NCBI GenBank assembly: GCA_009692615.1
Contig: SHYW01000019.1
Location: 1-54,910, forward strand
Direction of reading: 5' to 3'
Length of the DNA: 54,910 nucleotides
Source: Deltaproteobacteria bacterium
GTDB taxonomy: Bacteria > Desulfobacterota > Binatia > UBA9968
A program made the position numbers and the translations under genes. How positions within the stretch are numbered: the first letter of the stretch is position 1; every line of letters begins with the position of its first letter. Positions 1 to 54,910 of this stretch are shown piece by piece. The notes under the pieces were generated by a model that saw only the letters and a program-made list of their open reading frames with translations, was not told the origin of the DNA and ran no database searches.

Positions 1-85
1 CGGCCTCAACCACGGTGATCTCGCTGCGATATACTCGTTGAATTACGTCTAGTCGTTTCTCGTCTTTCATTGTCAGGGTTGTCAT
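1..85 (-). CDS. Transposase, N-terminal fragment (runs off the left edge)
   Basis: Reading leftwards from an ATG at 85-83, with a second in-frame ATG at 70-68, gives 28 codons containing KDEKRLDVIQRVYR and ITVVEA. This resembles the first helix-turn-helix of ISNCY/IS1202-type transposases as I remember them. The rest lies outside the window. The start sits just inside an IS-end-like sequence at 91-140, which supports a mobile-element origin. The family name rests on a short stretch and is tentative; the claim that it is a transposase start is more secure. Confidence 0.6.
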   Translation of the reverse strand, partial: MTTLTMKDEKRLDVIQRVYRSEITVVEA

Positions 86-90
86 CCTTC

Positions 91-140
91 CACCCTGACA
101 TAATTACGTTGCCGTTAACCCCTGACATAATCACTTTGCT
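91..140 (-). mobile_element. IS terminal inverted repeat, left copy
   Basis: About 50 bases here, read on the minus strand, match 54772-54820 read on the plus strand at most positions. Shared blocks include GTTAAC, GCAACG and ATTATGTCAGGGT. The TGACATAAT word occurs twice inside it (96-104 and 123-131). It lies immediately upstream of the transposase start, so it is read as the outer end of that element, whose body extends to the left. Confidence 0.65.
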
Positions 141-253
141 ACAACAAGGATTTAAACTCTATGTTGATCGATCTGGGAGCGTGTGTTAAGCTTTCGTTTG
201 TTTTCCATATCGATTAAGTCAGCTACATTGCGTCGTTTGTGTAGGAGGCTCGG

Positions 254-2092
254 TTGAGTCAGTCATCGAAACATATTGCCCTCTATTTGGTTCTTGCATT
301 GGTGTTGCTCGGCGTCTTCAGCGTATTCAACAAACAGCATGGCCGCGAGCCGGAAGTCGTCTTCAGCGAGTTTATGACTTCCGTCGAGCGTGGCGATGTC
401 CAAAAGGTCGTTATTCAGGGCCACAACATTCAGGGCGAATACAAAACCGGCGAACGCTTTCGCACCTTCGCGCCCAACGACCCTGAGTTAGTCAAATCGC
501 TGCGCGATAAAAAAGTAAAAATCGCCGCCAAACCAGAAGACGACTCGCCTTGGTACATGGTGCTGTTGCTCAACTGGTTCCCGATGTTGCTTTTGATCGG
601 CGTGTGGGTTTTCTTCATGCGCCAGATGCAAGTTGGCGGCGGTAAGGCGATGTCTTTCGGCAAGAGCCGGGCCAAGTTGCTCACGGAAAATCAGCACAAG
701 ATGACCTTCAACGATGTCGCCGGCGTCGATGAAGCGAAGGACGATTTGCAAGAGATCATCGCGTTCCTCAAAGACCCGAAGAAGTTTACTAAACTCGGCG
801 GCCGAATTCCCAAGGGCTGCTTGCTGGTCGGCCCTCCAGGCACGGGCAAGACGTTGCTCGCCCGCGCGGTCGCAGGCGAAGCGGGCGTGCCGTTTTTCAG
901 CATCAGCGGTTCGGACTTCGTGGAGATGTTTGTCGGCGTCGGCGCGTCTCGTGTGCGAGATCTGTTCGTCCAGGGCAAAAAAAATGCTCCTTGTATTATT
1001 TTCATCGATGAAATCGACGCCGTCGGGCGTCACCGCGGCGCCGGTCTTGGCGGAGGTCATGACGAGCGCGAACAGACTTTGAACCAGCTGCTCGTCGAAA
1101 TGGACGGCTTCGAGACCAATGAAGGCGTCATTCTCATCGCCGCCACCAACCGCCCCGATGTTTTGGATCCGGCGCTGCTGAGGCCCGGCCGCTTCGATCG
1201 GCGCGTCGTCGTGCCACGGCCGGATGTGAAAGGGCGCGAAGGCATTCTCCAAGTGCACACGAAAAAGGTGCCGATGGGCGCCGACGTCGATGTCGGCGTG
1301 TTGGCCCGGGCGACGCCCGGTTTTGCCGGCGCCGATTTGGAAAACCTGGTCAATGAAGCTGCGCTCTTGGCGGCGCGCAACGATAAAGAAAAAGTCGACA
1401 TGGACGACTTCGAGCTGGCCAAGGATAAAGTCATGATGGGCGCCGAGCGGCGCAGCATGATCATCAGCGACGAAGAGAAGCGCAATACCGCGTTTCACGA
1501 AGCCGGCCACGCTTTGGTCGCCGTGCTTTTGCCCGGCACCGATCCGATTCACAAGGTGACGATCATTCCGCGCGGCATGGCGTTGGGCTTGACCCAGCAG
1601 TTGCCGCTGGACGAGAAACATACTTACGGCAAAGATTTTCTGCTTAATAATTTGGTCATTCTATTCGGTGGCCGGGTCGCCGAAGAGCTGGTGCTCGCTC
1701 ATACGACCACCGGCGCCGGCAACGATATTGAGAAGGCCACCGACTTGGCGCATCGGATGGTGTGCGAATGGGGCATGAGCGAAAAGCTCGGGCCCATGAC
1801 CTTCGGCAAAAAAGAAGAAGAAATATTTTTGGGCCGGGATTTTACCCAGAAGGCGGATTACTCCGAGAGCACCGCCATCGAGATCGATGCCGAAGTCAGA
1901 CGGATCATTCAAGAGAGCTATTACAAAGCCAAGGATCTCCTGAAGTCGAATATCCGCCTGCTCCATAAGGTCGCCGAATCGCTGCTCGAAAAAGAAGTTC
2001 TCGACGGCTCCGAGATCGACGCGATCGTGCGCGAGTTTGGCGGGAATGGTGGAGCCCCGCTTACTCCGACCGCCGCCGCCGCCGTCGCTTAA
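254..2092 (+). CDS. ftsH: ATP-dependent zinc metalloprotease FtsH
   Basis: FtsH is a membrane-anchored AAA+ protease that degrades misassembled membrane proteins and some regulators. The 612 residues show a first membrane segment at about 9-26, a short periplasmic part, a second membrane segment at about 101-121, Walker A GPPGTGKT at 193-200, Walker B IIFIDEID near 248, the arginine-finger block RPGRFDRR at 310-317, and the zinc site HEAGH at 415-419. Length is normal for the family. The start is TTG at 254, chosen because GTAGGAGG lies at 241-248. An IS end lies 113 bases upstream; tilS, often the neighbour in related genomes, is not seen. A strong terminator follows. Confidence 0.97.
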
Positions 2093-2149
2093 GCAATTCT
2101 TTACGGCGCGCCCGTGGCGCCCCTATCTCCACGTTCCAAATCATCGTCG

Positions 2150-2188
2150 CCGCGCCGCGCTCGGCTTGCCGAACGCGGCGCGGTTTTC
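2150..2188 (+). terminator. Rho-independent terminator after ftsH
   Basis: The arms CCGCGCCGCG (2150-2159) and CGCGGCGCGG (2174-2183) pair perfectly. An inner stem TCGGC/GCCGA is closed by a TT loop, and TTTTC follows. It lies 58 bases past the ftsH stop, so ftsH is probably transcribed apart from folP. Confidence 0.75.
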
Positions 2189-2342
2189 TCGATCGCAATG
2201 CGGCTCTTGGCTTGCCGATATGCATTTTGAATAACTAGGCTTGAGGCGAGAGGCGCGAGTTGAAGAGGGGGGGGGAGGCATGTTCAAGAAAATTCTCGGC
2301 TGGCTACAGATCGCTTTCCTTCCGACAACTGTTTCATTCACT

Positions 2343-2456
2343 CCGGTCGAACAGCCGATGAAGATTGAATTCATCGTTAATCTCAAAGCGGCTAAACTGA
2401 TCGGCTTCACGATGCCGCCGGAAATGTTGGCGCGGGCGACTCGAATTATTCGATGA
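2343..2456 (+). pseudogene. Remnant of an ABC substrate-binding protein (C-terminal end only)
   Basis: The frame ending at 2456 reads PVEQPMKIEF, VNLKAAK and IGFTMPPEMLARA. This matches the C-terminus of the PF04392-type substrate-binding protein at 13958-14938, which reads PVQQAMKFEF, SLPAAK and IGFTVPYELLARA. Upstream of 2343 the frame no longer resembles the family, and there is no room for the other 280 or so residues between ftsH and here. It is therefore a decayed or partly deleted gene. The stretch 2189-2613 otherwise holds only a palindromic repeat. Confidence 0.65.
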
Positions 2457-2485
2457 AGGCAACATTGCAATTCATTGATTGGAAC

Positions 2486-2590
2486 CATCCCCCCTTTGAA
2501 AAAGGGGGGCCAGGGGGGATTTTCTTCAGCGGCTTTACTCACGCACGCGCAGGGAAAATTCCCCTAGATACCCCTTTTTCAAAGGGGGAA
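2486..2590. repeat. Dispersed double-hairpin repeat, copy 1 of 3
   Basis: The left part is a palindrome of C6TTTGAAAAAG6 type, followed by GGGGGGATTTTCTT, a variable middle, and a right part with CCCCTTTTTCAAAGGGGG. The same layout recurs at 23624-23768 and 32241-32345. Each copy lies between genes, like REP/BIME elements. Confidence 0.75.
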
Positions 2591-2613
2591 GCTCGAAAGC
2601 TTTCGGAGAATCG

Positions 2614-3537
2614 ATGACCGGCAACAATCCGTCCAATCCGACTGGCAACTTGAGCCCGCTGGGATTTTTGAATCCGGCGCTGGCGCAGTCTGGAGGCGAG
2701 CTTGTCACGCGTCATGGGCGGGTCGATTTTCGCCGGCGCACGGCGGTCATGGGAGTGCTCAATGTGACGCCGGATTCATTTTACGACGGCGGGCGGTGGC
2801 GCGATGCGCAGCAAGCGATCGCTGACGGTGTGGCGATGGTTGCTGCGGGGGCGGACATCATCGACATCGGCGGCGAGTCGAGCCGGCCCGGCGCTGAGGA
2901 AGTTTCTGCAAGCGAAGAGCTCGCGCGGGTGTTGCCGGTGATCGAAGGTTTACGCAAACAAATCTCACTGCCGATTTCCATCGACACTTACAAATCGTCC
3001 GTTGCCCGCGCCGCTTTGGATAGCGGCGCCGATATCGTCAACGACATCAGCGCGCTGCGTTTCGATCCGGCCATGGTCGGCTTGATCGCGGCGGAAAAAA
3101 TCCCGGTGATCTTGATGCATATGCAGGGCACTCCGCGCACCATGCAAGTGGAGCCGCGTTACGACGATGTGGTGCGCGAGGTGCGCGACTTTCTCGCGGC
3201 GCAGCTTTATGACGCGCTCGACGTCGGCATCGCCGCCGAGTCGGTGCTGCTCGATCCGGGCATCGGCTTCGGCAAAAACCTTGAGCACAATTTGCAACTA
3301 CTTCGCGGCCTGCCGATCTTCGCGGCGTTAGGCCAGCCGCTATTGGTCGGCGTGTCGCGCAAGACTTTCATCGGCAAAATTCTCGACTTAGATCCCCACC
3401 AGCGGCTCGAAGGCAGCTTGGCGGCGAATGTCGCCGCGGTGCTTAGCGGCGCCAATATCGTGCGCGTGCACGACGTTGTCGAAACCTGCCGGGCGATCAA
3501 GGTCGCCGATGCGCTCCGCTTCGGCCCGGCGCGGTGA
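2614..3537 (+). CDS. folP: Dihydropteroate synthase
   Basis: The enzyme joins 6-hydroxymethyl-dihydropterin diphosphate to p-aminobenzoate in folate synthesis. The 307-residue TIM barrel shows the family signatures MGVLNVTPDSF (46-56), DIGGESSRPGAE, DTYKSSVA, NDISAL, LLDPGIGFGK and GVSRKTFIG. The ATG at 2614 follows a GGAGA site. About 35 residues precede the usual start of the barrel, so the N-terminus is slightly long. The diadenylate cyclase gene begins 16 bases after the stop and is probably cotranscribed. Confidence 0.95.
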   Translation: MTGNNPSNPTGNLSPLGFLNPALAQSGGELVTRHGRVDFRRRTAVMGVLNVTPDSFYDGGRWRDAQQAIADGVAMVAAGADIIDIGGESSRPGAEEVSASEELARVLPVIEGLRKQISLPISIDTYKSSVARAALDSGADIVNDISALRFDPAMVGLIAAEKIPVILMHMQGTPRTMQVEPRYDDVVREVRDFLAAQLYDALDVGIAAESVLLDPGIGFGKNLEHNLQLLRGLPIFAALGQPLLVGVSRKTFIGKILDLDPHQRLEGSLAANVAAVLSGANIVRVHDVVETCRAIKVADALRFGPAR

Positions 3538-3553
3538 CGATAAAGGCACGACG

Positions 3554-4312
3554 ATGTTCGACATGATCCCGCAAATTCGCTGGCAAGATGTCTTGGACAT
3601 CGGCATCATCGCGTTCCTGGTTTATCGGGCGCTGCACATCGTGCGCGGTAGCCGGGCGATGCAGATGATCATCGGCCTGGCGGTGATTTTGGTCGCTTAT
3701 GTTTCGTCCCGCGCCCTCGGATTGTTCACGCTCAACTGGATTCTCGACAATTTTCTCGCCTCGATCATTCTCGTCATCATTGTGATTTTTCAAAGCGATA
3801 TTCGCCGGGCGCTGACTCAAGTGGGCAGCGCGCCGATGTTCGTCTCGGCGGAGCGCGAGGTGCAGCGGCGCGAGGAAATCATCGATGAAGTGGCCCAAGC
3901 GGCGCTGGCGATGGCGTCCAAGCATGTCGGCGCCCTAGTCGTGTTCGAACGCGAAGTCGGTCTCAACGAGTATATGGAAATCGGCACCCGGCTCGACGCC
4001 AGGGTGAGCCGGGAACTATTGGAAAGCGTTTTTCTGCCCCATTCGCCGATCCACGACGGCGCGCTGGTGATTCAAAAAGGGCGGGTGACGGCGGTGCGCT
4101 GCTTGTTGCCGCTCAGCACCAATCCGCATTTGAAAAAAACCTGGGGCACGCGCCATCGTGCCGCACTCGGCGTGACCGAAGAGACCGATGCCGTGGCGCT
4201 GGTGGTTTCCGAACAGGAAGGCACGGCGACTTTGGTGGTCGCTGGCAACGTTACGGAAAATGTCGATGGTGTGCGCTTGCGCGCGGCGCTACAGGAACTG
4301 CTTAAACCATGA
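3554..4312 (+). CDS. cdaA: Membrane diadenylate cyclase CdaA (c-di-AMP synthase)
   Basis: CdaA condenses two ATP to cyclic di-AMP, a second messenger linked to cell-wall and potassium control. The 252-residue protein has three membrane segments in its first 90 or so residues, then a DAC domain with the catalytic motifs DGA (168-170) and RHR (200-202). The frame stays open upstream to 3428 inside folP, but the ATG at 3554 gives the normal CdaA N-terminus and follows the folP stop by 16 bases. Its stop overlaps the start of the CdaR gene (ATGA), the standard cdaA-cdaR-glmM arrangement. Confidence 0.94.
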   Translation: MFDMIPQIRWQDVLDIGIIAFLVYRALHIVRGSRAMQMIIGLAVILVAYVSSRALGLFTLNWILDNFLASIILVIIVIFQSDIRRALTQVGSAPMFVSAEREVQRREEIIDEVAQAALAMASKHVGALVVFEREVGLNEYMEIGTRLDARVSRELLESVFLPHSPIHDGALVIQKGRVTAVRCLLPLSTNPHLKKTWGTRHRAALGVTEETDAVALVVSEQEGTATLVVAGNVTENVDGVRLRAALQELLKP

Positions 4313-5238
4313 AACGGCTGTGGGAAAAAATCGTCGCCCTGGCCGGAAGCAATTTCGGTTTGAAAGTCTTGGCGCTGGTGATCGCTCTCGGCCTGTGGAC
4401 CGCCGGCCATCGAGATATCGAGCGGGCCATCGAAGTGGCGGTGGAGTTTCGCAATCTTCCATCCGACTTGATGGTGGTGGACAATCGCGTCGATTACGTA
4501 GTCTTGCGCTTGAACGGACCGCGCACCTTGGTTTCGACCCTCGATCCCGACGACATGAAACTCTCCCTCGATCTCCAGGGCGCCAAGTCCGGTCCGGCGA
4601 GTTATCCGTTGAGCGGCGGACTGTTCAATCTGCCACGCGGTATTACCGTGGCGCGGATCACGCCGCCGGTGGTGCATGTGCGTTTTGACCCGGTGTTGCG
4701 GCGGGCGGTGCCGGTGACCATCAAACTTTCCGGTAAACCCAGCAGCGGTTACCGCATCGTCCACTCGGTCGCCGAGCCGCAAACCGTTTCGGTGTCGGGA
4801 CCGGCGGAAGAGGTGCAGCGGCTGGCGTCCGTCGATACCCTGCCCATCGACGTTTTCGAAAGCCGCGGCGTCATCAAGCGTAAGGTGCGCCTGTCCAACG
4901 ACGGCAAGCCGTTGACGTTTCTCCCCGACCAGGTGGACGTAGTGGTGACCATCGAGGAGGAAGAGGTCAGCCGGGACTTTAGCGCCGTCGCCGTGCGGGC
5001 GAAGGATTTCGCCGGCGCCTATACAGTTTTACCGTCGACGGTTTCATTAAAAATTTCTGGTGCCAAATCGCTGCTCGATAAGCTAGAATTGAGCGGTAAC
5101 GAGGTGTTTTTGAGTCTCAAGGGGTTGGGCCTTGGCGATCATAACCTGCCTTTGATGACTGACCTGCCTGCCGGTGTACGTGTCGTCGAACAAAAGCCCC
5201 AGCGCGTCCGCGTGCGCATCACCCGGCTGGCGAACTGA
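4309..5238 (+). CDS. cdaR: CdaR/YbbR-domain protein, CdaA partner
   Basis: CdaR is a membrane-anchored protein with extracytoplasmic YbbR repeats that modulates CdaA. The 309 residues begin with a short cytoplasmic stretch and one membrane segment (about residues 13-32). Repeated beta-rich YbbR units follow, with the recurrent patterns of V-V-LNGP, PVTIKLSGKPSSGY and VSVSGPAEEV. The start codon overlaps the cdaA stop and glmM follows 27 bases on. The function as a CdaA regulator is taken from family knowledge in Firmicutes. Confidence 0.88.
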   Translation: MKRLWEKIVALAGSNFGLKVLALVIALGLWTAGHRDIERAIEVAVEFRNLPSDLMVVDNRVDYVVLRLNGPRTLVSTLDPDDMKLSLDLQGAKSGPASYPLSGGLFNLPRGITVARITPPVVHVRFDPVLRRAVPVTIKLSGKPSSGYRIVHSVAEPQTVSVSGPAEEVQRLASVDTLPIDVFESRGVIKRKVRLSNDGKPLTFLPDQVDVVVTIEEEEVSRDFSAVAVRAKDFAGAYTVLPSTVSLKISGAKSLLDKLELSGNEVFLSLKGLGLGDHNLPLMTDLPAGVRVVEQKPQRVRVRITRLAN

Positions 5239-5265
5239 AAATTTCTAGTTTAGGAGTTGCTACCG

Positions 5266-6717
5266 ATGAGTTTGCCGCAGATGAAAAAGAAACCGGCGAA
5301 GCGCCGACTGTTTGGCACCGACGGAGTGCGCGGGGTCGCCAATCAAGAACCGATGACTTCCGAGATGGCGCTCAAGCTCGGCCGCGCCATCGCCAAGGTG
5401 TTGTACGAATCGCAACCGTCGGAGTCCTCCGGTCGCATGGCGCCGGCTTCCTTCGCGCGCCAGAACGGCGCCAACGATAAGCATCGATTCAAAATTCTCA
5501 TTGGCAAAGACACCCGGCTTTCCGGTTACATGCTCGAAACCGCGTTGGCGTCGGGGATCGTCTCCATGGGCGCGGACGTGTTACTCGTCGGCCCCATGCC
5601 GACGCCGGGCGTGGCGTTCTTGACCCGCAGCATGCGCGCCGACGCCGGCGTGGTGATCTCGGCGTCGCACAACCCCTATCAAGACAACGGCATCAAGTTT
5701 TTTTCCTGGGACGGCTTCAAGCTGCCCGACGAAGTCGAAGCGCGCATGGAGGAAATTATTTTCAGCGGCGAGATCGAAACTTCCCGGCCGACCGCTGGCG
5801 CGATTGGCAAAGCGTTTCGAATTTCCGACGCGGTGGGGCGCTACAATGTGTTTCTTAAAAATAGTTTTCCGCGCAACTTGACCTTGGAAGGGTTGAAGAT
5901 CGTCGTCGACTGCGGCCATGGCGCGGCCTACAAAGTCGTGCCGGAAGTTTTATCCGAACTGGGCGCGCAAATTCTGCCCATCGGTGTGCTGCCCGACGGC
6001 GAGAATATCAACCGGCGTTGCGGCGCGCTCTATCCGGAAACCGCGCGGGAAGTGCTGTTGCATGAGAAAGCCGACTTTGCCGTGGCGCTCGACGGCGACG
6101 CCGACCGCGCCGTGTTCATCGATGAGACCGGCGAGATTCTCGATGGCGATCATATCTTGGCGATCTGCGCCCTGGACATGCAGGAAAAGGGAATTCTTAA
6201 AGGCAACGGCGTGGTCGCCACGGTGATGAGCAATTTAGGACTCGATATCGCCATGAAAAAAGCCGGGCTCGAAGTCGTGCGCGCCCAGGTCGGCGACCGC
6301 TACGTGGTCGAAAAAATGGTCGCGGGAAATTACAACCTCGGCGGTGAACAGTCCGGCCATATCCTTTTCCTCGATCACAACAGCACCGGTGACGGCGCGA
6401 TTACCTGTTTGCAGATGCTCGCGTTGATGGTCGAGAAGCGCAAGCGTTTATCCGAATTGCACAGCGTCATGAAGCGCTTGCCGCAAGTGTTGGTCAACGT
6501 CAATGTTAAAGAGCGCAAGGATTTTTCGCACATGCCCAAGGTGACCGAGAAGATTGCCGAGATCGAACGCGCGCTCGCCGGCCGCGGCCGAGTGTTGGTG
6601 CGCTACTCCGGCACTGAACTGTTAGCGCGCGTCATGATCGAAGGGGAAGATCAAAAAAAGATTCGCGCCATGGCGGATGATATCGCCAGTGAAATCCGCG
6701 CCGAGGTCGGCAAGTAG
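5266..6717 (+). CDS. glmM: Phosphoglucosamine mutase
   Basis: GlmM converts glucosamine-6-phosphate to glucosamine-1-phosphate for peptidoglycan and LPS precursors. The 483 residues show FGTDGVRG near 16-23, the phosphoserine loop SASHNP with the catalytic serine at 134, the metal loop DGDADR, GEQSGH and the phosphate-binding RYSGTE. The ATG at 5266 is preferred over an upstream TTG at 5257 because TAGGAG at 5251-5256 touches the TTG but is well spaced from the ATG. About 30 extra residues rich in S, A and polar residues (47-76) push the catalytic serine from its usual place near 102 to 134. Confidence 0.95.
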
Positions 6718-6761
6718 GGGCCGGTCGCGACCGGCCCGGCCCGGTTAGGATTCGGATAATT

Positions 6762-6826
6762 AACCGCAAAGTACGCAAAAATTTCAGGAAGAAATCCGAT
6801 TGTAGGGGCAAGGCGTGCCTTGCCCT
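6762..6826. repeat. Intergenic repeat pair upstream of pdxJ
   Basis: An ACCGCAAAGTACGCAAA word at the left end is followed by a GTAGGGGC palindrome with a variable core. Both words recur in this window (25731-25787 and 51774-51915), always between genes. Confidence 0.6.
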
Positions 6827-6874
6827 CGCCGCTATGAAACCCTATCGACACCTATATCAGAAAATCTGCAATTC

Positions 6875-7597
6875 ATGATCCGCCTAGGCGTCAATGTCGA
6901 TCACGTTGCCACGGTGCGCCAGGCGCGCGGCGGCGCACTTCCCGATCCCGTCGAGGCGGCTTTGCTCGCCGAGAAGGCGGGCGCCAACAGCATTACCGTG
7001 CACCTGCGCGAAGACCGCCGCCATATTCAAGAACGGGACGTCATTCTGCTGCGCCAGAAAGCTCGCAGCAAAGTCAATTTAGAAATGGCGGTGACGCCGG
7101 CGATGGTGGCTTTCGCCGCCAAGCTCGGTCCCGACGACGCCTGCTTCGTGCCGGAAAAACGCCAGGAGCTTACTACTGAGGGCGGCCTCAATGTCGTGGC
7201 CCAGCGGCGCAAAATTAAAAGCGCGGTGGCGTTGCTTCAGGATTTGGGCATCAACGTTGCCTTGTTCATCGATCCGGTGAAAGCGCAGATCGAAGCGGCC
7301 AAAGATGTTGGCGCCCATGCCATCGAGATTCACACCGGCGCGTATTGCAACACCGTCGGCGCCAAACGCGCCAAGGAGTTGCGCGCCATAGTCGCCGCGG
7401 CGAAGTTTGCCAAGCTTTTAGGAATCGAAGTGCACGGCGGCCACGGACTCAATGTCGACAACGTATTGCCGATCGCGAAAATTCCCGAGATGGTCGAGTT
7501 GAACATCGGCCACAGCATCATCGCCCGCGCGGTGATCGTCGGCATTCGACAAGCCGTCCGTGAAATGAAAGAACTACTCGCTAAAGCGAAAGAATAA
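6875..7597 (+). CDS. pdxJ: Pyridoxine 5'-phosphate synthase
   Basis: PdxJ condenses 3-amino-2-oxopropyl phosphate with deoxyxylulose 5-phosphate, the last ring-forming step of the DXP-dependent vitamin B6 route. The 240-residue TIM barrel starts RLGVNVDHVATVRQARGG and contains HLREDRRHI, CFVPEKR, ALFIDP, EIHTG and VHGGHGLN, all typical. Starting at the ATG at 6875 gives the normal family length; the upstream 20 codons lie in repeat sequence. In related genomes acpS follows pdxJ, but here only 130 bases of repeat separate it from nnr. Confidence 0.95.
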   Translation: MIRLGVNVDHVATVRQARGGALPDPVEAALLAEKAGANSITVHLREDRRHIQERDVILLRQKARSKVNLEMAVTPAMVAFAAKLGPDDACFVPEKRQELTTEGGLNVVAQRRKIKSAVALLQDLGINVALFIDPVKAQIEAAKDVGAHAIEIHTGAYCNTVGAKRAKELRAIVAAAKFAKLLGIEVHGGHGLNVDNVLPIAKIPEMVELNIGHSIIARAVIVGIRQAVREMKELLAKAKE

Positions 7598-7618
7598 CAG
7601 GTTCAAACCGTTTGAACG

Positions 7619-7713
7619 GAGCGCCCCTCGATACAGCCCTGCGGGCTTACTCGGGGAGGCGGGTGCTCAAACACCGATTATCCTGAGTAGCGCGAAGCGC
7701 GTATCGAAGGATT
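7619..7713. repeat. Repeat-derived spacer between pdxJ and nnr
   Basis: The spacer contains short inverted words such as CGATAC and CGAAGCGCG, and the pattern CTGAGTAGCGCGAAGCGCG followed by TATCGAAGG, which resembles a widespread intergenic repeat. No open frame long enough for acpS is present. Confidence 0.45.
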
Positions 7714-7727
7714 GAACTTCCTAAACC

Positions 7728-9284
7728 ATGCTAGTTGTAACCGCTGAACAGATGCGCGAACTCGATCGCCGGACCATCGAGCAATATGGCGTGGCGAGCT
7801 TGACGCTGATGGAGCGCGCCGGCGAAGCCATTGCGCAGGCGCTGCTCGAACGCTTTTCGCGCAACGCCAAGAAGGGCGTTTTGATCGTCGCCGGCAAAGG
7901 CAACAACGGCGGCGACGGCTTTGTCGTTGCGCGTTTGCTCAAGAAAAAACGCATCCCCTGCGAAGTGGTGTTGCTGGCGCGGCAAGCGGAGCTTTCTTCT
8001 GACGCCAAGCATAATCTCGCCGCATTCAAAAAACTCAAGGGCAAGGTCAGCGAGATCGCCGGCGACGATCTCGGCTTGCTGAGCCAGCGCTTGAGCAAGA
8101 ACGCGCTGATCGTCGACGCCATACTCGGCACCGGCATGAAGAACGACGTGCGCGGCCTGTTCGCCGAGGCGATCACGCTGCTTAACGCTTCGGGCTTACC
8201 GATCGTCGCGGTGGATATTCCTTCCGGTCTCGATTCTGACAAAGGCACGCCGCTCGGCGTGGCGATTCAAGCCGAGCTCACCGTGGCGTTGGGTTTAGCT
8301 AAACTTGGCGAAGTGATTTATCCCGGCTTAAACTTTGTCGGCGAGTTGGCGGTCGCCGACATTGGCATCGATCCGCGAGCGATCGACGATCTCGCGCCTG
8401 GCACGGAACTGTTGGAGCGCGAGACGATGCGCTGGCTGGTGCCGCGCCGGGCAGCCGACACGCACAAGGGTAGCTACGGACACTTGCTTGTCATCGCCGG
8501 ATCGCGCGGCAAAACCGGCGCGGCGATTCTCGCCTGCCGGGCGGCGATGCGCAGCGGCGCGGGCCTTGTCACGTTGGCGGCGCCACGCTCGCTCAATACG
8601 ATTTTCGCGACGTCATTAATCGAAGTGATGACCGAGCCGTTGGGCGAGAATTTACAGGAACAAATGGAACCGTTGAGCGATGACGACTGGCGCGGCTTGC
8701 TCGAACGCAAAAATGCATTGCTGTTCGGACCCGGCATCGGTGTCACCGACACGACGCAGAACACGATGCGCTGGCTCTTGCGCAATTTCGATATGCCTTG
8801 GGTGATCGATGCCGACGGGCTGAATAATTTAGCGCTTGAATTGAATCGTCTGCGTCACGCCAAAAGAGCGCCGATTCTCACGCCCCATCCTGGCGAAATG
8901 GCGCGGTTGGTTGGCAAAGACACCGCGGTGGTGAATGGCGATCGCGTCGCCATCGCCCGCGCTTTCGCCGTCGCGCATCATTGTCATCTCGTTCTCAAAG
9001 GAGCGCGCACGGTGATCGCCACGGCGCAAGGCAAAGTCTTTATCAATCCCACCGGCAATCCGGGTATGGCGAGCGGCGGCATGGGCGATGTTTTGGCCGG
9101 CATCATCACCGGGCTGTTGGGCCAGGGTTTAAGTGCCGAAGACGCCATGAAGCTCGGCGTCTATTTGCACGGTTACGCCGGCGACCGCGTCGCCGCTGCG
9201 CGCGGTGAAATAGGACTGATCGCGTCGGATATTATCGGCGATCTGTCCGCGGCGTTCCGTAGCCTCGCGACGGCAGATTCATAG
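7728..9284 (+). CDS. nnr: Bifunctional NAD(P)HX epimerase / ADP-dependent NAD(P)HX dehydratase
   Basis: This enzyme repairs hydrated NADH and NADPH. The 518 residues divide into an N-terminal YjeF_N epimerase domain (about 1-215, with GKGNNGGDGFVVAR and VDIPSGLDSD) and a C-terminal kinase-fold dehydratase domain (about 230-518, with HKGSYGHLLVIAGS, DADGLN, TPHPGEMARL and GNPGMASGGMGDVLAG near 441-456). The two-domain length is normal. It sits between pdxJ and tsaE, as in Geobacter-like genomes. Confidence 0.94.
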   Translation: MLVVTAEQMRELDRRTIEQYGVASLTLMERAGEAIAQALLERFSRNAKKGVLIVAGKGNNGGDGFVVARLLKKKRIPCEVVLLARQAELSSDAKHNLAAFKKLKGKVSEIAGDDLGLLSQRLSKNALIVDAILGTGMKNDVRGLFAEAITLLNASGLPIVAVDIPSGLDSDKGTPLGVAIQAELTVALGLAKLGEVIYPGLNFVGELAVADIGIDPRAIDDLAPGTELLERETMRWLVPRRAADTHKGSYGHLLVIAGSRGKTGAAILACRAAMRSGAGLVTLAAPRSLNTIFATSLIEVMTEPLGENLQEQMEPLSDDDWRGLLERKNALLFGPGIGVTDTTQNTMRWLLRNFDMPWVIDADGLNNLALELNRLRHAKRAPILTPHPGEMARLVGKDTAVVNGDRVAIARAFAVAHHCHLVLKGARTVIATAQGKVFINPTGNPGMASGGMGDVLAGIITGLLGQGLSAEDAMKLGVYLHGYAGDRVAAARGEIGLIASDIIGDLSAAFRSLATADS

Positions 9285-9335
9285 TCTCGAATTCTCTCCA
9301 AAAATATACTAGTTATACTGGGAGGCCCTTTACCC

Positions 9336-9848
9336 GTGGGTTTGTCTACAACTGTTTCAAAATCTTCGCGCCAAACCATGAGTTGGGGAAAAAAGTTGGG
9401 CCGGCTGGTTCAAGGCGGGGAAATCATCGGCCTGGTCGGCGAGTTGGGGACGGGAAAAACCTGTTTCGTGCGCGGTTTCGCCGAGGGCATCGGGGTCGGC
9501 AAAGAAGCTTGGGTGCGTAGCCCGACCTTTACCTTGATCAATGAGTACAGCGGCCGGTTGCCGGTATACCATATCGATCTGTATCGGGTGGCGGGCCAGG
9601 CGGCCCAGGCCGGGCTCAATCTGCGCGAGTATCTCTACGGCGACGGGGTGAGTTTGGTCGAGTGGTTCGAATATCTTGACGCCGATGAAATCGACGAGCA
9701 TCTGGAAATAAAAATCGCTCATCGCGGCGGCGCGAAGCGCGAGCTTGAGTTTATTGCGCATGGCGAGCGCTATGAAGCGATTCTGGCGCGCTTGTTTAGC
9801 CGGCGCGATTCGGCCAAGGCAAAAGGCAAAATGCAAATTGCAGAATGA
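9336..9848 (+). CDS. tsaE: tRNA threonylcarbamoyladenosine biosynthesis ATPase TsaE
   Basis: TsaE is the ATPase that supports TsaB/TsaD in making t6A37 on ANN-decoding tRNAs. The 170 residues carry the P-loop GELGTGKT (35-42), the SPTFTLINEY block, HIDLYR and LVEWFEY. The start is GTG at 9336 with GGGAGG at 9320-9325. The last residues (KMQIAE) are encoded by the left arm of an inverted repeat at 9830-9881, so the original stop was probably replaced by repeat sequence. mtaB, further along, modifies the same tRNA base. Confidence 0.92.
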   Translation: MGLSTTVSKSSRQTMSWGKKLGRLVQGGEIIGLVGELGTGKTCFVRGFAEGIGVGKEAWVRSPTFTLINEYSGRLPVYHIDLYRVAGQAAQAGLNLREYLYGDGVSLVEWFEYLDADEIDEHLEIKIAHRGGAKRELEFIAHGERYEAILARLFSRRDSAKAKGKMQIAE

Positions 9849-9881
9849 TAAATTTGGATTTTGCATTCTGCAATTTGCATT
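9830..9881. repeat. Perfect 18-bp inverted repeat at the tsaE end
   Basis: The arms at 9830-9847 and 9864-9881 are exact reverse complements (AATGCAAATTGCAGAATG and its complement) separated by 16 bases. The left arm codes for the tsaE C-terminus and the right arm lies 33 bases before the lysC start. It could act as a bidirectional hairpin but has no T-run. Confidence 0.75.
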
Positions 9882-9914
9882 ATCCATTTGGGGCGAGGTT
9901 GAGAGGTTAGATTC

Positions 9915-11123
9915 GTGGCTTTGTTAGTCCAAAAATACGGCGGCACGTCGGTGGGGTCTGTTGAAAAGATCAAGCATGTAGCAACCAAGGTGGCGGCGGC
10001 GAAGAAAGCCGGCAAGGATGTCGTCGTCGTGGTGTCGGCGATGGCCGGGGAGACCAACAGATTAATCGCCTTGGCTCAGGAGATTTCAATCATTCCTGAC
10101 GAGCGCGAGAAGGACGTGCTGATCGCCACCGGCGAGCAGGTGACCGTGGCGCTGTTAAGCTTGGCGCTTAAAGAGATCGGCCAACCGGCGCGATCCTATC
10201 TCGGTCATCAGGTGCGCATCGAGACCGACAACGCTTACGGCAAGGCGCGCATCTTGAGTATCGACTCGACGAAAATTGTCGACGCGCTCAAGACCGGCGA
10301 CGTTGTCGTCGTCGCGGGGTTTCAAGGCGTCGATGAGGACGACAACATCACGACGCTCGGCCGCGGCGGCTCGGACACCAGCGCGGTGGCGCTGGCGGCG
10401 TTTTTGAACGCCGAGGCGTGCGAGATCTTCACCGATGTCGAGGGTGTGTTTAGCACCGATCCGCGCATTTGCCCCGCGGCGAAAAAGCTCGGCAAGGTTT
10501 CCTACGACGAGATGATCGAGCTGGCCAGCACCGGTGCCAAGGTTTTAGAGATCCGCTCCGTCGAGTTCGCCAAAAAATATGCCGTGCCGGTGCACGTGCG
10601 TTCGACATTTACTGACGTGGAAGGGACTTGGTTAGTCGAGGAGGATGAGAGCATGAGCGATGTGTTGGTTTCCGGCGTGGCCTGCGACAAGAATGAGGCG
10701 AAGATCACGCTGCTGCGCGTGCCCGACCAGCCGGGCTTGGCGGCCCAGGTATTCGGCCCGATTGCCGACGCCCACATCGTCGTCGACATGATCATTCAAA
10801 ACGCCAGCGAAGATGGCACCACCGACATGACCTTCACGGTATCCAAGGCGGACCATCAAAAAGCGCTGGCGATCGTCGAAAAAGCTTTGCCCGCGGTGCA
10901 TGCCAAGGGCATCAAGGTCGACCCCGATATCGCAAAAATATCCGTGGTCGGCGTCGGCATGCGCACTCACGCCGGCGTGGCGGCGACTATGTTTCAAGTG
11001 CTGGCGCGGGAGAAGATCAATATTCAGATGATCTCGACATCGGAGATCAAAATCTCCGTGGTGATCGCCGCCGGGCAGGCGGATCAAGCGGTGCGCGCGC
11101 TGCACGAGGCGTTTATCGGCTAA
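9915..11123 (+). CDS. lysC: Aspartate kinase
   Basis: Aspartate kinase phosphorylates aspartate, the first step toward lysine, threonine, methionine and isoleucine. The 402 residues comprise the kinase domain (KYGGTSVGS near 6-14, TLGRGGSDTSA, FTDVEGVFSTDPR) and two C-terminal ACT regulatory domains from about 265, with ending blocks such as MISTSEIKISVV. The length fits the single-chain bacterial class that is feedback-regulated through the ACT domains. The start is GTG at 9915, giving MALLVQKYGG. No lysine riboswitch is visible upstream. Confidence 0.95.
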   Translation: MALLVQKYGGTSVGSVEKIKHVATKVAAAKKAGKDVVVVVSAMAGETNRLIALAQEISIIPDEREKDVLIATGEQVTVALLSLALKEIGQPARSYLGHQVRIETDNAYGKARILSIDSTKIVDALKTGDVVVVAGFQGVDEDDNITTLGRGGSDTSAVALAAFLNAEACEIFTDVEGVFSTDPRICPAAKKLGKVSYDEMIELASTGAKVLEIRSVEFAKKYAVPVHVRSTFTDVEGTWLVEEDESMSDVLVSGVACDKNEAKITLLRVPDQPGLAAQVFGPIADAHIVVDMIIQNASEDGTTDMTFTVSKADHQKALAIVEKALPAVHAKGIKVDPDIAKISVVGVGMRTHAGVAATMFQVLAREKINIQMISTSEIKISVVIAAGQADQAVRALHEAFIG

Positions 11124-11163
11124 CGACCGCGTGGCTTAATGTTTCTCTCGGTGTTGGTAGATA

Positions 11164-11371
11164 ATCCTCGCCCCCGGATCGCGGTCCGGGGCAGGCTTCA
11201 GGCGAAGCGAAGATTCGTCATGCCGGCGCAGAGCTTGCCCCGGACTCGATCCGGGACCGGTATCCAGCTGGCGGATAGGGTCCGTCATACCGTTGGAAAA
11301 CGGTATCCAGGTTGGGTGGATGGGGATGGACCCCGGTTTTCACCGGGGTGACGATAAGACCGGAATGACGG
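11164..11371. repeat. Composite palindromic repeat region before cimA, including copy 1 of the ACCGTT/CCCCGG double hairpin
   Basis: The left part has several CGGATC/GATCCG and CCCCGG inverted words. From 11280 a unit begins with GTCCGTCATACCGTT, forms the hairpin ATACCGTT/AACGGTAT, and then the hairpin ACCCCGG/CCGGGGT. This unit recurs at 15095-15189. The stretch 11124-11458 has no gene. Confidence 0.7.
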
Positions 11372-11406
11372 AATGGGAGTCGACTTCTAGTCGACAATTT
11401 TAGAAC

Positions 11407-11427
11407 CCCTCGGCCAAAAGCCGAGGG
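11407..11427 (+). promoter_or_regulatory. Stem-loop just upstream of cimA
   Basis: CCCTCGGC (11407-11414) and GCCGAGGG (11420-11427) form a perfect 8-bp stem with loop CAAAA, 31 bases before the cimA ATG. Only a weak T-rich tail (TTGTTC) follows. It may end upstream transcription or act in the cimA leader; no T-box or leader peptide is visible. Confidence 0.4.
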
Positions 11428-11458
11428 TTGTTCAATTGACAACTATTCAGAGGATTTT

Positions 11459-13051
11459 ATGAAAGACGTTTTGCTTTACGACACGACATTGAGGGACGGC
11501 TGCCAGGCCGAAGATGTTTCGTTCTCGCTTGAGGACAAGTTGCGCATCGCCGCCAAGCTCGAAGAATTGGGCATCGATTACATCGAAGGCGGTTATCCGG
11601 GTTCCAATGAGCGCGACGCCGATTTTTTCACCCAGGTGAAAAAATTGAAGCTCAAGCATGCCAAGGTTGCGTCCTTCGGCACGACGCGGAAGTTCGGCGC
11701 CAAACCGTCCCAGGATATTAATTTGAAAGTCTTGCTCCAAGCCGACACGCCGGTGGTGACGCTGGTGGGCAAAACCTGGGATCTCCACGTGCGCGACGAT
11801 CTGCGCATCAGCCAGAAGGCGAATCTGGAGTTGATCGCCGACTCCATCGCCTACATGAAAAAGCGCGTCGACGAAGTGATGTTCGACGCCGAGCATTTTT
11901 TCGACGGCTTTCGCGCCAATCCCGAGTACGCCATCGATTGTCTCAAGGCGGCCGAGGAAGGCGGCGCCGATTGGATCGTGCTGTGCGAGACCAACGGTGG
12001 CCGGCTGCCGGGAGAAATTCGCGACGCGCTCAATCACGTCAACCGCGTGATCAAGACGCCGCTGGGCATTCACTGCCACAACGACGGCGAGCTGGCGGTG
12101 GCCAATACCTTGGCCGGCGTCGAGATGGGCGTGACCCAAGTCCAGGGCACGATCAACGGCTTCGGCGAACGCTGCGGCAACATGAATTTGATTTCGATCA
12201 TCGGAAACTTGCAGTTGAAGCTCGGCAAAAAATGCGTCACTCCGGCGCAGCTGAAAAAATTGCGCGAGGTGTCGCAGCTGTTTTACGAGCTGGCGAATAT
12301 TCATCCGAACAAGCGCCAAGCCTATGTTGGCGACAGCGCCTTCGCGCATAAGGGCGGCTTGCATGTCTCCGGCGTGCTGAAAAATCGCGAGACTTACGAG
12401 CACATCGATCCGGAATTGGTCGGCAATCGCCAGCGGGTTTTGGTTTCCGATCTGTCCGGCCGCAGCAATGTGGTTTACAAAGGCAAAGAGTACGGTATCG
12501 ATCTGAGCAACAAAGGCGACGCCGTGAAAGACATCTTGCGCCGCACCAAAGAGCTCGAAGGCCAGGGCTACGAGTTCCAAGCGGCGGAGGCGTCTTTCGA
12601 ATTGTTGATTCAAGAAGCGCTCGGCAAGAAAAAGAAAAATTTTAGCTTGATCGGTTTTCGCGTCATCGACGAGAAGCGTAAGGAAGGTGAGGCGCCGATT
12701 TCCGAAGCGACGATTCAAGTAGAGGTCGACGGCGAGTTGGAACATGCCGCAGCCATGGGTAATGGCCCGGTGAACGCGCTCGATCAGGCGCTGCGCCGCG
12801 CGCTGACGAAATTTTATCCGGCGTTAAAGCAAATCGAGCTGCTCGACTACAAAGTCCGCGTGTTGTCGTCGGGCGAAGGCACCGGCGCGGTGGTGCGGGT
12901 CTTGATCGAATCCGGCGACGGCAAAGATCGCTGGGGTACCGTCGGCGTGTCGCACAACGTCATCGAAGCGAGCTGGCAGGCGCTGGTCGATAGCATCGAT
13001 TACAAACTGTATAAAGACGCGAGGAAGGCAATAGGCAATAGGCAACAGTAA
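11459..13051 (+). CDS. cimA: (R)-citramalate synthase
   Basis: CimA joins pyruvate and acetyl-CoA to citramalate, the threonine-independent entry to isoleucine. The 530 residues begin with [16 protein letters not shown], a citramalate-synthase variant of the HMG-CoA-lyase-like barrel. [12 protein letters not shown] and [12 protein letters not shown] follow, then a C-terminal LeuA-type regulatory domain from about 390. Length and position after lysC match Geobacter-type cimA. The final residues GNRQQ are encoded by repeat sequence. A 2-isopropylmalate synthase is the main alternative but fits less well. Confidence 0.92.
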
Positions 13052-13101
13052 GACTCGGATTCGTTCCGAAACTGTTGCCTGTTGCCTGTTGCCTGCTGCC
13101 G
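13026..13101. repeat. Inverted repeat between cimA and cysE
   Basis: Copies of GGCAATA/GGCAACAG at 13026-13049 face copies of CTGTTGCCTGTTGCC at 13072-13098. They form a long imperfect hairpin that covers the last cimA codons and ends immediately before the cysE ATG. Confidence 0.7.
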
Positions 13102-13836
13102 ATGTGGCAAGACATTAAAGAAGACTTCCAAGTAATTTCCCAGCGCGATCCGGCGTTGCGTTCGGTGTGGGAAATCTTGCTCGCCTATCCTGGCTTTCAC
13201 GCCATCGTGCTGCATCGGCTGGCGCACTGGCTGTGGCAGCAGGAGTTGACGACCTTGGCACGCTTCGTCAGCCATGTCGGCCGCTTTCTCACCGGCATTG
13301 AAATTCATCCTGGCGCGAAAATCGGCCGGCGTTTTTTCATCGATCACGGCATGGGTGTGGTGATCGGCGAGACCAGCGAGATCGGTGACGACGTGACGCT
13401 CTATCAGGGCGTGACGCTGGGCGGCACGGCGACCGCGCCGATCAAGCGCCACCCGACCATCGAAGACTCGGTCACGATCTTCAGCGGCGCGGCGGTGCTC
13501 GGACCGGTGACAGTGGGAAGACACAGCCGCATCGGCGCCGGTTCGGTGTTAGTCACGTCGGTGCCGCCGCACTCGACGGTGGTCGGCATCCCCGGCAAAG
13601 TCGTCAAGACCGACGCGCTGCACACGCCGAGCGGCAAAGCGGTCATCGATCTCAACGCCGCCGATCTCCCCGACCCGGTGGCGAAGGCGTTCAGCGCGCT
13701 CGGCGATTACATCGAGAAACTCGAAAAGAAAGTCGACGAACTGAGCACGCGCCAAGGCGGCTTGGAAGAAAAGACCGCTGAGGAAACTGAAGAGCTCAAT
13801 CGGATCAAAGCAGCGCTGAGGAATACCGGGAGTTGA
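13102..13836 (+). CDS. cysE: Serine O-acetyltransferase
   Basis: The enzyme makes O-acetylserine, the carbon skeleton for cysteine. The 244 residues have an N-terminal helical region and a left-handed beta-helix with the CysE signatures [31 protein letters not shown] and the closing VVGIPGK. The C-terminus continues past the helix with about 45 residues of charged coiled-coil heptads ([10 protein letters not shown] and so on). The ATG at 13102 is used; nine codons upstream are inverted-repeat sequence. Confidence 0.92.
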
Positions 13837-13853
13837 TGAACGCAACAGGCAAT

Positions 13854-13913
13854 GGTAGGGGCGGACCTATGTGTCCGCCCGTTCGGAGGGCCGACACGCA
13901 GGTCGGCCCCTAC
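13854..13913. repeat. 60-bp repeat, left flank of the solute-binding gene
   Basis: GGTAGGGGCGGACC, TGTCCGCCCG, then GGGCCGACACGCAGGTCGGC and CCCTAC form two nested palindromes. A near-identical copy in the same orientation lies at 14955-15014, so the two flank the gene at 13958-14938 as direct repeats. Confidence 0.8.
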
Positions 13914-13957
13914 AGCCGGGTGTCTTCGGCGAACCAAACCTTTACGGAGAGGAAAAA

Positions 13958-14938
13958 ATGAACAGAAGAACCGCCATCCGGCAACTGGCAACTTTTTTTC
14001 TGACTACCGCTTCTCTCGCCGAGGCGCAGCAGGCAGGGAAAATCTACCGCATAGGTTTCCTTGATGGAGGCACTGCTGCCGGTAGCGCGGTCCTCGTGCA
14101 GGCGTTCCTGCAAGAGCTGAGCAAGCTTGGATGGATCGAGGGAAAGAATATCACCATCGAGTACCGATTTGCCGAGCAAAAGAACGAGCGCCTACCTGAG
14201 CTGGCGGCGGACTTGGTTCGTCTTAAGGTCGATCTGATTGTGGTCGCATCGCGACCGGTAGCAATGGCGGCCAAGAGCGCCACCGCTACGATCCCTATTG
14301 TGATGACGAATGTTGGGGACCCCGTGGGTGCAGGTTTGGTTGCCAGTCTGGCGCGACCGGGTGGCAATGTCACCGGGTTCTCGGGTTTCTCGCCGGAGCT
14401 AATCACCAAACGGTTAGAGATACTCAAGGATGCGGTCCCCAAGCTTGTCCGAGTTGGCGTCCTGCGAACGGCAACCGTAGGACAATTCCAAATGAAAGAG
14501 CTCAGGCCTGCGGCTGTGGCGCTGAAGCTAAAATTGGAGGAGATCGAGACTCAAGTCGACGCCAAAGGTTTAGAGCGCGCCTTTCAAACCGCAAAGCAGA
14601 AGCAGGTGGGCGCGATTATGACGATGGCCACTCCCGCCTTTTTCGCCGAACGAAAGCGGATCGTGGAGCTTGCCGTCAAATACCGCTTGCCGGCTATTTA
14701 TTTTTCGAAGCAGTTTGTCGATGAGGGCGGCCTTATGTCCTACGGGGTGGACTTCGCTGACGAGTTCCGGCGCGCCGCCCACTACGTAGACAGGATTCTC
14801 AAGGGAACAAAGCCGGCTGATCTGCCTGTACAGCAGGCGATGAAGTTTGAATTCGTCATTAGTCTCCCGGCAGCGAAACAAATCGGTTTTACAGTTCCGT
14901 ACGAATTGCTGGCGCGGGCGAATGAAGTGAGAAAGTGA
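13958..14938 (+). CDS. ABC transporter substrate-binding protein (PF04392 family)
   Basis: This is a predicted periplasmic binding protein of the ABC_sub_bind family. The 326 residues begin with a twin-arginine-like or Sec signal (MNRRTAIRQLATFF, cleavage near AEA-QQ). IGFLDGG, NITIEYRFAEQK, LPELAADLV, PIVMTNVGDPVGAGLVASLARPGGNVTGF and a final LLARANEV follow, all typical. The ATG at 13958 follows GGAGAGG. Ligand unknown. No permease or ATPase is adjacent, and the gene sits between two direct 60-bp repeats, which suggests it arrived as a unit. A remnant of the same family lies at 2343-2456. Confidence 0.85.
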   Translation: MNRRTAIRQLATFFLTTASLAEAQQAGKIYRIGFLDGGTAAGSAVLVQAFLQELSKLGWIEGKNITIEYRFAEQKNERLPELAADLVRLKVDLIVVASRPVAMAAKSATATIPIVMTNVGDPVGAGLVASLARPGGNVTGFSGFSPELITKRLEILKDAVPKLVRVGVLRTATVGQFQMKELRPAAVALKLKLEEIETQVDAKGLERAFQTAKQKQVGAIMTMATPAFFAERKRIVELAVKYRLPAIYFSKQFVDEGGLMSYGVDFADEFRRAAHYVDRILKGTKPADLPVQQAMKFEFVISLPAAKQIGFTVPYELLARANEVRK

Positions 14939-14954
14939 AGAGGGCAACATGAAT

Positions 14955-15014
14955 GGTAGGGGCGGACCGATGTGTCCGCCCGTCCAGAGGGCCGACACGC
15001 AGGTCGGCCCCTAC
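14955..15014. repeat. 60-bp repeat, right flank of the solute-binding gene
   Basis: This is the second copy of the repeat at 13854-13913, in the same orientation and differing at only a few positions. The bases AATGGTAGGGGCGGACC are shared at the left edge of both copies. Confidence 0.8.
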
Positions 15015-15040
15015 ACGCGTCCGAATTGAATTCCACACAA

Positions 15041-15130
15041 ATGTCACAGCGAAAAAGCAAAATCGTCGTCGCTATGAGCGGCGGTATCGACTGCGTCCGT
15101 CATACCGTTGGAAAACGGTATCCATCTTAA
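15041..15130 (+). pseudogene. Truncated duplicate of the mnmA start
   Basis: The frame reads MSQRKSKIVVAMSGGIDC and then runs into repeat sequence, stopping at 15130. The true mnmA gene at 15229 begins MSQRKNKIVVAMSGGVDS. The two share about 48 bases, from AATGTCACAGCG through the P-loop, with several differences. The copy is cut off at about 15093, where the double-hairpin repeat begins. It is either a scar of a repeat insertion that duplicated the target or a remnant of an older gene copy. A short functional peptide is unlikely. Confidence 0.7.
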
Positions 15131-15189
15131 GCCTTAAGGGGATGGGGATGGACCCCGGTTTTCACCGGGGTGACGATAAAGCGGGAATG
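15095..15189. repeat. ACCGTT/CCCCGG double-hairpin repeat, copy 2
   Basis: This copy matches 11280-11371: GTCCGTCATACCGTT, hairpin one, GGGGATGGACCCCGG, hairpin two, GGGGTGACGATAA and CGGGAATG. It lies between the truncated and the intact mnmA starts. Confidence 0.8.
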
Positions 15190-15228
15190 GAGATAAAAGG
15201 TTCCTGACACCTTTTTCACTGCATAGAA

Positions 15229-16293
15229 ATGTCACAGCGGAAAAACAAAATCGTCGTTGCCATGAGCGGCGGCGTCGATAGCTCGGTGAGCGCGGCGCTG
15301 TTAGTCGAGCAGGGCTACGACGTGTACGGCGTGTCGCTGCGTATGTGGGAAGGCGAGCGCGGGCCGCGGGTGTGTTCGGATCATCGCGGCGCCGAGGAAG
15401 TCGCCGCGCATTTAAAAATTCCTCACACGCTGCTCGATCTGCGTGAGCAGTTCGCCGAGACCGTGGTTAAACCGTTCGCTGAAGATTATCTGCGCGGGCG
15501 CACGCCCAATCCCTGCGTCGCCTGCAATCGCGACTTCAAGTTCGGCACGCTGCTCAACTGGGCCAAAGAGCATGACATGGATTGCGTCGCCACCGGCCAT
15601 TACGCCAGACTGTTGCGCGAGGATTCGACGCAAACGACCGCGTTATTGCGTGGCGCCGATCGCGCCAAGGATCAGTCGTACTTTTTATTCGCGCTGTCGC
15701 CGGCGCAGTTGGCGCACACGATGTTTCCGCTCGGCGACATGCAAAAGACTGACGTGCGCGACAAAGCGCGGGCGCTGAATCTGCCCGCGGCGGAGCGGCT
15801 GGAGAGCCAAGATATTTGCTTTGGCGATTACAAAGCTTTGGTAGCGACCTATGCTCAAGCCGAGCAACTGACTGGCGGCGATGTCGTCGACGTCGCCGGC
15901 AAAGTGCTCGGCCAGCATGGCGGCGTGCACACCGTGACTGTCGGTCAGCGCAAAGGTTTGGGCATCTCCGCGCCGGAGCCGCTCTATGTCGTCGACATCG
16001 ACGAAGCGTCGAAGCGCGTGGTAGTCGGCAAGAAAGACGCACTGAGCTGCACCGGTTTGATCGCGCACTCGGTCAATTGGCTCGAGCTACCAAGCGAACC
16101 CGACTTCGAGGCCGAAGTGCAGATTCGCTACCGCGCGCCGGCGATCGCCTGCACGATCCGGCCGAATTCCGATGGCAGTTGTGAAGTGCGCTTCGCGGCG
16201 TCGTTTCCGGCGGTGACGCCGGGACAAGCGGCGGTGTTTTATCGCGGCGAGCGAGTTCTGGGCGGAGGTTGGATCCAGCGCGCCTTGCGCTAG
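15229..16293 (+). CDS. mnmA: tRNA-specific 2-thiouridylase MnmA
   Basis: MnmA thiolates U34 of tRNAs for Lys, Glu and Gln. The 354 residues contain the PP-loop SGGVDSS (13-19), GVSLRMW, the nucleophile cysteine in NPCVACN (C99), ATGHYAR, KDQSYFLF, the second catalytic cysteine in SQDICF (C197), GQRKGLGI and a C-terminal beta-barrel. Length is normal. Its first codons are duplicated upstream at 15041. The ATG at 15229 lacks a strong ribosome-binding site, which fits a 5' region altered by the repeat insertion. Confidence 0.95.
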   Translation: MSQRKNKIVVAMSGGVDSSVSAALLVEQGYDVYGVSLRMWEGERGPRVCSDHRGAEEVAAHLKIPHTLLDLREQFAETVVKPFAEDYLRGRTPNPCVACNRDFKFGTLLNWAKEHDMDCVATGHYARLLREDSTQTTALLRGADRAKDQSYFLFALSPAQLAHTMFPLGDMQKTDVRDKARALNLPAAERLESQDICFGDYKALVATYAQAEQLTGGDVVDVAGKVLGQHGGVHTVTVGQRKGLGISAPEPLYVVDIDEASKRVVVGKKDALSCTGLIAHSVNWLELPSEPDFEAEVQIRYRAPAIACTIRPNSDGSCEVRFAASFPAVTPGQAAVFYRGERVLGGGWIQRALR

Positions 16294-16307
16294 CGCGGGG
16301 CGCGATT

Positions 16308-16385
16308 CCAAATTACAGATTCCAAATTCCAAATGTCGGATTCGGAAAAATCTGGAATCTGGAATTTGTAATCTGGAATTGCTGA
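16308..16385. repeat. Imperfect inverted repeat before mtaB
   Basis: Left-arm words ATTCCAAATTACAGATTCC and AAATTCC are mirrored by CTGGAATCTGGAATTTG and TAATCTGGAATTGC on the right. Similar words recur at 44648-44690. It fills the spacer between mnmA and mtaB. Confidence 0.65.
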
Positions 16386-16398
16386 GCGAAGCGAAGCC

Positions 16399-17748
16399 AT
16401 GAAGATCGCGATCACCACTCTCGGTTGCAAGATCAACCAATACGATTCCGCGGTGATTCAAAGCCGGTTGGCGGAGGCGCATTCGTTCGTGCCCTTCGAG
16501 GAGCGAGCGGACTGCTATGTGATCAACACTTGCACGGTCACCGACCATGCCGACTGGGAAGCGCGCCAGTGGGTGCGGCGGGCCAAGCGTTTGAATCCCG
16601 CGGCGAAGGTGTTGGTCACCGGCTGCTACGCGCAGATCAATCCCGACGAAGTCGCGGCGGTCGCCGGCGTCGATTACGTGGTCGGCTTGAATCGCTTGGA
16701 CGATTTGGTGCGCTTCATCGATGCACCGGCGCCGGCGCAAACTCAAATCGCCGTCAGCGACGTCAAGCGCGAGCGCGGCGTCGCCGTGCTCGGCACCCGT
16801 GCGCTGCCCGGCCACACGCGGGCTTTTCTAAAAATCCAGGAAGGCTGCAACTACACTTGCACCTACTGCATCATTCCCACCGCACGCGGACTCAGCCGCA
16901 GCGTGACGCCGCGCCAGGTGATGGAGCAAGTGAAGCTTCTAGCCGATGCCGGTTACAAAGAGCTCGTTCTCACCGGTATCCATCTCGGCGGTTATGGCTA
17001 CGATCTCACTCCCAAGATCGATCTGGCCGCGTTGGTAGAAACGATCGCGGAGAGCCGGCTGATGGCGCGCATTCGCTTGAGTTCTCTCGACCCGCGCGAA
17101 GTTCCCGACCGCTTGCTCGACCTGATGGCGAGTTCGGAAATCATCTGCCCCCACTTGCACATCTGCGCCCAAGCCGGCGACGACGCGATTCTCAAGGCGA
17201 TGCGGCGCAACTACGATCAAGCTTTCTATCGTGATTTACTCATGCGCGTGCGTCAGCGCTTGCCCGACGCGGCGCTCGGCAGCGACATCATCGTCGGCTT
17301 TCCCGGCGAGAGCGATGCCCAGTTCGAAAGCTCGTTGGCTTATTTCGCTTTGCTGCCCCTGACTTATTTTCACGTCTTCCCCTATTCGTCGCGCCGGACA
17401 ACCGTCGCCGCGACTTTACCGGATCATCTGCCGGGAGCGGTCAAAAAAATACGCGCCCAGCGTATGCGCGCGCTTGGCGTACTTAAGAAAAATGACTTCG
17501 CCGCCGGCTTCGTCGGTCAAACGGCTTCAGTTCTAGTCGAGAAAAAAATCCTTCGCGCCGGCGGCGTGCAGCGCGGCTTTACGCGCAATTATCTTCAAGT
17601 GGCGCTTTCTGGCGCAGGGCAGTTTGCCAACCGGGAAATTCTCGTTCAACTCGACGGTCTGCGCGACGGTTGCTTGACGGCCACTATTTCTGATCGCGAT
17701 ATAGCTTCATGCGTCGACGATAGCCAGCGCGTCGCCGGTTCGTTTTAG
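16399..17748 (+). CDS. mtaB: tRNA t6A37 methylthiotransferase MtaB
   Basis: MtaB is a radical-SAM enzyme that turns t6A37 of tRNA into ms2t6A. The 449 residues begin with the UPF0004 domain (TLGCKINQYDS with C10, then NTCTVTDHAD and VTGCYAQINP), which binds an auxiliary 4Fe-4S cluster. The radical-SAM triad is CNYTCTYC (C150, C154, C157), with a TRAM-like domain at the C-terminus. KINQYDS is the MtaB form rather than the MiaB form of the first motif. It acts on the t6A made by the TsaE pathway. Confidence 0.92.
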   Translation: MKIAITTLGCKINQYDSAVIQSRLAEAHSFVPFEERADCYVINTCTVTDHADWEARQWVRRAKRLNPAAKVLVTGCYAQINPDEVAAVAGVDYVVGLNRLDDLVRFIDAPAPAQTQIAVSDVKRERGVAVLGTRALPGHTRAFLKIQEGCNYTCTYCIIPTARGLSRSVTPRQVMEQVKLLADAGYKELVLTGIHLGGYGYDLTPKIDLAALVETIAESRLMARIRLSSLDPREVPDRLLDLMASSEIICPHLHICAQAGDDAILKAMRRNYDQAFYRDLLMRVRQRLPDAALGSDIIVGFPGESDAQFESSLAYFALLPLTYFHVFPYSSRRTTVAATLPDHLPGAVKKIRAQRMRALGVLKKNDFAAGFVGQTASVLVEKKILRAGGVQRGFTRNYLQVALSGAGQFANREILVQLDGLRDGCLTATISDRDIASCVDDSQRVAGSF

Positions 17749-17762
17749 AGTTTCATGGGAAA

Positions 17763-17985
17763 GAGTTTTCACCACGAAGGACACGGAGAGCACGAAGTTA
17801 GGAATGTTAATTATTCGTACCCTTTCGAACTAGCATCGTTGATAGCTTTCTCGGCTCGTGGAAACACTTCTTCAAAGGAGCGCGGGTTTTCTAACCCGCC
17901 GCAATACGCGGACAAGAATGTCCGCGCTCCGTTAAACTCCGAACTTCGTGTCCTTCGTGGTGAAAGTAACTTCACAGTAAACCCG
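17763..17985. repeat. Inverted repeat with inner palindromes between mtaB and rnc
   Basis: CACCACGAAGGACACGGAG at 17770 is mirrored by CTTCGTGTCCTTCGTGGTG near 17943-17962. Between the arms lie CGCGGGTTTTCTAACCCGC and GCGGACAAGAATGTCCGC palindromes. No gene is visible between 17749 and 17996. Confidence 0.7.
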
Positions 17986-17996
17986 GAAGAACCCAA

Positions 17997-18686
17997 TTGA
18001 AAAACCAAGCACCACTCGAACAGCTGCAAAAAGAGCTGGGATATATTTTTAAAAATCCCACGCTGCTTGAGCGCTGTCTTACCCACGTCTCTTTCGACCG
18101 GCAAAAATCCGAAGGCCATAACGAAGTGCTGGAATTTCTCGGCGACGCGGTGCTCGATCTGGCGGTGAGCGATCTGTTGATGCGCGCCAATCCGGAAAAA
18201 AGCGAAGGCGATCTGTCGCGCATGCGCGCGGCGCTGGTAAACTCCACCGTGCTGGCGGAAAAAGCCGCGGAGATTAATCTCGGTGCGTTGCTCCGTCTCG
18301 GCAAAGGCGAAGAACGCAGCGATGGGCGCAGCAAGCCGTCGATTTTGGCCGGCGCGTTCGAAGCGGTGCTCGGCGGCATTTACCAAGAGGGCGGCTACCA
18401 AGCGGCGCTGGGCGCGGTGGCGCGCTTTTTTCGCGACGAGGTCACCGGCAAGCAGTTGGGCCAGCATGATTACAAAACTCGGTTGCAAGAAATCAGCCAG
18501 ATGCTGTTCCATGCGCCGCCGATCTATCGCATCGTAGACGAGACCGGGCCGGATCACGAAAAGTTTTTCATCACTGAAATTAGCGTCGGCGGCAAAGTGC
18601 TCGGCAATGGCGAAGGACGCAGCAAAAAGCAGTCGGAGCAGGAAGCGGCGAAGATAGCGCTCGCGGCGCTGAAAGAATCGGAGTAG
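17997..18686 (+). CDS. rnc: Ribonuclease III
   Basis: RNase III cleaves double-stranded RNA in rRNA and mRNA processing. The 229 residues have the signature HNEVLEFLGDAVLD (41-54; E46 and D50 match E. coli E41 and D45) and a C-terminal double-stranded-RNA-binding domain from about 155 ending KKQSEQEAAKIALAAL. In the second catalytic block the sequence is SILAGAFEAV: the glutamate is kept (E122), but the position of E. coli D114 is glycine (G119). The start is TTG at 17997 with GGAAGA upstream; no better start is visible. An era gene does not follow. Confidence 0.93.
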   Translation: MKNQAPLEQLQKELGYIFKNPTLLERCLTHVSFDRQKSEGHNEVLEFLGDAVLDLAVSDLLMRANPEKSEGDLSRMRAALVNSTVLAEKAAEINLGALLRLGKGEERSDGRSKPSILAGAFEAVLGGIYQEGGYQAALGAVARFFRDEVTGKQLGQHDYKTRLQEISQMLFHAPPIYRIVDETGPDHEKFFITEISVGGKVLGNGEGRSKKQSEQEAAKIALAALKESE

Positions 18687-18723
18687 AAAGCGTTGCTACA
18701 TTATTGAACGTAGCGAGGTTTAA

Positions 18724-19194
18724 ATGACCGCTTCCAAGGGTCCGACTCGGTGGACAGAGCAACAGTTTCAGGAAATGTTGTGGCACGACAATGCTGTCCA
18801 TGGCGTTAGTTTTAGAAATCCGGATGAAGACTATAGCTTCGATCTCATTTTTGACATCGATCACGTGGTGGAATGGATTGAGATTCCCAACGATGGGTAC
18901 GAGTATATCGTTTCACCCGCCACGCTGACATTTCATGATGTGGACAAAGTGGTTTTCGATGTAAAACTGAACTACAAAGAAAATTTAGAAATTAATTTTA
19001 TTGATCGGCAGGACATATCTACAGACGCCCAGCGAAATGTTGGATACAAATTGTATCGCTGGAAAATCAGCTTGCACTCTCAGTCCTCTCAGCACGAGAA
19101 TGTGATCGTTTTTGAGTCATCGGGTTTTACTCAAGAGCTACGAAGAGATCCGATTCGGTCAGATTACTACCGACTCGACGAAGAGCAGCGTTAG
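18724..19194 (+). CDS. Conserved hypothetical protein, 156 aa
   Basis: I do not recognise a named family with certainty. The protein is acidic and beta-rich, with no signal peptide or membrane segment. A WHDNAVHGVSF motif near the start is followed by FDLIFDIDHVVEW, SPATLTFHDVD and a C-terminal YRLDEEQR. The pattern recalls small stand-alone cytosolic proteins sometimes found as immunity-like or orphan genes. The ATG follows a GAGG site. The DNA is more AT-rich than the flanking rnc and flavoprotein genes, which hints at transfer. It is probably a real gene. Confidence 0.7.
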   Translation: MTASKGPTRWTEQQFQEMLWHDNAVHGVSFRNPDEDYSFDLIFDIDHVVEWIEIPNDGYEYIVSPATLTFHDVDKVVFDVKLNYKENLEINFIDRQDISTDAQRNVGYKLYRWKISLHSQSSQHENVIVFESSGFTQELRRDPIRSDYYRLDEEQR

Positions 19195-19214
19195 CCTGCG
19201 ACACGATCAACTTC

Positions 19215-20903
19215 ATGCCTCATCTCGCAACGGATGTCTTGATCATCGGCGCCGGCGGCGCCGGCATGTACGCGGCGATCGCCGCCGCGCGCAACGGTTC
19301 GTCCGTCTTGCTCCTCGACAAAGGCCAGGTCGGGCGCGGCGGTGCGACGATCATGGCGCAGATGACCGTGGCCGTGGCCTTGGGTGAGCAGGAAGCGGAT
19401 TCAGTTCAACTTCATTTCCAAGATACTTTGAACGCTGGGCGCGGACTGTGCAACGAAGAATTGGCCATGTTGCTGTGCGCCGACGGACCGGCGCGCATCC
19501 GCGAAATGGCCGAGTGGGGTACGCGCTGGGCGCAACAAGACGGCCATATCAAACAAGAGATGGCGCCGGGACACAGCGTCAAGCGCTGCTGCTACGTCGA
19601 CTTTCTCAACACCGGACCGGCGGTGGCGGCGACCCTGCGGCGTAAAGTCGGCGAGCTGGCGGCGATTCGCCGCCTCAGCAATTTTTCTACCGTGGAAATT
19701 CTTGTAGGCGACGGCCGCGTTATGGGCGCGTTGGCGCTCAACCTCGTCACGGGCGAATTTATTTCCATTCAAGCGAAGGCGGTGATTCTCGCCGCCGGCG
19801 GTTTGACCAAACTGTTCGCGCGCAACAGCGCTTCGGCGAACATGGGCGGCGAAGCGTATGCGCTGGCGCTTTGGGCCGGCGCGGAATTAGTCGATATGGA
19901 ATTTGTCCAATTTTTTCCCATCGGTCATTTGGCGCCGCGGTTGGTCGGCATGGACCCGATCATGTGGGATCCGTTCCGCTACAAGCTTGGCGGCAAATTG
20001 CTCAACGGCCGCTTCGAAGAATTCATCGACCGCTACGGCAGCAGCGACTTCGGCAAGTACAACGCGACGCGCGACGTTGCCGCCTACGCGATCTTGAAAG
20101 AAGTCGAAGCCGGCCGCGGCACGCTGCACGGCGGCGCTTATCTCGATTTCCGCCACATTCCTGACGCGCAGCTGCGCGGCGCCTTCGGCCCGGTGATCGA
20201 TCGCTTGTTGAGCAATGGTATCGACCTGACGAAAACTCCAGTGGAAGTGGGACCGGTGGCGCACTATCACATGGGCGGCGTGCGCGTCGATGTCAACATG
20301 CAGACGCGCGTCGAAGGACTCTACGCCGCCGGCGAAGCGGTGGGCGGCGCCAACGGCGCCAATCGCTTGTCCGGCAACGCCATCACCGAGGCGTTTGTCT
20401 TCGGCGAACGGGCGGGGGCTCAAGCGGGCGAAAAGGTGAAGCGGTTAGAATCGCATTGGCAAGATGATGTGGCGCGTGAAGCGATCGAACGATTTCATAA
20501 CGTGCGCGACAGTCCTTCGACTGACAAATCGTCGCCCATCGCAGTGCAAGCTGAGTTGCAAAAGTTAATGTGGGAGAACGCCGGGCCGTTTCGCACGGGC
20601 GAAAAACTCAGCGCGGCGTTGGCGGGTATCGCGAAAATGCGGCAAGAGCTGCCGCAGCTTAAGATTGGCGCCGAAGCGTCGTTCAACCTCGACCTGCAAG
20701 ATTGGTTCGAGCTGCGCGCGATGCTCACGACTGCTGAAACCGTTGTTAAGTCGGCATTGGCGCGGACCGAAAGTCGCGGCGCGCATCAGCGCGAGGATTT
20801 TCCCGCGCCCGACGAAGCGTTGCTCAAGAATCAAATCGTGGAATCGATAAATGGCGCGTTGATAGCGAGTTGGGCGGCGCCGGTGCGATCGGTGCAACCA
20901 TGA
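19215..20903 (+). CDS. FAD-dependent fumarate reductase/succinate dehydrogenase-type flavoprotein
   Basis: This is a flavoprotein subunit related to SdhA, FrdA and L-aspartate oxidase. The 562 residues begin with the Rossmann motif VLIIGAGGAGMYAAIAAA (about 7-24) and have GRGGATIMAQ, HYHMGGVRV and GLYAAGEAVGGANGANRLSGNA near the C-terminal third, with the helical FRD/SDH C-terminal domain. The conserved SHT-type histidine that carries covalent FAD in SdhA is not seen, so FAD is probably bound non-covalently. The stop overlaps the start of a 2Fe-2S protein gene, so the two likely form one enzyme. The substrate is unknown; a 2- or 4-carbon dicarboxylate-like acid is a guess. Confidence 0.85.
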   Translation: MPHLATDVLIIGAGGAGMYAAIAAARNGSSVLLLDKGQVGRGGATIMAQMTVAVALGEQEADSVQLHFQDTLNAGRGLCNEELAMLLCADGPARIREMAEWGTRWAQQDGHIKQEMAPGHSVKRCCYVDFLNTGPAVAATLRRKVGELAAIRRLSNFSTVEILVGDGRVMGALALNLVTGEFISIQAKAVILAAGGLTKLFARNSASANMGGEAYALALWAGAELVDMEFVQFFPIGHLAPRLVGMDPIMWDPFRYKLGGKLLNGRFEEFIDRYGSSDFGKYNATRDVAAYAILKEVEAGRGTLHGGAYLDFRHIPDAQLRGAFGPVIDRLLSNGIDLTKTPVEVGPVAHYHMGGVRVDVNMQTRVEGLYAAGEAVGGANGANRLSGNAITEAFVFGERAGAQAGEKVKRLESHWQDDVAREAIERFHNVRDSPSTDKSSPIAVQAELQKLMWENAGPFRTGEKLSAALAGIAKMRQELPQLKIGAEASFNLDLQDWFELRAMLTTAETVVKSALARTESRGAHQREDFPAPDEALLKNQIVESINGALIASWAAPVRSVQP

Positions 20904-21241
20904 CGGGATCGTCGATTCAAATCGTTAAACTTCACGTCAAACGCGGCGCGCCCGGCGATGTGGCGCGTTACGACGACTTCGACGTGCCCTACGAAGAGGG
21001 CATGTCAGTGCTCGACGCGCTGCGCTGGATTCGCGCCAACTTGGACAGCACGCTGGCGATCCGCTACAGTTGCATCAACGCCAACGCCTGCAAGACCTGC
21101 ATGGCGCTGGTCGATGGCGAAGTCGAGTACACTTGCATCGCCAAGCTCGCGCCTGAAGGGATGACCGTCGAGCCGCTCCCCAAACGGCAGCTGATCCGCG
21201 ATCTGGTGACGGATATTTTGCCGGAGGATGAGAGAATTTAG
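20900..21241 (+). CDS. 2Fe-2S protein related to the N-terminal half of SdhB/FrdB
   Basis: The gene encodes 113 residues with an SdhB-like N-terminal ferredoxin fold. The plant-type 2Fe-2S ligands appear as C-INANA-C-KT-C followed by a fourth cysteine in VEYTC. The C-terminal half of SdhB, with 4Fe-4S and 3Fe-4S clusters, is absent, and the protein ends soon after the EPLPKRQLIRDL segment. The ATG at 20900 overlaps the flavoprotein stop (ATGA). No membrane anchor subunit follows, so electrons must come from or go to a soluble partner. This is a complete compact protein, not a visible truncation. Confidence 0.82.
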   Translation: MTGSSIQIVKLHVKRGAPGDVARYDDFDVPYEEGMSVLDALRWIRANLDSTLAIRYSCINANACKTCMALVDGEVEYTCIAKLAPEGMTVEPLPKRQLIRDLVTDILPEDERI

Positions 21242-21299
21242 GTAACCCGCTGGAACTCGACTTCTTGCGGTAACGGTTCGACGGCCCGCGAGGTGACTC

Positions 21300-21809
21300 A
21301 TGACATGGAAAGATTTTTTAGTCCTTGGCACCAAGTTGATTTGAGTAGACTGTCTAACGACTGCGCTTCAAGAACTGTTCTACAGTCTTTTCTGGCAACT
21401 CGGGCAGATCGAGGAGGCCGGACTGTCGAATGGTATTTTCACGGTATCACTGCTGATCACATTCGCGATTCCGGTTGTCATGACCGCGATGGGATTTTAT
21501 CTGATCCGCGACGGGAAGTTTGTATTTGATCGTGCATTGTCTGAAGGCGACGATGTCGAAAACTACGCTCAGCGATGGTTGAGTGCCGGTGTCGTGCTTT
21601 TTGGTGTGTACGCCGTAACAATCTCGGTTCCTGGCGCCATGCGAATCTTGTCGAACCTTGTCGTTGTGCTGCAGGCACCGGCATATGTAGGCGTTGAGGA
21701 TTGGTGGGAGCGATTCTACCTCGATTTCCTCCCCACAATGTCGATCTTCATCCTTGGTTGGATCGGCTTTAAAAACTCGAAAGCTCTCGCGCGGACGGCA
21801 TTACGCTAA
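21300..21809 (+). pseudogene. Small membrane protein interrupted by one in-frame TGA
   Basis: From the ATG at 21300 (GAGG upstream) the frame reads MTWKDFLVLGTKLI, meets TGA at 21342-21344, and continues open as VDCLTTALQELFYS through three further hydrophobic segments to 21809, 169 codons in all. The neighbour at 21862 is a paralogue: LELGSKFIGLYC-type start, two to four membrane segments and similar length. In it a glycine occupies the TGA position, so one GGA-to-TGA change explains the stop. A shorter product from the ATG at 21480 (109 aa) is possible. Function unknown. Confidence 0.7.
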
Positions 21810-21861
21810 GGATATAAATTGTACATGGGCATTGATTGATTCGCATATCCGGAGGTAGCCA

Positions 21862-22410
21862 GTGAGCCAACAACAGTTGTTCGAATTAGGCAGCAAATTC
21901 ATCGGACTTTATTGCATGGTCATGTCCGTTCCGAATCTTGTGAGTGGAGTTCTCGAAATCATTTTGCCGAAGGCGACCCGAGAGCCGAGATTAGATTCGT
22001 TTACATCGTTATCCTCTGTGATATTTACTTTGAGTTTTTTACTTTTGTCCGGAATCGGATTGTTTGTTTTTCGACGGGCTGATGTTGTACGGAAATTCGC
22101 CTTTGCGGGTGACGATCAAGTCTATGATTCCAAGCTCGAAGAGCCCTTTGCTATTGGCGTCAAGTTGTTCGGCGCGTTTCTTTTTTTACGAACCTTGCCG
22201 CGGTTCCTGCGCCAGCTTTCTCAATACATCTTTATCGTGAATTCATCGCTGGACTTTCCACCTGTAGCTAGCCCGTTGATGGAAAGGCTGACGAATTTTC
22301 TGCCGGACCTGGTGTCTTTGCTCTTTGGCTTGCTGCTTTTCTTCCGCGGTGAGTTGTTGTCGTGCTGGGCATTTGCCACAAACAAACCCAGTGAGTCTAT
22401 TGATAGCTAA
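21862..22410 (+). CDS. Hypothetical membrane protein, 182 aa
   Basis: I do not recognise the family. The protein has about four hydrophobic segments (near residues 12-35, 50-70, 92-118 and 148-168) with a short polar loop. GTG at 21862 is preceded by GGAGG at 21851-21855. It is the intact partner of the interrupted paralogue at 21300-21809, in tandem and the same orientation, which suggests a local duplication. Base composition is more AT-rich than the flanking metabolic genes. Confidence 0.7.
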   Translation: MSQQQLFELGSKFIGLYCMVMSVPNLVSGVLEIILPKATREPRLDSFTSLSSVIFTLSFLLLSGIGLFVFRRADVVRKFAFAGDDQVYDSKLEEPFAIGVKLFGAFLFLRTLPRFLRQLSQYIFIVNSSLDFPPVASPLMERLTNFLPDLVSLLFGLLLFFRGELLSCWAFATNKPSESIDS

Positions 22411-22446
22411 GGGAATCAACTCTTCCAGCCTGACTGCTAGAACGCC

Positions 22447-22800
22447 ATGTCCAAGTTCAACCTCAAACATTTTCTCTTCCAAGCTTTGGTTTGGCTCGCC
22501 GTTAGCATCGGCGCGTTGAGTTTTCCCGAGCCCCTCGGTGTGCCGCGGGCGCTGGTGGCGTCTTTGCTGTTGACGCTGTTCCTCGCCTTCGTGACGCGCC
22601 GGTTGTTCGGCGAGTTTGGCCGGGAGCAAAGATATATCGCCGTCGGCGCGACGGTTTCGTCCGCGGCGGTTTTGCTGTTACTGACCGTCAAGTTTTACGT
22701 TTTCAACTTCGAGCTGCGGGCGCTGCATCTGGTGGGAATATTCCTCGCGCCGGTGATCGTCAGCGGCTTGGTCAACGGCTGGCGCAAAACCCAAAAGTAA
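22447..22800 (+). CDS. Hypothetical membrane protein, 117 aa
   Basis: The protein is short and very hydrophobic, with four predicted membrane segments (near 10-27, 33-50, 60-82 and 92-110) and a basic C-terminus ending WRKTQK. It resembles generic four-helix inner-membrane proteins, and no family is assigned. It ends 23 bases before the DUF2071 gene, same strand, and may be cotranscribed with it. Confidence 0.65.
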   Translation: MSKFNLKHFLFQALVWLAVSIGALSFPEPLGVPRALVASLLLTLFLAFVTRRLFGEFGREQRYIAVGATVSSAAVLLLLTVKFYVFNFELRALHLVGIFLAPVIVSGLVNGWRKTQK

Positions 22801-22823
22801 TTCTTCGGTTGTTCCGAGCATTC

Positions 22824-23564
22824 ATGACTGAGCGTTTCCGCAAACCTTTCCTCAGCGCCGAGTGGCGTTATCTGGCGATGCTCAACTATGAGATCGAGCC
22901 GGCGCTGCTTGCGCCGTTCGTTCCACGCGGCACTGAGATCGATTCTTGGAACGGCAAAACGTTTGTCAGCATGGTCGGGTTTCTTTTCGAGAACACGCGG
23001 GTGATGGGATTCCCCATTCCTTTCCATCAGAACTTCGAAGAGATCAATCTGCGCTTCTACGTGCGCCGCAAGGCCGAAGACGGTTGGCGGCGCGGCGTCG
23101 TGTTCATAAAAGAAATCGTCCCACGCATGGCGATCGCCCTGGTGGCGCGCTGGCTTTACAACGAGAACTACGTCGCCTTGCCCGCCGGCAACGTTATTTG
23201 CCGAGCCAAGGATGGCAGCGGCAACATCGAGTCGGTGAAATATTATTGGACGTTCAACCGGCGCGCCCAGTTTCTTGAATTGGCGACCCGCGGCGGACCG
23301 ACGGCTTTCGTCGATGGCTCGCAGGAAGAATTCATCGCCCAGCACTACTGGGGTTATGCGAAACAAAAAGACGGGGGCACGGTGGAATATCGCGTCGAGC
23401 ATCCGACTTGGCGTGTCTGGCAAGCGCAAAGCGCGCGGCTCGATTGCGATGTGGAAAATCTTTACGGCCAGCAGTTCTCGCCTGTCTTGCAAGGCGCGCC
23501 GGCGTCGGCGTTTCTCGCTGAAGGGTCGGAGATCGTCGTGTATCGCGGCCGCAAGTTGCAATGA
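22824..23564 (+). CDS. DUF2071 (YqjF-type) family protein
   Basis: The 246-residue soluble protein matches the DUF2071 family: a start with FLSAEWRYLAMLNYEI, then LAPFVPRGTEIDSWNGKTFVSMVGF, INLRFYVRR, GVVFIKEIVPR and HWWGY-type (here HYWGYAKQKDGG) segments. Members adopt an acetoacetate-decarboxylase-like fold; the biochemical role is not established. The ATG at 22824 is preferred over a TTG at 22809 because it gives the usual N-terminus. Confidence 0.85.
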   Translation: MTERFRKPFLSAEWRYLAMLNYEIEPALLAPFVPRGTEIDSWNGKTFVSMVGFLFENTRVMGFPIPFHQNFEEINLRFYVRRKAEDGWRRGVVFIKEIVPRMAIALVARWLYNENYVALPAGNVICRAKDGSGNIESVKYYWTFNRRAQFLELATRGGPTAFVDGSQEEFIAQHYWGYAKQKDGGTVEYRVEHPTWRVWQAQSARLDCDVENLYGQQFSPVLQGAPASAFLAEGSEIVVYRGRKLQ

Positions 23565-23623
23565 TGGCGCGATCCGCGATGCAAAACTGCGACGAACTTT
23601 AAAACCGTGACGAGTTTTCCGTT

Positions 23624-23768
23624 ACCCTCTTTAGAAAAGAGGGGATAGGGGAGATTTTCTTTACGCTGGCGACATTCCGTCGTCGCAGAGCAGCGACGCG
23701 CAGGGACGAAGAAAGCCGCGCCGCCGCCCTAGTAAATCCCCCTTGATCCCCCTTTTCCAAAGGGGGAG
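23624..23768. repeat. Dispersed double-hairpin repeat, copy 2 of 3
   Basis: The same layout as 2486-2590 appears, with a longer middle: ACCCTCTTTAGAAAAGAGGG, then AGATTTTCTT, a GC-rich middle, and CCCCCTTTTCCAAAGGGGG. The stretch 23565-23909 carries only this and the palindrome at 23808-23829. Confidence 0.7.
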
Positions 23769-23807
23769 GCAAGTCGTTTTCGAATTCTTTACGAAGTCTG
23801 ACATATA

Positions 23808-23829
23808 GGGGCGAAAAATTTTTCGCCCC
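23808..23829. repeat. Perfect 22-bp palindrome
   Basis: GGGGCGAAAAA is followed directly by its reverse complement TTTTTCGCCCC. It belongs to the window's group of GTAGGGGC-type palindromes with variable cores (also 25761-25786, 34749-34774 and 51891-51915). Confidence 0.75.
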
Positions 23830-23909
23830 ATCCGCCCCGGCAGTAATTTCGCGGGCGTGGCTCTAAAGTCCTGTCACGCAGCGCCGATAACTTCAGTAAG
23901 GAGTTTTCC

Positions 23910-24782
23910 GTGTTGCCGAAACCTGTCAATCAAACCGGCGGCCTGCGTCACGGACCGGCGCGTCATTATGTCAGCAACGTGATGGACGGCCATGCGCTGC
24001 CGTCGGTGCCGGTGGTGGCGAACAAGTTGTTGGAGATCGTCCAAGACCCGGAAGTGAGCATGCAACAACTCTGTCGCGTGCTGGCCGACGATCCAATGTT
24101 GTCGGCGCGGGTGTTGGCGGTGTCGCGTTCGCCGCGTTTCGCGCTACGCAATTTACCGACGACCTTGCTCGGCGCGGTGCAGGTGCTCGGCTTTCGCACT
24201 TTGACCAGCGTGGTGATTACCAGCGCGACCCAGAGTTTACGCCTTAAAGGCAACAAGGTTTCCGAGAAGCTCTGGCGCCATTCGCTGGGCGTCGCTTTGG
24301 CGATGCGGATTCTCTGCCAGCGGGCGCGCTCGCGCGACGACGAGATCGGATTTCTCATCGGCCTGATGCACGACGTCGGCCAGATGGTGTTCGTGCACGG
24401 CGATCCCATGGGCTACGAAAATCTGCTCCAGGCCGTCCAAGAAGCGCCGCGCCCGATCGTCGACGCTGAACGGGAAATTTACGGTGTCGATCACGCACTC
24501 ATGGGCCACACGATTCTCAACCGCTGGAACCTCGACGCGCAGATCATCCACGCAACCCTGAAGCACCACAGCGACGGCGCCAGCCCCAATGAGCTGGCGA
24601 ACCTGTTGACCGTCGCCGACTATCTCTCCAGCAAGTGCAATCTGGGCTTTTTCACCATGCCGACGCCACCGCCTGAGGCGTTGCTCGTCAAGTGCGGTTT
24701 GACTGACGAGACGGCAATGGCGCAATTGATCGCAGAAATCGTCGAGGCCCACCGGGAAGAAAGTCTGCTCTTCGAAAAATAA
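23910..24782 (+). CDS. HDOD domain protein
   Basis: HDOD proteins are signalling-associated relatives of HD phosphohydrolases. The 290 residues contain the HDOD start LPSVPVVANKLLEIVQDPEVSMQQL, the SRSPRF and GFRTLTSVV segments and a residual HD-like LMHDVGQMVF. No receiver, GGDEF or EAL domain is attached. The start is GTG at 23910 with TAAGGAG at 23897-23903. The function is probably regulatory; no partner gene is adjacent. Confidence 0.88.
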   Translation: MLPKPVNQTGGLRHGPARHYVSNVMDGHALPSVPVVANKLLEIVQDPEVSMQQLCRVLADDPMLSARVLAVSRSPRFALRNLPTTLLGAVQVLGFRTLTSVVITSATQSLRLKGNKVSEKLWRHSLGVALAMRILCQRARSRDDEIGFLIGLMHDVGQMVFVHGDPMGYENLLQAVQEAPRPIVDAEREIYGVDHALMGHTILNRWNLDAQIIHATLKHHSDGASPNELANLLTVADYLSSKCNLGFFTMPTPPPEALLVKCGLTDETAMAQLIAEIVEAHREESLLFEK

Positions 24783-24805
24783 TTTCAGCGCGGCGGTTGA
24801 GGTTT

Positions 24806-25696
24806 TTATGCCAGACCCATCAGGCGCGCCGGATTGATCGCGGCGACTTGATGGACTTCGCCTTGGCTCAAGCCGCCTTCGTGGAGCATGCCTAGATACA
24901 TTCTAAATAGCTCGGCGGGATTGGGACTGTAGGGACGAAAATAGTCGGTGCTGGCGACGATTTGGCGGAGCCCCGCGGCGCGAAACTGTTTGACCAGCTC
25001 AGTTGAATCCAACCTTCCGGGCGCCAGCGCGTTCCAACAGGACTCGACAAACGCGCCCATGTCCGCGGCTTTTTTTTGCGCGTCCACCGGCATGTCGATC
25101 ATGTGCGCCTGAGCGTGGTTGATCACCAATCGATGGCTGTAGCCCATGTCGCGGGCGGCGGCGATGAAGGCCAGCGATTCCTGCCACGACACATGGCCCA
25201 TGCCGAGGGTCAAGTCGTGGGCTTTGCAGGCTTCGAGAATTTCATAACCGCGCGGGATCAGCTTACCTTTGTCGTCGAGAAAATAATATTGCGGGTTCTC
25301 TAACGTCGCATGCGCTTTGTAGTACGACTGGATGCGATGGCTGAAGCCTTTGTGCTCGACGTCGTTGCGCGCGCTCCATGTGGGCAGAAAAACCATCTTG
25401 CCGCCGAGTTCGGCGCAGGCTTCGACGATGCACGGGTTGGGTCCGCCGGCGGTGGCGTTTAAAACCACGCTCGACCAAATATCAATTTTAGTCGGCATCG
25501 CGGCGGCGATGTAGGGGACAACGTTGGCCGTCGGCCACCAGTGGGATTTTAACACCACGCCGCGCATGCCCATCGCCTCGGCCTTGGGGATCCACAGAAA
25601 CTCCGGTTCGCGTTTACGTTCCTTCGCCGAGAATTCGAAGTCGATGTGGCAGTGCACGTCGATGACGCCTTCCATCATGTCGTCGTATAAAGTCAT
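24806..25696 (-). CDS. Metal-dependent amidohydrolase-like protein (DUF6282 type)
   Basis: The 296 residues form a predicted TIM-barrel hydrolase. The N-terminal metal-binding HxH is seen in IDVHCHIDF (about 12-20), with further histidines in LKSHWWPT, GMGHVSW and INHAQAH, and an aspartate in ASTDYFRPY, where the last metal ligand usually lies. The overall pattern matches proteins annotated as DUF6282, close to amidohydrolase family 2. Substrate unknown. It is convergent with the HDOD gene and shares its strand with the radical-SAM gene upstream. Confidence 0.78.
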   Translation of the reverse strand: MTLYDDMMEGVIDVHCHIDFEFSAKERKREPEFLWIPKAEAMGMRGVVLKSHWWPTANVVPYIAAAMPTKIDIWSSVVLNATAGGPNPCIVEACAELGGKMVFLPTWSARNDVEHKGFSHRIQSYYKAHATLENPQYYFLDDKGKLIPRGYEILEACKAHDLTLGMGHVSWQESLAFIAAARDMGYSHRLVINHAQAHMIDMPVDAQKKAADMGAFVESCWNALAPGRLDSTELVKQFRAAGLRQIVASTDYFRPYSPNPAELFRMYLGMLHEGGLSQGEVHQVAAINPARLMGLA

Positions 25697-25730
25697 GAGC
25701 TACTCCTTCGGAAGATAAGAGTCGGAGGAT

Positions 25731-25787
25731 TGGCCGCAAAGAACGCAAAGGGCGCAAAGGTAGGGGCGAAAAATCTTTCGCCCCTAC
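25731..25787. repeat. GCAAAG words plus GTAGGGGC palindrome
   Basis: GGCCGCAAAGAACGCAAAGG is followed by TAGGGGCGAAAAA and its near-perfect inverse ending CCCCTA. The same pair of words is found at 6762-6826 and 51774-51915. Confidence 0.65.
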
Positions 25788-25797
25788 AATAATTCAA

Positions 25798-27078
<1,281 letters not shown>

Positions 27079-27322
27079 GTGAGAGCCTCCAGTCGCTAAG
27101 CCGGTGGCGGCCGCCATGTTCCGGCGCGCCGCCTGCCATCGGGGACTGTACTGAAAAAATGCTCCGAAGTCACCCCCTCGGCGGCGTTGGCTTGACCGGA
27201 GGCTTTGCGCCATTTTTGGACTGAGGCCACGCGTGCGTCGATGATTACCGGCACGTGCCGAACTTGACAGTCTTGGACAAAGTCATGAGAATGATTTCAT
27301 TGCGGTTCGTTGGCGTTTTGCC

Positions 27323-27778
27323 ATGTCATCCAAACTGTCCGATACTTTGTCGATTGTGGTTGGCGCTCTCGCGCTTTTACTGGTCGCCGCGCCCTCGGCG
27401 CAGGCTTGCAGTTGCGCCGCGCCGGCGCACCCCGCCGAGGCGCTGAAACGGTCGACAGCGGTGTTTAGCGGCCGGGTCGTGGCGATCGACCGGCCGTTTC
27501 TCGATCGCCTCGGTGTGACCAACAGCGGCAGCCATCGAGTCAAGTTTGAAATCCGCCAGCGCTGGAAGGGCGCGCCGGCAAAAAATGCCGAAGTGGTCAC
27601 CCGTTTGAGCGGCGAAGCCTGCGGCTTTCCCTTCGCGCCGGAGCAGGAATATCTCGTCTAGGCTGTCGGCGGGCCCGGCGAACTGCGCACCGGCTTCTGC
27701 ACCGGCACCAAGAGCGTCGCCGAGGCGGCCGGCGAGATCAAACAGCTCAATGCCTTGGTTGGCGCTGTGGGAAAATAG
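27323..27778 (+). pseudogene. Secreted TIMP/NTR-like protein interrupted by one TAG
   Basis: The ATG at 27323 opens a signal peptide (LSIVVGALALLLVAAPSAQA) followed by CSCAAP, a FSGRVVAIDR strand, VKFEIRQRWKGAP and CGFPFAPEQEYLV. This is the pattern of bacterial netrin/TIMP-like CSC proteins, in which YLVYA is usual. Here TAG (27659-27661) replaces the tyrosine codon. The frame then continues as AVGGPGELRTGFCTGTKS to a TAG at 27778, completing a 151-codon protein with the expected last cysteine. One base change (TAT or TAC to TAG) explains the break. Confidence 0.72.
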
Positions 27779-27811
27779 GAGCAGCCGATCTTTAGCGAAA
27801 AACAACAAGGC

Positions 27812-28333
27812 GTGATCCGCGGCGTGGTGCCGGCGGCGTTAATCACTTTGGCGCTGCTGTGCGGCGGCTCTCTGGCTGTTCCGCTCGCCGCGCTTCCCGG
27901 CGACGATAGCGGCGCGCGTTTGGTTTGGGCGCTGCAGTGGGCGCTGCTGCCGTCGCTAACGTTGATGATCGCGATCATGCGCGTGGCGAATTTTCGCTTC
28001 GCTTCGCCCGAGGATATCGACGGTAGCGGGCTGACCAGCGGCACGCCGGCGATTTAAATTCTCCGCGCCGTGCTGCAAAATACTTTGGAACAGGCCGTGC
28101 TCGCGATCATCGCCTATTGCATCTGGTCGGTAACGATGCCGCTGCGTTGGCTTGGTGTGATTCCCGCGGCGGCGCTGCTTTTTGTCATCGGTCGAATTCT
28201 CTTCACCGTCGGCTACGCCCGCGGCGCCAGTGGACGCGCGACGGGCTTCGGTCTGACGGCCTATCCGACCTTCGGCATGTTGGCGACCTTAGCTGTGGTT
28301 TTGCTATCTCGTCTGATTGGCTGGGCGGCGTGA
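27812..28333 (+). pseudogene. MAPEG-family membrane protein interrupted by one TAA
   Basis: From GTG at 27812 the frame encodes a hydrophobic N-terminal half (IRGVVPAALITLALL, RLVWALQWALLPSLTLM), meets TAA at 28055-28057, and continues in the same frame as ILRAVLQNTLEQAVLAIIAYCIW and FVIGRILFTVGYARG. The LQNTLEQ and R-x-x-x-x-x-GYA motifs are MAPEG hallmarks. The full 174-codon frame would have four membrane segments. The original start may lie a few codons upstream. The stop overlaps the GTG of the next gene (GTGA). Confidence 0.72.
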
Positions 28334-28791
28334 ACTACATCGTTCTCGACGACTTTCCTGCTTGGTCGACATATATCTTGGCGAGCTTTGTGCTGGTGAC
28401 ATTTTGGCTGGCGTGGTGGCTGCTCTTACGCACCCTGCGTCGCCGGCGAATCGCGCGGTTGGATGGCTCGGCACGCGCGCGCTCCATCCATCCGCCATGG
28501 GCATTTGCCATCGCCGCCAGCGCCGCGCTCGTGTTTATGGCGTCATCGATGTTCGGCCGTTTCCATGCGGTGGCGATCGATCGGCTGCAACTCGAGCTGA
28601 TCTATTTATGGCCGCAGTCGCCGGTGGCGATCAATGTCAGCGAGCTGGTCGATATAAAACTTGCGCGCGCCGGGCGAAACTGCGGTCACTTGGAAATCGC
28701 CACGCGCCAAGAGCGTTATCTCAGTGTTGCTTTTCGCAAGTGCGAAAATGCCGAGGCGCTGATCAAACAGGTTGGGTTGCGCAGTCAATGA
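28330..28791 (+). CDS. Hypothetical protein with two membrane segments, 153 aa
   Basis: No family is recognised. The protein has a first membrane segment near 13-35, a basic linker (LRRRRIARL), a second segment near 58-75 and a soluble C-terminal domain of about 75 residues with [21 protein letters not shown]. That domain recalls PH-like sorting domains that evaluate side-chain-poor residues, but this is a guess. The start is GTG overlapping the stop of the MAPEG-like gene, which suggests translational coupling in the ancestral operon. Confidence 0.6.
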
Positions 28792-28819
28792 GCCGCTATT
28801 TTATGTGAAGGTGATCGTC

Positions 28820-29698
28820 ATGGATTTTCACGGAGTGTTTCCTTATCTGATCTCGCCCATCGATGCCGCGGGCGCAGTGCAGGCGGAAGTGCTGGCGCGC
28901 TTATGCGATGATTTGATCAAAGCCGGCGTACACGGATTAACTCCGTTGGGTTCGACTGGCGAATTCGCATACTTATCTTGGACTCAACGGCGCCGGGTTG
29001 TTGAAGTCGTGATCGAGGCGGCGCGTGGGCGGGTGCCAGTGATCGCCGGAGTCGCTTCGACGACGATTGCCGATGCGGTCAGGCAGGCGCGCGAGTTCGA
29101 GCGGATGGGAGCGAGCGGCATTCTTGCCATTCTCGAAGCGTACTTTCCGCTCAGCGATGACGGCGTGTTTCAATATTTCAAAGCCATCGCCGAATCGGTG
29201 TCGCTGCCGGTGGTGCTCTACACCAATCCAAACTTTCAGCGATCCGATTTAAGCTTGCCGGTGATCGATCGGCTGAGTCTAATTGCGAACATCGGCTATA
29301 TTAAAGACGCGTCGAACAATACCGGCCGGCTGTTGTCGATTATCAATTTAGTCGAAGGGCGCATGAAAGTCTTCGCGGCCTCGGCGCATATTCCAGCGAC
29401 GGTGATGCTGATCGGCGGCGTCGGCTGGATGGCCGGGCCGGCCTGCGTCGCGCCGCGCCAAAGCGTCGAGCTTTACGATCTGTGCCGCCGCGGCGAGTGG
29501 AGTAAAGCGATGGAGTTGCAGCGGCCGCTGTGGGCGCTCAATCAAGCTTTCGCGAAATATAATCTCGCCGCGTGCATCAAAGGCGCCCTCGAACTTCAGG
29601 GTTACGTCGTGGGCGCGCCCTTGCCGCCGCAAGCGCCGCTGTCGGCCGAGGCGCTGGAATATGTCAAGCGGACGCTCATCGCTATCGGCGCGCTGTAG
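28820..29698 (+). CDS. Dihydrodipicolinate synthase/N-acetylneuraminate lyase family protein
   Basis: These are Schiff-base TIM-barrel aldolases or lyases. The 292 residues show [11 protein letters not shown], the phosphate/carboxylate loop PLGSTGEF, the tyrosine of VLYTNPNF and the Schiff-base lysine in GYIKDASN (K162). In true DapA the N-terminal motif is usually GTTGE, so GSTGE and the general divergence leave the substrate open. The ATG at 28820 follows GAAGG. It is the first gene of the run leading to the Grd-like genes and could supply or consume a keto acid there. A house-keeping dapA is less likely in this setting. Confidence 0.82.
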
Positions 29699-29790
29699 CC
29701 GCGATTGCAATTCGACGCCAGGTGGAGTTATTCAAAGAAGACACTTCTTGGTCTTCGGGGATCGCTGAATCGGCCGGAAAGGAGCCAGCA

Positions 29791-30792
29791 ATGAGGCAAA
29801 TGAATTGCGGTAAGTTCACCGTCGGCGCGATCGTGGCGGCATGGCTACTATGCTGCATCGGCATTGCGGTCGCGGCGACGCCGGCGCCAAATAAACGCGT
29901 GCGCATACTCTATGCCGACTTCAGCGAGCGCATGGGTTTGTTCTTCGTCGCCAAGGATCAACGATTCTTGGAAGAGCAGGGCTTGGACGCGGACCTCGTT
30001 CAGGTAAACACCGGTCCGGTGGCAGTGGCGGCGATGGCCGCCAACGAAGCCGAGTTCTACACTGTGTCGGCCACCGGTTCCGCTCTTGGCGCCATCTCTA
30101 GCGGGCTCGACTTGGTCTGGGTCGCGGGGATGATCAATAAACTCGACGGCTACTTTTACGTCGCGCCGAAAATCCAAAAGCCCGAGGATCTGAAAGGCAA
30201 GACGCTCGGTGTACAAAGCTTCGGCGGCGGTATCTGGATGTTTGTCATGATGACCTTGGATCACTGGGGATTGAATCCGGAACGCGATAAGATTCAGATG
30301 CGGGTGATCGGCGACCAGTCGGTCTTGGTGCAATCGCTAAACGCCGGGCTGATCGATGGCTCGGTGTGGGGCTACGCCTACAATCCCGCCTTGCAACGCA
30401 GCGGCGGCCGGCTGTTGGCCGATTTGACGACGCTCAACATTCCGTACCAGGGAACCGGACTAGTGGCGCGGCGGGCCTTTGTTGCCAGCTCGCCGGACAT
30501 CGTAGAAAAGACTTTACGCAGCTTCGTCAAGGCCAACAGTTTTGTCCGGGAAAAGAGCAATCAGGCGGCGGTGGTGCGGAGCATCCGCAAATGGTTGCGG
30601 CTATCGCCCAACGATAACGCCGATGACTTGTACGAACGCATGCGCCTGCTCTACGACCGGCGCATCGCACCGACCCGCGAGGGCATGCAAAACGCCCTAC
30701 GGGTGCTGGGTAAAGTCGATCCCAAGTACACCAAGCTAAAGGTAGAAGATCTGGTTGACGATCGCATCGCACGCAAGTTGGAGAGTCCATAA
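29791..30792 (+). CDS. NMT1/SsuA-type solute-binding protein (paralogue 1)
   Basis: This is a periplasmic binding protein of the NitT/TauT type. The 333 residues open with a signal peptide (VGAIVAAWLLCCIGIAVAA). A type II binding fold follows, with MGLFFVAKDQRFLEEQGLDADLV, EAEFYTVSATGSALGAISSGLDLVWVAG and DLKGKTLGVQSFGGGIWMF. The ATG at 29791 follows GGAG. It is clearly paralogous to 33718-34707 (GSALGA, GLDLV, VAG, LKGK, IQS/VQS-GGG-W-M all shared). No permease or ATPase is adjacent. Ligand unknown; proximity suggests the substrate of the Grd-like system. Confidence 0.85.
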   Translation: MRQMNCGKFTVGAIVAAWLLCCIGIAVAATPAPNKRVRILYADFSERMGLFFVAKDQRFLEEQGLDADLVQVNTGPVAVAAMAANEAEFYTVSATGSALGAISSGLDLVWVAGMINKLDGYFYVAPKIQKPEDLKGKTLGVQSFGGGIWMFVMMTLDHWGLNPERDKIQMRVIGDQSVLVQSLNAGLIDGSVWGYAYNPALQRSGGRLLADLTTLNIPYQGTGLVARRAFVASSPDIVEKTLRSFVKANSFVREKSNQAAVVRSIRKWLRLSPNDNADDLYERMRLLYDRRIAPTREGMQNALRVLGKVDPKYTKLKVEDLVDDRIARKLESP

Positions 30793-30840
30793 CTTAACGG
30801 CAGTCGCGTTGAACTAGCCGTCGACGGAGGGAGAGTAATC

Positions 30841-32181
30841 ATGATTCGCATTGTCCATATCCTCAATCAATTTTTTGCCGGTATCGGCGGCGAAGAGAAA
30901 GCCGACATTCCAGTGGCGGTCGCCGACGGCGCGGTGGGCGCGGCGCGGGGGCTCCAGGTGCAGTTGGCGGAGCGCGGCCAAGTGGTCGCGACGCTTTACT
31001 TTGGCGATAATTATTTTCATGAACATAAAGATGCCGCGCTGACGGCGCTTCTAGCCGAGTTAGAGAAACAAAAACCAGACGTGGTGGTCGCCGGTCCTGC
31101 GTTCAACGCCGGCCGATACGGTTTGGCCTGCGCCGAGATTTGCCAAGCGGCGAGCGAGAAGCTTGGACTTCGCTGCGTCACCGGCATGGAGCCGGAAAAT
31201 CCCGGCATCGGCGTCTACTGCGATTATCACAACGACAAAGTTTTTTTGCTGCCCACCGCCGAGACCGCCTCCGGCATGGCCCGCGCATTGACGGCGCTTG
31301 CGCCCTTCGCTTGCCGCCTGGCCGCTGGTGAAGAAATCGGCCCCGCCGCCAAGGAAGGCTATCTGCCGCGCGGCATTCGTAAGCTGGTGCGCGTCGAGCG
31401 CAGCGGCGCCGATCGCGCCATCGATATGCTGCTCGCTAAAGTTGCCGGCCAGCCGTTCACCACCGAAGTACCGATGGAAGTGTGGGACAAGGTCGAACCG
31501 GCGGCGCCGTTGGCCGATGCCGCAGCGGCGAATTTAGCTGTCATCTGCACCGGCGGCGTGGTGCCCTGGGGCAATCCGGATGGTTTTAAAACTTATCGCA
31601 ATACTTTTTGGCGCAAGTATAATTTCTCCGAGCTGGCGAAGTTAGAGCCGGGCAAATGGGAAGCGGTGCACGGCGGCTACAACGTCGCCTTTATGAATCA
31701 GAACCCGCACTATGGCATGCCGCTCGATGCGCTGCGTGCGTTGGAAGCCGAGGGGAGAATCGGCCGCGGTAAACTCTATCCCGCTTATTATGTCATTCCC
31801 GGCAACCAAGGTTCGCCGGCGGTGATGCGCCGGGTCGGCCAAGAAATTTCTGCCGATTTGAAAAAAGACGGCGTGCAAGGGGTTTTGCTCGTCGCCACGT
31901 GAGGAACCTGTAGTCGCAGCGGCGCTGTGATTAGCAAGGAACTCGACAGAGCAGGTCTCCCAGTGGCGATGATCAGTGCGATGTATCCAGTGGCGGAACA
32001 AGTTGGCGCGAGCCGGATTGTCAAAGCGGTGGCGATTCCCCATCCCTGCGGCGATCCCAGTTTGCCGGCGGCGCTGGACAGCGAGTTGCGCCGTGAGATC
32101 GTCTCGACGGCGCTTAAGGCACTGGAAGCGAAGGTCGACACGACGACTGTGTTCACGCCTAGGATTGCGGCGAATGGATGA
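30841..32181 (+). CDS. GrdB-like reductase selenoprotein, read through an in-frame TGA (Sec354)
   Basis: This is a homologue of the gamma subunit of glycine/sarcosine/betaine reductase component B, whose selenocysteine attacks the substrate carbon during reductive C-N cleavage. From the ATG at 30841 (GGAGGGAGAG upstream) the frame has IVHILNQFFAGIGGEEKAD, the GPAFNAGRYG block, TGMEPENPG, GGVVPWGNPDGF and HGGYN. It then reaches LLVAT, TGA at 31900-31902, GTCSRSGA, KELDRAGLPV, RIVKAVAIPHPCGDPSLP and ends at 32181 (446 aa). UGTC replaces the UGTCTRCG of clostridial GrdB at the expected place. A SECIS-like hairpin follows the TGA. A cysteine-free truncated product of 353 residues would lack the active site. 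Catalysis on glycine is not implied. Confidence 0.9.
31911..31933 (+). promoter_or_regulatory. SECIS-like hairpin for the GrdB-like TGA
   Basis: UAGUCGCAGC pairs with GCUGUGAUUA through ten base pairs (two G-U) around the loop GGC at 31921-31923. The loop begins 18 bases after the TGA. A stem inside the coding region, close behind the UGA, with G at the start of the loop, is what bacterial SelB requires. Confidence 0.75.
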
Positions 32182-32240
32182 GTCGCGTGATCGTGATCGT
32201 GTTTTCTTCCAAGGAAGATCTTTCGATCATGGCTTGGTAT

Positions 32241-32345
32241 GTCCCCCCTTTGAAAAAGGGGGGCAAGGGGGGATTTTCTTGAGCGGAGCTTCTCTCGCGC
32301 AGCAACTTCAAAATCCCCCTCGTTCCCCCTTTTTCAAAGGGGGAA
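32241..32345. repeat. Dispersed double-hairpin repeat, copy 3 of 3
   Basis: A C6TTTGAAAAAG6 palindrome, AGGGGGGATTTTCTTGAGCGG, and a right half CCCCCTTTTTCAAAGGGGG are seen, closely like 2486-2590. The element separates the GrdB-like gene from the first GrdE-like gene. Confidence 0.75.
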
Positions 32346-32399
32346 GTTTCGAGTATCGAACTTTAATTCTACGTCACGGCACGAGTGTAGGAACCCTTC

Positions 32400-33704
32400 A
32401 TGCGTCTTGAGTTGGCTGAGTTTCCGGTTTCGCGCATTGCGTTGGGCGAACAGTTTAGTTATTCCGCCGGACAATTAACCGTCGACAAATCCGCGATCGA
32501 GCAGTCGGTTCTGCAAGAAAGTAGAATAGAGCAAGCGTGGCTCGATGTCGTCGCTCCCGGCGACAGAGTCAGAATCACCGGCATTCGCGACGTGGTGGAA
32601 CCGCGCGTGAAGGTTGTCGGCTCGGGGCAAGTGTTTCCTGGTGTGCTTGGGCCGGTGGAACCGGTGGGTGACGGGCGGACCCATCGGCTGTCCGGCATGG
32701 CCGTGTTCGTCACCGCGGAATATGAAGGCACGGTGCGCGCCGGGCTAGGCGTGCAACGCAGCGCGATTCTCGACATGTGGGGCGCCGGCGCCGCGGCTTC
32801 GCCGTTCAGCGCTTTGAATGGACTGGTGCTGAACTTGCGTTTGGCGAAAGGTTTATCGGAACTCACCGCGCACACGATTATTCAACGAGCGGCGCTTGAA
32901 ACAGCCAAGCGCTTGGCGGAAGTCACCATCGGATTGGACCCGACGCAAATTGAAGTCTTCGAATTGGGCGGCGCCGATTCGACGTTGCCGAAGGTTTTAC
33001 TGATCCAAGGTTGCTTGACCGACGCAAGCAACCCGCACTCCGGTGTCGGCTATTTCGGCTTGCCGATCCGCGATTCGCTGGCGACGGTAATTCATCCCAA
33101 CGAATTTCTCGACGGCGCCTTCACCATGTACGCGACCCGCTGCCTGGCTTACTTCCCGGTCACTTGGGATTGGCAGAATCATCCGCTGCTGCTCGGACTG
33201 TATCGCGCCCATCGCCGGCAAATAAATTTTCTCGGCGTGATCCTCGAACGGATCGCCTTCGATACCTTTCACGGCAAAGAAGTGATCGCGCAAAATACCT
33301 CACAGCTGGCGACTATGCTCGGCGCCGAGGCGGCACTGGTGTCGTGGACCGGTTCGGGCAACGCGTTCGTCGATGTCATGCTGACACTGCGCGCCTGCGA
33401 GCAGCGCGGCATCAAGACCACGCTCACGACTTACGAATACGGCGGCAAAGACGGCGTCGATTCGCCGCTGCTATTTTACGCGCCGGAAGCGAGCGCGATT
33501 GCGAGCACGGGCAGCCGCGATCGATGGGTCGATTTGCCGGCGGCGGACAAGATCGTCGGGCCCTATGACGAAATCAAAGTGTTGAATTATCCCGGCGCGC
33601 CGCTGACGCCGGCGCGCGGGCCGTTCACCCTCGATGCCCGCGACATGATTGTCGGCGGCGTCGATTATTGGGGCCGCGATGCGTGGCAGTGCGCGGCGTA
33701 TTAA
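32400..33704 (+). CDS. GrdE-like component B subunit, paralogue with retained cysteine (C248)
   Basis: This is a homologue of the glycine/sarcosine/betaine reductase component B proprotein. In clostridial GrdE the chain is cleaved before a cysteine near position 242 (from memory), and the cysteine becomes a pyruvoyl group that binds the substrate amine. The 434 residues begin with MRLELAEFPVSRIALG and include DVVEPRVKV, HRLSGMAVFVTAEYEG, LDMWGAGAAASPFS, ATRCLAYFP with C248 at the matching place, WDWQNHP, and EYGGKDGVDSPLLF. The residue before the cysteine is Arg, not Asn. It forms a pair with the GrdB-like selenoprotein upstream. Confidence 0.85.
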   Translation: MRLELAEFPVSRIALGEQFSYSAGQLTVDKSAIEQSVLQESRIEQAWLDVVAPGDRVRITGIRDVVEPRVKVVGSGQVFPGVLGPVEPVGDGRTHRLSGMAVFVTAEYEGTVRAGLGVQRSAILDMWGAGAAASPFSALNGLVLNLRLAKGLSELTAHTIIQRAALETAKRLAEVTIGLDPTQIEVFELGGADSTLPKVLLIQGCLTDASNPHSGVGYFGLPIRDSLATVIHPNEFLDGAFTMYATRCLAYFPVTWDWQNHPLLLGLYRAHRRQINFLGVILERIAFDTFHGKEVIAQNTSQLATMLGAEAALVSWTGSGNAFVDVMLTLRACEQRGIKTTLTTYEYGGKDGVDSPLLFYAPEASAIASTGSRDRWVDLPAADKIVGPYDEIKVLNYPGAPLTPARGPFTLDARDMIVGGVDYWGRDAWQCAAY

Positions 33705-33717
33705 CATGGAGCGCTCG

Positions 33718-34707
33718 ATGAAAAAGTTTTGCCGATTGGTAATTTTCGTTTTGCCGGTGATCGCGGCATTGGCCCCGCGGGCTTTTGCCGCGACGCGGGT
33801 GGTGATCGCTTATTCATCGCTGAACGAGCGCGGCGCCGGCGCGCTGCTGGTCGCCCGGGATCAAGGCTTTTTTCGCAAGCACGATCTCGACGTGCAGTTG
33901 ATCTTCATGCGCAATGCCGCGGTCGCCTTGTCGGCGCTCTCCGCCGGCGAAGCGCAATTCTATTCCGGCTCGGCCAATGGGTCGGCGCTGGGCGCGATGG
34001 CGAATGGACTCGATCTAGTGTTTGTCGCGGGCTTGGCGAACAAACTCAACGGCACCATGGTGGCGTCGCCGGCGATTCAATCGCCCGCCGATTTGAAAGG
34101 CAAAAACATCGCCATCCAGAGCATCGGCGGCGGCGTCTGGATGATCACGCAGTTGGTGCTTGAACACTGGGGCCTCGAAGCGAAGCGCGACGCGATCAAT
34201 TTGCGTATCGTCGGCGACGAGTCGGTGATGGTGCAGTCGTTGATTCTCGGCACGGTTGACGCGACTTACGCGGGCTACGCCTACGCGACCATGCTCAAGA
34301 AGCAGGGGTTTCGCGTGATGGCCGACTTGACCAAGTTGGGCGTGCCGTTTCAGAGCACGGCGATCTTGGCGCGGCGCAGTTATTTGAGCACTTCGTCGGC
34401 GACGGCGGAGAAAGTGATCCGCACTTTGGTCGAATCGATCGCTTTCATTCAGCGCCCGGCCAATAAGGCTTCCGTGGTCGCAACGCTGACCAAGAATTTG
34501 CAGATCGTTCGGCCGGAGGATGCGGAAGAGGGTTACGAAGTGATTCGCAACGTTTATGAGCGGCGTGTGTATCCGAATGTCGAGGGGATCAATAACGCGA
34601 TTCGTCTGCTCGGTATTGGCAACGAAAAGATTCGCCAGCTCAAGGCGGTGAATCTGATCGACGATACCATTGTTAAGAAATTGGAAAAGGAAGGACTGCT
34701 GCAATAA
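33718..34707 (+). CDS. NMT1/SsuA-type solute-binding protein (paralogue 2)
   Basis: The 329-residue periplasmic binding protein has a signal peptide (LVIFVLPVIAALAPRAFA) and the blocks GALLVARDQGFFRKHDLDVQLI, AGEAQFYSGSANGSALGAMANGLDLVFVAG, LKGKNIAIQSIGGGVWM and NAIRLLGIG. The ATG at 33718 is chosen over the ATG at 33706 because GGAG at 33708-33711 is well spaced from it. It lies between the two GrdE-like genes and is a duplicate of the protein at 29791-30792, so the pair GrdE-like plus binding protein looks repeated. Ligand unknown. Confidence 0.85.
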   Translation: MKKFCRLVIFVLPVIAALAPRAFAATRVVIAYSSLNERGAGALLVARDQGFFRKHDLDVQLIFMRNAAVALSALSAGEAQFYSGSANGSALGAMANGLDLVFVAGLANKLNGTMVASPAIQSPADLKGKNIAIQSIGGGVWMITQLVLEHWGLEAKRDAINLRIVGDESVMVQSLILGTVDATYAGYAYATMLKKQGFRVMADLTKLGVPFQSTAILARRSYLSTSSATAEKVIRTLVESIAFIQRPANKASVVATLTKNLQIVRPEDAEEGYEVIRNVYERRVYPNVEGINNAIRLLGIGNEKIRQLKAVNLIDDTIVKKLEKEGLLQ

Positions 34708-34748
34708 TCGAGATCATTCCTATACCGAATTATTCGTGCCGTCCGATG

Positions 34749-34774
34749 TAGGGGCGACCGGCCGGTCGCCCTTA
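34749..34774. repeat. GTAGGGGC-type palindrome before the second GrdE-like gene
   Basis: TAGGGGCGACCGG is followed by its inverse CCGGTCGCCCTTA. It lies 15 bases before the start codon at 34789 and could fold on the mRNA leader. Confidence 0.65.
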
Positions 34775-34788
34775 CGAAAGCAATACTT

Positions 34789-36093
34789 ATGCAACTCACA
34801 TTAGCTGAATTCCCGGTGCGCCAGATTCGTCTTGGCGATGTTCACCGCTATCACGATGATATCCTCGACGTGGATCGCGACGATCTCGTGCGCTTGGCGC
34901 GGCAAGATCCGCGCATCGATAGCGCGGAGCTGGCCGTCGTCGCGCCCGGCGAAGCAGTGCGGGTCACGGGCATTCGCGATGTCGTCGAGCCGCGCTACAA
35001 ATTCACCAACGATGCGCAAGTATTTCCCGGCGTCATCGGTCCGGTGGCGACGGTCGGCGACGGATTGACGCATCGTTTGTCTGGCATGGCCGTGCTCGCC
35101 ACGGCGGCTTACGAGGGCACGATTCGCGCCGGCACCGGCGTGCAGCGTAGCGCGATTCTCGACATGTGGGGTAGCGGTGCCGCGGCGTCGCGTTTCAGTA
35201 CTCTCAGCCATTTAGTTTTGATTCTGCGCATTCGCGCCGGCTTGGGCGAGCTCGAGGCCCATGGGGCGATTCAAAAGGCGGCGTTTGCCGTCGCCTGCAA
35301 AGCGGCTGAGACGACGCGCGGCATGACGCCGCCGCGAAGCTCATGCCATGACTTGCACTGGCAATCGCAACAGCCGCGCGTGGTGCTGATCCAAGGCTGC
35401 ATCACGCAAGCGCAGCAGCCTCATTCCGGCGTAAGTTATTACGGCCTGCCGATGCGCGAATCGTTGCCGACCGCGCTCCATCCCAATGAGTTGCTCGACG
35501 GCGCAGTGACGATGAACACGACTCGCGGTATCGGTTACTATCCGACGACATGGGACTGGCAGAATCATCCGCTGGCGTTACGACTTTATCGCGCTCAGGC
35601 TGCGGGTGAGCTGGCGTTCGCCGGGGTGATTCTCGAACGGATATCCTACGAAACTCATCACGCCAAAGAAGTCGTGGCGCACAACACGGCGCAACTGGCG
35701 AAAAGTTTAGGCGCCGAAGCGGTGCTGCTGACATGGCTCGGCTCGGGCAACGCGTTTGTCGAGATGATGCTGACGATTCGCGCCTGCGAGCGCTTGGGCA
35801 TCAAAACCGTTCTAGTCACCTACGAGTACGGCGGCAAAGACGGCGTCGATTCGCCACTGCTGTTTTATGATACGGCGGCCGATGCGGTTATCAGCACCGG
35901 CAGCCGCGACCGCTGGATCGACTTGCCCGCGGCGGAAAAAGTTATCGGGCCGTACCAAGACATTCGTGTCTTAACTTATCCCGGCGCGCCGACGACGCCA
36001 GCGGCGCATGCTTTGACCCTCGACGCCCGCGATATGATCATCGGCGGCGTCGACAATTGGGGCGGCGATAAGTGGGCGTGCGAGTTGTATTAG
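34789..36093 (+). CDS. GrdE-like component B subunit, paralogue lacking the pyruvoyl cysteine (G247)
   Basis: The 434-residue protein is a close paralogue of 32400-33704 throughout (TLAEFPVRQIRLG, DVVEPRYKF, HRLSGMAVLATAAYEG, LDMWGSGAAASRFS, WDWQNHPL, EYGGKDGVDSPLLF). At the site where the first copy has TRC, this one has TTRGIG, so the residue that would become pyruvoyl is glycine. Other cysteines, in LIQGC and RACE, are shared by both. It may be a catalytically different or structural partner, or act with its paralogue as a hetero-oligomer. The ATG at 34789 has only a weak ribosome-binding site. Confidence 0.83.
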   Translation: MQLTLAEFPVRQIRLGDVHRYHDDILDVDRDDLVRLARQDPRIDSAELAVVAPGEAVRVTGIRDVVEPRYKFTNDAQVFPGVIGPVATVGDGLTHRLSGMAVLATAAYEGTIRAGTGVQRSAILDMWGSGAAASRFSTLSHLVLILRIRAGLGELEAHGAIQKAAFAVACKAAETTRGMTPPRSSCHDLHWQSQQPRVVLIQGCITQAQQPHSGVSYYGLPMRESLPTALHPNELLDGAVTMNTTRGIGYYPTTWDWQNHPLALRLYRAQAAGELAFAGVILERISYETHHAKEVVAHNTAQLAKSLGAEAVLLTWLGSGNAFVEMMLTIRACERLGIKTVLVTYEYGGKDGVDSPLLFYDTAADAVISTGSRDRWIDLPAAEKVIGPYQDIRVLTYPGAPTTPAAHALTLDARDMIIGGVDNWGGDKWACELY

Positions 36094-36109
36094 CTAAATC
36101 GGAGGACGA

Positions 36110-36814
36110 GTGGCGGAGAAAGCGAAGCAAATCATTCCCATCGGCGGCGGCGGATTTTACCGCGATGCAGAAAATTTAGAATTGGAGAAGTACGTCATCC
36201 GGCAAAGCGGTGCGCAGCATGCGCGGGTCTGTTTCATTCCGACGGCGAGCGGCGAGCCGGATCATTATGTCGCGAGTTTTTATTCGGCATTCCTGAAACT
36301 CGGCTGCCAACCTTCGGTGCTGACGTTTTTCAAACGGACGCCGGACTTGCGCTCGTTCTTGCTCAATCAAGATGTCATCTATGTCGGCGGCGGCAACACC
36401 AAGAGCTTGATCGCCGTATGGCGCGATTGGGGTGTGATAGAAATTCTCCGGGAAGCATGGGAATCCGGCATCGTTTTGACTGGCGTCAGTGCTGGGGCGA
36501 TCTGTTGGTTCGAGCAAGGGCTGACCGACTCGTTTTCCGACGGGCTGTGTACGCTCGATTGTATGGGCTTTCTCCCCGGCAGCTGCTGTCCCCATTTCGA
36601 CGGCGAAGCGCAGCGCCGGCCGGCGTTTCACAAACTGCTCGCCGCCGGTGACATCGCCGCCGGCGTCGCCATCGAAGACTGGACCGGCGTGCATTACATC
36701 GGCGGCGAAATTCACAAAGTCATCGCCTCCAAGCGCGGTGCCCGCGCTTACAGCATGCGCGTCGCTCATGGTTCGGTGCAGGAAGTGGCGCTGCCGGTGG
36801 AATACCTGGCGTAA
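36110..36814 (+). CDS. Peptidase S51 (dipeptidase E/cyanophycinase-like)
   Basis: This is a class I glutamine-amidotransferase-like serine peptidase. The 234 residues have the glycine-rich start PIGGGGFYRDAE, the block DVIYVGGGNTKSL, the nucleophile elbow GVSAGAICWF (S127) and CPHFDGEAQ with the presumed histidine. Family members cut Asp-X dipeptides or cyanophycin. GTG at 36110 follows GGAGG at 36101-36105. The gene begins 16 bases after the second GrdE-like gene, so it is likely transcribed with the Grd-like cluster and may free an amino acid for it. Confidence 0.86.
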   Translation: MAEKAKQIIPIGGGGFYRDAENLELEKYVIRQSGAQHARVCFIPTASGEPDHYVASFYSAFLKLGCQPSVLTFFKRTPDLRSFLLNQDVIYVGGGNTKSLIAVWRDWGVIEILREAWESGIVLTGVSAGAICWFEQGLTDSFSDGLCTLDCMGFLPGSCCPHFDGEAQRRPAFHKLLAAGDIAAGVAIEDWTGVHYIGGEIHKVIASKRGARAYSMRVAHGSVQEVALPVEYLA

Positions 36815-36842
36815 CGATTCAATTTTTCGAACCAGAGCAGAG

Positions 36843-38245
36843 TCATTTCGTCGGGCTTTTACCGTCGCGCAGGGCCACCTGGCCCTTGCGCGATGCGTCG
36901 ATGGATCCGCCGATAATTCTTGCCGCTTCTTGGGGCGCGTGAAAGCCGGTGGAGTTTTCCGCTTCGACGAAGTCCAAGAAAAACTGCGCGCGCCGTTGGA
37001 AGCCGCGCGCTGGATCGAGTTGGCCGTCGTCTTTTCCGTTGGCCTTGGCGCGTTTCAAATCGCCGATCAGCTCGATCAGCGCGTCCATGGCCAGATTGCG
37101 CAAGCGCTGGGTGCGTTCCTGAATGGTCTCGACCCGCGCTTTTAATTCGGCTTCGGGAATCTTGTGGCAGGTCTGGCAGGCGCGGTTGATGTTGAGCAGC
37201 GGACTGCGCACATGGTGGTCGCTCATCTTCTGCGCGCCCTCGCGTTTGTAGGGCATATGGCAGTCGGCACAGCCGACGCCGGAGCGGGCGTGAATCCCCT
37301 GGCTCCATAGTTCGAACTCGGGATGTTGCGCCTTGAGCACCGGCGCGCCGGACTCGGCGTGGGTCCAGTCTTTGAATTTTTGCTCGTCGTAGTAGGCGAG
37401 GATTTCCTCCACCTTCAAACCTTTGGCCCAGGGATAGACCAAGCGTTTCTCCGGCCCTTTGAAATAATATTCCACATGGCACTGGCCGCAGACGTAGGAA
37501 CGCATCTCCTGGCGCGTCGCCATGGCATTGACGTCGTAGTCTTTGACGCCTTGGCTGGCTTTGAGTGCGCGCATACCTTCGATGAAGCCCGGCCGGGTGA
37601 TGCGCAGCTGCATGGTGTCTGGCGCGTGGCAATCGATGCAGGCCACCGGGTGGGTGACTAGCTTGCGCGCTTCGGCAAAGGGCAGCTGATTCATCTTCTC
37701 GAAACCCTTGATCAGATCGCCGCCGCCGGCTTTGCGATAGGGAACATAGATGGACGCGTGGCAGTGCAGGCAGGTGCCCGGCTGTTTCACCGCGATCTGG
37801 CGCTCGGTGTAGGTCTGGTCGTCGAGCATGTAGGCGTGGCGCGCTCTTCGCGAAAATCCTTGGCGAAGGCGTAGCCGGCCCACATGACTTTCAAGCGCGT
37901 GTCATCTTCGACCTTCGATTGGGCCACCACCGAGCGCGGATCTGTTTGGCTCGGCGTTCGCGGTATCGCTTCGCTGCCGCCGAAGCGGGTGCGCACCTGG
38001 TCGACGGTGCGCCGGTAGCCGTCGTACTGGAGCGGGAAGTTTTTACCCCAGATCGCCGGATCGTCGATCTCGTCGTTGAGCTCGACCACCCGGTAGAAAG
38101 GATTTTTGCCTTCCTGTTTTCGTTCGAAGACGTTGATGAGCAAACCGACGGCGACGACGGCCAGGAGCGCCGCGCCGAGGGCGACGCCGACGATCAGTTT
38201 GGCGCGGCGGGATTTAGTTTCTCGTGAGTCGTATGTTTCGGCCAT
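36843..38245 (-). pseudogene. nrfA: Ammonia-forming nitrite reductase NrfA with a one-base frameshift
   Basis: NrfA is the periplasmic pentahaem cytochrome that reduces nitrite to ammonium. From the ATG at 38245 the frame gives a membrane anchor (about 17-39), NPFYRVVELNDEIDDPAIWGKNFP and WAGYAFAKDFREER, then shifts. The rest continues in another frame as HAYMLDDQTYTERQ to the stop at 36843. One G missing within 37838-37843 (GAGCGC-GCCACGCC) explains it. Five CXXCH sites follow (CLHCH, CIDCH, CGQCH, CADCH, CQTCH); the first, catalytic site has H where E. coli has K (CXXCK). Apart from the shift the gene looks complete, so a sequence error is possible. Confidence 0.85.
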
Positions 38246-38260
38246 TTTTACGCTCCCATG

Positions 38261-38710
38261 CTATGGATGTCCGACGGAACCATGGCAGCGAATGCATTGC
38301 ATCGCCTGGCCGCCAGGATGACTGGTGTCGATGGCTTCGGTGATCGCTGCATGGCAGCCGCGGCAGCGGCTCTCGGTGATGGCGCGGTTGCTCGCCTTGA
38401 TGGCGATCGGTTCGTGGAACCAGCCGGTGGTGAACGCCCAGGAGTGGCGCGCGCCGTTCGCCGATTTGTTCAAATACTTGCTGACAAAACCTTTGGGCGT
38501 GTGGCAGTCGTTGCACACCGCGGCGTGGCGATGGCTCGAGCGCATCCAGCCGTCATACTGTTCACGCATGATATGGCAGTTGGCGCAGGCGGCCGGATCG
38601 TCGGTCAAGTAGGACGCGCCCTTGGCGTAGACGAAGGTAAAACCGCTGATGCCGACGGCCAGGCCGATGGCGAGGGCCATGAGGATCAGTAAAAATTCTT
38701 GATATCGCAA
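38261..38710 (-). CDS. nrfH: Cytochrome c nitrite reductase small subunit NrfH
   Basis: NrfH is the NapC/NirT-type quinol dehydrogenase that feeds electrons to NrfA. The 149 residues have one N-terminal membrane helix (about 6-26) and four haem sites: CANCH, CNDCH, CRGCH and CIRCH. It lies 15 bases upstream of nrfA in the transcribed direction, the usual nrfHA order of delta- and epsilonproteobacteria. Length is normal. Confidence 0.92.
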   Translation of the reverse strand: MRYQEFLLILMALAIGLAVGISGFTFVYAKGASYLTDDPAACANCHIMREQYDGWMRSSHRHAAVCNDCHTPKGFVSKYLNKSANGARHSWAFTTGWFHEPIAIKASNRAITESRCRGCHAAITEAIDTSHPGGQAMQCIRCHGSVGHP

Positions 38711-38731
38711 GCCGGCTTCTCTCCGTATGCA

Positions 38732-38884
38732 TTATCTCATAGATCGTAGATCCTGCCCCTGGGCGACGGCGCTGACATTGCCGACGATAGCGCCATCGTT
38801 CATCACCGGCAAGCGTTTGATCGCGTGGGTGGTCAACGGCCGGGCGATCTCTTCCACGGCGGTATCTTCGCTGAATTTTGTTTC
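38732..38884 (-). pseudogene. Remnant of a CBS domain
   Basis: Read leftwards, the sequence gives TKFSEDTAVEEIARPLTTHAI, then KRLPVMNDGAIVGNVS, a typical CBS motif, and loses similarity after that. No start or second CBS domain is present, and the upstream part of the open frame does not look like protein. It sits in the nrfH-doxX divergent region, which otherwise carries the sigma-54 promoter and an inverted repeat. Confidence 0.5.
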
Positions 38885-38968
38885 ACCATGACGCAATGAT
38901 TCGTTGCGATTCTTGTGCCGAACACTTTTTTTCCATTGCGGGGCTAACCCAGCGCGTCGAATCGGAGT

Positions 38969-38986
38969 ATTCGCACAACTGCGAAT
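38969..38986. promoter_or_regulatory. Perfect inverted repeat, possible activator site for doxX
   Basis: ATTCGCA (38969-38975), spacer CAAC and TGCGAAT (38980-38986) form an exact 7-bp dyad. It lies 82 bases upstream of the -24 element at 39068, the usual distance for binding of a sigma-54 enhancer protein. The regulator is not identified. Confidence 0.5.
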
Positions 38987-39067
38987 TCTCCCGGTCACGA
39001 TTCCTGATGTTGGGAAGAATTTCATCGATATATGTTCTTAGTCGCTGAGGTTTCAGGTAGTTCTCGG

Positions 39068-39082
39068 TGGCACGGTCATTGC
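39068..39082 (+). promoter_or_regulatory. Sigma-54 promoter of the doxX/ferritin-like cluster
   Basis: TGGCACG, four bases, then TTGC matches the sigma-54 -24/-12 consensus exactly. The expected transcription start is near 39094, about 40 bases before the doxX ATG and its GGAGGGAGAG site. Confidence 0.8.
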
Positions 39083-39133
39083 GCTGACACCGGGTGAAGG
39101 CAAAAGTAGAAAGTAAAAGAGGAGGGAGAGGTT

Positions 39134-39700
39134 ATGAGCACTGATAGAATTGCGATTGAGGAACCGCCCATCGCCAAGCTGCTGTTTAGCGACGCGCGTT
39201 TTGGTTGGTTATGGCTGCCGGTGCGGTTGTACTTGGGCTACATGTGGTTCGAGGCCGGCTGGCATAAGTTTATCGATCCTAAATGGATCGGCAGCGGTGA
39301 AGCGTTGCTCGATTACTGGAAGCGCGGCCTCAAGATGACGCCCAAACCGGCGATCACCTACGACTGGTACCGTAGCTTCATCGAATATCTGGTTAGCGCC
39401 GAAGCCCATACATGGTTTTCCAAGATCATCATCTTCGGCGAACTCGCCATTGCGATGGCGCTGATTCTCGGCGCCTTCGTCGGAGTCGCCGCTTTCTTCG
39501 GCGGTATGATGAACTGGAGCTTTATCATGGCCGGTTCGGCGTCGACCAACGGCATGCTGTTCGCGATCGCGACTTGGTTGGTTCTGGCATGGCGCAACGC
39601 CGGCTGGATCGGTCTCGACCGCTGGCTGCTGCCGACGGTGGGCACGCCGTGGAAACCGGGCCATGTCTTCCGTCCCATGCGTACAGTGAAAGTGAGCTAA
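39134..39700 (+). CDS. DoxX family membrane protein
   Basis: DoxX/DoxD proteins are four-helix membrane proteins; some are subunits of thiosulfate:quinone oxidoreductase and others act in redox stress. The 188 residues show LPVRLYLGYMWFEAGWHKFIDPKW, TWFSKIIIFGELAIAMALILG and a long hydrophobic third segment, ending WKPGHVFRPM. The E-x-x-x-H pair in the first helix is typical. It is the first gene downstream of the sigma-54 promoter. The exact substrate is unknown. Confidence 0.85.
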   Translation: MSTDRIAIEEPPIAKLLFSDARFGWLWLPVRLYLGYMWFEAGWHKFIDPKWIGSGEALLDYWKRGLKMTPKPAITYDWYRSFIEYLVSAEAHTWFSKIIIFGELAIAMALILGAFVGVAAFFGGMMNWSFIMAGSASTNGMLFAIATWLVLAWRNAGWIGLDRWLLPTVGTPWKPGHVFRPMRTVKVS

Positions 39701-39712
39701 GCAAAAATCCCA

Positions 39713-39736
39713 TGGGCGGGAGCGGCTTCCCGCCCA
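39713..39736 (+). promoter_or_regulatory. Intercistronic hairpin between doxX and the ferritin-like gene
   Basis: TGGGCGGG (39713-39720) and CCCGCCCA (39729-39736) pair perfectly around AGCGGCTT. No T-run follows, so partial termination or mRNA stabilisation is more likely than full termination. Confidence 0.5.
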
Positions 39737-39761
39737 CAACCGAAAAAAAAGGAGCAGGGTC

Positions 39762-40262
39762 ATGGAAGAGCTATCTGATTTCAACGCGATGTTCGATCTG
39801 TTGAAGGCTCCCGAAGGGATTTCGCCCATTGAGCGGTTGCTCAATGAGTTCGAAGCCCACGAGGCGCAGGAGGAAAAGTCGCTGGAATACTATCGCAAGG
39901 TTATGGGCGAAATGCCCAATCCGATGACCCGCTTCCTGCTTCAGATGATCGTCTCCGATGAAGAGAAGCACCGCGCGGTGATCCACGCCATGGCGGCAAC
40001 ACTCAAGGGCAGCCTCACTTGGAGCAAACCCGCCGGCAGTTTGGAAGGTAGTCTGGCGACCAAGAACGGCAAGCTGAGCGAGGCGACAGAAGAATTCATC
40101 CGGATTGAAAAGGAAGGGATCAAAGACTACAAGAAACTCGTGGAGGCGAGCAGCGGCTATTATCACGGTCTGTTCAAAGTCTTGATCGATTCGATGATTC
40201 GCGATTCCGAAAAGCATGTTGAATTGCTCGAATTTCTGAGAGGGAGTCTAAGCGCCACATGA
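39762..40262 (+). CDS. Ferritin-like diiron protein 1
   Basis: This is a four-helix ferritin-like protein of 166 residues. It shows two E-x-x-H-type helices (FEAHEAQEEKSLEYY and VSDEEKHRAVIHAM near 31-77; IRIEKEGIKDYKKL and IRDSEKHVELLEFL near 115-160), the carboxylate and histidine pattern of rubrerythrin-like diiron sites. There is no rubredoxin domain. AAAGGAG lies upstream, and the last bases overlap the next gene (ATGA). A role in iron or peroxide handling is inferred from the family. Confidence 0.78.
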   Translation: MEELSDFNAMFDLLKAPEGISPIERLLNEFEAHEAQEEKSLEYYRKVMGEMPNPMTRFLLQMIVSDEEKHRAVIHAMAATLKGSLTWSKPAGSLEGSLATKNGKLSEATEEFIRIEKEGIKDYKKLVEASSGYYHGLFKVLIDSMIRDSEKHVELLEFLRGSLSAT

Positions 40263-40762
40263 ATAGCGAGGAGCGGTTCGATCCGCTGTTGAGCTTCGCG
40301 GCGATCGAACGGCTGGTTTCGAAGATCTATTTTCGCTTCTCGCATCTCTTTCTTGCCCAACCGGAGCTGCGCGATTTCTGGTGGGAGATGGCCAAGGAAG
40401 AAGAGCAGCATGCCTGTATTCTCCAGGCTTGCCGCGCGGTGATCGTGAATTTCGCCGACGAGCCGCTTGACCCAACGATCAACCGCGACAAGGCGCAGCA
40501 ACTCAGCCTGCGGCTCAATGCTTATCTTGCTCAAGGTACGGCTAGGTTGACGATCGATGAAGCCTTCCGCACCGCGGTGGAAATCGAAAGCTCCGAGATC
40601 GATGCGATCTATAGCAAATTGACGCAATTGGGCGGAGAAGCGGTCGCCAAGACCATGGAAAATCTCGGCGTGCCGGCGAGCGTGCAACGGCAAAAGCTCA
40701 AAGCGGCGCTTAGGCGATTCTGTTCCAGCCCAGAGCTGTTGTCCGCGGCGGAAAGACTGTGA
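40259..40762 (+). CDS. Ferritin-like diiron protein 2
   Basis: The 167-residue helical protein starts in the stop of the first ferritin-like gene, so the two are translationally coupled. WWEMAKEEEQHACIL gives an E-x-x-x-x-E-x-x-H-like helix, and VEIESSEIDAIY a second acidic helix. The second metal helix is less complete than in its neighbour, so metal binding may need the partner. A rubrerythrin-like relation is probable, but the sequence is divergent. Confidence 0.7.
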   Translation: MNSEERFDPLLSFAAIERLVSKIYFRFSHLFLAQPELRDFWWEMAKEEEQHACILQACRAVIVNFADEPLDPTINRDKAQQLSLRLNAYLAQGTARLTIDEAFRTAVEIESSEIDAIYSKLTQLGGEAVAKTMENLGVPASVQRQKLKAALRRFCSSPELLSAAERL

Positions 40763-40806
40763 GCCGCTGGCGAACTGGCGCGTGAGTGTTAAGCCAATCT
40801 TGATCC

Positions 40807-41751
40807 ATGGAATTTCATCTCGACAACATCATCGGCAAGAGCAAGGCGCTGCGCGACGTGCTCAATCTAGTCAAGAAAGTCGCCAACACCCAGGCCACGG
40901 TGCTGATCACCGGCGCCAGTGGCACCGGCAAGGAGCTGATCGCTTTGGCGCTGCATGCGCTGAGCGACCGCAAGGACAAACTGTTTTTACCGGTGAACTG
41001 CGGCGCGTTGCCCGAGACGTTGCTGGAGAGCTTATTGTTCGGCCATATCAAGGGATCGTTCACCGGTGCTTTCGCCAATCAAGAAGGGTTATTGGAGAAA
41101 GCCAAAGGCGGAACGATCTTTCTCGACGAGATCGGTGAGGTGGCGCAGCATCTGCAAGTTAAGCTGTTGCGCGCCCTTGAGGCCAAAGAGATTCTGCCCA
41201 TCGGCACGACCACGCCGCGCCGTATCGACGTGCGCGTGTTGGCTGCGACCAATCGTAACTTGACTGAAGAAATGGCGGCGGGCCGTTTCCGCGAAGATTT
41301 ATTTTACCGGTTGAACGTGATGAATATCCACATTCCGCCGCTGAAGGATCGCCCCGAGGACATTCCGGCGCTGATCGATTATTTTATCCAGCGCCACAAC
41401 CCGGAGTTGAAGCGCCACTTTCTGGGCATCGATGCGGATGCCGTCCAGCTGCTCATGTCGCTGCCTTGGAAAGGCAACGTGCGCGAGCTCGACAACGTCA
41501 TCGAGCATACGATGATCCTCGCCGAAGGCGAGCGCATCGCTCTGAAGGACTTGCCGGCCGCGGTGGTGGCGAGCGCCGCCGGACATCCGGTATTTACCCT
41601 CAAGTTGAATGAGGCGCTTAGCCAGTTTGAAAAGCAGCACATCGCCCGCGTGCTCAAGCAAACCAACCAGGATCGCAAGGAAGCCGCCAAGCTGCTGGAC
41701 ATCAGCCTCTCCACGCTCTACCGCAAGATCGAAGAACTCGGCATCGAGTGA
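40807..41751 (+). CDS. Sigma-54-dependent activator without an N-terminal sensor domain
   Basis: This is an enhancer-binding AAA+ activator that opens sigma-54 promoters. The 314 residues consist of the AAA+ domain (Walker A GASGTGKE at 36-43, the sigma-54 contact loop GSFTGA at 83-88 in place of GAFTGA, Walker B GGTIFLDEIGE) and a C-terminal Fis-type helix-turn-helix (RKEAAKLLDISLSTLYRKI). It has no receiver, GAF or PAS domain, as in PspF, so it is probably controlled by another protein or by its level. The sigma-54 promoters at 39068 and 41910 on either side are its likely targets. Confidence 0.93.
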   Translation: MEFHLDNIIGKSKALRDVLNLVKKVANTQATVLITGASGTGKELIALALHALSDRKDKLFLPVNCGALPETLLESLLFGHIKGSFTGAFANQEGLLEKAKGGTIFLDEIGEVAQHLQVKLLRALEAKEILPIGTTTPRRIDVRVLAATNRNLTEEMAAGRFREDLFYRLNVMNIHIPPLKDRPEDIPALIDYFIQRHNPELKRHFLGIDADAVQLLMSLPWKGNVRELDNVIEHTMILAEGERIALKDLPAAVVASAAGHPVFTLKLNEALSQFEKQHIARVLKQTNQDRKEAAKLLDISLSTLYRKIEELGIE

Positions 41752-41830
41752 GATCTGCATCTAAGCAGCGTTCCTTCCCATTTCTTAGCCGTCGTTCCAA
41801 GTCGTGTGCGGCAGCCTGACTGCTTCTCAA

Positions 41831-41840
41831 TGTCGCGACA
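41831..41840. promoter_or_regulatory. TGTCGCGACA palindrome upstream of the Usp promoter
   Basis: A perfect 10-base palindrome of the TGTC-N2-GACA type seen at many enhancer-binding sites lies 70 bases before the -24 element at 41910. It is short, so chance occurrence is not excluded. Confidence 0.4.
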
Positions 41841-41909
41841 ACCAACAAGACAATTTCTCAATTATAAAAAACTTCGGTGCTTTTCCTCAATGGGATCGCG
41901 TTGACGCCG

Positions 41910-41924
41910 TGGCATGCTAGTTGC
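41910..41924 (+). promoter_or_regulatory. Sigma-54 promoter of the universal stress genes
   Basis: TGGCATG, four bases, then TTGC fits the -24/-12 consensus (TGGCAYR-N4-TTGC). It is followed within 40 bases by an AAAGGAG site and the Usp start at 41964. Confidence 0.72.
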
Positions 41925-41963
41925 GCCATTCACTAGTCGAGAGGCTAGAGAAAGGAGAACGAT

Positions 41964-42863
41964 ATGTACAGCAAGATCCTGATACCGCTGGATGGTTCGA
42001 AGACCGCGGAAAAGGTATTGCCATTGGCGCGCAGCTTGGCGGCGACGTTGAAGCTGCCCGTCGAATTATTGGCAGTCGTCGATATCACCGCAGCGACCGC
42101 GCATATCGCGGCGGACAAGGCGCGCTATCTCGACCGGATTATCACCGAGGGGGAAAACGCCAGCCGCGAGCACTTGGCGGAAGTCGCCGCGACCTTTCCC
42201 GGCCTTGCCGTCAGTTGCCGGGTCGAGCGCGGCCGGCCAGCCGATGTGATCATCGAGCGCGCCGAGGCGAAGAAAGGCACGCTCATCGCCATGGCGACCC
42301 ATGGCCGCTCGGGGATCAACCGCTGGATGATGGGCAGCGTGGCGGAGAAAGTGCTACGCGGCACTAGCGCACCGTTGTTTCTCGTGCGCGCCGGCGAGTC
42401 TGAAAGCGCTTGTGCCCCGGCGATCAAAACCATCGTTGTGCCGCTCGATGGTTCGGAGCTGGCTGAGACGGTTTTGCCGATGGTCTGCGAAGTTGCCAAG
42501 ACCCTCGATCTCGACGTCGTGTTGTGCCGCGCCTATGAATTGGCCGCCACTGCCTACTATGGCAGCGAGGATTATTTGCCTAACTACGGCGAAATGCTGC
42601 GCGACTTGAAGGCAAACCTCGAAGACTACCTGATCAAGACAGCCGATGGCTTGAAAGCCACCGGGCTAACCCGAGTGAACTGGGTGGCGCTGGAAGGTGC
42701 CGGCGCCGAGGAAATCGTCCGCTACGCCAACAAGCGTCCTGACGCCCTGGTGGCGATGTGTACCCATGGCAGGTCTGGCTTGAGCCGCTGGGCGCTGGGC
42801 AGCGTGACCGAGAAGGTCGTGCGCCATGCGGAGGAACCGGTGCTGGTGTTGCACGGGGCTTGA
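41964..42863 (+). CDS. Universal stress protein with two UspA domains
   Basis: The 299 residues hold two UspA folds in tandem (about 1-145 and 150-299). Each starts with an ILIPLDGS or IVVPLDGSE strand and ends with the ATP-binding pattern, for example THGRSGINRWMMGSVAEKV and THGRSGLSRWALGSVTEKV. Tandem Usp proteins usually bind ATP and help survival of growth arrest and redox stress. GAAAGGAG precedes the ATG. It stands directly behind a sigma-54 promoter, next to the activator gene. Confidence 0.93.
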   Translation: MYSKILIPLDGSKTAEKVLPLARSLAATLKLPVELLAVVDITAATAHIAADKARYLDRIITEGENASREHLAEVAATFPGLAVSCRVERGRPADVIIERAEAKKGTLIAMATHGRSGINRWMMGSVAEKVLRGTSAPLFLVRAGESESACAPAIKTIVVPLDGSELAETVLPMVCEVAKTLDLDVVLCRAYELAATAYYGSEDYLPNYGEMLRDLKANLEDYLIKTADGLKATGLTRVNWVALEGAGAEEIVRYANKRPDALVAMCTHGRSGLSRWALGSVTEKVVRHAEEPVLVLHGA

Positions 42864-42895
42864 GGCTTTGACGATTGGAAAATACGGAGGTGGTT

Positions 42896-43366
42896 ATGAA
42901 CCAGATCAAAAAAATTCTTGCTCCCACGGATTATTCGGAATTGTCCTGTGTTGGGCTGCGTCACGCGTTTGAAACTGCATACGAAACCGGCGCGGAACTG
43001 ATGCTCTTGCATGTCATTGACGTGAGCAAGGACTGGTTCGGCAAGCATGAAAATCTTGGGCCGGCGCGCACCTTGATGGCCGAGCAGACGACGTTCTTAG
43101 ACAAGTTTCTCAGGGAAAAGTTCGCCGATTTCATGAACCTGGTCGAGGTCCGGCAGAAGGTCGAATTCGGTGGCGCCGCTGTCAATATCGCAGATCTCGC
43201 CGAACGGGAAGGGGTCGACGTGATCATGATGGCGACCCATGGCCGCACTGGCCTCGATCATATGTTGCTCGGCAGCGTGACGGAAAAAGTAATCGCCCAC
43301 GCGAGTTGCCCAGTGTTGGCGATCCCGGCGAATAAAGCTGATGGGCCGGTGCAGAGGGCGGCTTAG
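42896..43366 (+). CDS. Universal stress protein, single UspA domain
   Basis: The 156-residue UspA-type protein begins MNQIKKILAPTDYSELS and contains the ATP-binding motif THGRTGLDHMLLGSVTEKVI. The ATG at 42896 is chosen because GGAGG sits just before it; an upstream in-frame ATG at 42875 would overlap that site. It lies 30 bases behind the tandem Usp gene and is probably cotranscribed. Its stop faces the stop of ilvA at 8 bases distance. Confidence 0.92.
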   Translation: MNQIKKILAPTDYSELSCVGLRHAFETAYETGAELMLLHVIDVSKDWFGKHENLGPARTLMAEQTTFLDKFLREKFADFMNLVEVRQKVEFGGAAVNIADLAEREGVDVIMMATHGRTGLDHMLLGSVTEKVIAHASCPVLAIPANKADGPVQRAA

Positions 43367-43374
43367 CGCCTCGC

Positions 43375-44583
43375 TTAGAATTCGCGTCGAACGCGAAAGC
43401 TCTCCTCGCCGAGGCCGTCGAGCAATCTTTGGATATGTTCGGCGCCGCTGGTTTCGAGAATTATTTCAACCTCGGTCTCGCCGACGGCGATCTGACCGAA
43501 GCCACGGCTCTGGTTCACTTGTAAAATGTTTGCGCCGAGATCGGCGATGCGCTGGGTGAGCCGCGCCAGGTTGCCGGGACGGTCGGCGATGACGACGCTG
43601 ATGCGGCAGAGCCGGCCATCTTGGATCAAGCCTTTTTCGATGATGCGCGCGATCAAGTTCATATCGATGTTGCCGCCGGAGATCACCAGGCCGACGTTTT
43701 TGTTTTCGAGAGCAATCTTTTTATTGATCAACGCGGCGAGCGGCACGGCGGCGGCGCCTTCGGCCACGGTCTTTTCGATTTCCAAGAGTAGCAAGACCGC
43801 GTTGGCGATCTCGCCTTCGCTGACCGTAACGATCTCGTCGACGAACTCTTTGACCAGCTCGAAGGGCGTTTCGCCGACGCGCCGCACGGCGATGCCGTCG
43901 GCGATGGTGGTGGCCGGCGGCACGCGCTCCGGTGCGCCTTTGGCCAAGGCGGTTTTCATCGACGGCACGGTTTCGGCTTGGACGCCGATGATGCGGATTT
44001 TCGGATTCAAAGTTTTTAGCACCAAGGCGATGCCGGCGATCAGTCCGCCGCCGCCCACCGGTACGATGACCGCGTCCAAGTCGGGATTCTGCTCGTAGAG
44101 TTCGAGGCCGATGGTACCTTGGCCGGCGACGATCCAGGGATCGTTGAACGCCGACACAAAGGTCAACTGCTGTTCTTGGCTCAAGCGCTGGGCTTCGGCG
44201 AGGGCGCTGTCGTAGTCGTTGCCGTGGAGAATTCCTTGGGCGCCGTATTGGCGCACGCGGGTAACTTTGATCAGCGGCGCGAACAGCGGCATGACGATGG
44301 TCGAGGCGATATTCAAGCGCCGGCTATGAAAGGCCAGCGCCATGCCATGGTTGCCGGCGCTGGCGGCGATCACGCCGCGGCGCGCTTCTTCCGCGCTGAG
44401 CGTGAGCAGGCGATTGAGCGCGCCCCGTTCTTTGAAGGAGCCGGTCAATTGGAGATTTTCCAGCTTGCAGAAAACCCGGTTGCCGGTCATGCGGCTCAAG
44501 GTTTCCGAGTAGGGCAGCGGCGAAAAATAAATTTGTTCTTTGATGCGTTCGCGCGCTTCTTCGACATCGACGAAGGTGATCAT
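43375..44583 (-). CDS. ilvA: Threonine ammonia-lyase with ACT domain
   Basis: This PLP enzyme turns threonine into 2-oxobutyrate for isoleucine. The 402 residues show TGSFKERGA with the PLP lysine, AASAGNHG, the glycine loop VGGGGLIAG and a single C-terminal ACT domain (about 325-402, VVIADRPGNLARL). This is the shorter TdcB-like form with one ACT domain. The ATG at 44583 gives the normal start; the frame is open to 44655 but is not protein-like. The genome therefore has both threonine and citramalate (cimA) entries to isoleucine. Confidence 0.92.
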   Translation of the reverse strand: MITFVDVEEARERIKEQIYFSPLPYSETLSRMTGNRVFCKLENLQLTGSFKERGALNRLLTLSAEEARRGVIAASAGNHGMALAFHSRRLNIASTIVMPLFAPLIKVTRVRQYGAQGILHGNDYDSALAEAQRLSQEQQLTFVSAFNDPWIVAGQGTIGLELYEQNPDLDAVIVPVGGGGLIAGIALVLKTLNPKIRIIGVQAETVPSMKTALAKGAPERVPPATTIADGIAVRRVGETPFELVKEFVDEIVTVSEGEIANAVLLLLEIEKTVAEGAAAVPLAALINKKIALENKNVGLVISGGNIDMNLIARIIEKGLIQDGRLCRISVVIADRPGNLARLTQRIADLGANILQVNQSRGFGQIAVGETEVEIILETSGAEHIQRLLDGLGEESFRVRREF

Positions 44584-44647
44584 GATCGCCGAGGTTAAGA
44601 TAAAATGGTTGGCAAGTGCAAGGTGGATCGGGTATGTAAGAAGAGAA

Positions 44648-44720
44648 AATTCCAAATTCCAGATTCAAAATTACAAAATCCGGATAAGCATCGGCGGCTC
44701 TCAACTCAAAACTAAAAACT
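44648..44720. repeat. AATTCC-type repeat upstream of the iron exporter gene
   Basis: Words such as AAATTCCAAATTCCAGATTC and AAAATTACAAAATCC resemble the arms of the repeat at 16308-16385, followed by AACTCAAAACTAAAAACTAAG. The spacer 44584-44740 has no gene. Confidence 0.5.
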
Positions 44721-44740
44721 AAGCACTCAAAACTAATCCC

Positions 44741-45874
44741 ATGGCCGAGAGCAATGAAAATATCAGTGCCGCCGATGTCGCGCGCTACGGTCAGAATTAT
44801 CTGATCGAGATGGACGGCATCGAGCTTTATCGTTCCCTGGCGGCGGCCGAGAAGAGCGAGCAGCGCGCCGAAATATTTCGCAAGATGGTGCGCGCCGAAG
44901 AGCGCCATGCGCAGCGCTGGGTGAGGCTGATTCAAGCCGGCGGCGGCACGGTGCCGGTCTACCGGCGCAGCGCGCGGGTGCGTGTGTTTGGCTGGCTGGC
45001 GCGCAACTTCGGCACCGAGCGCGTGGTGCCGCTGATCAGCGCGTTGGAAGCGCGCGATGAGGCGGGCTACCTAAATCAAACCGAGGCCGAAGGATTGCCG
45101 GCTCAAGAACGCGCCCATAGCCGGGCGCTGCGCGAAATGGGCGAAGAAGGAGGCACCGCGCATGGTGACATTGTCGGCCGCGAAGGCTGGCACATGGCGT
45201 CGCGCGGCGGCAGCCTGCGCGCCGCGGTGTTCGGCATCAACGACGGTTTGGTTTCCAATTTCAGCTTAGTGATGGGTTTTGCCGGCGCGGAGGCGAAGCC
45301 GGAATATATTTTACTCGCCGGCGTCGCCGGATTGCTCGCCGGTTCGTTCTCCATGGCCGCCGGCGAATATGTTTCGGTGCGCGCCCAGCGCGAGCTGTTC
45401 GAGCAGCAGATCGCCATGGAGCAGCAAGAATTAGAAATGTCGCCCAAGGAAGAGGAAGAAGAGCTGGCGCTGATCTATCAGGCCAAGGGCATTCCCGAGG
45501 TCGACGCCCACTTGATGGCGCGCCGGATCATCGCTAACCCGCGCACCGCCATCGACACCCTGGCGCGCGAAGAACTCGGCCTCGATCCTTCGCAGCTGGG
45601 TTCGCCATGGGTGGCCGCGGGTAGTTCGTTTGTTGCCTTCATCGTCGGCGCACTGGTACCGGTGCTGCCGTTTCTCGTCACCTCCGGCACCAATGCGTCG
45701 GTCGCCAGCGCGATTTTAAGTTGCTTGGCGTTGTTCGCCGTGGGCGCACTGCTATCGATCTTCACCGCTCGCGGGCCGCTGTTTAGCGGCTTTCGCATGC
45801 TCGCCATCGGCCTGGTCGCGTCGCTGATCACCTACGGCGTCGGCTGGCTGCTCGGTGTTTCAATTGTCGGTTAA
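44741..45874 (+). CDS. MbfA-like ferritin-domain/VIT1 iron exporter
   Basis: The 377 residues join an N-terminal ferritin-like domain (about 10-130, with ELYRSLAAAEKSEQ and EERHAQRW) to a C-terminal VIT1/CCC1 membrane domain (about 155-377, with VFGINDGLVSNFSLVMGFAGA, GSFSMAAGEYVSVRAQRE and several helices). This is the layout of membrane-bound ferritin A, which exports iron from the cytoplasm. The ATG at 44741 is the first plausible start. It complements the ferritin-like genes at 39762-40762 in an iron/oxidative-stress theme. Confidence 0.9.
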   Translation: MAESNENISAADVARYGQNYLIEMDGIELYRSLAAAEKSEQRAEIFRKMVRAEERHAQRWVRLIQAGGGTVPVYRRSARVRVFGWLARNFGTERVVPLISALEARDEAGYLNQTEAEGLPAQERAHSRALREMGEEGGTAHGDIVGREGWHMASRGGSLRAAVFGINDGLVSNFSLVMGFAGAEAKPEYILLAGVAGLLAGSFSMAAGEYVSVRAQRELFEQQIAMEQQELEMSPKEEEEELALIYQAKGIPEVDAHLMARRIIANPRTAIDTLAREELGLDPSQLGSPWVAAGSSFVAFIVGALVPVLPFLVTSGTNASVASAILSCLALFAVGALLSIFTARGPLFSGFRMLAIGLVASLITYGVGWLLGVSIVG

Positions 45875-45889
45875 TTTCCGATCCGCGCA

Positions 45890-46606
45890 TTAATCAGATT
45901 TTGCGACTGCCAGCCGTTGAATCTCCAACCAAAGCGACAGCGCCGTGTAGTAAATCGGATAGGCCAGCGATGCGCCGGTGAGTGCCCGCGGCGCGTCGGG
46001 CAAGCGATAAATCAAGTAGATGAGCAACGCACCCCACAGGGCGCCGAGGATGTTGGTTGGTTTTCTGAAGCGCGGGCTACGGCTCGGGTAAATATAGCGC
46101 AGCGGCACGAAGACTAAGATTGCCAAGACGATGAGCGTGAAGGCGTTGACCCACAGCGGCGTTTGGAGCGCGTAGAAATAAAAGACGACGATGTTCCAGT
46201 AGGACGGGAAGCCGAGAAAAAAATAATCGGCGGTTTTGGCGTCCCGTTGGCAGAAGCCGTAGGCGCTGGCGAGCAAGGGCAGGGCGGAGAGGTAAAGCGC
46301 GTCCTGGGGTGGAAGCAGATTGGCTCGCGCTAAAAACAGGCAGGGCACGATGACGTAATTAAAATAGTCGACGATCTCGTCGAGCAATGCGCCGTCGAAC
46401 CAGGGCAGGATTTCTTTGACGCGGGCATAGCGCGCCAGTGTGCCATCGGTGGCATCGATGACGACGGCGCCGGCCATCAAAAAGAACGCGGCGCGAAAGT
46501 CCGCCTGTTCGATGGCGAGGATAGTGCAGAAACCGATCACCGCGCCGAGTGCGGTGTAGAGATGGACGAGCCAGGCGAAAATGAACTGGATGAGACTGGG
46601 GCTCAT
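45890..46606 (-). CDS. CDP-alcohol phosphatidyltransferase, Pcs-like
   Basis: The 238 residues contain the CDP-alcohol motif DATDGTLARYARV, then WFDGALLDEIVDY, which matches D-x2-DG-x2-AR-xn-G-x3-D-x3-D. About seven membrane segments flank it. The length and the YPSRSP and FRKPTNI features fit phosphatidylcholine synthase (Pcs), which uses CDP-diacylglycerol and choline directly. The substrate is inferred from family resemblance; another alcohol is possible. It is convergent with the MbfA-like gene. Confidence 0.8.
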   Translation of the reverse strand: MSPSLIQFIFAWLVHLYTALGAVIGFCTILAIEQADFRAAFFLMAGAVVIDATDGTLARYARVKEILPWFDGALLDEIVDYFNYVIVPCLFLARANLLPPQDALYLSALPLLASAYGFCQRDAKTADYFFLGFPSYWNIVVFYFYALQTPLWVNAFTLIVLAILVFVPLRYIYPSRSPRFRKPTNILGALWGALLIYLIYRLPDAPRALTGASLAYPIYYTALSLWLEIQRLAVAKSD

Positions 46607-46614
46607 CCTTGAGA

Positions 46615-47223
46615 CTAACTGGCGGAAGCGGCGAAGCTGGGTCGGGCCTTGAGCCGGGCGATCCAGGCGACGGTTTTGGGATATTTGGCGGCGTCCACCG
46701 GAATGCTGAAGCGATCGAACAATTCGAGATTGGCCATGAAGGCGACGTCGGCCAGGCTGAAGCTGCCGGCGAGGTAGTCTTGGTTTTTCAATTCCTGTTC
46801 GAGGCGATCGAGGGCTTTGGTAATCTCGCCCTTGGCGGCGTCGATACGCGTCGCGTCGCGCTCGCCTTCGGGCTTACGCGATTCCTGAATGATGTGAACG
46901 AAAAAGCCGTTGAAATGGCTATCGCGAAAGTCCTCCAGCAACCGCGCCCTGGCGCGTCCTTCCGAGTCCCGCGGCATCAACGAAGGATATGGATACTCGT
47001 CTTCGAGATATTCATTGATCACCGTCGAGTCATAAACGATGAAGCCCTCGTCATCGAGGGCCGGAATCTGACCGAAGGGGTGAATCTTCAAATAGTCCGA
47101 ATTCTTTTGTTCTCGTTTGGTTAGGTCAATGTTGATGCGCTCGAACTCCAGCCCTTTCTCCAGCAGAGCAATGCGAACCTTGCGCGAATTGGTCGAGGGC
47201 GGAAACGTATAGAGCTTGATCAT
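46615..47223 (-). CDS. Glutathione S-transferase family protein
   Basis: The 202 residues have a thioredoxin-fold N-terminal domain (IKLYTFPPSTNSRKVRIAL, FGQIPALDDEGF, VINEYLEDEYP) and an all-helical C-terminal domain (about 85-200, LAGSFSLADVAFMANL). Ser at the start of helix one (STNSRKV) is the probable glutathione-activating residue. The ATG at 47223 is used; AAGGAGG at 47240-47234 is better placed for it than for the TTG at 47229. Stress protein; substrate unknown. Confidence 0.88.
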   Translation of the reverse strand: MIKLYTFPPSTNSRKVRIALLEKGLEFERINIDLTKREQKNSDYLKIHPFGQIPALDDEGFIVYDSTVINEYLEDEYPYPSLMPRDSEGRARARLLEDFRDSHFNGFFVHIIQESRKPEGERDATRIDAAKGEITKALDRLEQELKNQDYLAGSFSLADVAFMANLELFDRFSIPVDAAKYPKTVAWIARLKARPSFAASAS

Positions 47224-47367
47224 CGACAACTAACCTCCTTAAAGGCCATAAAACTAAGGAGGATTGTAACATAAGGATTTTTGAGCTGCGAGCTTTTTCT
47301 CAAAATCTGCGCAAAAAAGCGGCCAGAAGAGTTGTCCGCCATGCGGCGCGTGCTTTTCGCAGTTCAG

Positions 47368-49218
47368 CTAGCCGCGTTCGCGTAAAATAGCCTTCAACGT
47401 CAATGTGCTTTCCCCCCGCAGCACCACGATGGCGACCTCATCGTCAGGTTTTTGATTGCGTAACGCGGCGGTTAAGTCCTCAATATTTTGAATTTTCGCT
47501 TCGGCGAGCTTGACGATAACGTCGCCCTCGCGCAGACCGGCGCGGGCCGCCGGGCTATCGCTGGCCACTCCCGCCAGCCGGAGACCCGCGCTGTTGGCGC
47601 CGTAATCCGGCATGGTGCCGAGGTAGACGCTGATGCCACGTCGGTCGTCGCCGCGCTCCGACGGCGGACGGGAAGGCAGGCTGACAAAGCGCATGGGCTC
47701 CTTGGCGTTGGCAACGCTGAGCGTTGTGGCCAACGCTAGATCGCCGACCCGCGCCATGCCGTCGATATCGATTTTCTCCCAAGTGTCGCTCGGCCGGTGA
47801 TAGTCTGGGTGCACGCCGGTGGTGAAATGGAGCACGGCGATTTTCTTGTTGTAAAAAGACATGTGATCGCTGCGGCCGACATCGTCGCTCTCGCCGATGG
47901 CAAAACCCAAGGTACGGCCGGCGCCGGTGACGATCTCGGAAAGTTTTTCACCCGAGCGGGCGCCGGAAACGGTCAGCCGATTGTCGCGCAGTCGGCCGAC
48001 CATATCGAGATTGATCATCGCCTTGATCGCGCCGATGGCGGGGAAGCGCTCGACGAAGTGGCGCGAGCCGTAAAGGCCGAGCTCCTCGGCGCTGAAGGCG
48101 GCGAAGTAAATAGTCCGCGCCGGCCGCACCGGCAGTTGACTCAACCGGCGCGCAAGATCGAGGAGCAGGGCGGTGCCCGAAGCGTTGTCGTCGGCGCCGT
48201 GATGAATCTCGCCGGCGGCGCCGGCGTTGCGCGCGCCGAACTCGCCCGTGCCCAGATGATCGTAATGGGCGCCGATGACGATGACTTGATCTTTCAATTC
48301 GTCGTCAGCGCCGGGCAGGAAGCCAACGACATTATCCGCGCGCGCCCGATTCTCTTGCAGTGTTACTTGTAGCTGTATGGTGCTGTCGGCAATCGGCTGC
48401 GATGCCGGTTTTTCTTCCCGGTCGATTTTTTCCTTGAGCGCGGCGAGCGAGACGCCGCGCCGTTCGAGCCACGCTTCGATTACGTGGCGTTTGATCTGCG
48501 CCGCGACCAAACTGCCGCCGCCGCGCGCCAGGCTGCCGAGGGTCGTGATCAGTTCGGTTTTGTCTTCGCCGCGTTGATTGAGATCGACAAGGATCAAACC
48601 CGCGGCGCCATGGTCGCGGGCGTTGTTGGCCTTGGTGCGTAGCGCCGAGTGGTTGGAATAATCAGGGGCGTTGCGAAACGGACTCTTGGCGCTTTTCGGT
48701 GGCGGCTCGTAGCGCAGCACTAAGACGATTTTGTTTTTGACGTCGAGCCCGGCGTAGTCGTCGTAACCGGACTCTTTGTCGGTGATGCCGTAGCCGGCGA
48801 AGACCATTTCCGCCACGACTTTGTCGGATGTCGAAAAGCTCAGCGGCGTCCAGTCTTCATTGCGCGCTAGCGGTGCTCGATCGTCGAGCGCGAGCAGCGT
48901 CGGCTCTTTGATCGTGACGCCGACGGCGACTTCAAAATTTTGCCGATAGCCGTCGGCGTCGCCGGCCGGCTTGAGACCGAGCTTGGCGAATTGCTCGGCG
49001 ATATAAGCGCTGGCGAGATCGATTCCCGCCGTGCCGACGCCGCGCCCGGCGAATTCGTTGGACGCCAATTGTTTGACGTGGCGCAGCAGTGCGTCATCGG
49101 CGCTCGGCGCCGCGAGCTGTTGGCTCCAAGCCGACAGAGCGATGAGAATCGCACCACCGAGCGTTAGGCTGGCTAGGCGCAGTTTGAATTTAGCTTTGTC
49201 CTGGCGGATATCATTCAT
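47368..49218 (-). CDS. M28-family zinc aminopeptidase with PA and PDZ domains
   Basis: This is a secreted or membrane-anchored metallopeptidase of 616 residues. After an N-terminal hydrophobic segment (LASLTLGGAILIALSAWS) comes an insert with a protease-associated domain (about 120-290). The M28 catalytic core follows, with GAHYDHLG, GADDNASGTA, SAEELGLYGS and INLDMVGR, then a C-terminal PDZ domain (about 525-610, GLREGDVIVKLAEAKI). The zinc ligands H, D, E, D and H are all seen. The ATG at 49218 is preferred over 49239. Confidence 0.9.
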   Translation of the reverse strand: MNDIRQDKAKFKLRLASLTLGGAILIALSAWSQQLAAPSADDALLRHVKQLASNEFAGRGVGTAGIDLASAYIAEQFAKLGLKPAGDADGYRQNFEVAVGVTIKEPTLLALDDRAPLARNEDWTPLSFSTSDKVVAEMVFAGYGITDKESGYDDYAGLDVKNKIVLVLRYEPPPKSAKSPFRNAPDYSNHSALRTKANNARDHGAAGLILVDLNQRGEDKTELITTLGSLARGGGSLVAAQIKRHVIEAWLERRGVSLAALKEKIDREEKPASQPIADSTIQLQVTLQENRARADNVVGFLPGADDELKDQVIVIGAHYDHLGTGEFGARNAGAAGEIHHGADDNASGTALLLDLARRLSQLPVRPARTIYFAAFSAEELGLYGSRHFVERFPAIGAIKAMINLDMVGRLRDNRLTVSGARSGEKLSEIVTGAGRTLGFAIGESDDVGRSDHMSFYNKKIAVLHFTTGVHPDYHRPSDTWEKIDIDGMARVGDLALATTLSVANAKEPMRFVSLPSRPPSERGDDRRGISVYLGTMPDYGANSAGLRLAGVASDSPAARAGLREGDVIVKLAEAKIQNIEDLTAALRNQKPDDEVAIVVLRGESTLTLKAILRERG

Positions 49219-49336
49219 AACGAACACCGAGGTTAGCATGTTTCGCTAAGTCGATTGAAGGCGACCGGTCACTTTTGCGGCGGCCCAGGGGAAATGTTAT
49301 AAACGGTGGCAGATCATCACAGGAGGAGAACTTGCC

Positions 49337-49570
49337 ATGGCAAAATCGGTTGTTGTTTATACCCAACCTGGCTGAGGCCCTTGTCACAAAGAGGTAGAGT
49401 TTCTATCTCAAAAGGGTGTCGAGTTTGTCGAGAAAAATGTTCGCGCCGATAAGGCGGCGATGAAGGAGCTAATCGATCAAGGTTTTCAGAGCACGCCGGT
49501 GACCATTATCGATGGCCAGTCGGTGGTCGGTTTCGATCAACTGAAAATTTTAGAGCTGTTGGGATTATAG
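49337..49570 (+). CDS. Selenocysteine-containing glutaredoxin (UGPC active site)
   Basis: The frame from the ATG at 49337 (AGGAGGAG at 49321) reads MAKSVVVYTQPG, TGA at 49373-49375, then GPCHKEVEFLSQKGVEF, STPVTIIDGQSVVGFD and ends at 49570 (77 residues). A glutaredoxin carries CGPC or CPYC here, so TGA takes the place of the first, nucleophilic cysteine. The cis-proline TP motif and the GFD end are intact. A SECIS-like hairpin begins 15 bases behind the TGA, which argues for Sec over a nonsense mutation. Sec-glutaredoxins are known from deltaproteobacteria. It is followed at 10 bases by the gene at 49581. Confidence 0.88.
49391..49409 (+). promoter_or_regulatory. SECIS-like hairpin of the selenoglutaredoxin
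   Basis: GAGGUAGA (49391-49398) pairs with UCUAUCUC (49402-49409) through eight base pairs, one of them G-U, around loop GUU. The loop starts with G and lies 23 bases after the TGA, matching bacterial SECIS spacing. An outer CCCTT/AAGGG pairing (49378-49382 with 49412-49416) may extend it. Confidence 0.75.
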
Positions 49571-49580
49571 GGAGATCGCT

Positions 49581-49880
49581 ATGATTCGCCAATGCGACTT
49601 TGAATCCGGTGCGAAAATCAGCCGGCGCGCTTTCGTTGCAAAAGCTGCGCTTGTCGGTTTGCTCTTGCTCGGCTTGGCGCCGTCGCCGGCAGCGGCGCGC
49701 ACCTGTCCGAAGCTGATCAAAGAAGGGCGCGACCTGCTCGCCAAAAGCAAACTCGTCAAAGCGGACAAAGACAAGGCGAAAGCGCTGGTCGACCAATCGG
49801 AAAGACTTCACGACGGCGGCGACCACGGCGAGTCGATGAAAAAGATCAAAGAAGCGCTGGCGCTGTTGAAGAAAAAATAG
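49581..49880 (+). CDS. Small exported helical protein with a Tat-like signal
   Basis: The 99 residues start with a twin-arginine segment (KISRRAFVAKAALVG), a hydrophobic run and a cleavage site near AAA-RT, followed by about 60 lysine-rich helical residues (LIKEGRDLLAKSK, ALVDQSERLHDGGDH, ALALLKKK). No family is assigned. A GGGAG site precedes the ATG. It lies 10 bases behind the selenoglutaredoxin gene in one likely operon. Confidence 0.75.
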   Translation: MIRQCDFESGAKISRRAFVAKAALVGLLLLGLAPSPAAARTCPKLIKEGRDLLAKSKLVKADKDKAKALVDQSERLHDGGDHGESMKKIKEALALLKKK

Positions 49881-49910
49881 CTAGCGATTTTTATTTATCA
49901 ACGTTGTTTT

Positions 49911-49940
49911 GGGGCGGGTGTCATACCCGCCCCTTTTTTT
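49911..49940 (+). terminator. Terminator after the glutaredoxin operon
   Basis: GGGGCGGGT (49911-49919) and ACCCGCCCC (49925-49933) pair around GTCAT and are followed by a run of T. The stem resembles the window's GGGGCG palindromes, so it may be a repeat copy serving as a terminator. Confidence 0.75.
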
Positions 49941-50040
49941 TGTTTTGACTAAATCTCGTCATGGCGAAACCCGTAGGATGTGGTGAGTACACCAACCGCA
50001 TCGGTTGAAACGGGCACGGCACGCCTTGCCCCTACAAGAA

Positions 50041-50742
50041 TTATTTGATTTGGCCTTTCCAACCTGAAGAGCTGAGCATTTTTGACGTCACAGATTTGGC
50101 TTCGTCGGACGCGAGATAGACAAACACATCGGTGACCGATTCCGGTTTGCTGCCGCTGTAGCCGGTCAACTTGGTCGCGACGTAGCCGGGCTCCACTGAA
50201 TTGACGCGGATGTTGGCGGAGCGCACTTCCGCTGCGAGTGTCTGCGTGAATCCTTCCAAGCCCCACTTGGAGGTCGCGTAGGCGAGGAAGTTGGCGTAGG
50301 CGCCGCGGCCGATCATCGACGAAACGTTGATGATCGAACCGGATTTTTGCTTGAGCATGATCGGCAGCACCGCTTGGGTGATCAGAAACGGCCCGCGCAA
50401 ATTGACCGCCATGGTGTAGTCCCATTTCTTGACGTCGAGTTCGATCGTCGGCGTCGGCCGAGTCATGATCCCGGCGTTATTGACGAGAATATCGATGCGG
50501 CCATATTTTTGCTGCACCTTGGCGATTAATTCTTTAACCGGTTCTTCGAGTGCGACGTCGCATGGCCAACCTTCGGCTTCGCTATTCATCGCGCGCAGTT
50601 CCCTGACCGTCTGATCGAGCTCGCTGGCGGTGCGCGCGCACAGCGCGAGCTTGGCGCCTTCGCGGGCGTAGTGAATGGCGATGGCTTTGCCGATGCCGCG
50701 GCCGCCACCCGTGATCAGAGCGACTTTGTCTTTGAGTTTCAT
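50041..50742 (-). CDS. SDR-family oxidoreductase
   Basis: This is a classical short-chain dehydrogenase of 233 residues. It shows the cofactor loop TGGGRGIG (about 11-18), NNAG near 89-92, INVSS and the active-site YATSK (Y at about 156). CARTASELDQT after the second strand lacks the acidic residue typical of NAD-binding forms, which suggests NADPH. The substrate is unknown. The ATG at 50742 is convergent in layout with the terminator at 49911. Confidence 0.88.
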   Translation of the reverse strand: MKLKDKVALITGGGRGIGKAIAIHYAREGAKLALCARTASELDQTVRELRAMNSEAEGWPCDVALEEPVKELIAKVQQKYGRIDILVNNAGIMTRPTPTIELDVKKWDYTMAVNLRGPFLITQAVLPIMLKQKSGSIINVSSMIGRGAYANFLAYATSKWGLEGFTQTLAAEVRSANIRVNSVEPGYVATKLTGYSGSKPESVTDVFVYLASDEAKSVTSKMLSSSGWKGQIK

Positions 50743-50870
50743 GCAAGTTTCCTTTTCCGCTTCGTGTTTAAGTCTCGCGGCATCTTAACTTGATTCCCCG
50801 TGCTAAACCAAGATTAGGCTTGAGGCTTGAGGCGCGAGGCGGTAGTAAGAACAACGCGGAGGAAAAAAAT

Positions 50871-51749
50871 GTGGATGTGCTGAGCATCACTGGATACAAC
50901 CGGCGGCCGCCGCATCTGGTGGCGGAGTACAAAGGGTTCTTCGCCAAAGAAAATCTCGAAGTAAGATTTCACGAAACCACTTACGCGCCGGATCATAATA
51001 AAGGCATGGCGGAGGGACGTTGGGATTTTACTCTCAGCAGCGCCGACACGATGATCGCGCGCACGACCACCGACGGCGTCGACTACATGCTGTTCATGCA
51101 AGCCGAAGAAGGACTGAGCGCCTATTTGATCGGCCAGCCGGGATTCGATTCCCTTGACAAGCTGCGTGGCAAATTACTCGCCGGCGATCCGGGCGATTCC
51201 AATTTGGATTTGATCCGCAAAATAATTCTCCGTACCCGCGGCATCGACGACAGCGAGTACGACATTGAAATCATCGGCAGCTCGCCGGTGCGCTTGCAGG
51301 CGTTCCTCGATCGCCGGGTGGTGGCGGCGATGTTAACGCTGCCGGCGTCGGACAAAGTTTTGGCGGCGGGCGGCATTCTCCTCGCCAGCGGCGACGATTA
51401 CGTGCCGGGTTGGCCGCTCACTTGCGGCTGGACGCTGCGGCCTTGGTTGTTGGAGCACCGTGAGTTGGTCGTGCGCTTCATCCGCGCTTGGGCGGCGGCC
51501 ACCGATTGGTTGCTGATGCCGGAACATCGCGAAGAAACTTTGCAACTGTCGATGGACAAGGAAAAGCTCAATCGCGCCGCCGCGGAAATCGCCTATTCGA
51601 AAGTAGTTGCACGGGCGCGCATCAATCCGGCGGCGCTCCAGACGGTGATCGAACTGAGAAAAGAGATGGGCGCGTATAAGCCGCCGTTCGAGTCGCCGGA
51701 AAGATTTTTCGATGATAGCTATTGGCGCGCGGCGACGGGCGCTAAATAA
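50871..51749 (+). CDS. NMT1/THI5-like substrate-binding protein without a signal peptide
   Basis: The 292 residues form a type II binding fold (VLSITGYNRRPPHLVAEYKGFFAKENLEV, FTLSSADTMIA, ASDKVLAAGG). The start is GTG at 50871, with GGAGG 8 bases before it. The frame is open back to 50790 through repeat-like DNA (CTTGAGGC words), which does not provide a signal peptide. Such NMT1-like proteins without export signals occur as cytosolic enzymes or binding proteins. The gene is divergent from the SDR. Ligand unknown. Confidence 0.75.
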   Translation: MDVLSITGYNRRPPHLVAEYKGFFAKENLEVRFHETTYAPDHNKGMAEGRWDFTLSSADTMIARTTTDGVDYMLFMQAEEGLSAYLIGQPGFDSLDKLRGKLLAGDPGDSNLDLIRKIILRTRGIDDSEYDIEIIGSSPVRLQAFLDRRVVAAMLTLPASDKVLAAGGILLASGDDYVPGWPLTCGWTLRPWLLEHRELVVRFIRAWAAATDWLLMPEHREETLQLSMDKEKLNRAAAEIAYSKVVARARINPAALQTVIELRKEMGAYKPPFESPERFFDDSYWRAATGAK

Positions 51750-51773
51750 CAAAAAAGACGATTCGGAAGGATT

Positions 51774-51915
51774 AACCGCAAAGAACGCAAAGGTCACAAA
51801 GTAGGGGCGCGATTCATCGCGCCCTCGGATCGAAGACACGGATTAGCTAACCGCAAAAAGCGCAAAGGGCGCAAAAAAGAATTGGGATTCGTAGGGGCGG
51901 GTTTGAAACCCGCCC
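51774..51915. repeat. Two GCAAAG word groups and two GTAGGGGC palindromes
   Basis: AACCGCAAAGAACGCAAAGG is followed by GTAGGGGCGCGATTC and its inverse, then AACCGCAAAAAGCGCAAAGG and a GTAGGGGCGGGTTTG palindrome. This is a tandem of the same repeat pair seen at 6762-6826 and 25731-25787. No gene lies here. Confidence 0.7.
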
Positions 51916-51921
51916 TCAAGA

Positions 51922-52260
51922 TTACGCGAACAGGGCGCGCAGGATCATGCTGACGATGCTCATGACGATGGCACCAAAGAAGGCGGACCAGAAGCTGGCG
52001 ACGTAAAAACCGGGGACTAGAAACGCCGCGAGTTGCAGCATCAGAGCGTTGATGATCAGGAGAAACAAACCGAGGGACAGGATCGAAATCGGGAAGGTGA
52101 TTATTTTCAAAATGAAACCGATAGTGGCGTTGACTAAGCCGATGACGATGGGCGCGATCAACGCCGGGCCGAGGCCGCGCAACGCGATGCCGGGAAAAAG
52201 ATAGGCGACGATCGCCAAGCTGGCGGCGCTGATGGCCCAATGAATGATCAAGTTGCGCAT
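51922..52260 (-). CDS. YvlD-like (phage holin family 4 superfamily) membrane protein
   Basis: The 112 residues have four membrane segments: NLIIHWAISAASLAIVAYLFPGI, LIAPIVIGLVNATIGFILKI, ILSLGLFLLIINALMLQLAAFLVPG and FFGAIVMSIVSMILRAL. This pattern fits the small four-helix YvlD family of holin-like proteins. The ATG at 52260 is chosen as the normal start; upstream codons of the frame are not conserved-looking. Function not established. Confidence 0.82.
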   Translation of the reverse strand: MRNLIIHWAISAASLAIVAYLFPGIALRGLGPALIAPIVIGLVNATIGFILKIITFPISILSLGLFLLIINALMLQLAAFLVPGFYVASFWSAFFGAIVMSIVSMILRALFA

Positions 52261-52388
52261 GGTTTTTTCTAACAGAGGCGCGCAGAATTCACAATTGAAC
52301 TGTAGTTGGCCCTTGTCAGCAGCCGGACAGAATGTAAAATAGGCAAGTTCGATATTCAATTCGACATTCAAAAGGAGGCATGATTGCC

Positions 52389-53408
52389 ATGTCAAAGCAG
52401 GAACTCGAAACGATCGCTCAAGCGATGGTGGCCAAGGGCAAAGGGATTCTCGCCGCCGACGAGAGCATGGGCACGATCAAACGGCGCTTCGATAGCATCA
52501 AGATCGAATCCAACGAGAACAACCGGCGCGGTTATCGCGAGATGCTGTTCGGCACCAAAGGACTCGAAGAAGCGATCAGCGGCGTGATTCTTTTCGACGA
52601 AACTTTACGTACCGAGGCGAGCGACGGCACGCAGTTCTCACAGCTGCTGAGCAAAAAAGGCATCATGCCGGGCATCAAGGTCGACAAAGGGCCGGTGAAT
52701 ATTCCCGGCTTTCCCGGTGAAACCGTCACCGAGGGGTTGGACGGCCTGCGCGCAAGGGTGAAAGAGTACAAAGACCTCGGCGCCAAGTTCGCCAAGTGGC
52801 GCGCCGTGATCACCATCGGCGACGGCATTCCGACTTATAATTGCCTGGTGCAAAACGCCCACGCGTTGGCGCGCTACGCGACACTGTGCCAGGAAGGCGG
52901 CATCGTGCCGATCGTCGAACCGGAAGTGTTGCTCGATGGCAATCATACGATTGAACGATGCGAGGAAGTTACTCAAGAGACCTTGCGCCTCACCTTCTCG
53001 ACGCTGTTGGAACAGCGCGTTCATCTCGAAGGCATGATTCTCAAACCGAGCATGGTCGTGTCTGGCAAAGACAATGCGCGCCAAGCCGGCGTCGATGAAG
53101 TCGCCGAGCGGACGATCCGCTGCTTGAAGCGCACCGTGCCCGGCGCCGTGCCTGGAATCGCGTTTCTCTCCGGCGGCCAGAGCGCGGTGAGCGCGACTGA
53201 ACATTTAAATGCCATGAACAAAATTGGCCCTCATCCTTGGCAAGTGAGTTTTTCCTACGCCCGCGCGCTGCAAGACCCGGCGCTCAAGGCCTGGAAGGGC
53301 GAAGCCGGCAACGTCGCGGCGGCGCAGAAAATTTTTTACCACCGCGCCAAGATGAACAGCGCCGCGCGCACCGGCAGCTACACCAAGAAGATGGAAGACG
53401 CGGCGTAG
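52389..53408 (+). CDS. Class I fructose-bisphosphate aldolase
   Basis: The enzyme splits fructose-1,6-bisphosphate in glycolysis and runs in reverse in gluconeogenesis. The 339 residues are of the eukaryote-like class I form: GILAADESMGTIKRRF, GVILFDETL, KWRAVI, EPEVLLDGNH, the Schiff-base lysine in LKPSMV (K219) and AFLSGGQSA. The ATG at 52389 is used because GGAGG (52374-52378) is only one base from the earlier ATG at 52380. Length is slightly shorter than the animal enzyme, as usual in bacteria. Confidence 0.94.
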   Translation: MSKQELETIAQAMVAKGKGILAADESMGTIKRRFDSIKIESNENNRRGYREMLFGTKGLEEAISGVILFDETLRTEASDGTQFSQLLSKKGIMPGIKVDKGPVNIPGFPGETVTEGLDGLRARVKEYKDLGAKFAKWRAVITIGDGIPTYNCLVQNAHALARYATLCQEGGIVPIVEPEVLLDGNHTIERCEEVTQETLRLTFSTLLEQRVHLEGMILKPSMVVSGKDNARQAGVDEVAERTIRCLKRTVPGAVPGIAFLSGGQSAVSATEHLNAMNKIGPHPWQVSFSYARALQDPALKAWKGEAGNVAAAQKIFYHRAKMNSAARTGSYTKKMEDAA

Positions 53409-53538
53409 CCTGCACCCATTTAGCTCTCCAGCACATTCATTCCGTAAAACTCGCCGGTGCCAATGAGCTTTTTCTCTGGAGCTTGTGGCACCGGCTTGTC
53501 TTTGATATGGGAGTCCGGGCTAGTCGGACTACCATTCT

Positions 53539-54585
53539 ATGAGAATTATCGATCCCCAAGCGTCGGGCCGGAGGTGGCTGGTATGGGCTACGGCAAGTGT
53601 CATCACGCTGTCGGCCATTTATGGCATATTGATCCTGCGCCATTGGTGCGATAACAGCCACCGTATCGTCACGTTAATGGGCGAGATCGAAGGGCAGGCC
53701 AACCGCTTGAGCGCCATCGAGTGGGAAGCGATGTCGCGCAAGAGTTTGACACAAGAGCTGAAGCATTCCCGTCAGCAAGTGAGTAGTCAACTCGTTCGTG
53801 ACTTCAATGAATTGCGGCAGCATGTCGAGGACGAGAGCTTCTGGGAGATCCGGCGCGTCTACAGCGCATATGTCCAGGCCACTGACGAAGAGTTTCACTT
53901 GCTAGAGTCGGCGCGCTTTGCCGAAGCGCTCAAGGTCGACGACGACAAAGTCGACACCGCTTACGCCGAGCTCATCGATCTGATCAGCCGGGCGCGGCTG
54001 CGCTACACCGCCGCGGCGCGTTGGACGATGCTCGCCGTCGATATCGGCTCGTCATTGTTGTTAGTCTTGGCGGCGATTTCCATCGGCGTGTTGTTCAGCC
54101 GTTATGAACGGCTCCAGCGCGGCCGGCAGGTGCTCTTGGCGGAGCAAAAGGCGCTGCGCCGCAGCGAGCAGCGTTTTCGTTCGCTGGTGCACAACACCTC
54201 GGACATCATCGCGGTTCTCGACCCGCTGCCGCCGACGATTACCTTCGTCAGCGATTCGATCCGACGAATCCTTGGCCATCGGCCCGAGGATTTGATCGGC
54301 AGCGATATTTTCACCTATGTCCATCCCAACGACGCGGCGGTGATGCAACGGTTTATCGCTAGCTGTGCGTATAACGTCGGTGCCACGTACGTTGCTGAAG
54401 TGCGCATTCGCCACCACAACGGCGACTGGAGCGTGGTCGAGGCGTTTGGCGACAATCGCATGAACGACAGCGCGGTGCGCGGTATCGTCGTCAACTTCCG
54501 CGATGTTTCGGAGCGCAAACGCATCGAGGAAGATCCCGATCAACAGCAAATCGAACTCGAATTGTCGGAGCGAAAACTGCACTAA
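53539..54585 (+). CDS. PAS-domain membrane sensor without output domain
   Basis: The 348 residues have two membrane helices (about 13-35 and 160-186) flanking a 120-residue periplasmic helical sensor (with HSRQQVSSQLVRDFNELRQH). A cytoplasmic helix and one PAS/PAC domain follow (RFRSLVHNTSDIIAVLDP, GHRPEDLIG, NFRDVSERKRIEED). It stops at TAA (54583-54585) right after the PAC linker, where a GGDEF or histidine-kinase domain normally follows. The IS end begins 186 bases later. It may be a truncated sensor or one that signals through a partner. Confidence 0.8.
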   Translation: MRIIDPQASGRRWLVWATASVITLSAIYGILILRHWCDNSHRIVTLMGEIEGQANRLSAIEWEAMSRKSLTQELKHSRQQVSSQLVRDFNELRQHVEDESFWEIRRVYSAYVQATDEEFHLLESARFAEALKVDDDKVDTAYAELIDLISRARLRYTAAARWTMLAVDIGSSLLLVLAAISIGVLFSRYERLQRGRQVLLAEQKALRRSEQRFRSLVHNTSDIIAVLDPLPPTITFVSDSIRRILGHRPEDLIGSDIFTYVHPNDAAVMQRFIASCAYNVGATYVAEVRIRHHNGDWSVVEAFGDNRMNDSAVRGIVVNFRDVSERKRIEEDPDQQQIELELSERKLH

Positions 54586-54771
54586 GCCCGACGACGAATT
54601 CTCGTCGCCACGCTGACTGAATCGGCTCCGCCACTCTTACTTCGACGACCCTACGATGCGGTTTAAGGCGAAGCGAACTTTCACAGCGTCGTTAACCTTC
54701 ACAGACCTCAACGCCAGATCATCCGTGGTGCCGCAATTGTTCTATTCACCGTCGGTGATTTCCCATGTCGT
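54586..54771. other. Non-coding stretch up to the right IS end
   Basis: No convincing gene or RNA is seen. It contains words such as CGTCGTTAACCTTCACAG resembling parts of the IS end, and could be the decayed tail of the PAS gene. Confidence 0.4.
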
Positions 54772-54820
54772 GGCAACGTCAATATGTCATGTTAACAGCA
54801 ACGCGATTATGTCAGGGTAG
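54772..54820 (+). mobile_element. IS terminal inverted repeat, right copy
   Basis: This 49-base stretch matches the reverse complement of 91-140 (shared GGCAA, TTAAC, GCAACG, ATTATGTCAGGGT). It is oriented so that the element body would lie to the right, beyond 54820. The following 90 bases to the window end are not recognisable as the transposase start, so it is probably the other end of the element. Confidence 0.6.
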
Positions 54821-54910
54821 TGCGTTGGGTTGAGGTCGTAAGTTAGAAACCTGGCCATAGCGGAACCCCACCTTGTTGGAGTTGGTTCGATATAGGCCAA
54901 GTGTGTGCGT

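What the first reader, a model, noticed from the sequence alone, without database searches (positions are those of the whole stretch)
30841..32181. Orphan GrdB-like selenoprotein in a cluster without GrdA, GrdC or GrdD
The GrdB homologue continues past TGA (31900-31902) into GTCSRSGA and a complete conserved C-terminus, giving the UxxC motif of glycine/sarcosine/betaine reductases. A ten-pair SECIS-like hairpin follows 18 bases later. Known reductases need selenoprotein A (GrdA) and acetyl-phosphate-forming GrdC/D, none of which is in the window. This points to a Sec-dependent C-N (or other carbon-heteroatom) cleaving system that delivers its product to something other than GrdA. The function is inference.
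Basis: partly seen in the sequence, partly recalled or inferred. Interest (0 to 1): 0.88.

Follow-up and report, generated by a model that had tools for sequence, protein, structure and literature searches.

The report
Selenoprotein reductase module lacking GrdD
The window carries the substrate-binding half of a selenium-dependent reductase related to glycine/betaine reductase; its partners GrdA and GrdC lie elsewhere in the genome, but the last enzyme of the classical pathway (GrdD) was not found, which places it in a widespread and apparently undescribed second class of these reductases.

Summary
Frame 30841-32181 encodes a GrdB-type selenoprotein: orthologues keep the TGA, selection is about equally strong on both sides of it, a covarying SECIS hairpin follows, and selA, selB, selD and tRNA-Sec are in the genome.

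GrdA and GrdC are adjacent on another contig. In eight relatives the orthologous B-E pair lies in one operon, B-E-GrdC-GrdA. 'Delivers to something other than GrdA' is therefore not supported for this genome.

What is missing is GrdD, credited with making acetyl phosphate: over cut-off in 0 of 97 relatives. Of 80 GrdC loci from named genomes, 38 have GrdD attached and 42 do not. The two groups are separated by one well-supported branch, a C-terminal tail, gene order and near-fixed residues. The window system belongs to the GrdD-less class. The pyruvoyl-forming Cys is absent at its position from all seven alpha subunits of this genome, so a substrate other than a free amine is likely.

Most likely it cleaves a carbon-heteroatom bond and passes the carboxymethyl group to GrdA and GrdC, then perhaps to CoA. 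Substrate and final acceptor are inferred. New variant of a known kind.

The parts
30841..32181 (+). GrdB-type selenoprotein (protein B, Sec subunit), 446 aa, Sec at TGA 31900-31902, motif U-GTCSRSGA
   Evidence: TIGR01918 455 bits, PF07355 386 bits, TGA kept in five orthologues and dN/dS low on both sides
31911..31933 (+). SECIS hairpin inside the coding frame; conserved core 31915-31929 with loop GGC
   Evidence: fold; inner pairs conserved and covarying over 98 distinct sequences
32400..33704 (+). First GrdE/GrdG-type alpha subunit (E19a); Thr at the pyruvoyl-Cys position, a Cys two residues later
   Evidence: PF09338 292 bits; alignment columns
34789..36093 (+). Second GrdE/GrdG-type alpha subunit (E19b), 63% identical to the first; Thr at the pyruvoyl-Cys position
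   Evidence: PF09338 282 bits; identity; column
29800..30792 (+). NMT1/SsuA-like periplasmic binding protein just before GrdB (start as chosen; longest frame starts 29572)
   Evidence: PF09084 57.8 bits; same place in G004
33751..34707 (+). NMT1/SsuA-like periplasmic binding protein between the two alpha subunits (start as chosen)
   Evidence: PF09084 75 bits; same place in G004
28772..29698 (+). Dihydrodipicolinate-synthase-family aldolase upstream; neighbour, part in the system unknown
   Evidence: PF00701 193 bits; kept beside the cluster in G004
36110..36814 (+). Peptidase S51 family gene after the second alpha subunit; also after E in G002 (L111), not seen at this place in G004; membership doubtful
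   Evidence: PF03575 174 bits; gene order

Best explanation
The window encodes a substrate-specific protein B (GrdB-type selenoprotein plus two alternative GrdE-type alpha subunits) of a GrdD-less class of Sec-dependent reductases. Shown: the Sec gene is real; GrdA and GrdC are in the genome but unlinked; the orthologous B-E pair is in one operon with GrdC-GrdA in eight relatives; GrdD was not detected in this clade; GrdC of GrdD-less loci is a group apart from GrdC linked to GrdD. Inferred from the known family: protein B binds an alpha-substituted carboxylate X-CH2-COO(-), the C-X bond is broken, the carboxymethyl group moves to the Sec of GrdA, is reduced to the acetyl level with thioredoxin electrons and goes as a thioester to the FabH-like Cys of GrdC. 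Inferred and less sure: with no GrdD to make acetyl phosphate, GrdC hands the acetyl group to CoA. X is unlikely to be a free amine, because the pyruvoyl-forming Cys is absent at its position in all seven alpha subunits of the genome; a betaine-like, halogen or other leaving group is possible.
For: GrdA and GrdC over their curated cut-offs and adjacent on C109, with the same neighbour families in sister G001. Operon B-E-C-A in G008, G010, G011, G012, G017, G018, G020, G024, with 65-79% identity to the window B and 64-71% to the window E (79% is over a 168-residue fragment). 23 of 28 relatives with a full-type GrdB have GrdA. GrdD over cut-off in 0 of 97 relatives. In 101 GrdC loci, GrdD-linked (41) and GrdD-less (59, L202 left out) differ in tail (33-50 aa or fused to D against 0-22), R223 (0 of 41 against 59 of 59), Y/F224 (0 against 59), K250 (0 against 59), K289 (0 against 58); the FabH-like Cys253 is kept in all. 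One branch with SH-aLRT 100 separates them. GrdA follows GrdC directly in 38 of 42 GrdD-less and 0 of 38 GrdD-linked named loci. In Alkalihalobacillus and Cytobacillus the GrdD-less operon lies beside a glycine-betaine BCCT transporter over cut-off, and the Alkalihalobacillus operon holds thioredoxin reductase and SelB over cut-off and a thioredoxin just below it (138 bits against 140). Pyruvoyl Cys in 0 of 47 own-clade alpha subunits against 34 of 36 at GrdD-linked loci.
Against: G002, G003 and G004 (same genus) have GrdB genes and no GrdA or GrdC, two of them with intact SelB; the gene flanking GrdC in other genomes is missing there too, so gap or loss is undecided. In G001, G028 and G033 the window-type B-E pair is not linked to A/C in the stretches read. 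The genome's GrdA/GrdC are of another subtype (84-85% to the unlinked copies of G001, G005, G014, G017; 41-46% to the GrdA of the B-E-C-A operons), so cooperation in trans is unproven. The acetyl-CoA step has no direct support: the ADP-forming CoA ligase beside GrdA in G014 also sits at that place in G023 without GrdC-GrdA. GrdD absence outside this clade was tested only within the fetched loci. The GrdD model had no positive among the 14 control genomes.
Confidence: 0.7

Rival explanations
1. Ordinary reductase protein B with A/C in trans and an unrecognised substitute for GrdD (for example a phosphotransacetylase), so that acetyl phosphate is still the product.
For: GrdC passes the curated family model (553 against 450) and keeps the FabH-like Cys, so the first steps look unchanged.
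Against: GrdC of this class lacks the tail and differs at residues 223, 224, 250 and 289, which suggests a changed partner. No GrdD substitute recurs beside the 51 GrdD-less loci clustered; only thioredoxin, thioredoxin reductase, SelB and binding proteins do. The genome was not searched for phosphotransacetylase.
Confidence: 0.15
2. One reading: protein B works without GrdA and delivers its product elsewhere.
For: No GrdA or GrdC found in G002, G003 and G004, which keep GrdB genes with TGA; SelB intact in G003 and G004. dN/dS of window GrdB against G002 and G004 is 0.06-0.08, so the gene is not decaying there.
Against: GrdA and GrdC present in this genome and in one operon with the orthologous pair in eight relatives. 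G003 is 67% complete; in G002-G004 the flanking gene is missing as well.
Confidence: 0.08
3. A fluoroacetate reductase (FarB/FarE) of this lineage.
For: FarB lacks CxxC and FarE lacks the pyruvoyl Cys residues (PMC10838667); the second Cys is missing in 36 of 37 own-clade GrdB and the pyruvoyl Cys in 47 of 47 E subunits. E83 on C83 scores 240 bits with FarE.
Against: E19a 108.6 and E19b 97.7 bits against the FarE cut-off of 675. Betaine-type subunits lack the Cys as well, so the feature is not specific. No FarA-like antiporter was recognised in the window neighbourhood.
Confidence: 0.05
4. The TGA is a true stop and the downstream part is a remnant or a separate gene.
For: Gene callers using table 11 end the frame at 31902.
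Against: Low dN/dS after the TGA, TGA kept in five orthologues, SECIS covariation, complete Sec machinery.
Confidence: 0.01

Closest known systems
Sarcosine reductase protein B (GrdF/GrdG, Peptoclostridium acidaminophilum) and glycine reductase protein B (GrdB/GrdE)
   Same: GrdB fold family with Sec in UxxC, alpha subunit of PF09338; window B 42% identical to GrdF and window E 30% to GrdG; shared GrdA and GrdC
   Different: No pyruvoyl Cys, second Cys of UxxCxxC is Ser, score 430 against the GrdF cut-off of 800, published glycine-GrdB motif not met, no GrdD
Betaine reductase protein B (GrdH/GrdI)
   Same: Alpha subunit without pyruvoyl Cys; GrdD-less Bacillaceae operons with a betaine transporter belong to the same GrdC class as the window system
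   Different: Window B 35% identical to Enterococcus gilvus GrdH and window E 31% to its GrdI; that operon has GrdD; score 388 against 775
Fluoroacetate reductase (FarB/FarE, Cloacibacillus porcorum MFA1; PMC10838667, parts 1 and 2 of 4 read)
   Same: Protein B without CxxC and without pyruvoyl Cys that is thought to feed a shared GrdA/C
   Different: FarE score 109 against 675; no transporter/radical-SAM operon as in farACEB; GrdD-less here
D-proline reductase PrdA/PrdB
   Same: Distant homology (PrdB model 78 bits)
   Different: Far below the cut-off of 300; full-length GrdB architecture

Membership tests
Glycine/sarcosine/betaine-type reductase protein B (broad family, TIGR01918) | Full-length match of the Sec subunit over the curated cut-off | tested here: met
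   455 bits against 65 over residues 3-438
Glycine/sarcosine/betaine-type reductase protein B (broad family, TIGR01918) | In-frame TGA decoded as Sec, with SECIS and Sec machinery | tested here: met
Glycine/sarcosine/betaine-type reductase protein B (broad family, TIGR01918) | Alpha subunit of PF09338 beside it | tested here: met
   two copies, 292 and 282 bits
Glycine/sarcosine/betaine-type reductase protein B (broad family, TIGR01918) | GrdA and GrdC available in the genome | tested here: met
   C109, over cut-off; not in the window
Glycine/sarcosine/betaine-type reductase protein B (broad family, TIGR01918) | UxxCxxC motif | tested here: not met
   U-GTC-SRS: first Cys kept, second is Ser
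Complete acetyl-phosphate-forming reductase system | GrdD present | tested here: not met
   best 26 bits against 350 in this genome; 0 of 97 relatives over cut-off
Glycine reductase GrdB/GrdE | TIGR01917 cut-off, published GrdB motif, pyruvoyl Cys in the alpha subunit | tested here: not met
   414 against 602 bits; motif absent, present in two reference GrdBs; Thr at the Cys column in both window E
Sarcosine reductase GrdF/GrdG | NF040794 and NF040793 cut-offs | tested here: not met
   431 against 800; 200 and 182 against 780
Betaine reductase GrdH | NF040795 cut-off | tested here: not met
   388 against 775
Fluoroacetate reductase FarE | NF053623 cut-off | tested here: not met
   109 and 98 against 675
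GrdD-less class proposed here | GrdC without tail, with R223, Y/F224, K250, K289, followed directly by GrdA, no GrdD in the locus | tested here: met
   own GrdC on C109; the class is defined by the same data, so this is not an independent test
Any of the above | Catalytic activity, substrate, electron donor, product | not testable with these tools
   needs enzyme assays

The most novel reading that the evidence does not exclude
A second class of Sec-dependent protein A/B/C reductases, seen in MAGs and isolates labelled Deltaproteobacteria, Tectomicrobia, Nitrospinota, Chloroflexi, Acetothermia, Planctomycetaceae, Actinomycetota and Bacillaceae/Paenibacillaceae, has no GrdD and a shortened, altered GrdC. 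It couples reductive C-N (or C-X) cleavage to acetyl-CoA instead of acetyl phosphate, and in the window's clade has radiated into several substrate-specific protein Bs per genome that act on substrates other than free amines, also in bacteria that are not amino-acid fermenters.
Probability: 0.45. Interest if true: 0.78.

Novelty: new variant of a known kind. Interest (0 to 1): 0.62.

Why it matters
In the accounts of these reductases seen here the product is acetyl phosphate, made through protein C (GrdC and GrdD). A class without GrdD, with matching changes in GrdC, would mean a different product and energy yield, and would move this selenium chemistry from fermenting anaerobes into groups that include soil, sediment and marine bacteria. 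It also gives a simple sequence test (GrdC tail, residues 223/224/250/289, gene order C-A or C-D) for sorting genomes annotated simply as 'glycine reductase'. The several protein Bs per genome without a pyruvoyl site point to substrates not yet known, possibly relevant to trimethylamine formation or dehalogenation.

Tried and rejected
Rfam gathering search of the window: nothing. No tRNA gene in the window. No PDB relative of B or E19a by sequence at E 0.01; GrdC finds only FabH-type synthases. The ADP-forming acyl-CoA ligase beside GrdA in G014 looked like support for an acetyl-CoA product; in G023 a relative of it (164 bits to TIGR02717 on a 213-residue end fragment) sits directly after the macrodomain gene without GrdC-GrdA between, so it is only a weak lead. 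Q368 to H in GrdC looked diagnostic in 13 rows but is not: 51 H, 7 Q, 1 E among 59 GrdD-less; 40 Q, 1 H among 41 GrdD-linked. The radical-SAM gene at 25798-27213 was considered as a FarC-like activator; it matches anaerobic sulfatase maturase over cut-off (477 against 349), lies 3.6 kb away on the other strand, and the window GrdB has ATUG where the STUG motif has Ser, so it was left out. SaoX similarity of the binding proteins (23-30 bits against 300) was rejected. Two recurrent clusters (numbers 5 and 7) looked like antisense frames and were ignored by eye. Structure prediction and structure search were not used. Contamination of C109 was considered; the same block with shared flanking families in sister G001 argues against it. 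selA, selD, the BCCT transporter, TrxB, TrxA and SelB were first named by eye and then checked.

Rows dropped: L202 (contig ends 119 bases after grdC; its tail, residues and tree place are those of the GrdD-linked group) from the GrdD-less counts where stated; G055 (GRDA 22.2 bits, no TGA) and G037/G086 (GrdB 67.9 bits, partial) from the 23-of-28 count. L129 and L130 have the length and match coordinates of L095 and L086, so the 59 GrdD-less rows are about 57 distinct loci. One search used 98 of 101 GrdC sequences. One search kept 106 B and 114 E of at least 380 residues.

Full report
The gene. The frame 30841-32181 is a GrdB-type selenoprotein gene. With TGA 31900 read as Sec it runs to a stop at 32179-32181 and matches TIGR01918 over residues 3-438 (455 bits, cut-off 65) and PF07355. 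It lies below the cut-offs of the glycine, sarcosine, betaine and proline models. Five orthologues have TGA at the same codon. dN/dS before and after it is 0.08 and 0.07 (G004), 0.07 and 0.06 (G002), 0.14 and 0.19 (G001), 0.13 and 0.14 (G011), and saturated for G024. The SECIS hairpin is supported by covariation: all six inner pairs form in 89 of 98 distinct GrdB sequences, against at most 54 in 500 re-deals; the outer pairs are mostly not conserved, and the fold alone is unremarkable. selB, selA and selD lie together on C70 and tRNA-Sec is on C142, all over cut-off.

The surroundings. Two GrdE/GrdG-type subunits follow (32400-33704 and 34789-36093, 63% identical), with NMT1/SsuA-like binding proteins before GrdB and between the two subunits. 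The same order of gene families is found in sister genome G004. The genome holds five full GrdB genes, each with TGA at the Sec codon, and a shorter relative on C181, and seven GrdE-type genes, one of them (C1) without a GrdB match in the 19 kb stretch read around it.

GrdA and GrdC are in the genome. GrdA (NF040748, 183 bits against 130) and GrdC (NF040746, 553 against 450) are adjacent on C109. In eight same-family relatives (G008, G010, G011, G012, G017, G018, G020, G024) the window-type pair is followed by GrdC and GrdA on the same strand; a ninth (G016) has E-C-A at a contig end. It is not universal: in G001, G028 and G033 the window-type pair is not linked to A/C in the stretches read, and one G012 stretch has GrdA among B and E genes without GrdC. 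The own GrdA is of another subtype (84-85% to G001, G005, G014 and a second copy in G017; 41-46% to the operon type), so cooperation in trans is inferred. That several protein Bs feed one common system is stated for this family in PMC10838667 (parts 1 and 2 of 4 read). Over 97 relatives, 28 have a GrdB of the full type and 23 of these have GrdA; G025 has GrdA without such a GrdB. The five exceptions are G002, G003, G004, G023 and G034. In G002-G004 GrdC is missing too, while SelB is over cut-off in G003 and G004 and not in G002. The macrodomain gene that flanks GrdC elsewhere is also missing there (G004 has only a 34% relative), so a gap and a real loss cannot be told apart. In G023 the macrodomain is followed by a CoA-ligase gene with no GrdC-GrdA between.

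GrdD was not found. NF040747 reaches 26 bits in this genome against a cut-off of 350. 41 of 97 relatives have weak matches of at most 28 bits and none passes; 7 of 14 control genomes ring in the same weak way, so these are likely PlsX-type relatives (not tested). The role of GrdD in acetyl-phosphate formation is recalled from the literature on Eubacterium acidaminophilum protein C; no paper on it was read here.

A GrdD-less class. A scan of named genomes with a GrdC alignment kept the best 80 of 574 relatives. GrdD is next to or fused with GrdC in 38 (fused in 6) and not in the locus in 42. Six of the 42 have less than 1.5 kb after GrdC (L142, L144, L147, L154, L190, L202); L202 has the tail, residues and tree place of the GrdD-linked group. 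GrdA follows GrdC directly in 38 of the 42 and in none of the 38 GrdD-linked. With three plasmid references and 18 own-clade loci (101 in all), GrdD-linked GrdC have a tail of 33-50 residues (35) or continue into GrdD (6); GrdD-less have 0-22 (59, L202 left out). R223 is found in 59 of 59 against 0 of 41, Y/F224 59 against 0, K250 59 against 0, K289 58 against 0; Cys253, aligned with the FabH active-site Cys by eye, is kept in all 101. In a quick tree of 98 the GrdD-linked set is one group (SH-aLRT 100) with L202 as the only odd row; 19 of 95 inner branches are unresolved and the root is arbitrary, so which state is older is not known. GrdD-less loci come from MAGs and isolates labelled Deltaproteobacteria, Tectomicrobia, Nitrospinota, Chloroflexi/Dehalococcoidia, Acetothermia, Planctomycetaceae, Microthrix, Solirubrobacteraceae, and from Alkalihalobacillus sp. 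BA299, Cytobacillus oceanisediminis, Brevibacillus massiliensis and Desulforhabdus sp. TSK. Around 51 GrdD-less loci the recurrent partners are thioredoxin (9 loci), thioredoxin reductase (4), SelB (3) and binding proteins. In Alkalihalobacillus the operon E-B-A-TrxB-C-TrxA-A, with SelB behind it, lies beside a glycine-betaine BCCT transporter (680 bits against 650; Cytobacillus 690) and has a betaine-like alpha subunit; TrxA is just under its cut-off (138 against 140). This suggests a betaine reductase without GrdD.

Chemistry. The Cys that becomes the pyruvoyl group in GrdE/GrdG is absent at its column from 47 of 47 own-clade E subunits, present in 9 of 31 at other GrdD-less loci and in 34 of 36 at GrdD-linked loci; the other two there read SGSF (L128, L193), the betaine type. 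In this genome the column holds Thr (both window genes and C1), His (2), Phe and Ser; E19a has a Cys two residues later, and Ser gives pyruvoyl groups in some other enzymes (recalled), so the point is strong but not absolute. FarE lacks these Cys as well (PMC10838667). The window GrdB keeps UxxC but has Ser for the second Cys; in the own clade 22 of 37 keep the first Cys and 1 of 37 keeps both. The published motif for glycine GrdB (PMC9751293, passages seen) is not met by the window GrdB, nor by GrdF or GrdH, and is met by the Acetoanaerobium and Photobacterium GrdBs. The loss of D with a changed GrdC suggests another acetyl acceptor. CoA is the simplest, since GrdC resembles FabH-type synthases. 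This is inference.

Literature. Three papers mentioning grdD, seen in passages, describe it as present (PMC9768040, PMC10059138, PMC10536192). PMC13188914, PMC1088965, PMC2398784 and PMC8318568 were also seen in passages. No description of a GrdD-less class was seen in the listings of seven searches. Most subscription papers are not held, so earlier description cannot be excluded.

Verdict. The Sec gene is real; 'without GrdA and GrdC' is an effect of the window; 'without GrdD' is true as far as it could be searched and is the interesting part. New variant of a known kind.

Noticed in passing
L036 (G000:C181) 1401-2078, and class relatives: A shorter PrdB/GrdB-like frame with an in-frame TGA in ...MIPY-U-PFC..., 113 bits to PrdB against a cut-off of 300. 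Many other genomes of the class show short GrdB-like matches with one TGA below the TIGR01918 cut-off: apparently a separate, common selenoprotein family.
   Followed up: partly
L176, L182, L189, L195, L196, L198: GrdC and GrdD read as one open frame (833-852 aa) in 6 of 38 GrdD-linked named loci, which fits close contact of the two subunits.
   Followed up: partly
G000:C109 and relatives L085, L092, L095, L086: Two GrdA/GrdC subtypes exist in this family; G017 carries both, one linked to the window-type B-E pair and one not.
   Followed up: partly
L088 and L094, next to GrdA: Hydantoinase-A-type gene beside the B-E-C-A operon in G010 and G017 (HyuA domains in L094; same cluster in L088), a possible hint at a substrate.
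   Followed up: no
window 36843-38245 (-): Cytochrome c552 (nitrite-reductase-like) frame whose match starts at profile position 61, with a second frame overlapping its start: perhaps a wrong start or a broken gene; left as it is.
   Followed up: no
window 25798-27213 (-): Anaerobic-sulfatase-maturase-type radical SAM protein with a SEC-C motif at its end, kept at the same place in G004.
   Followed up: no
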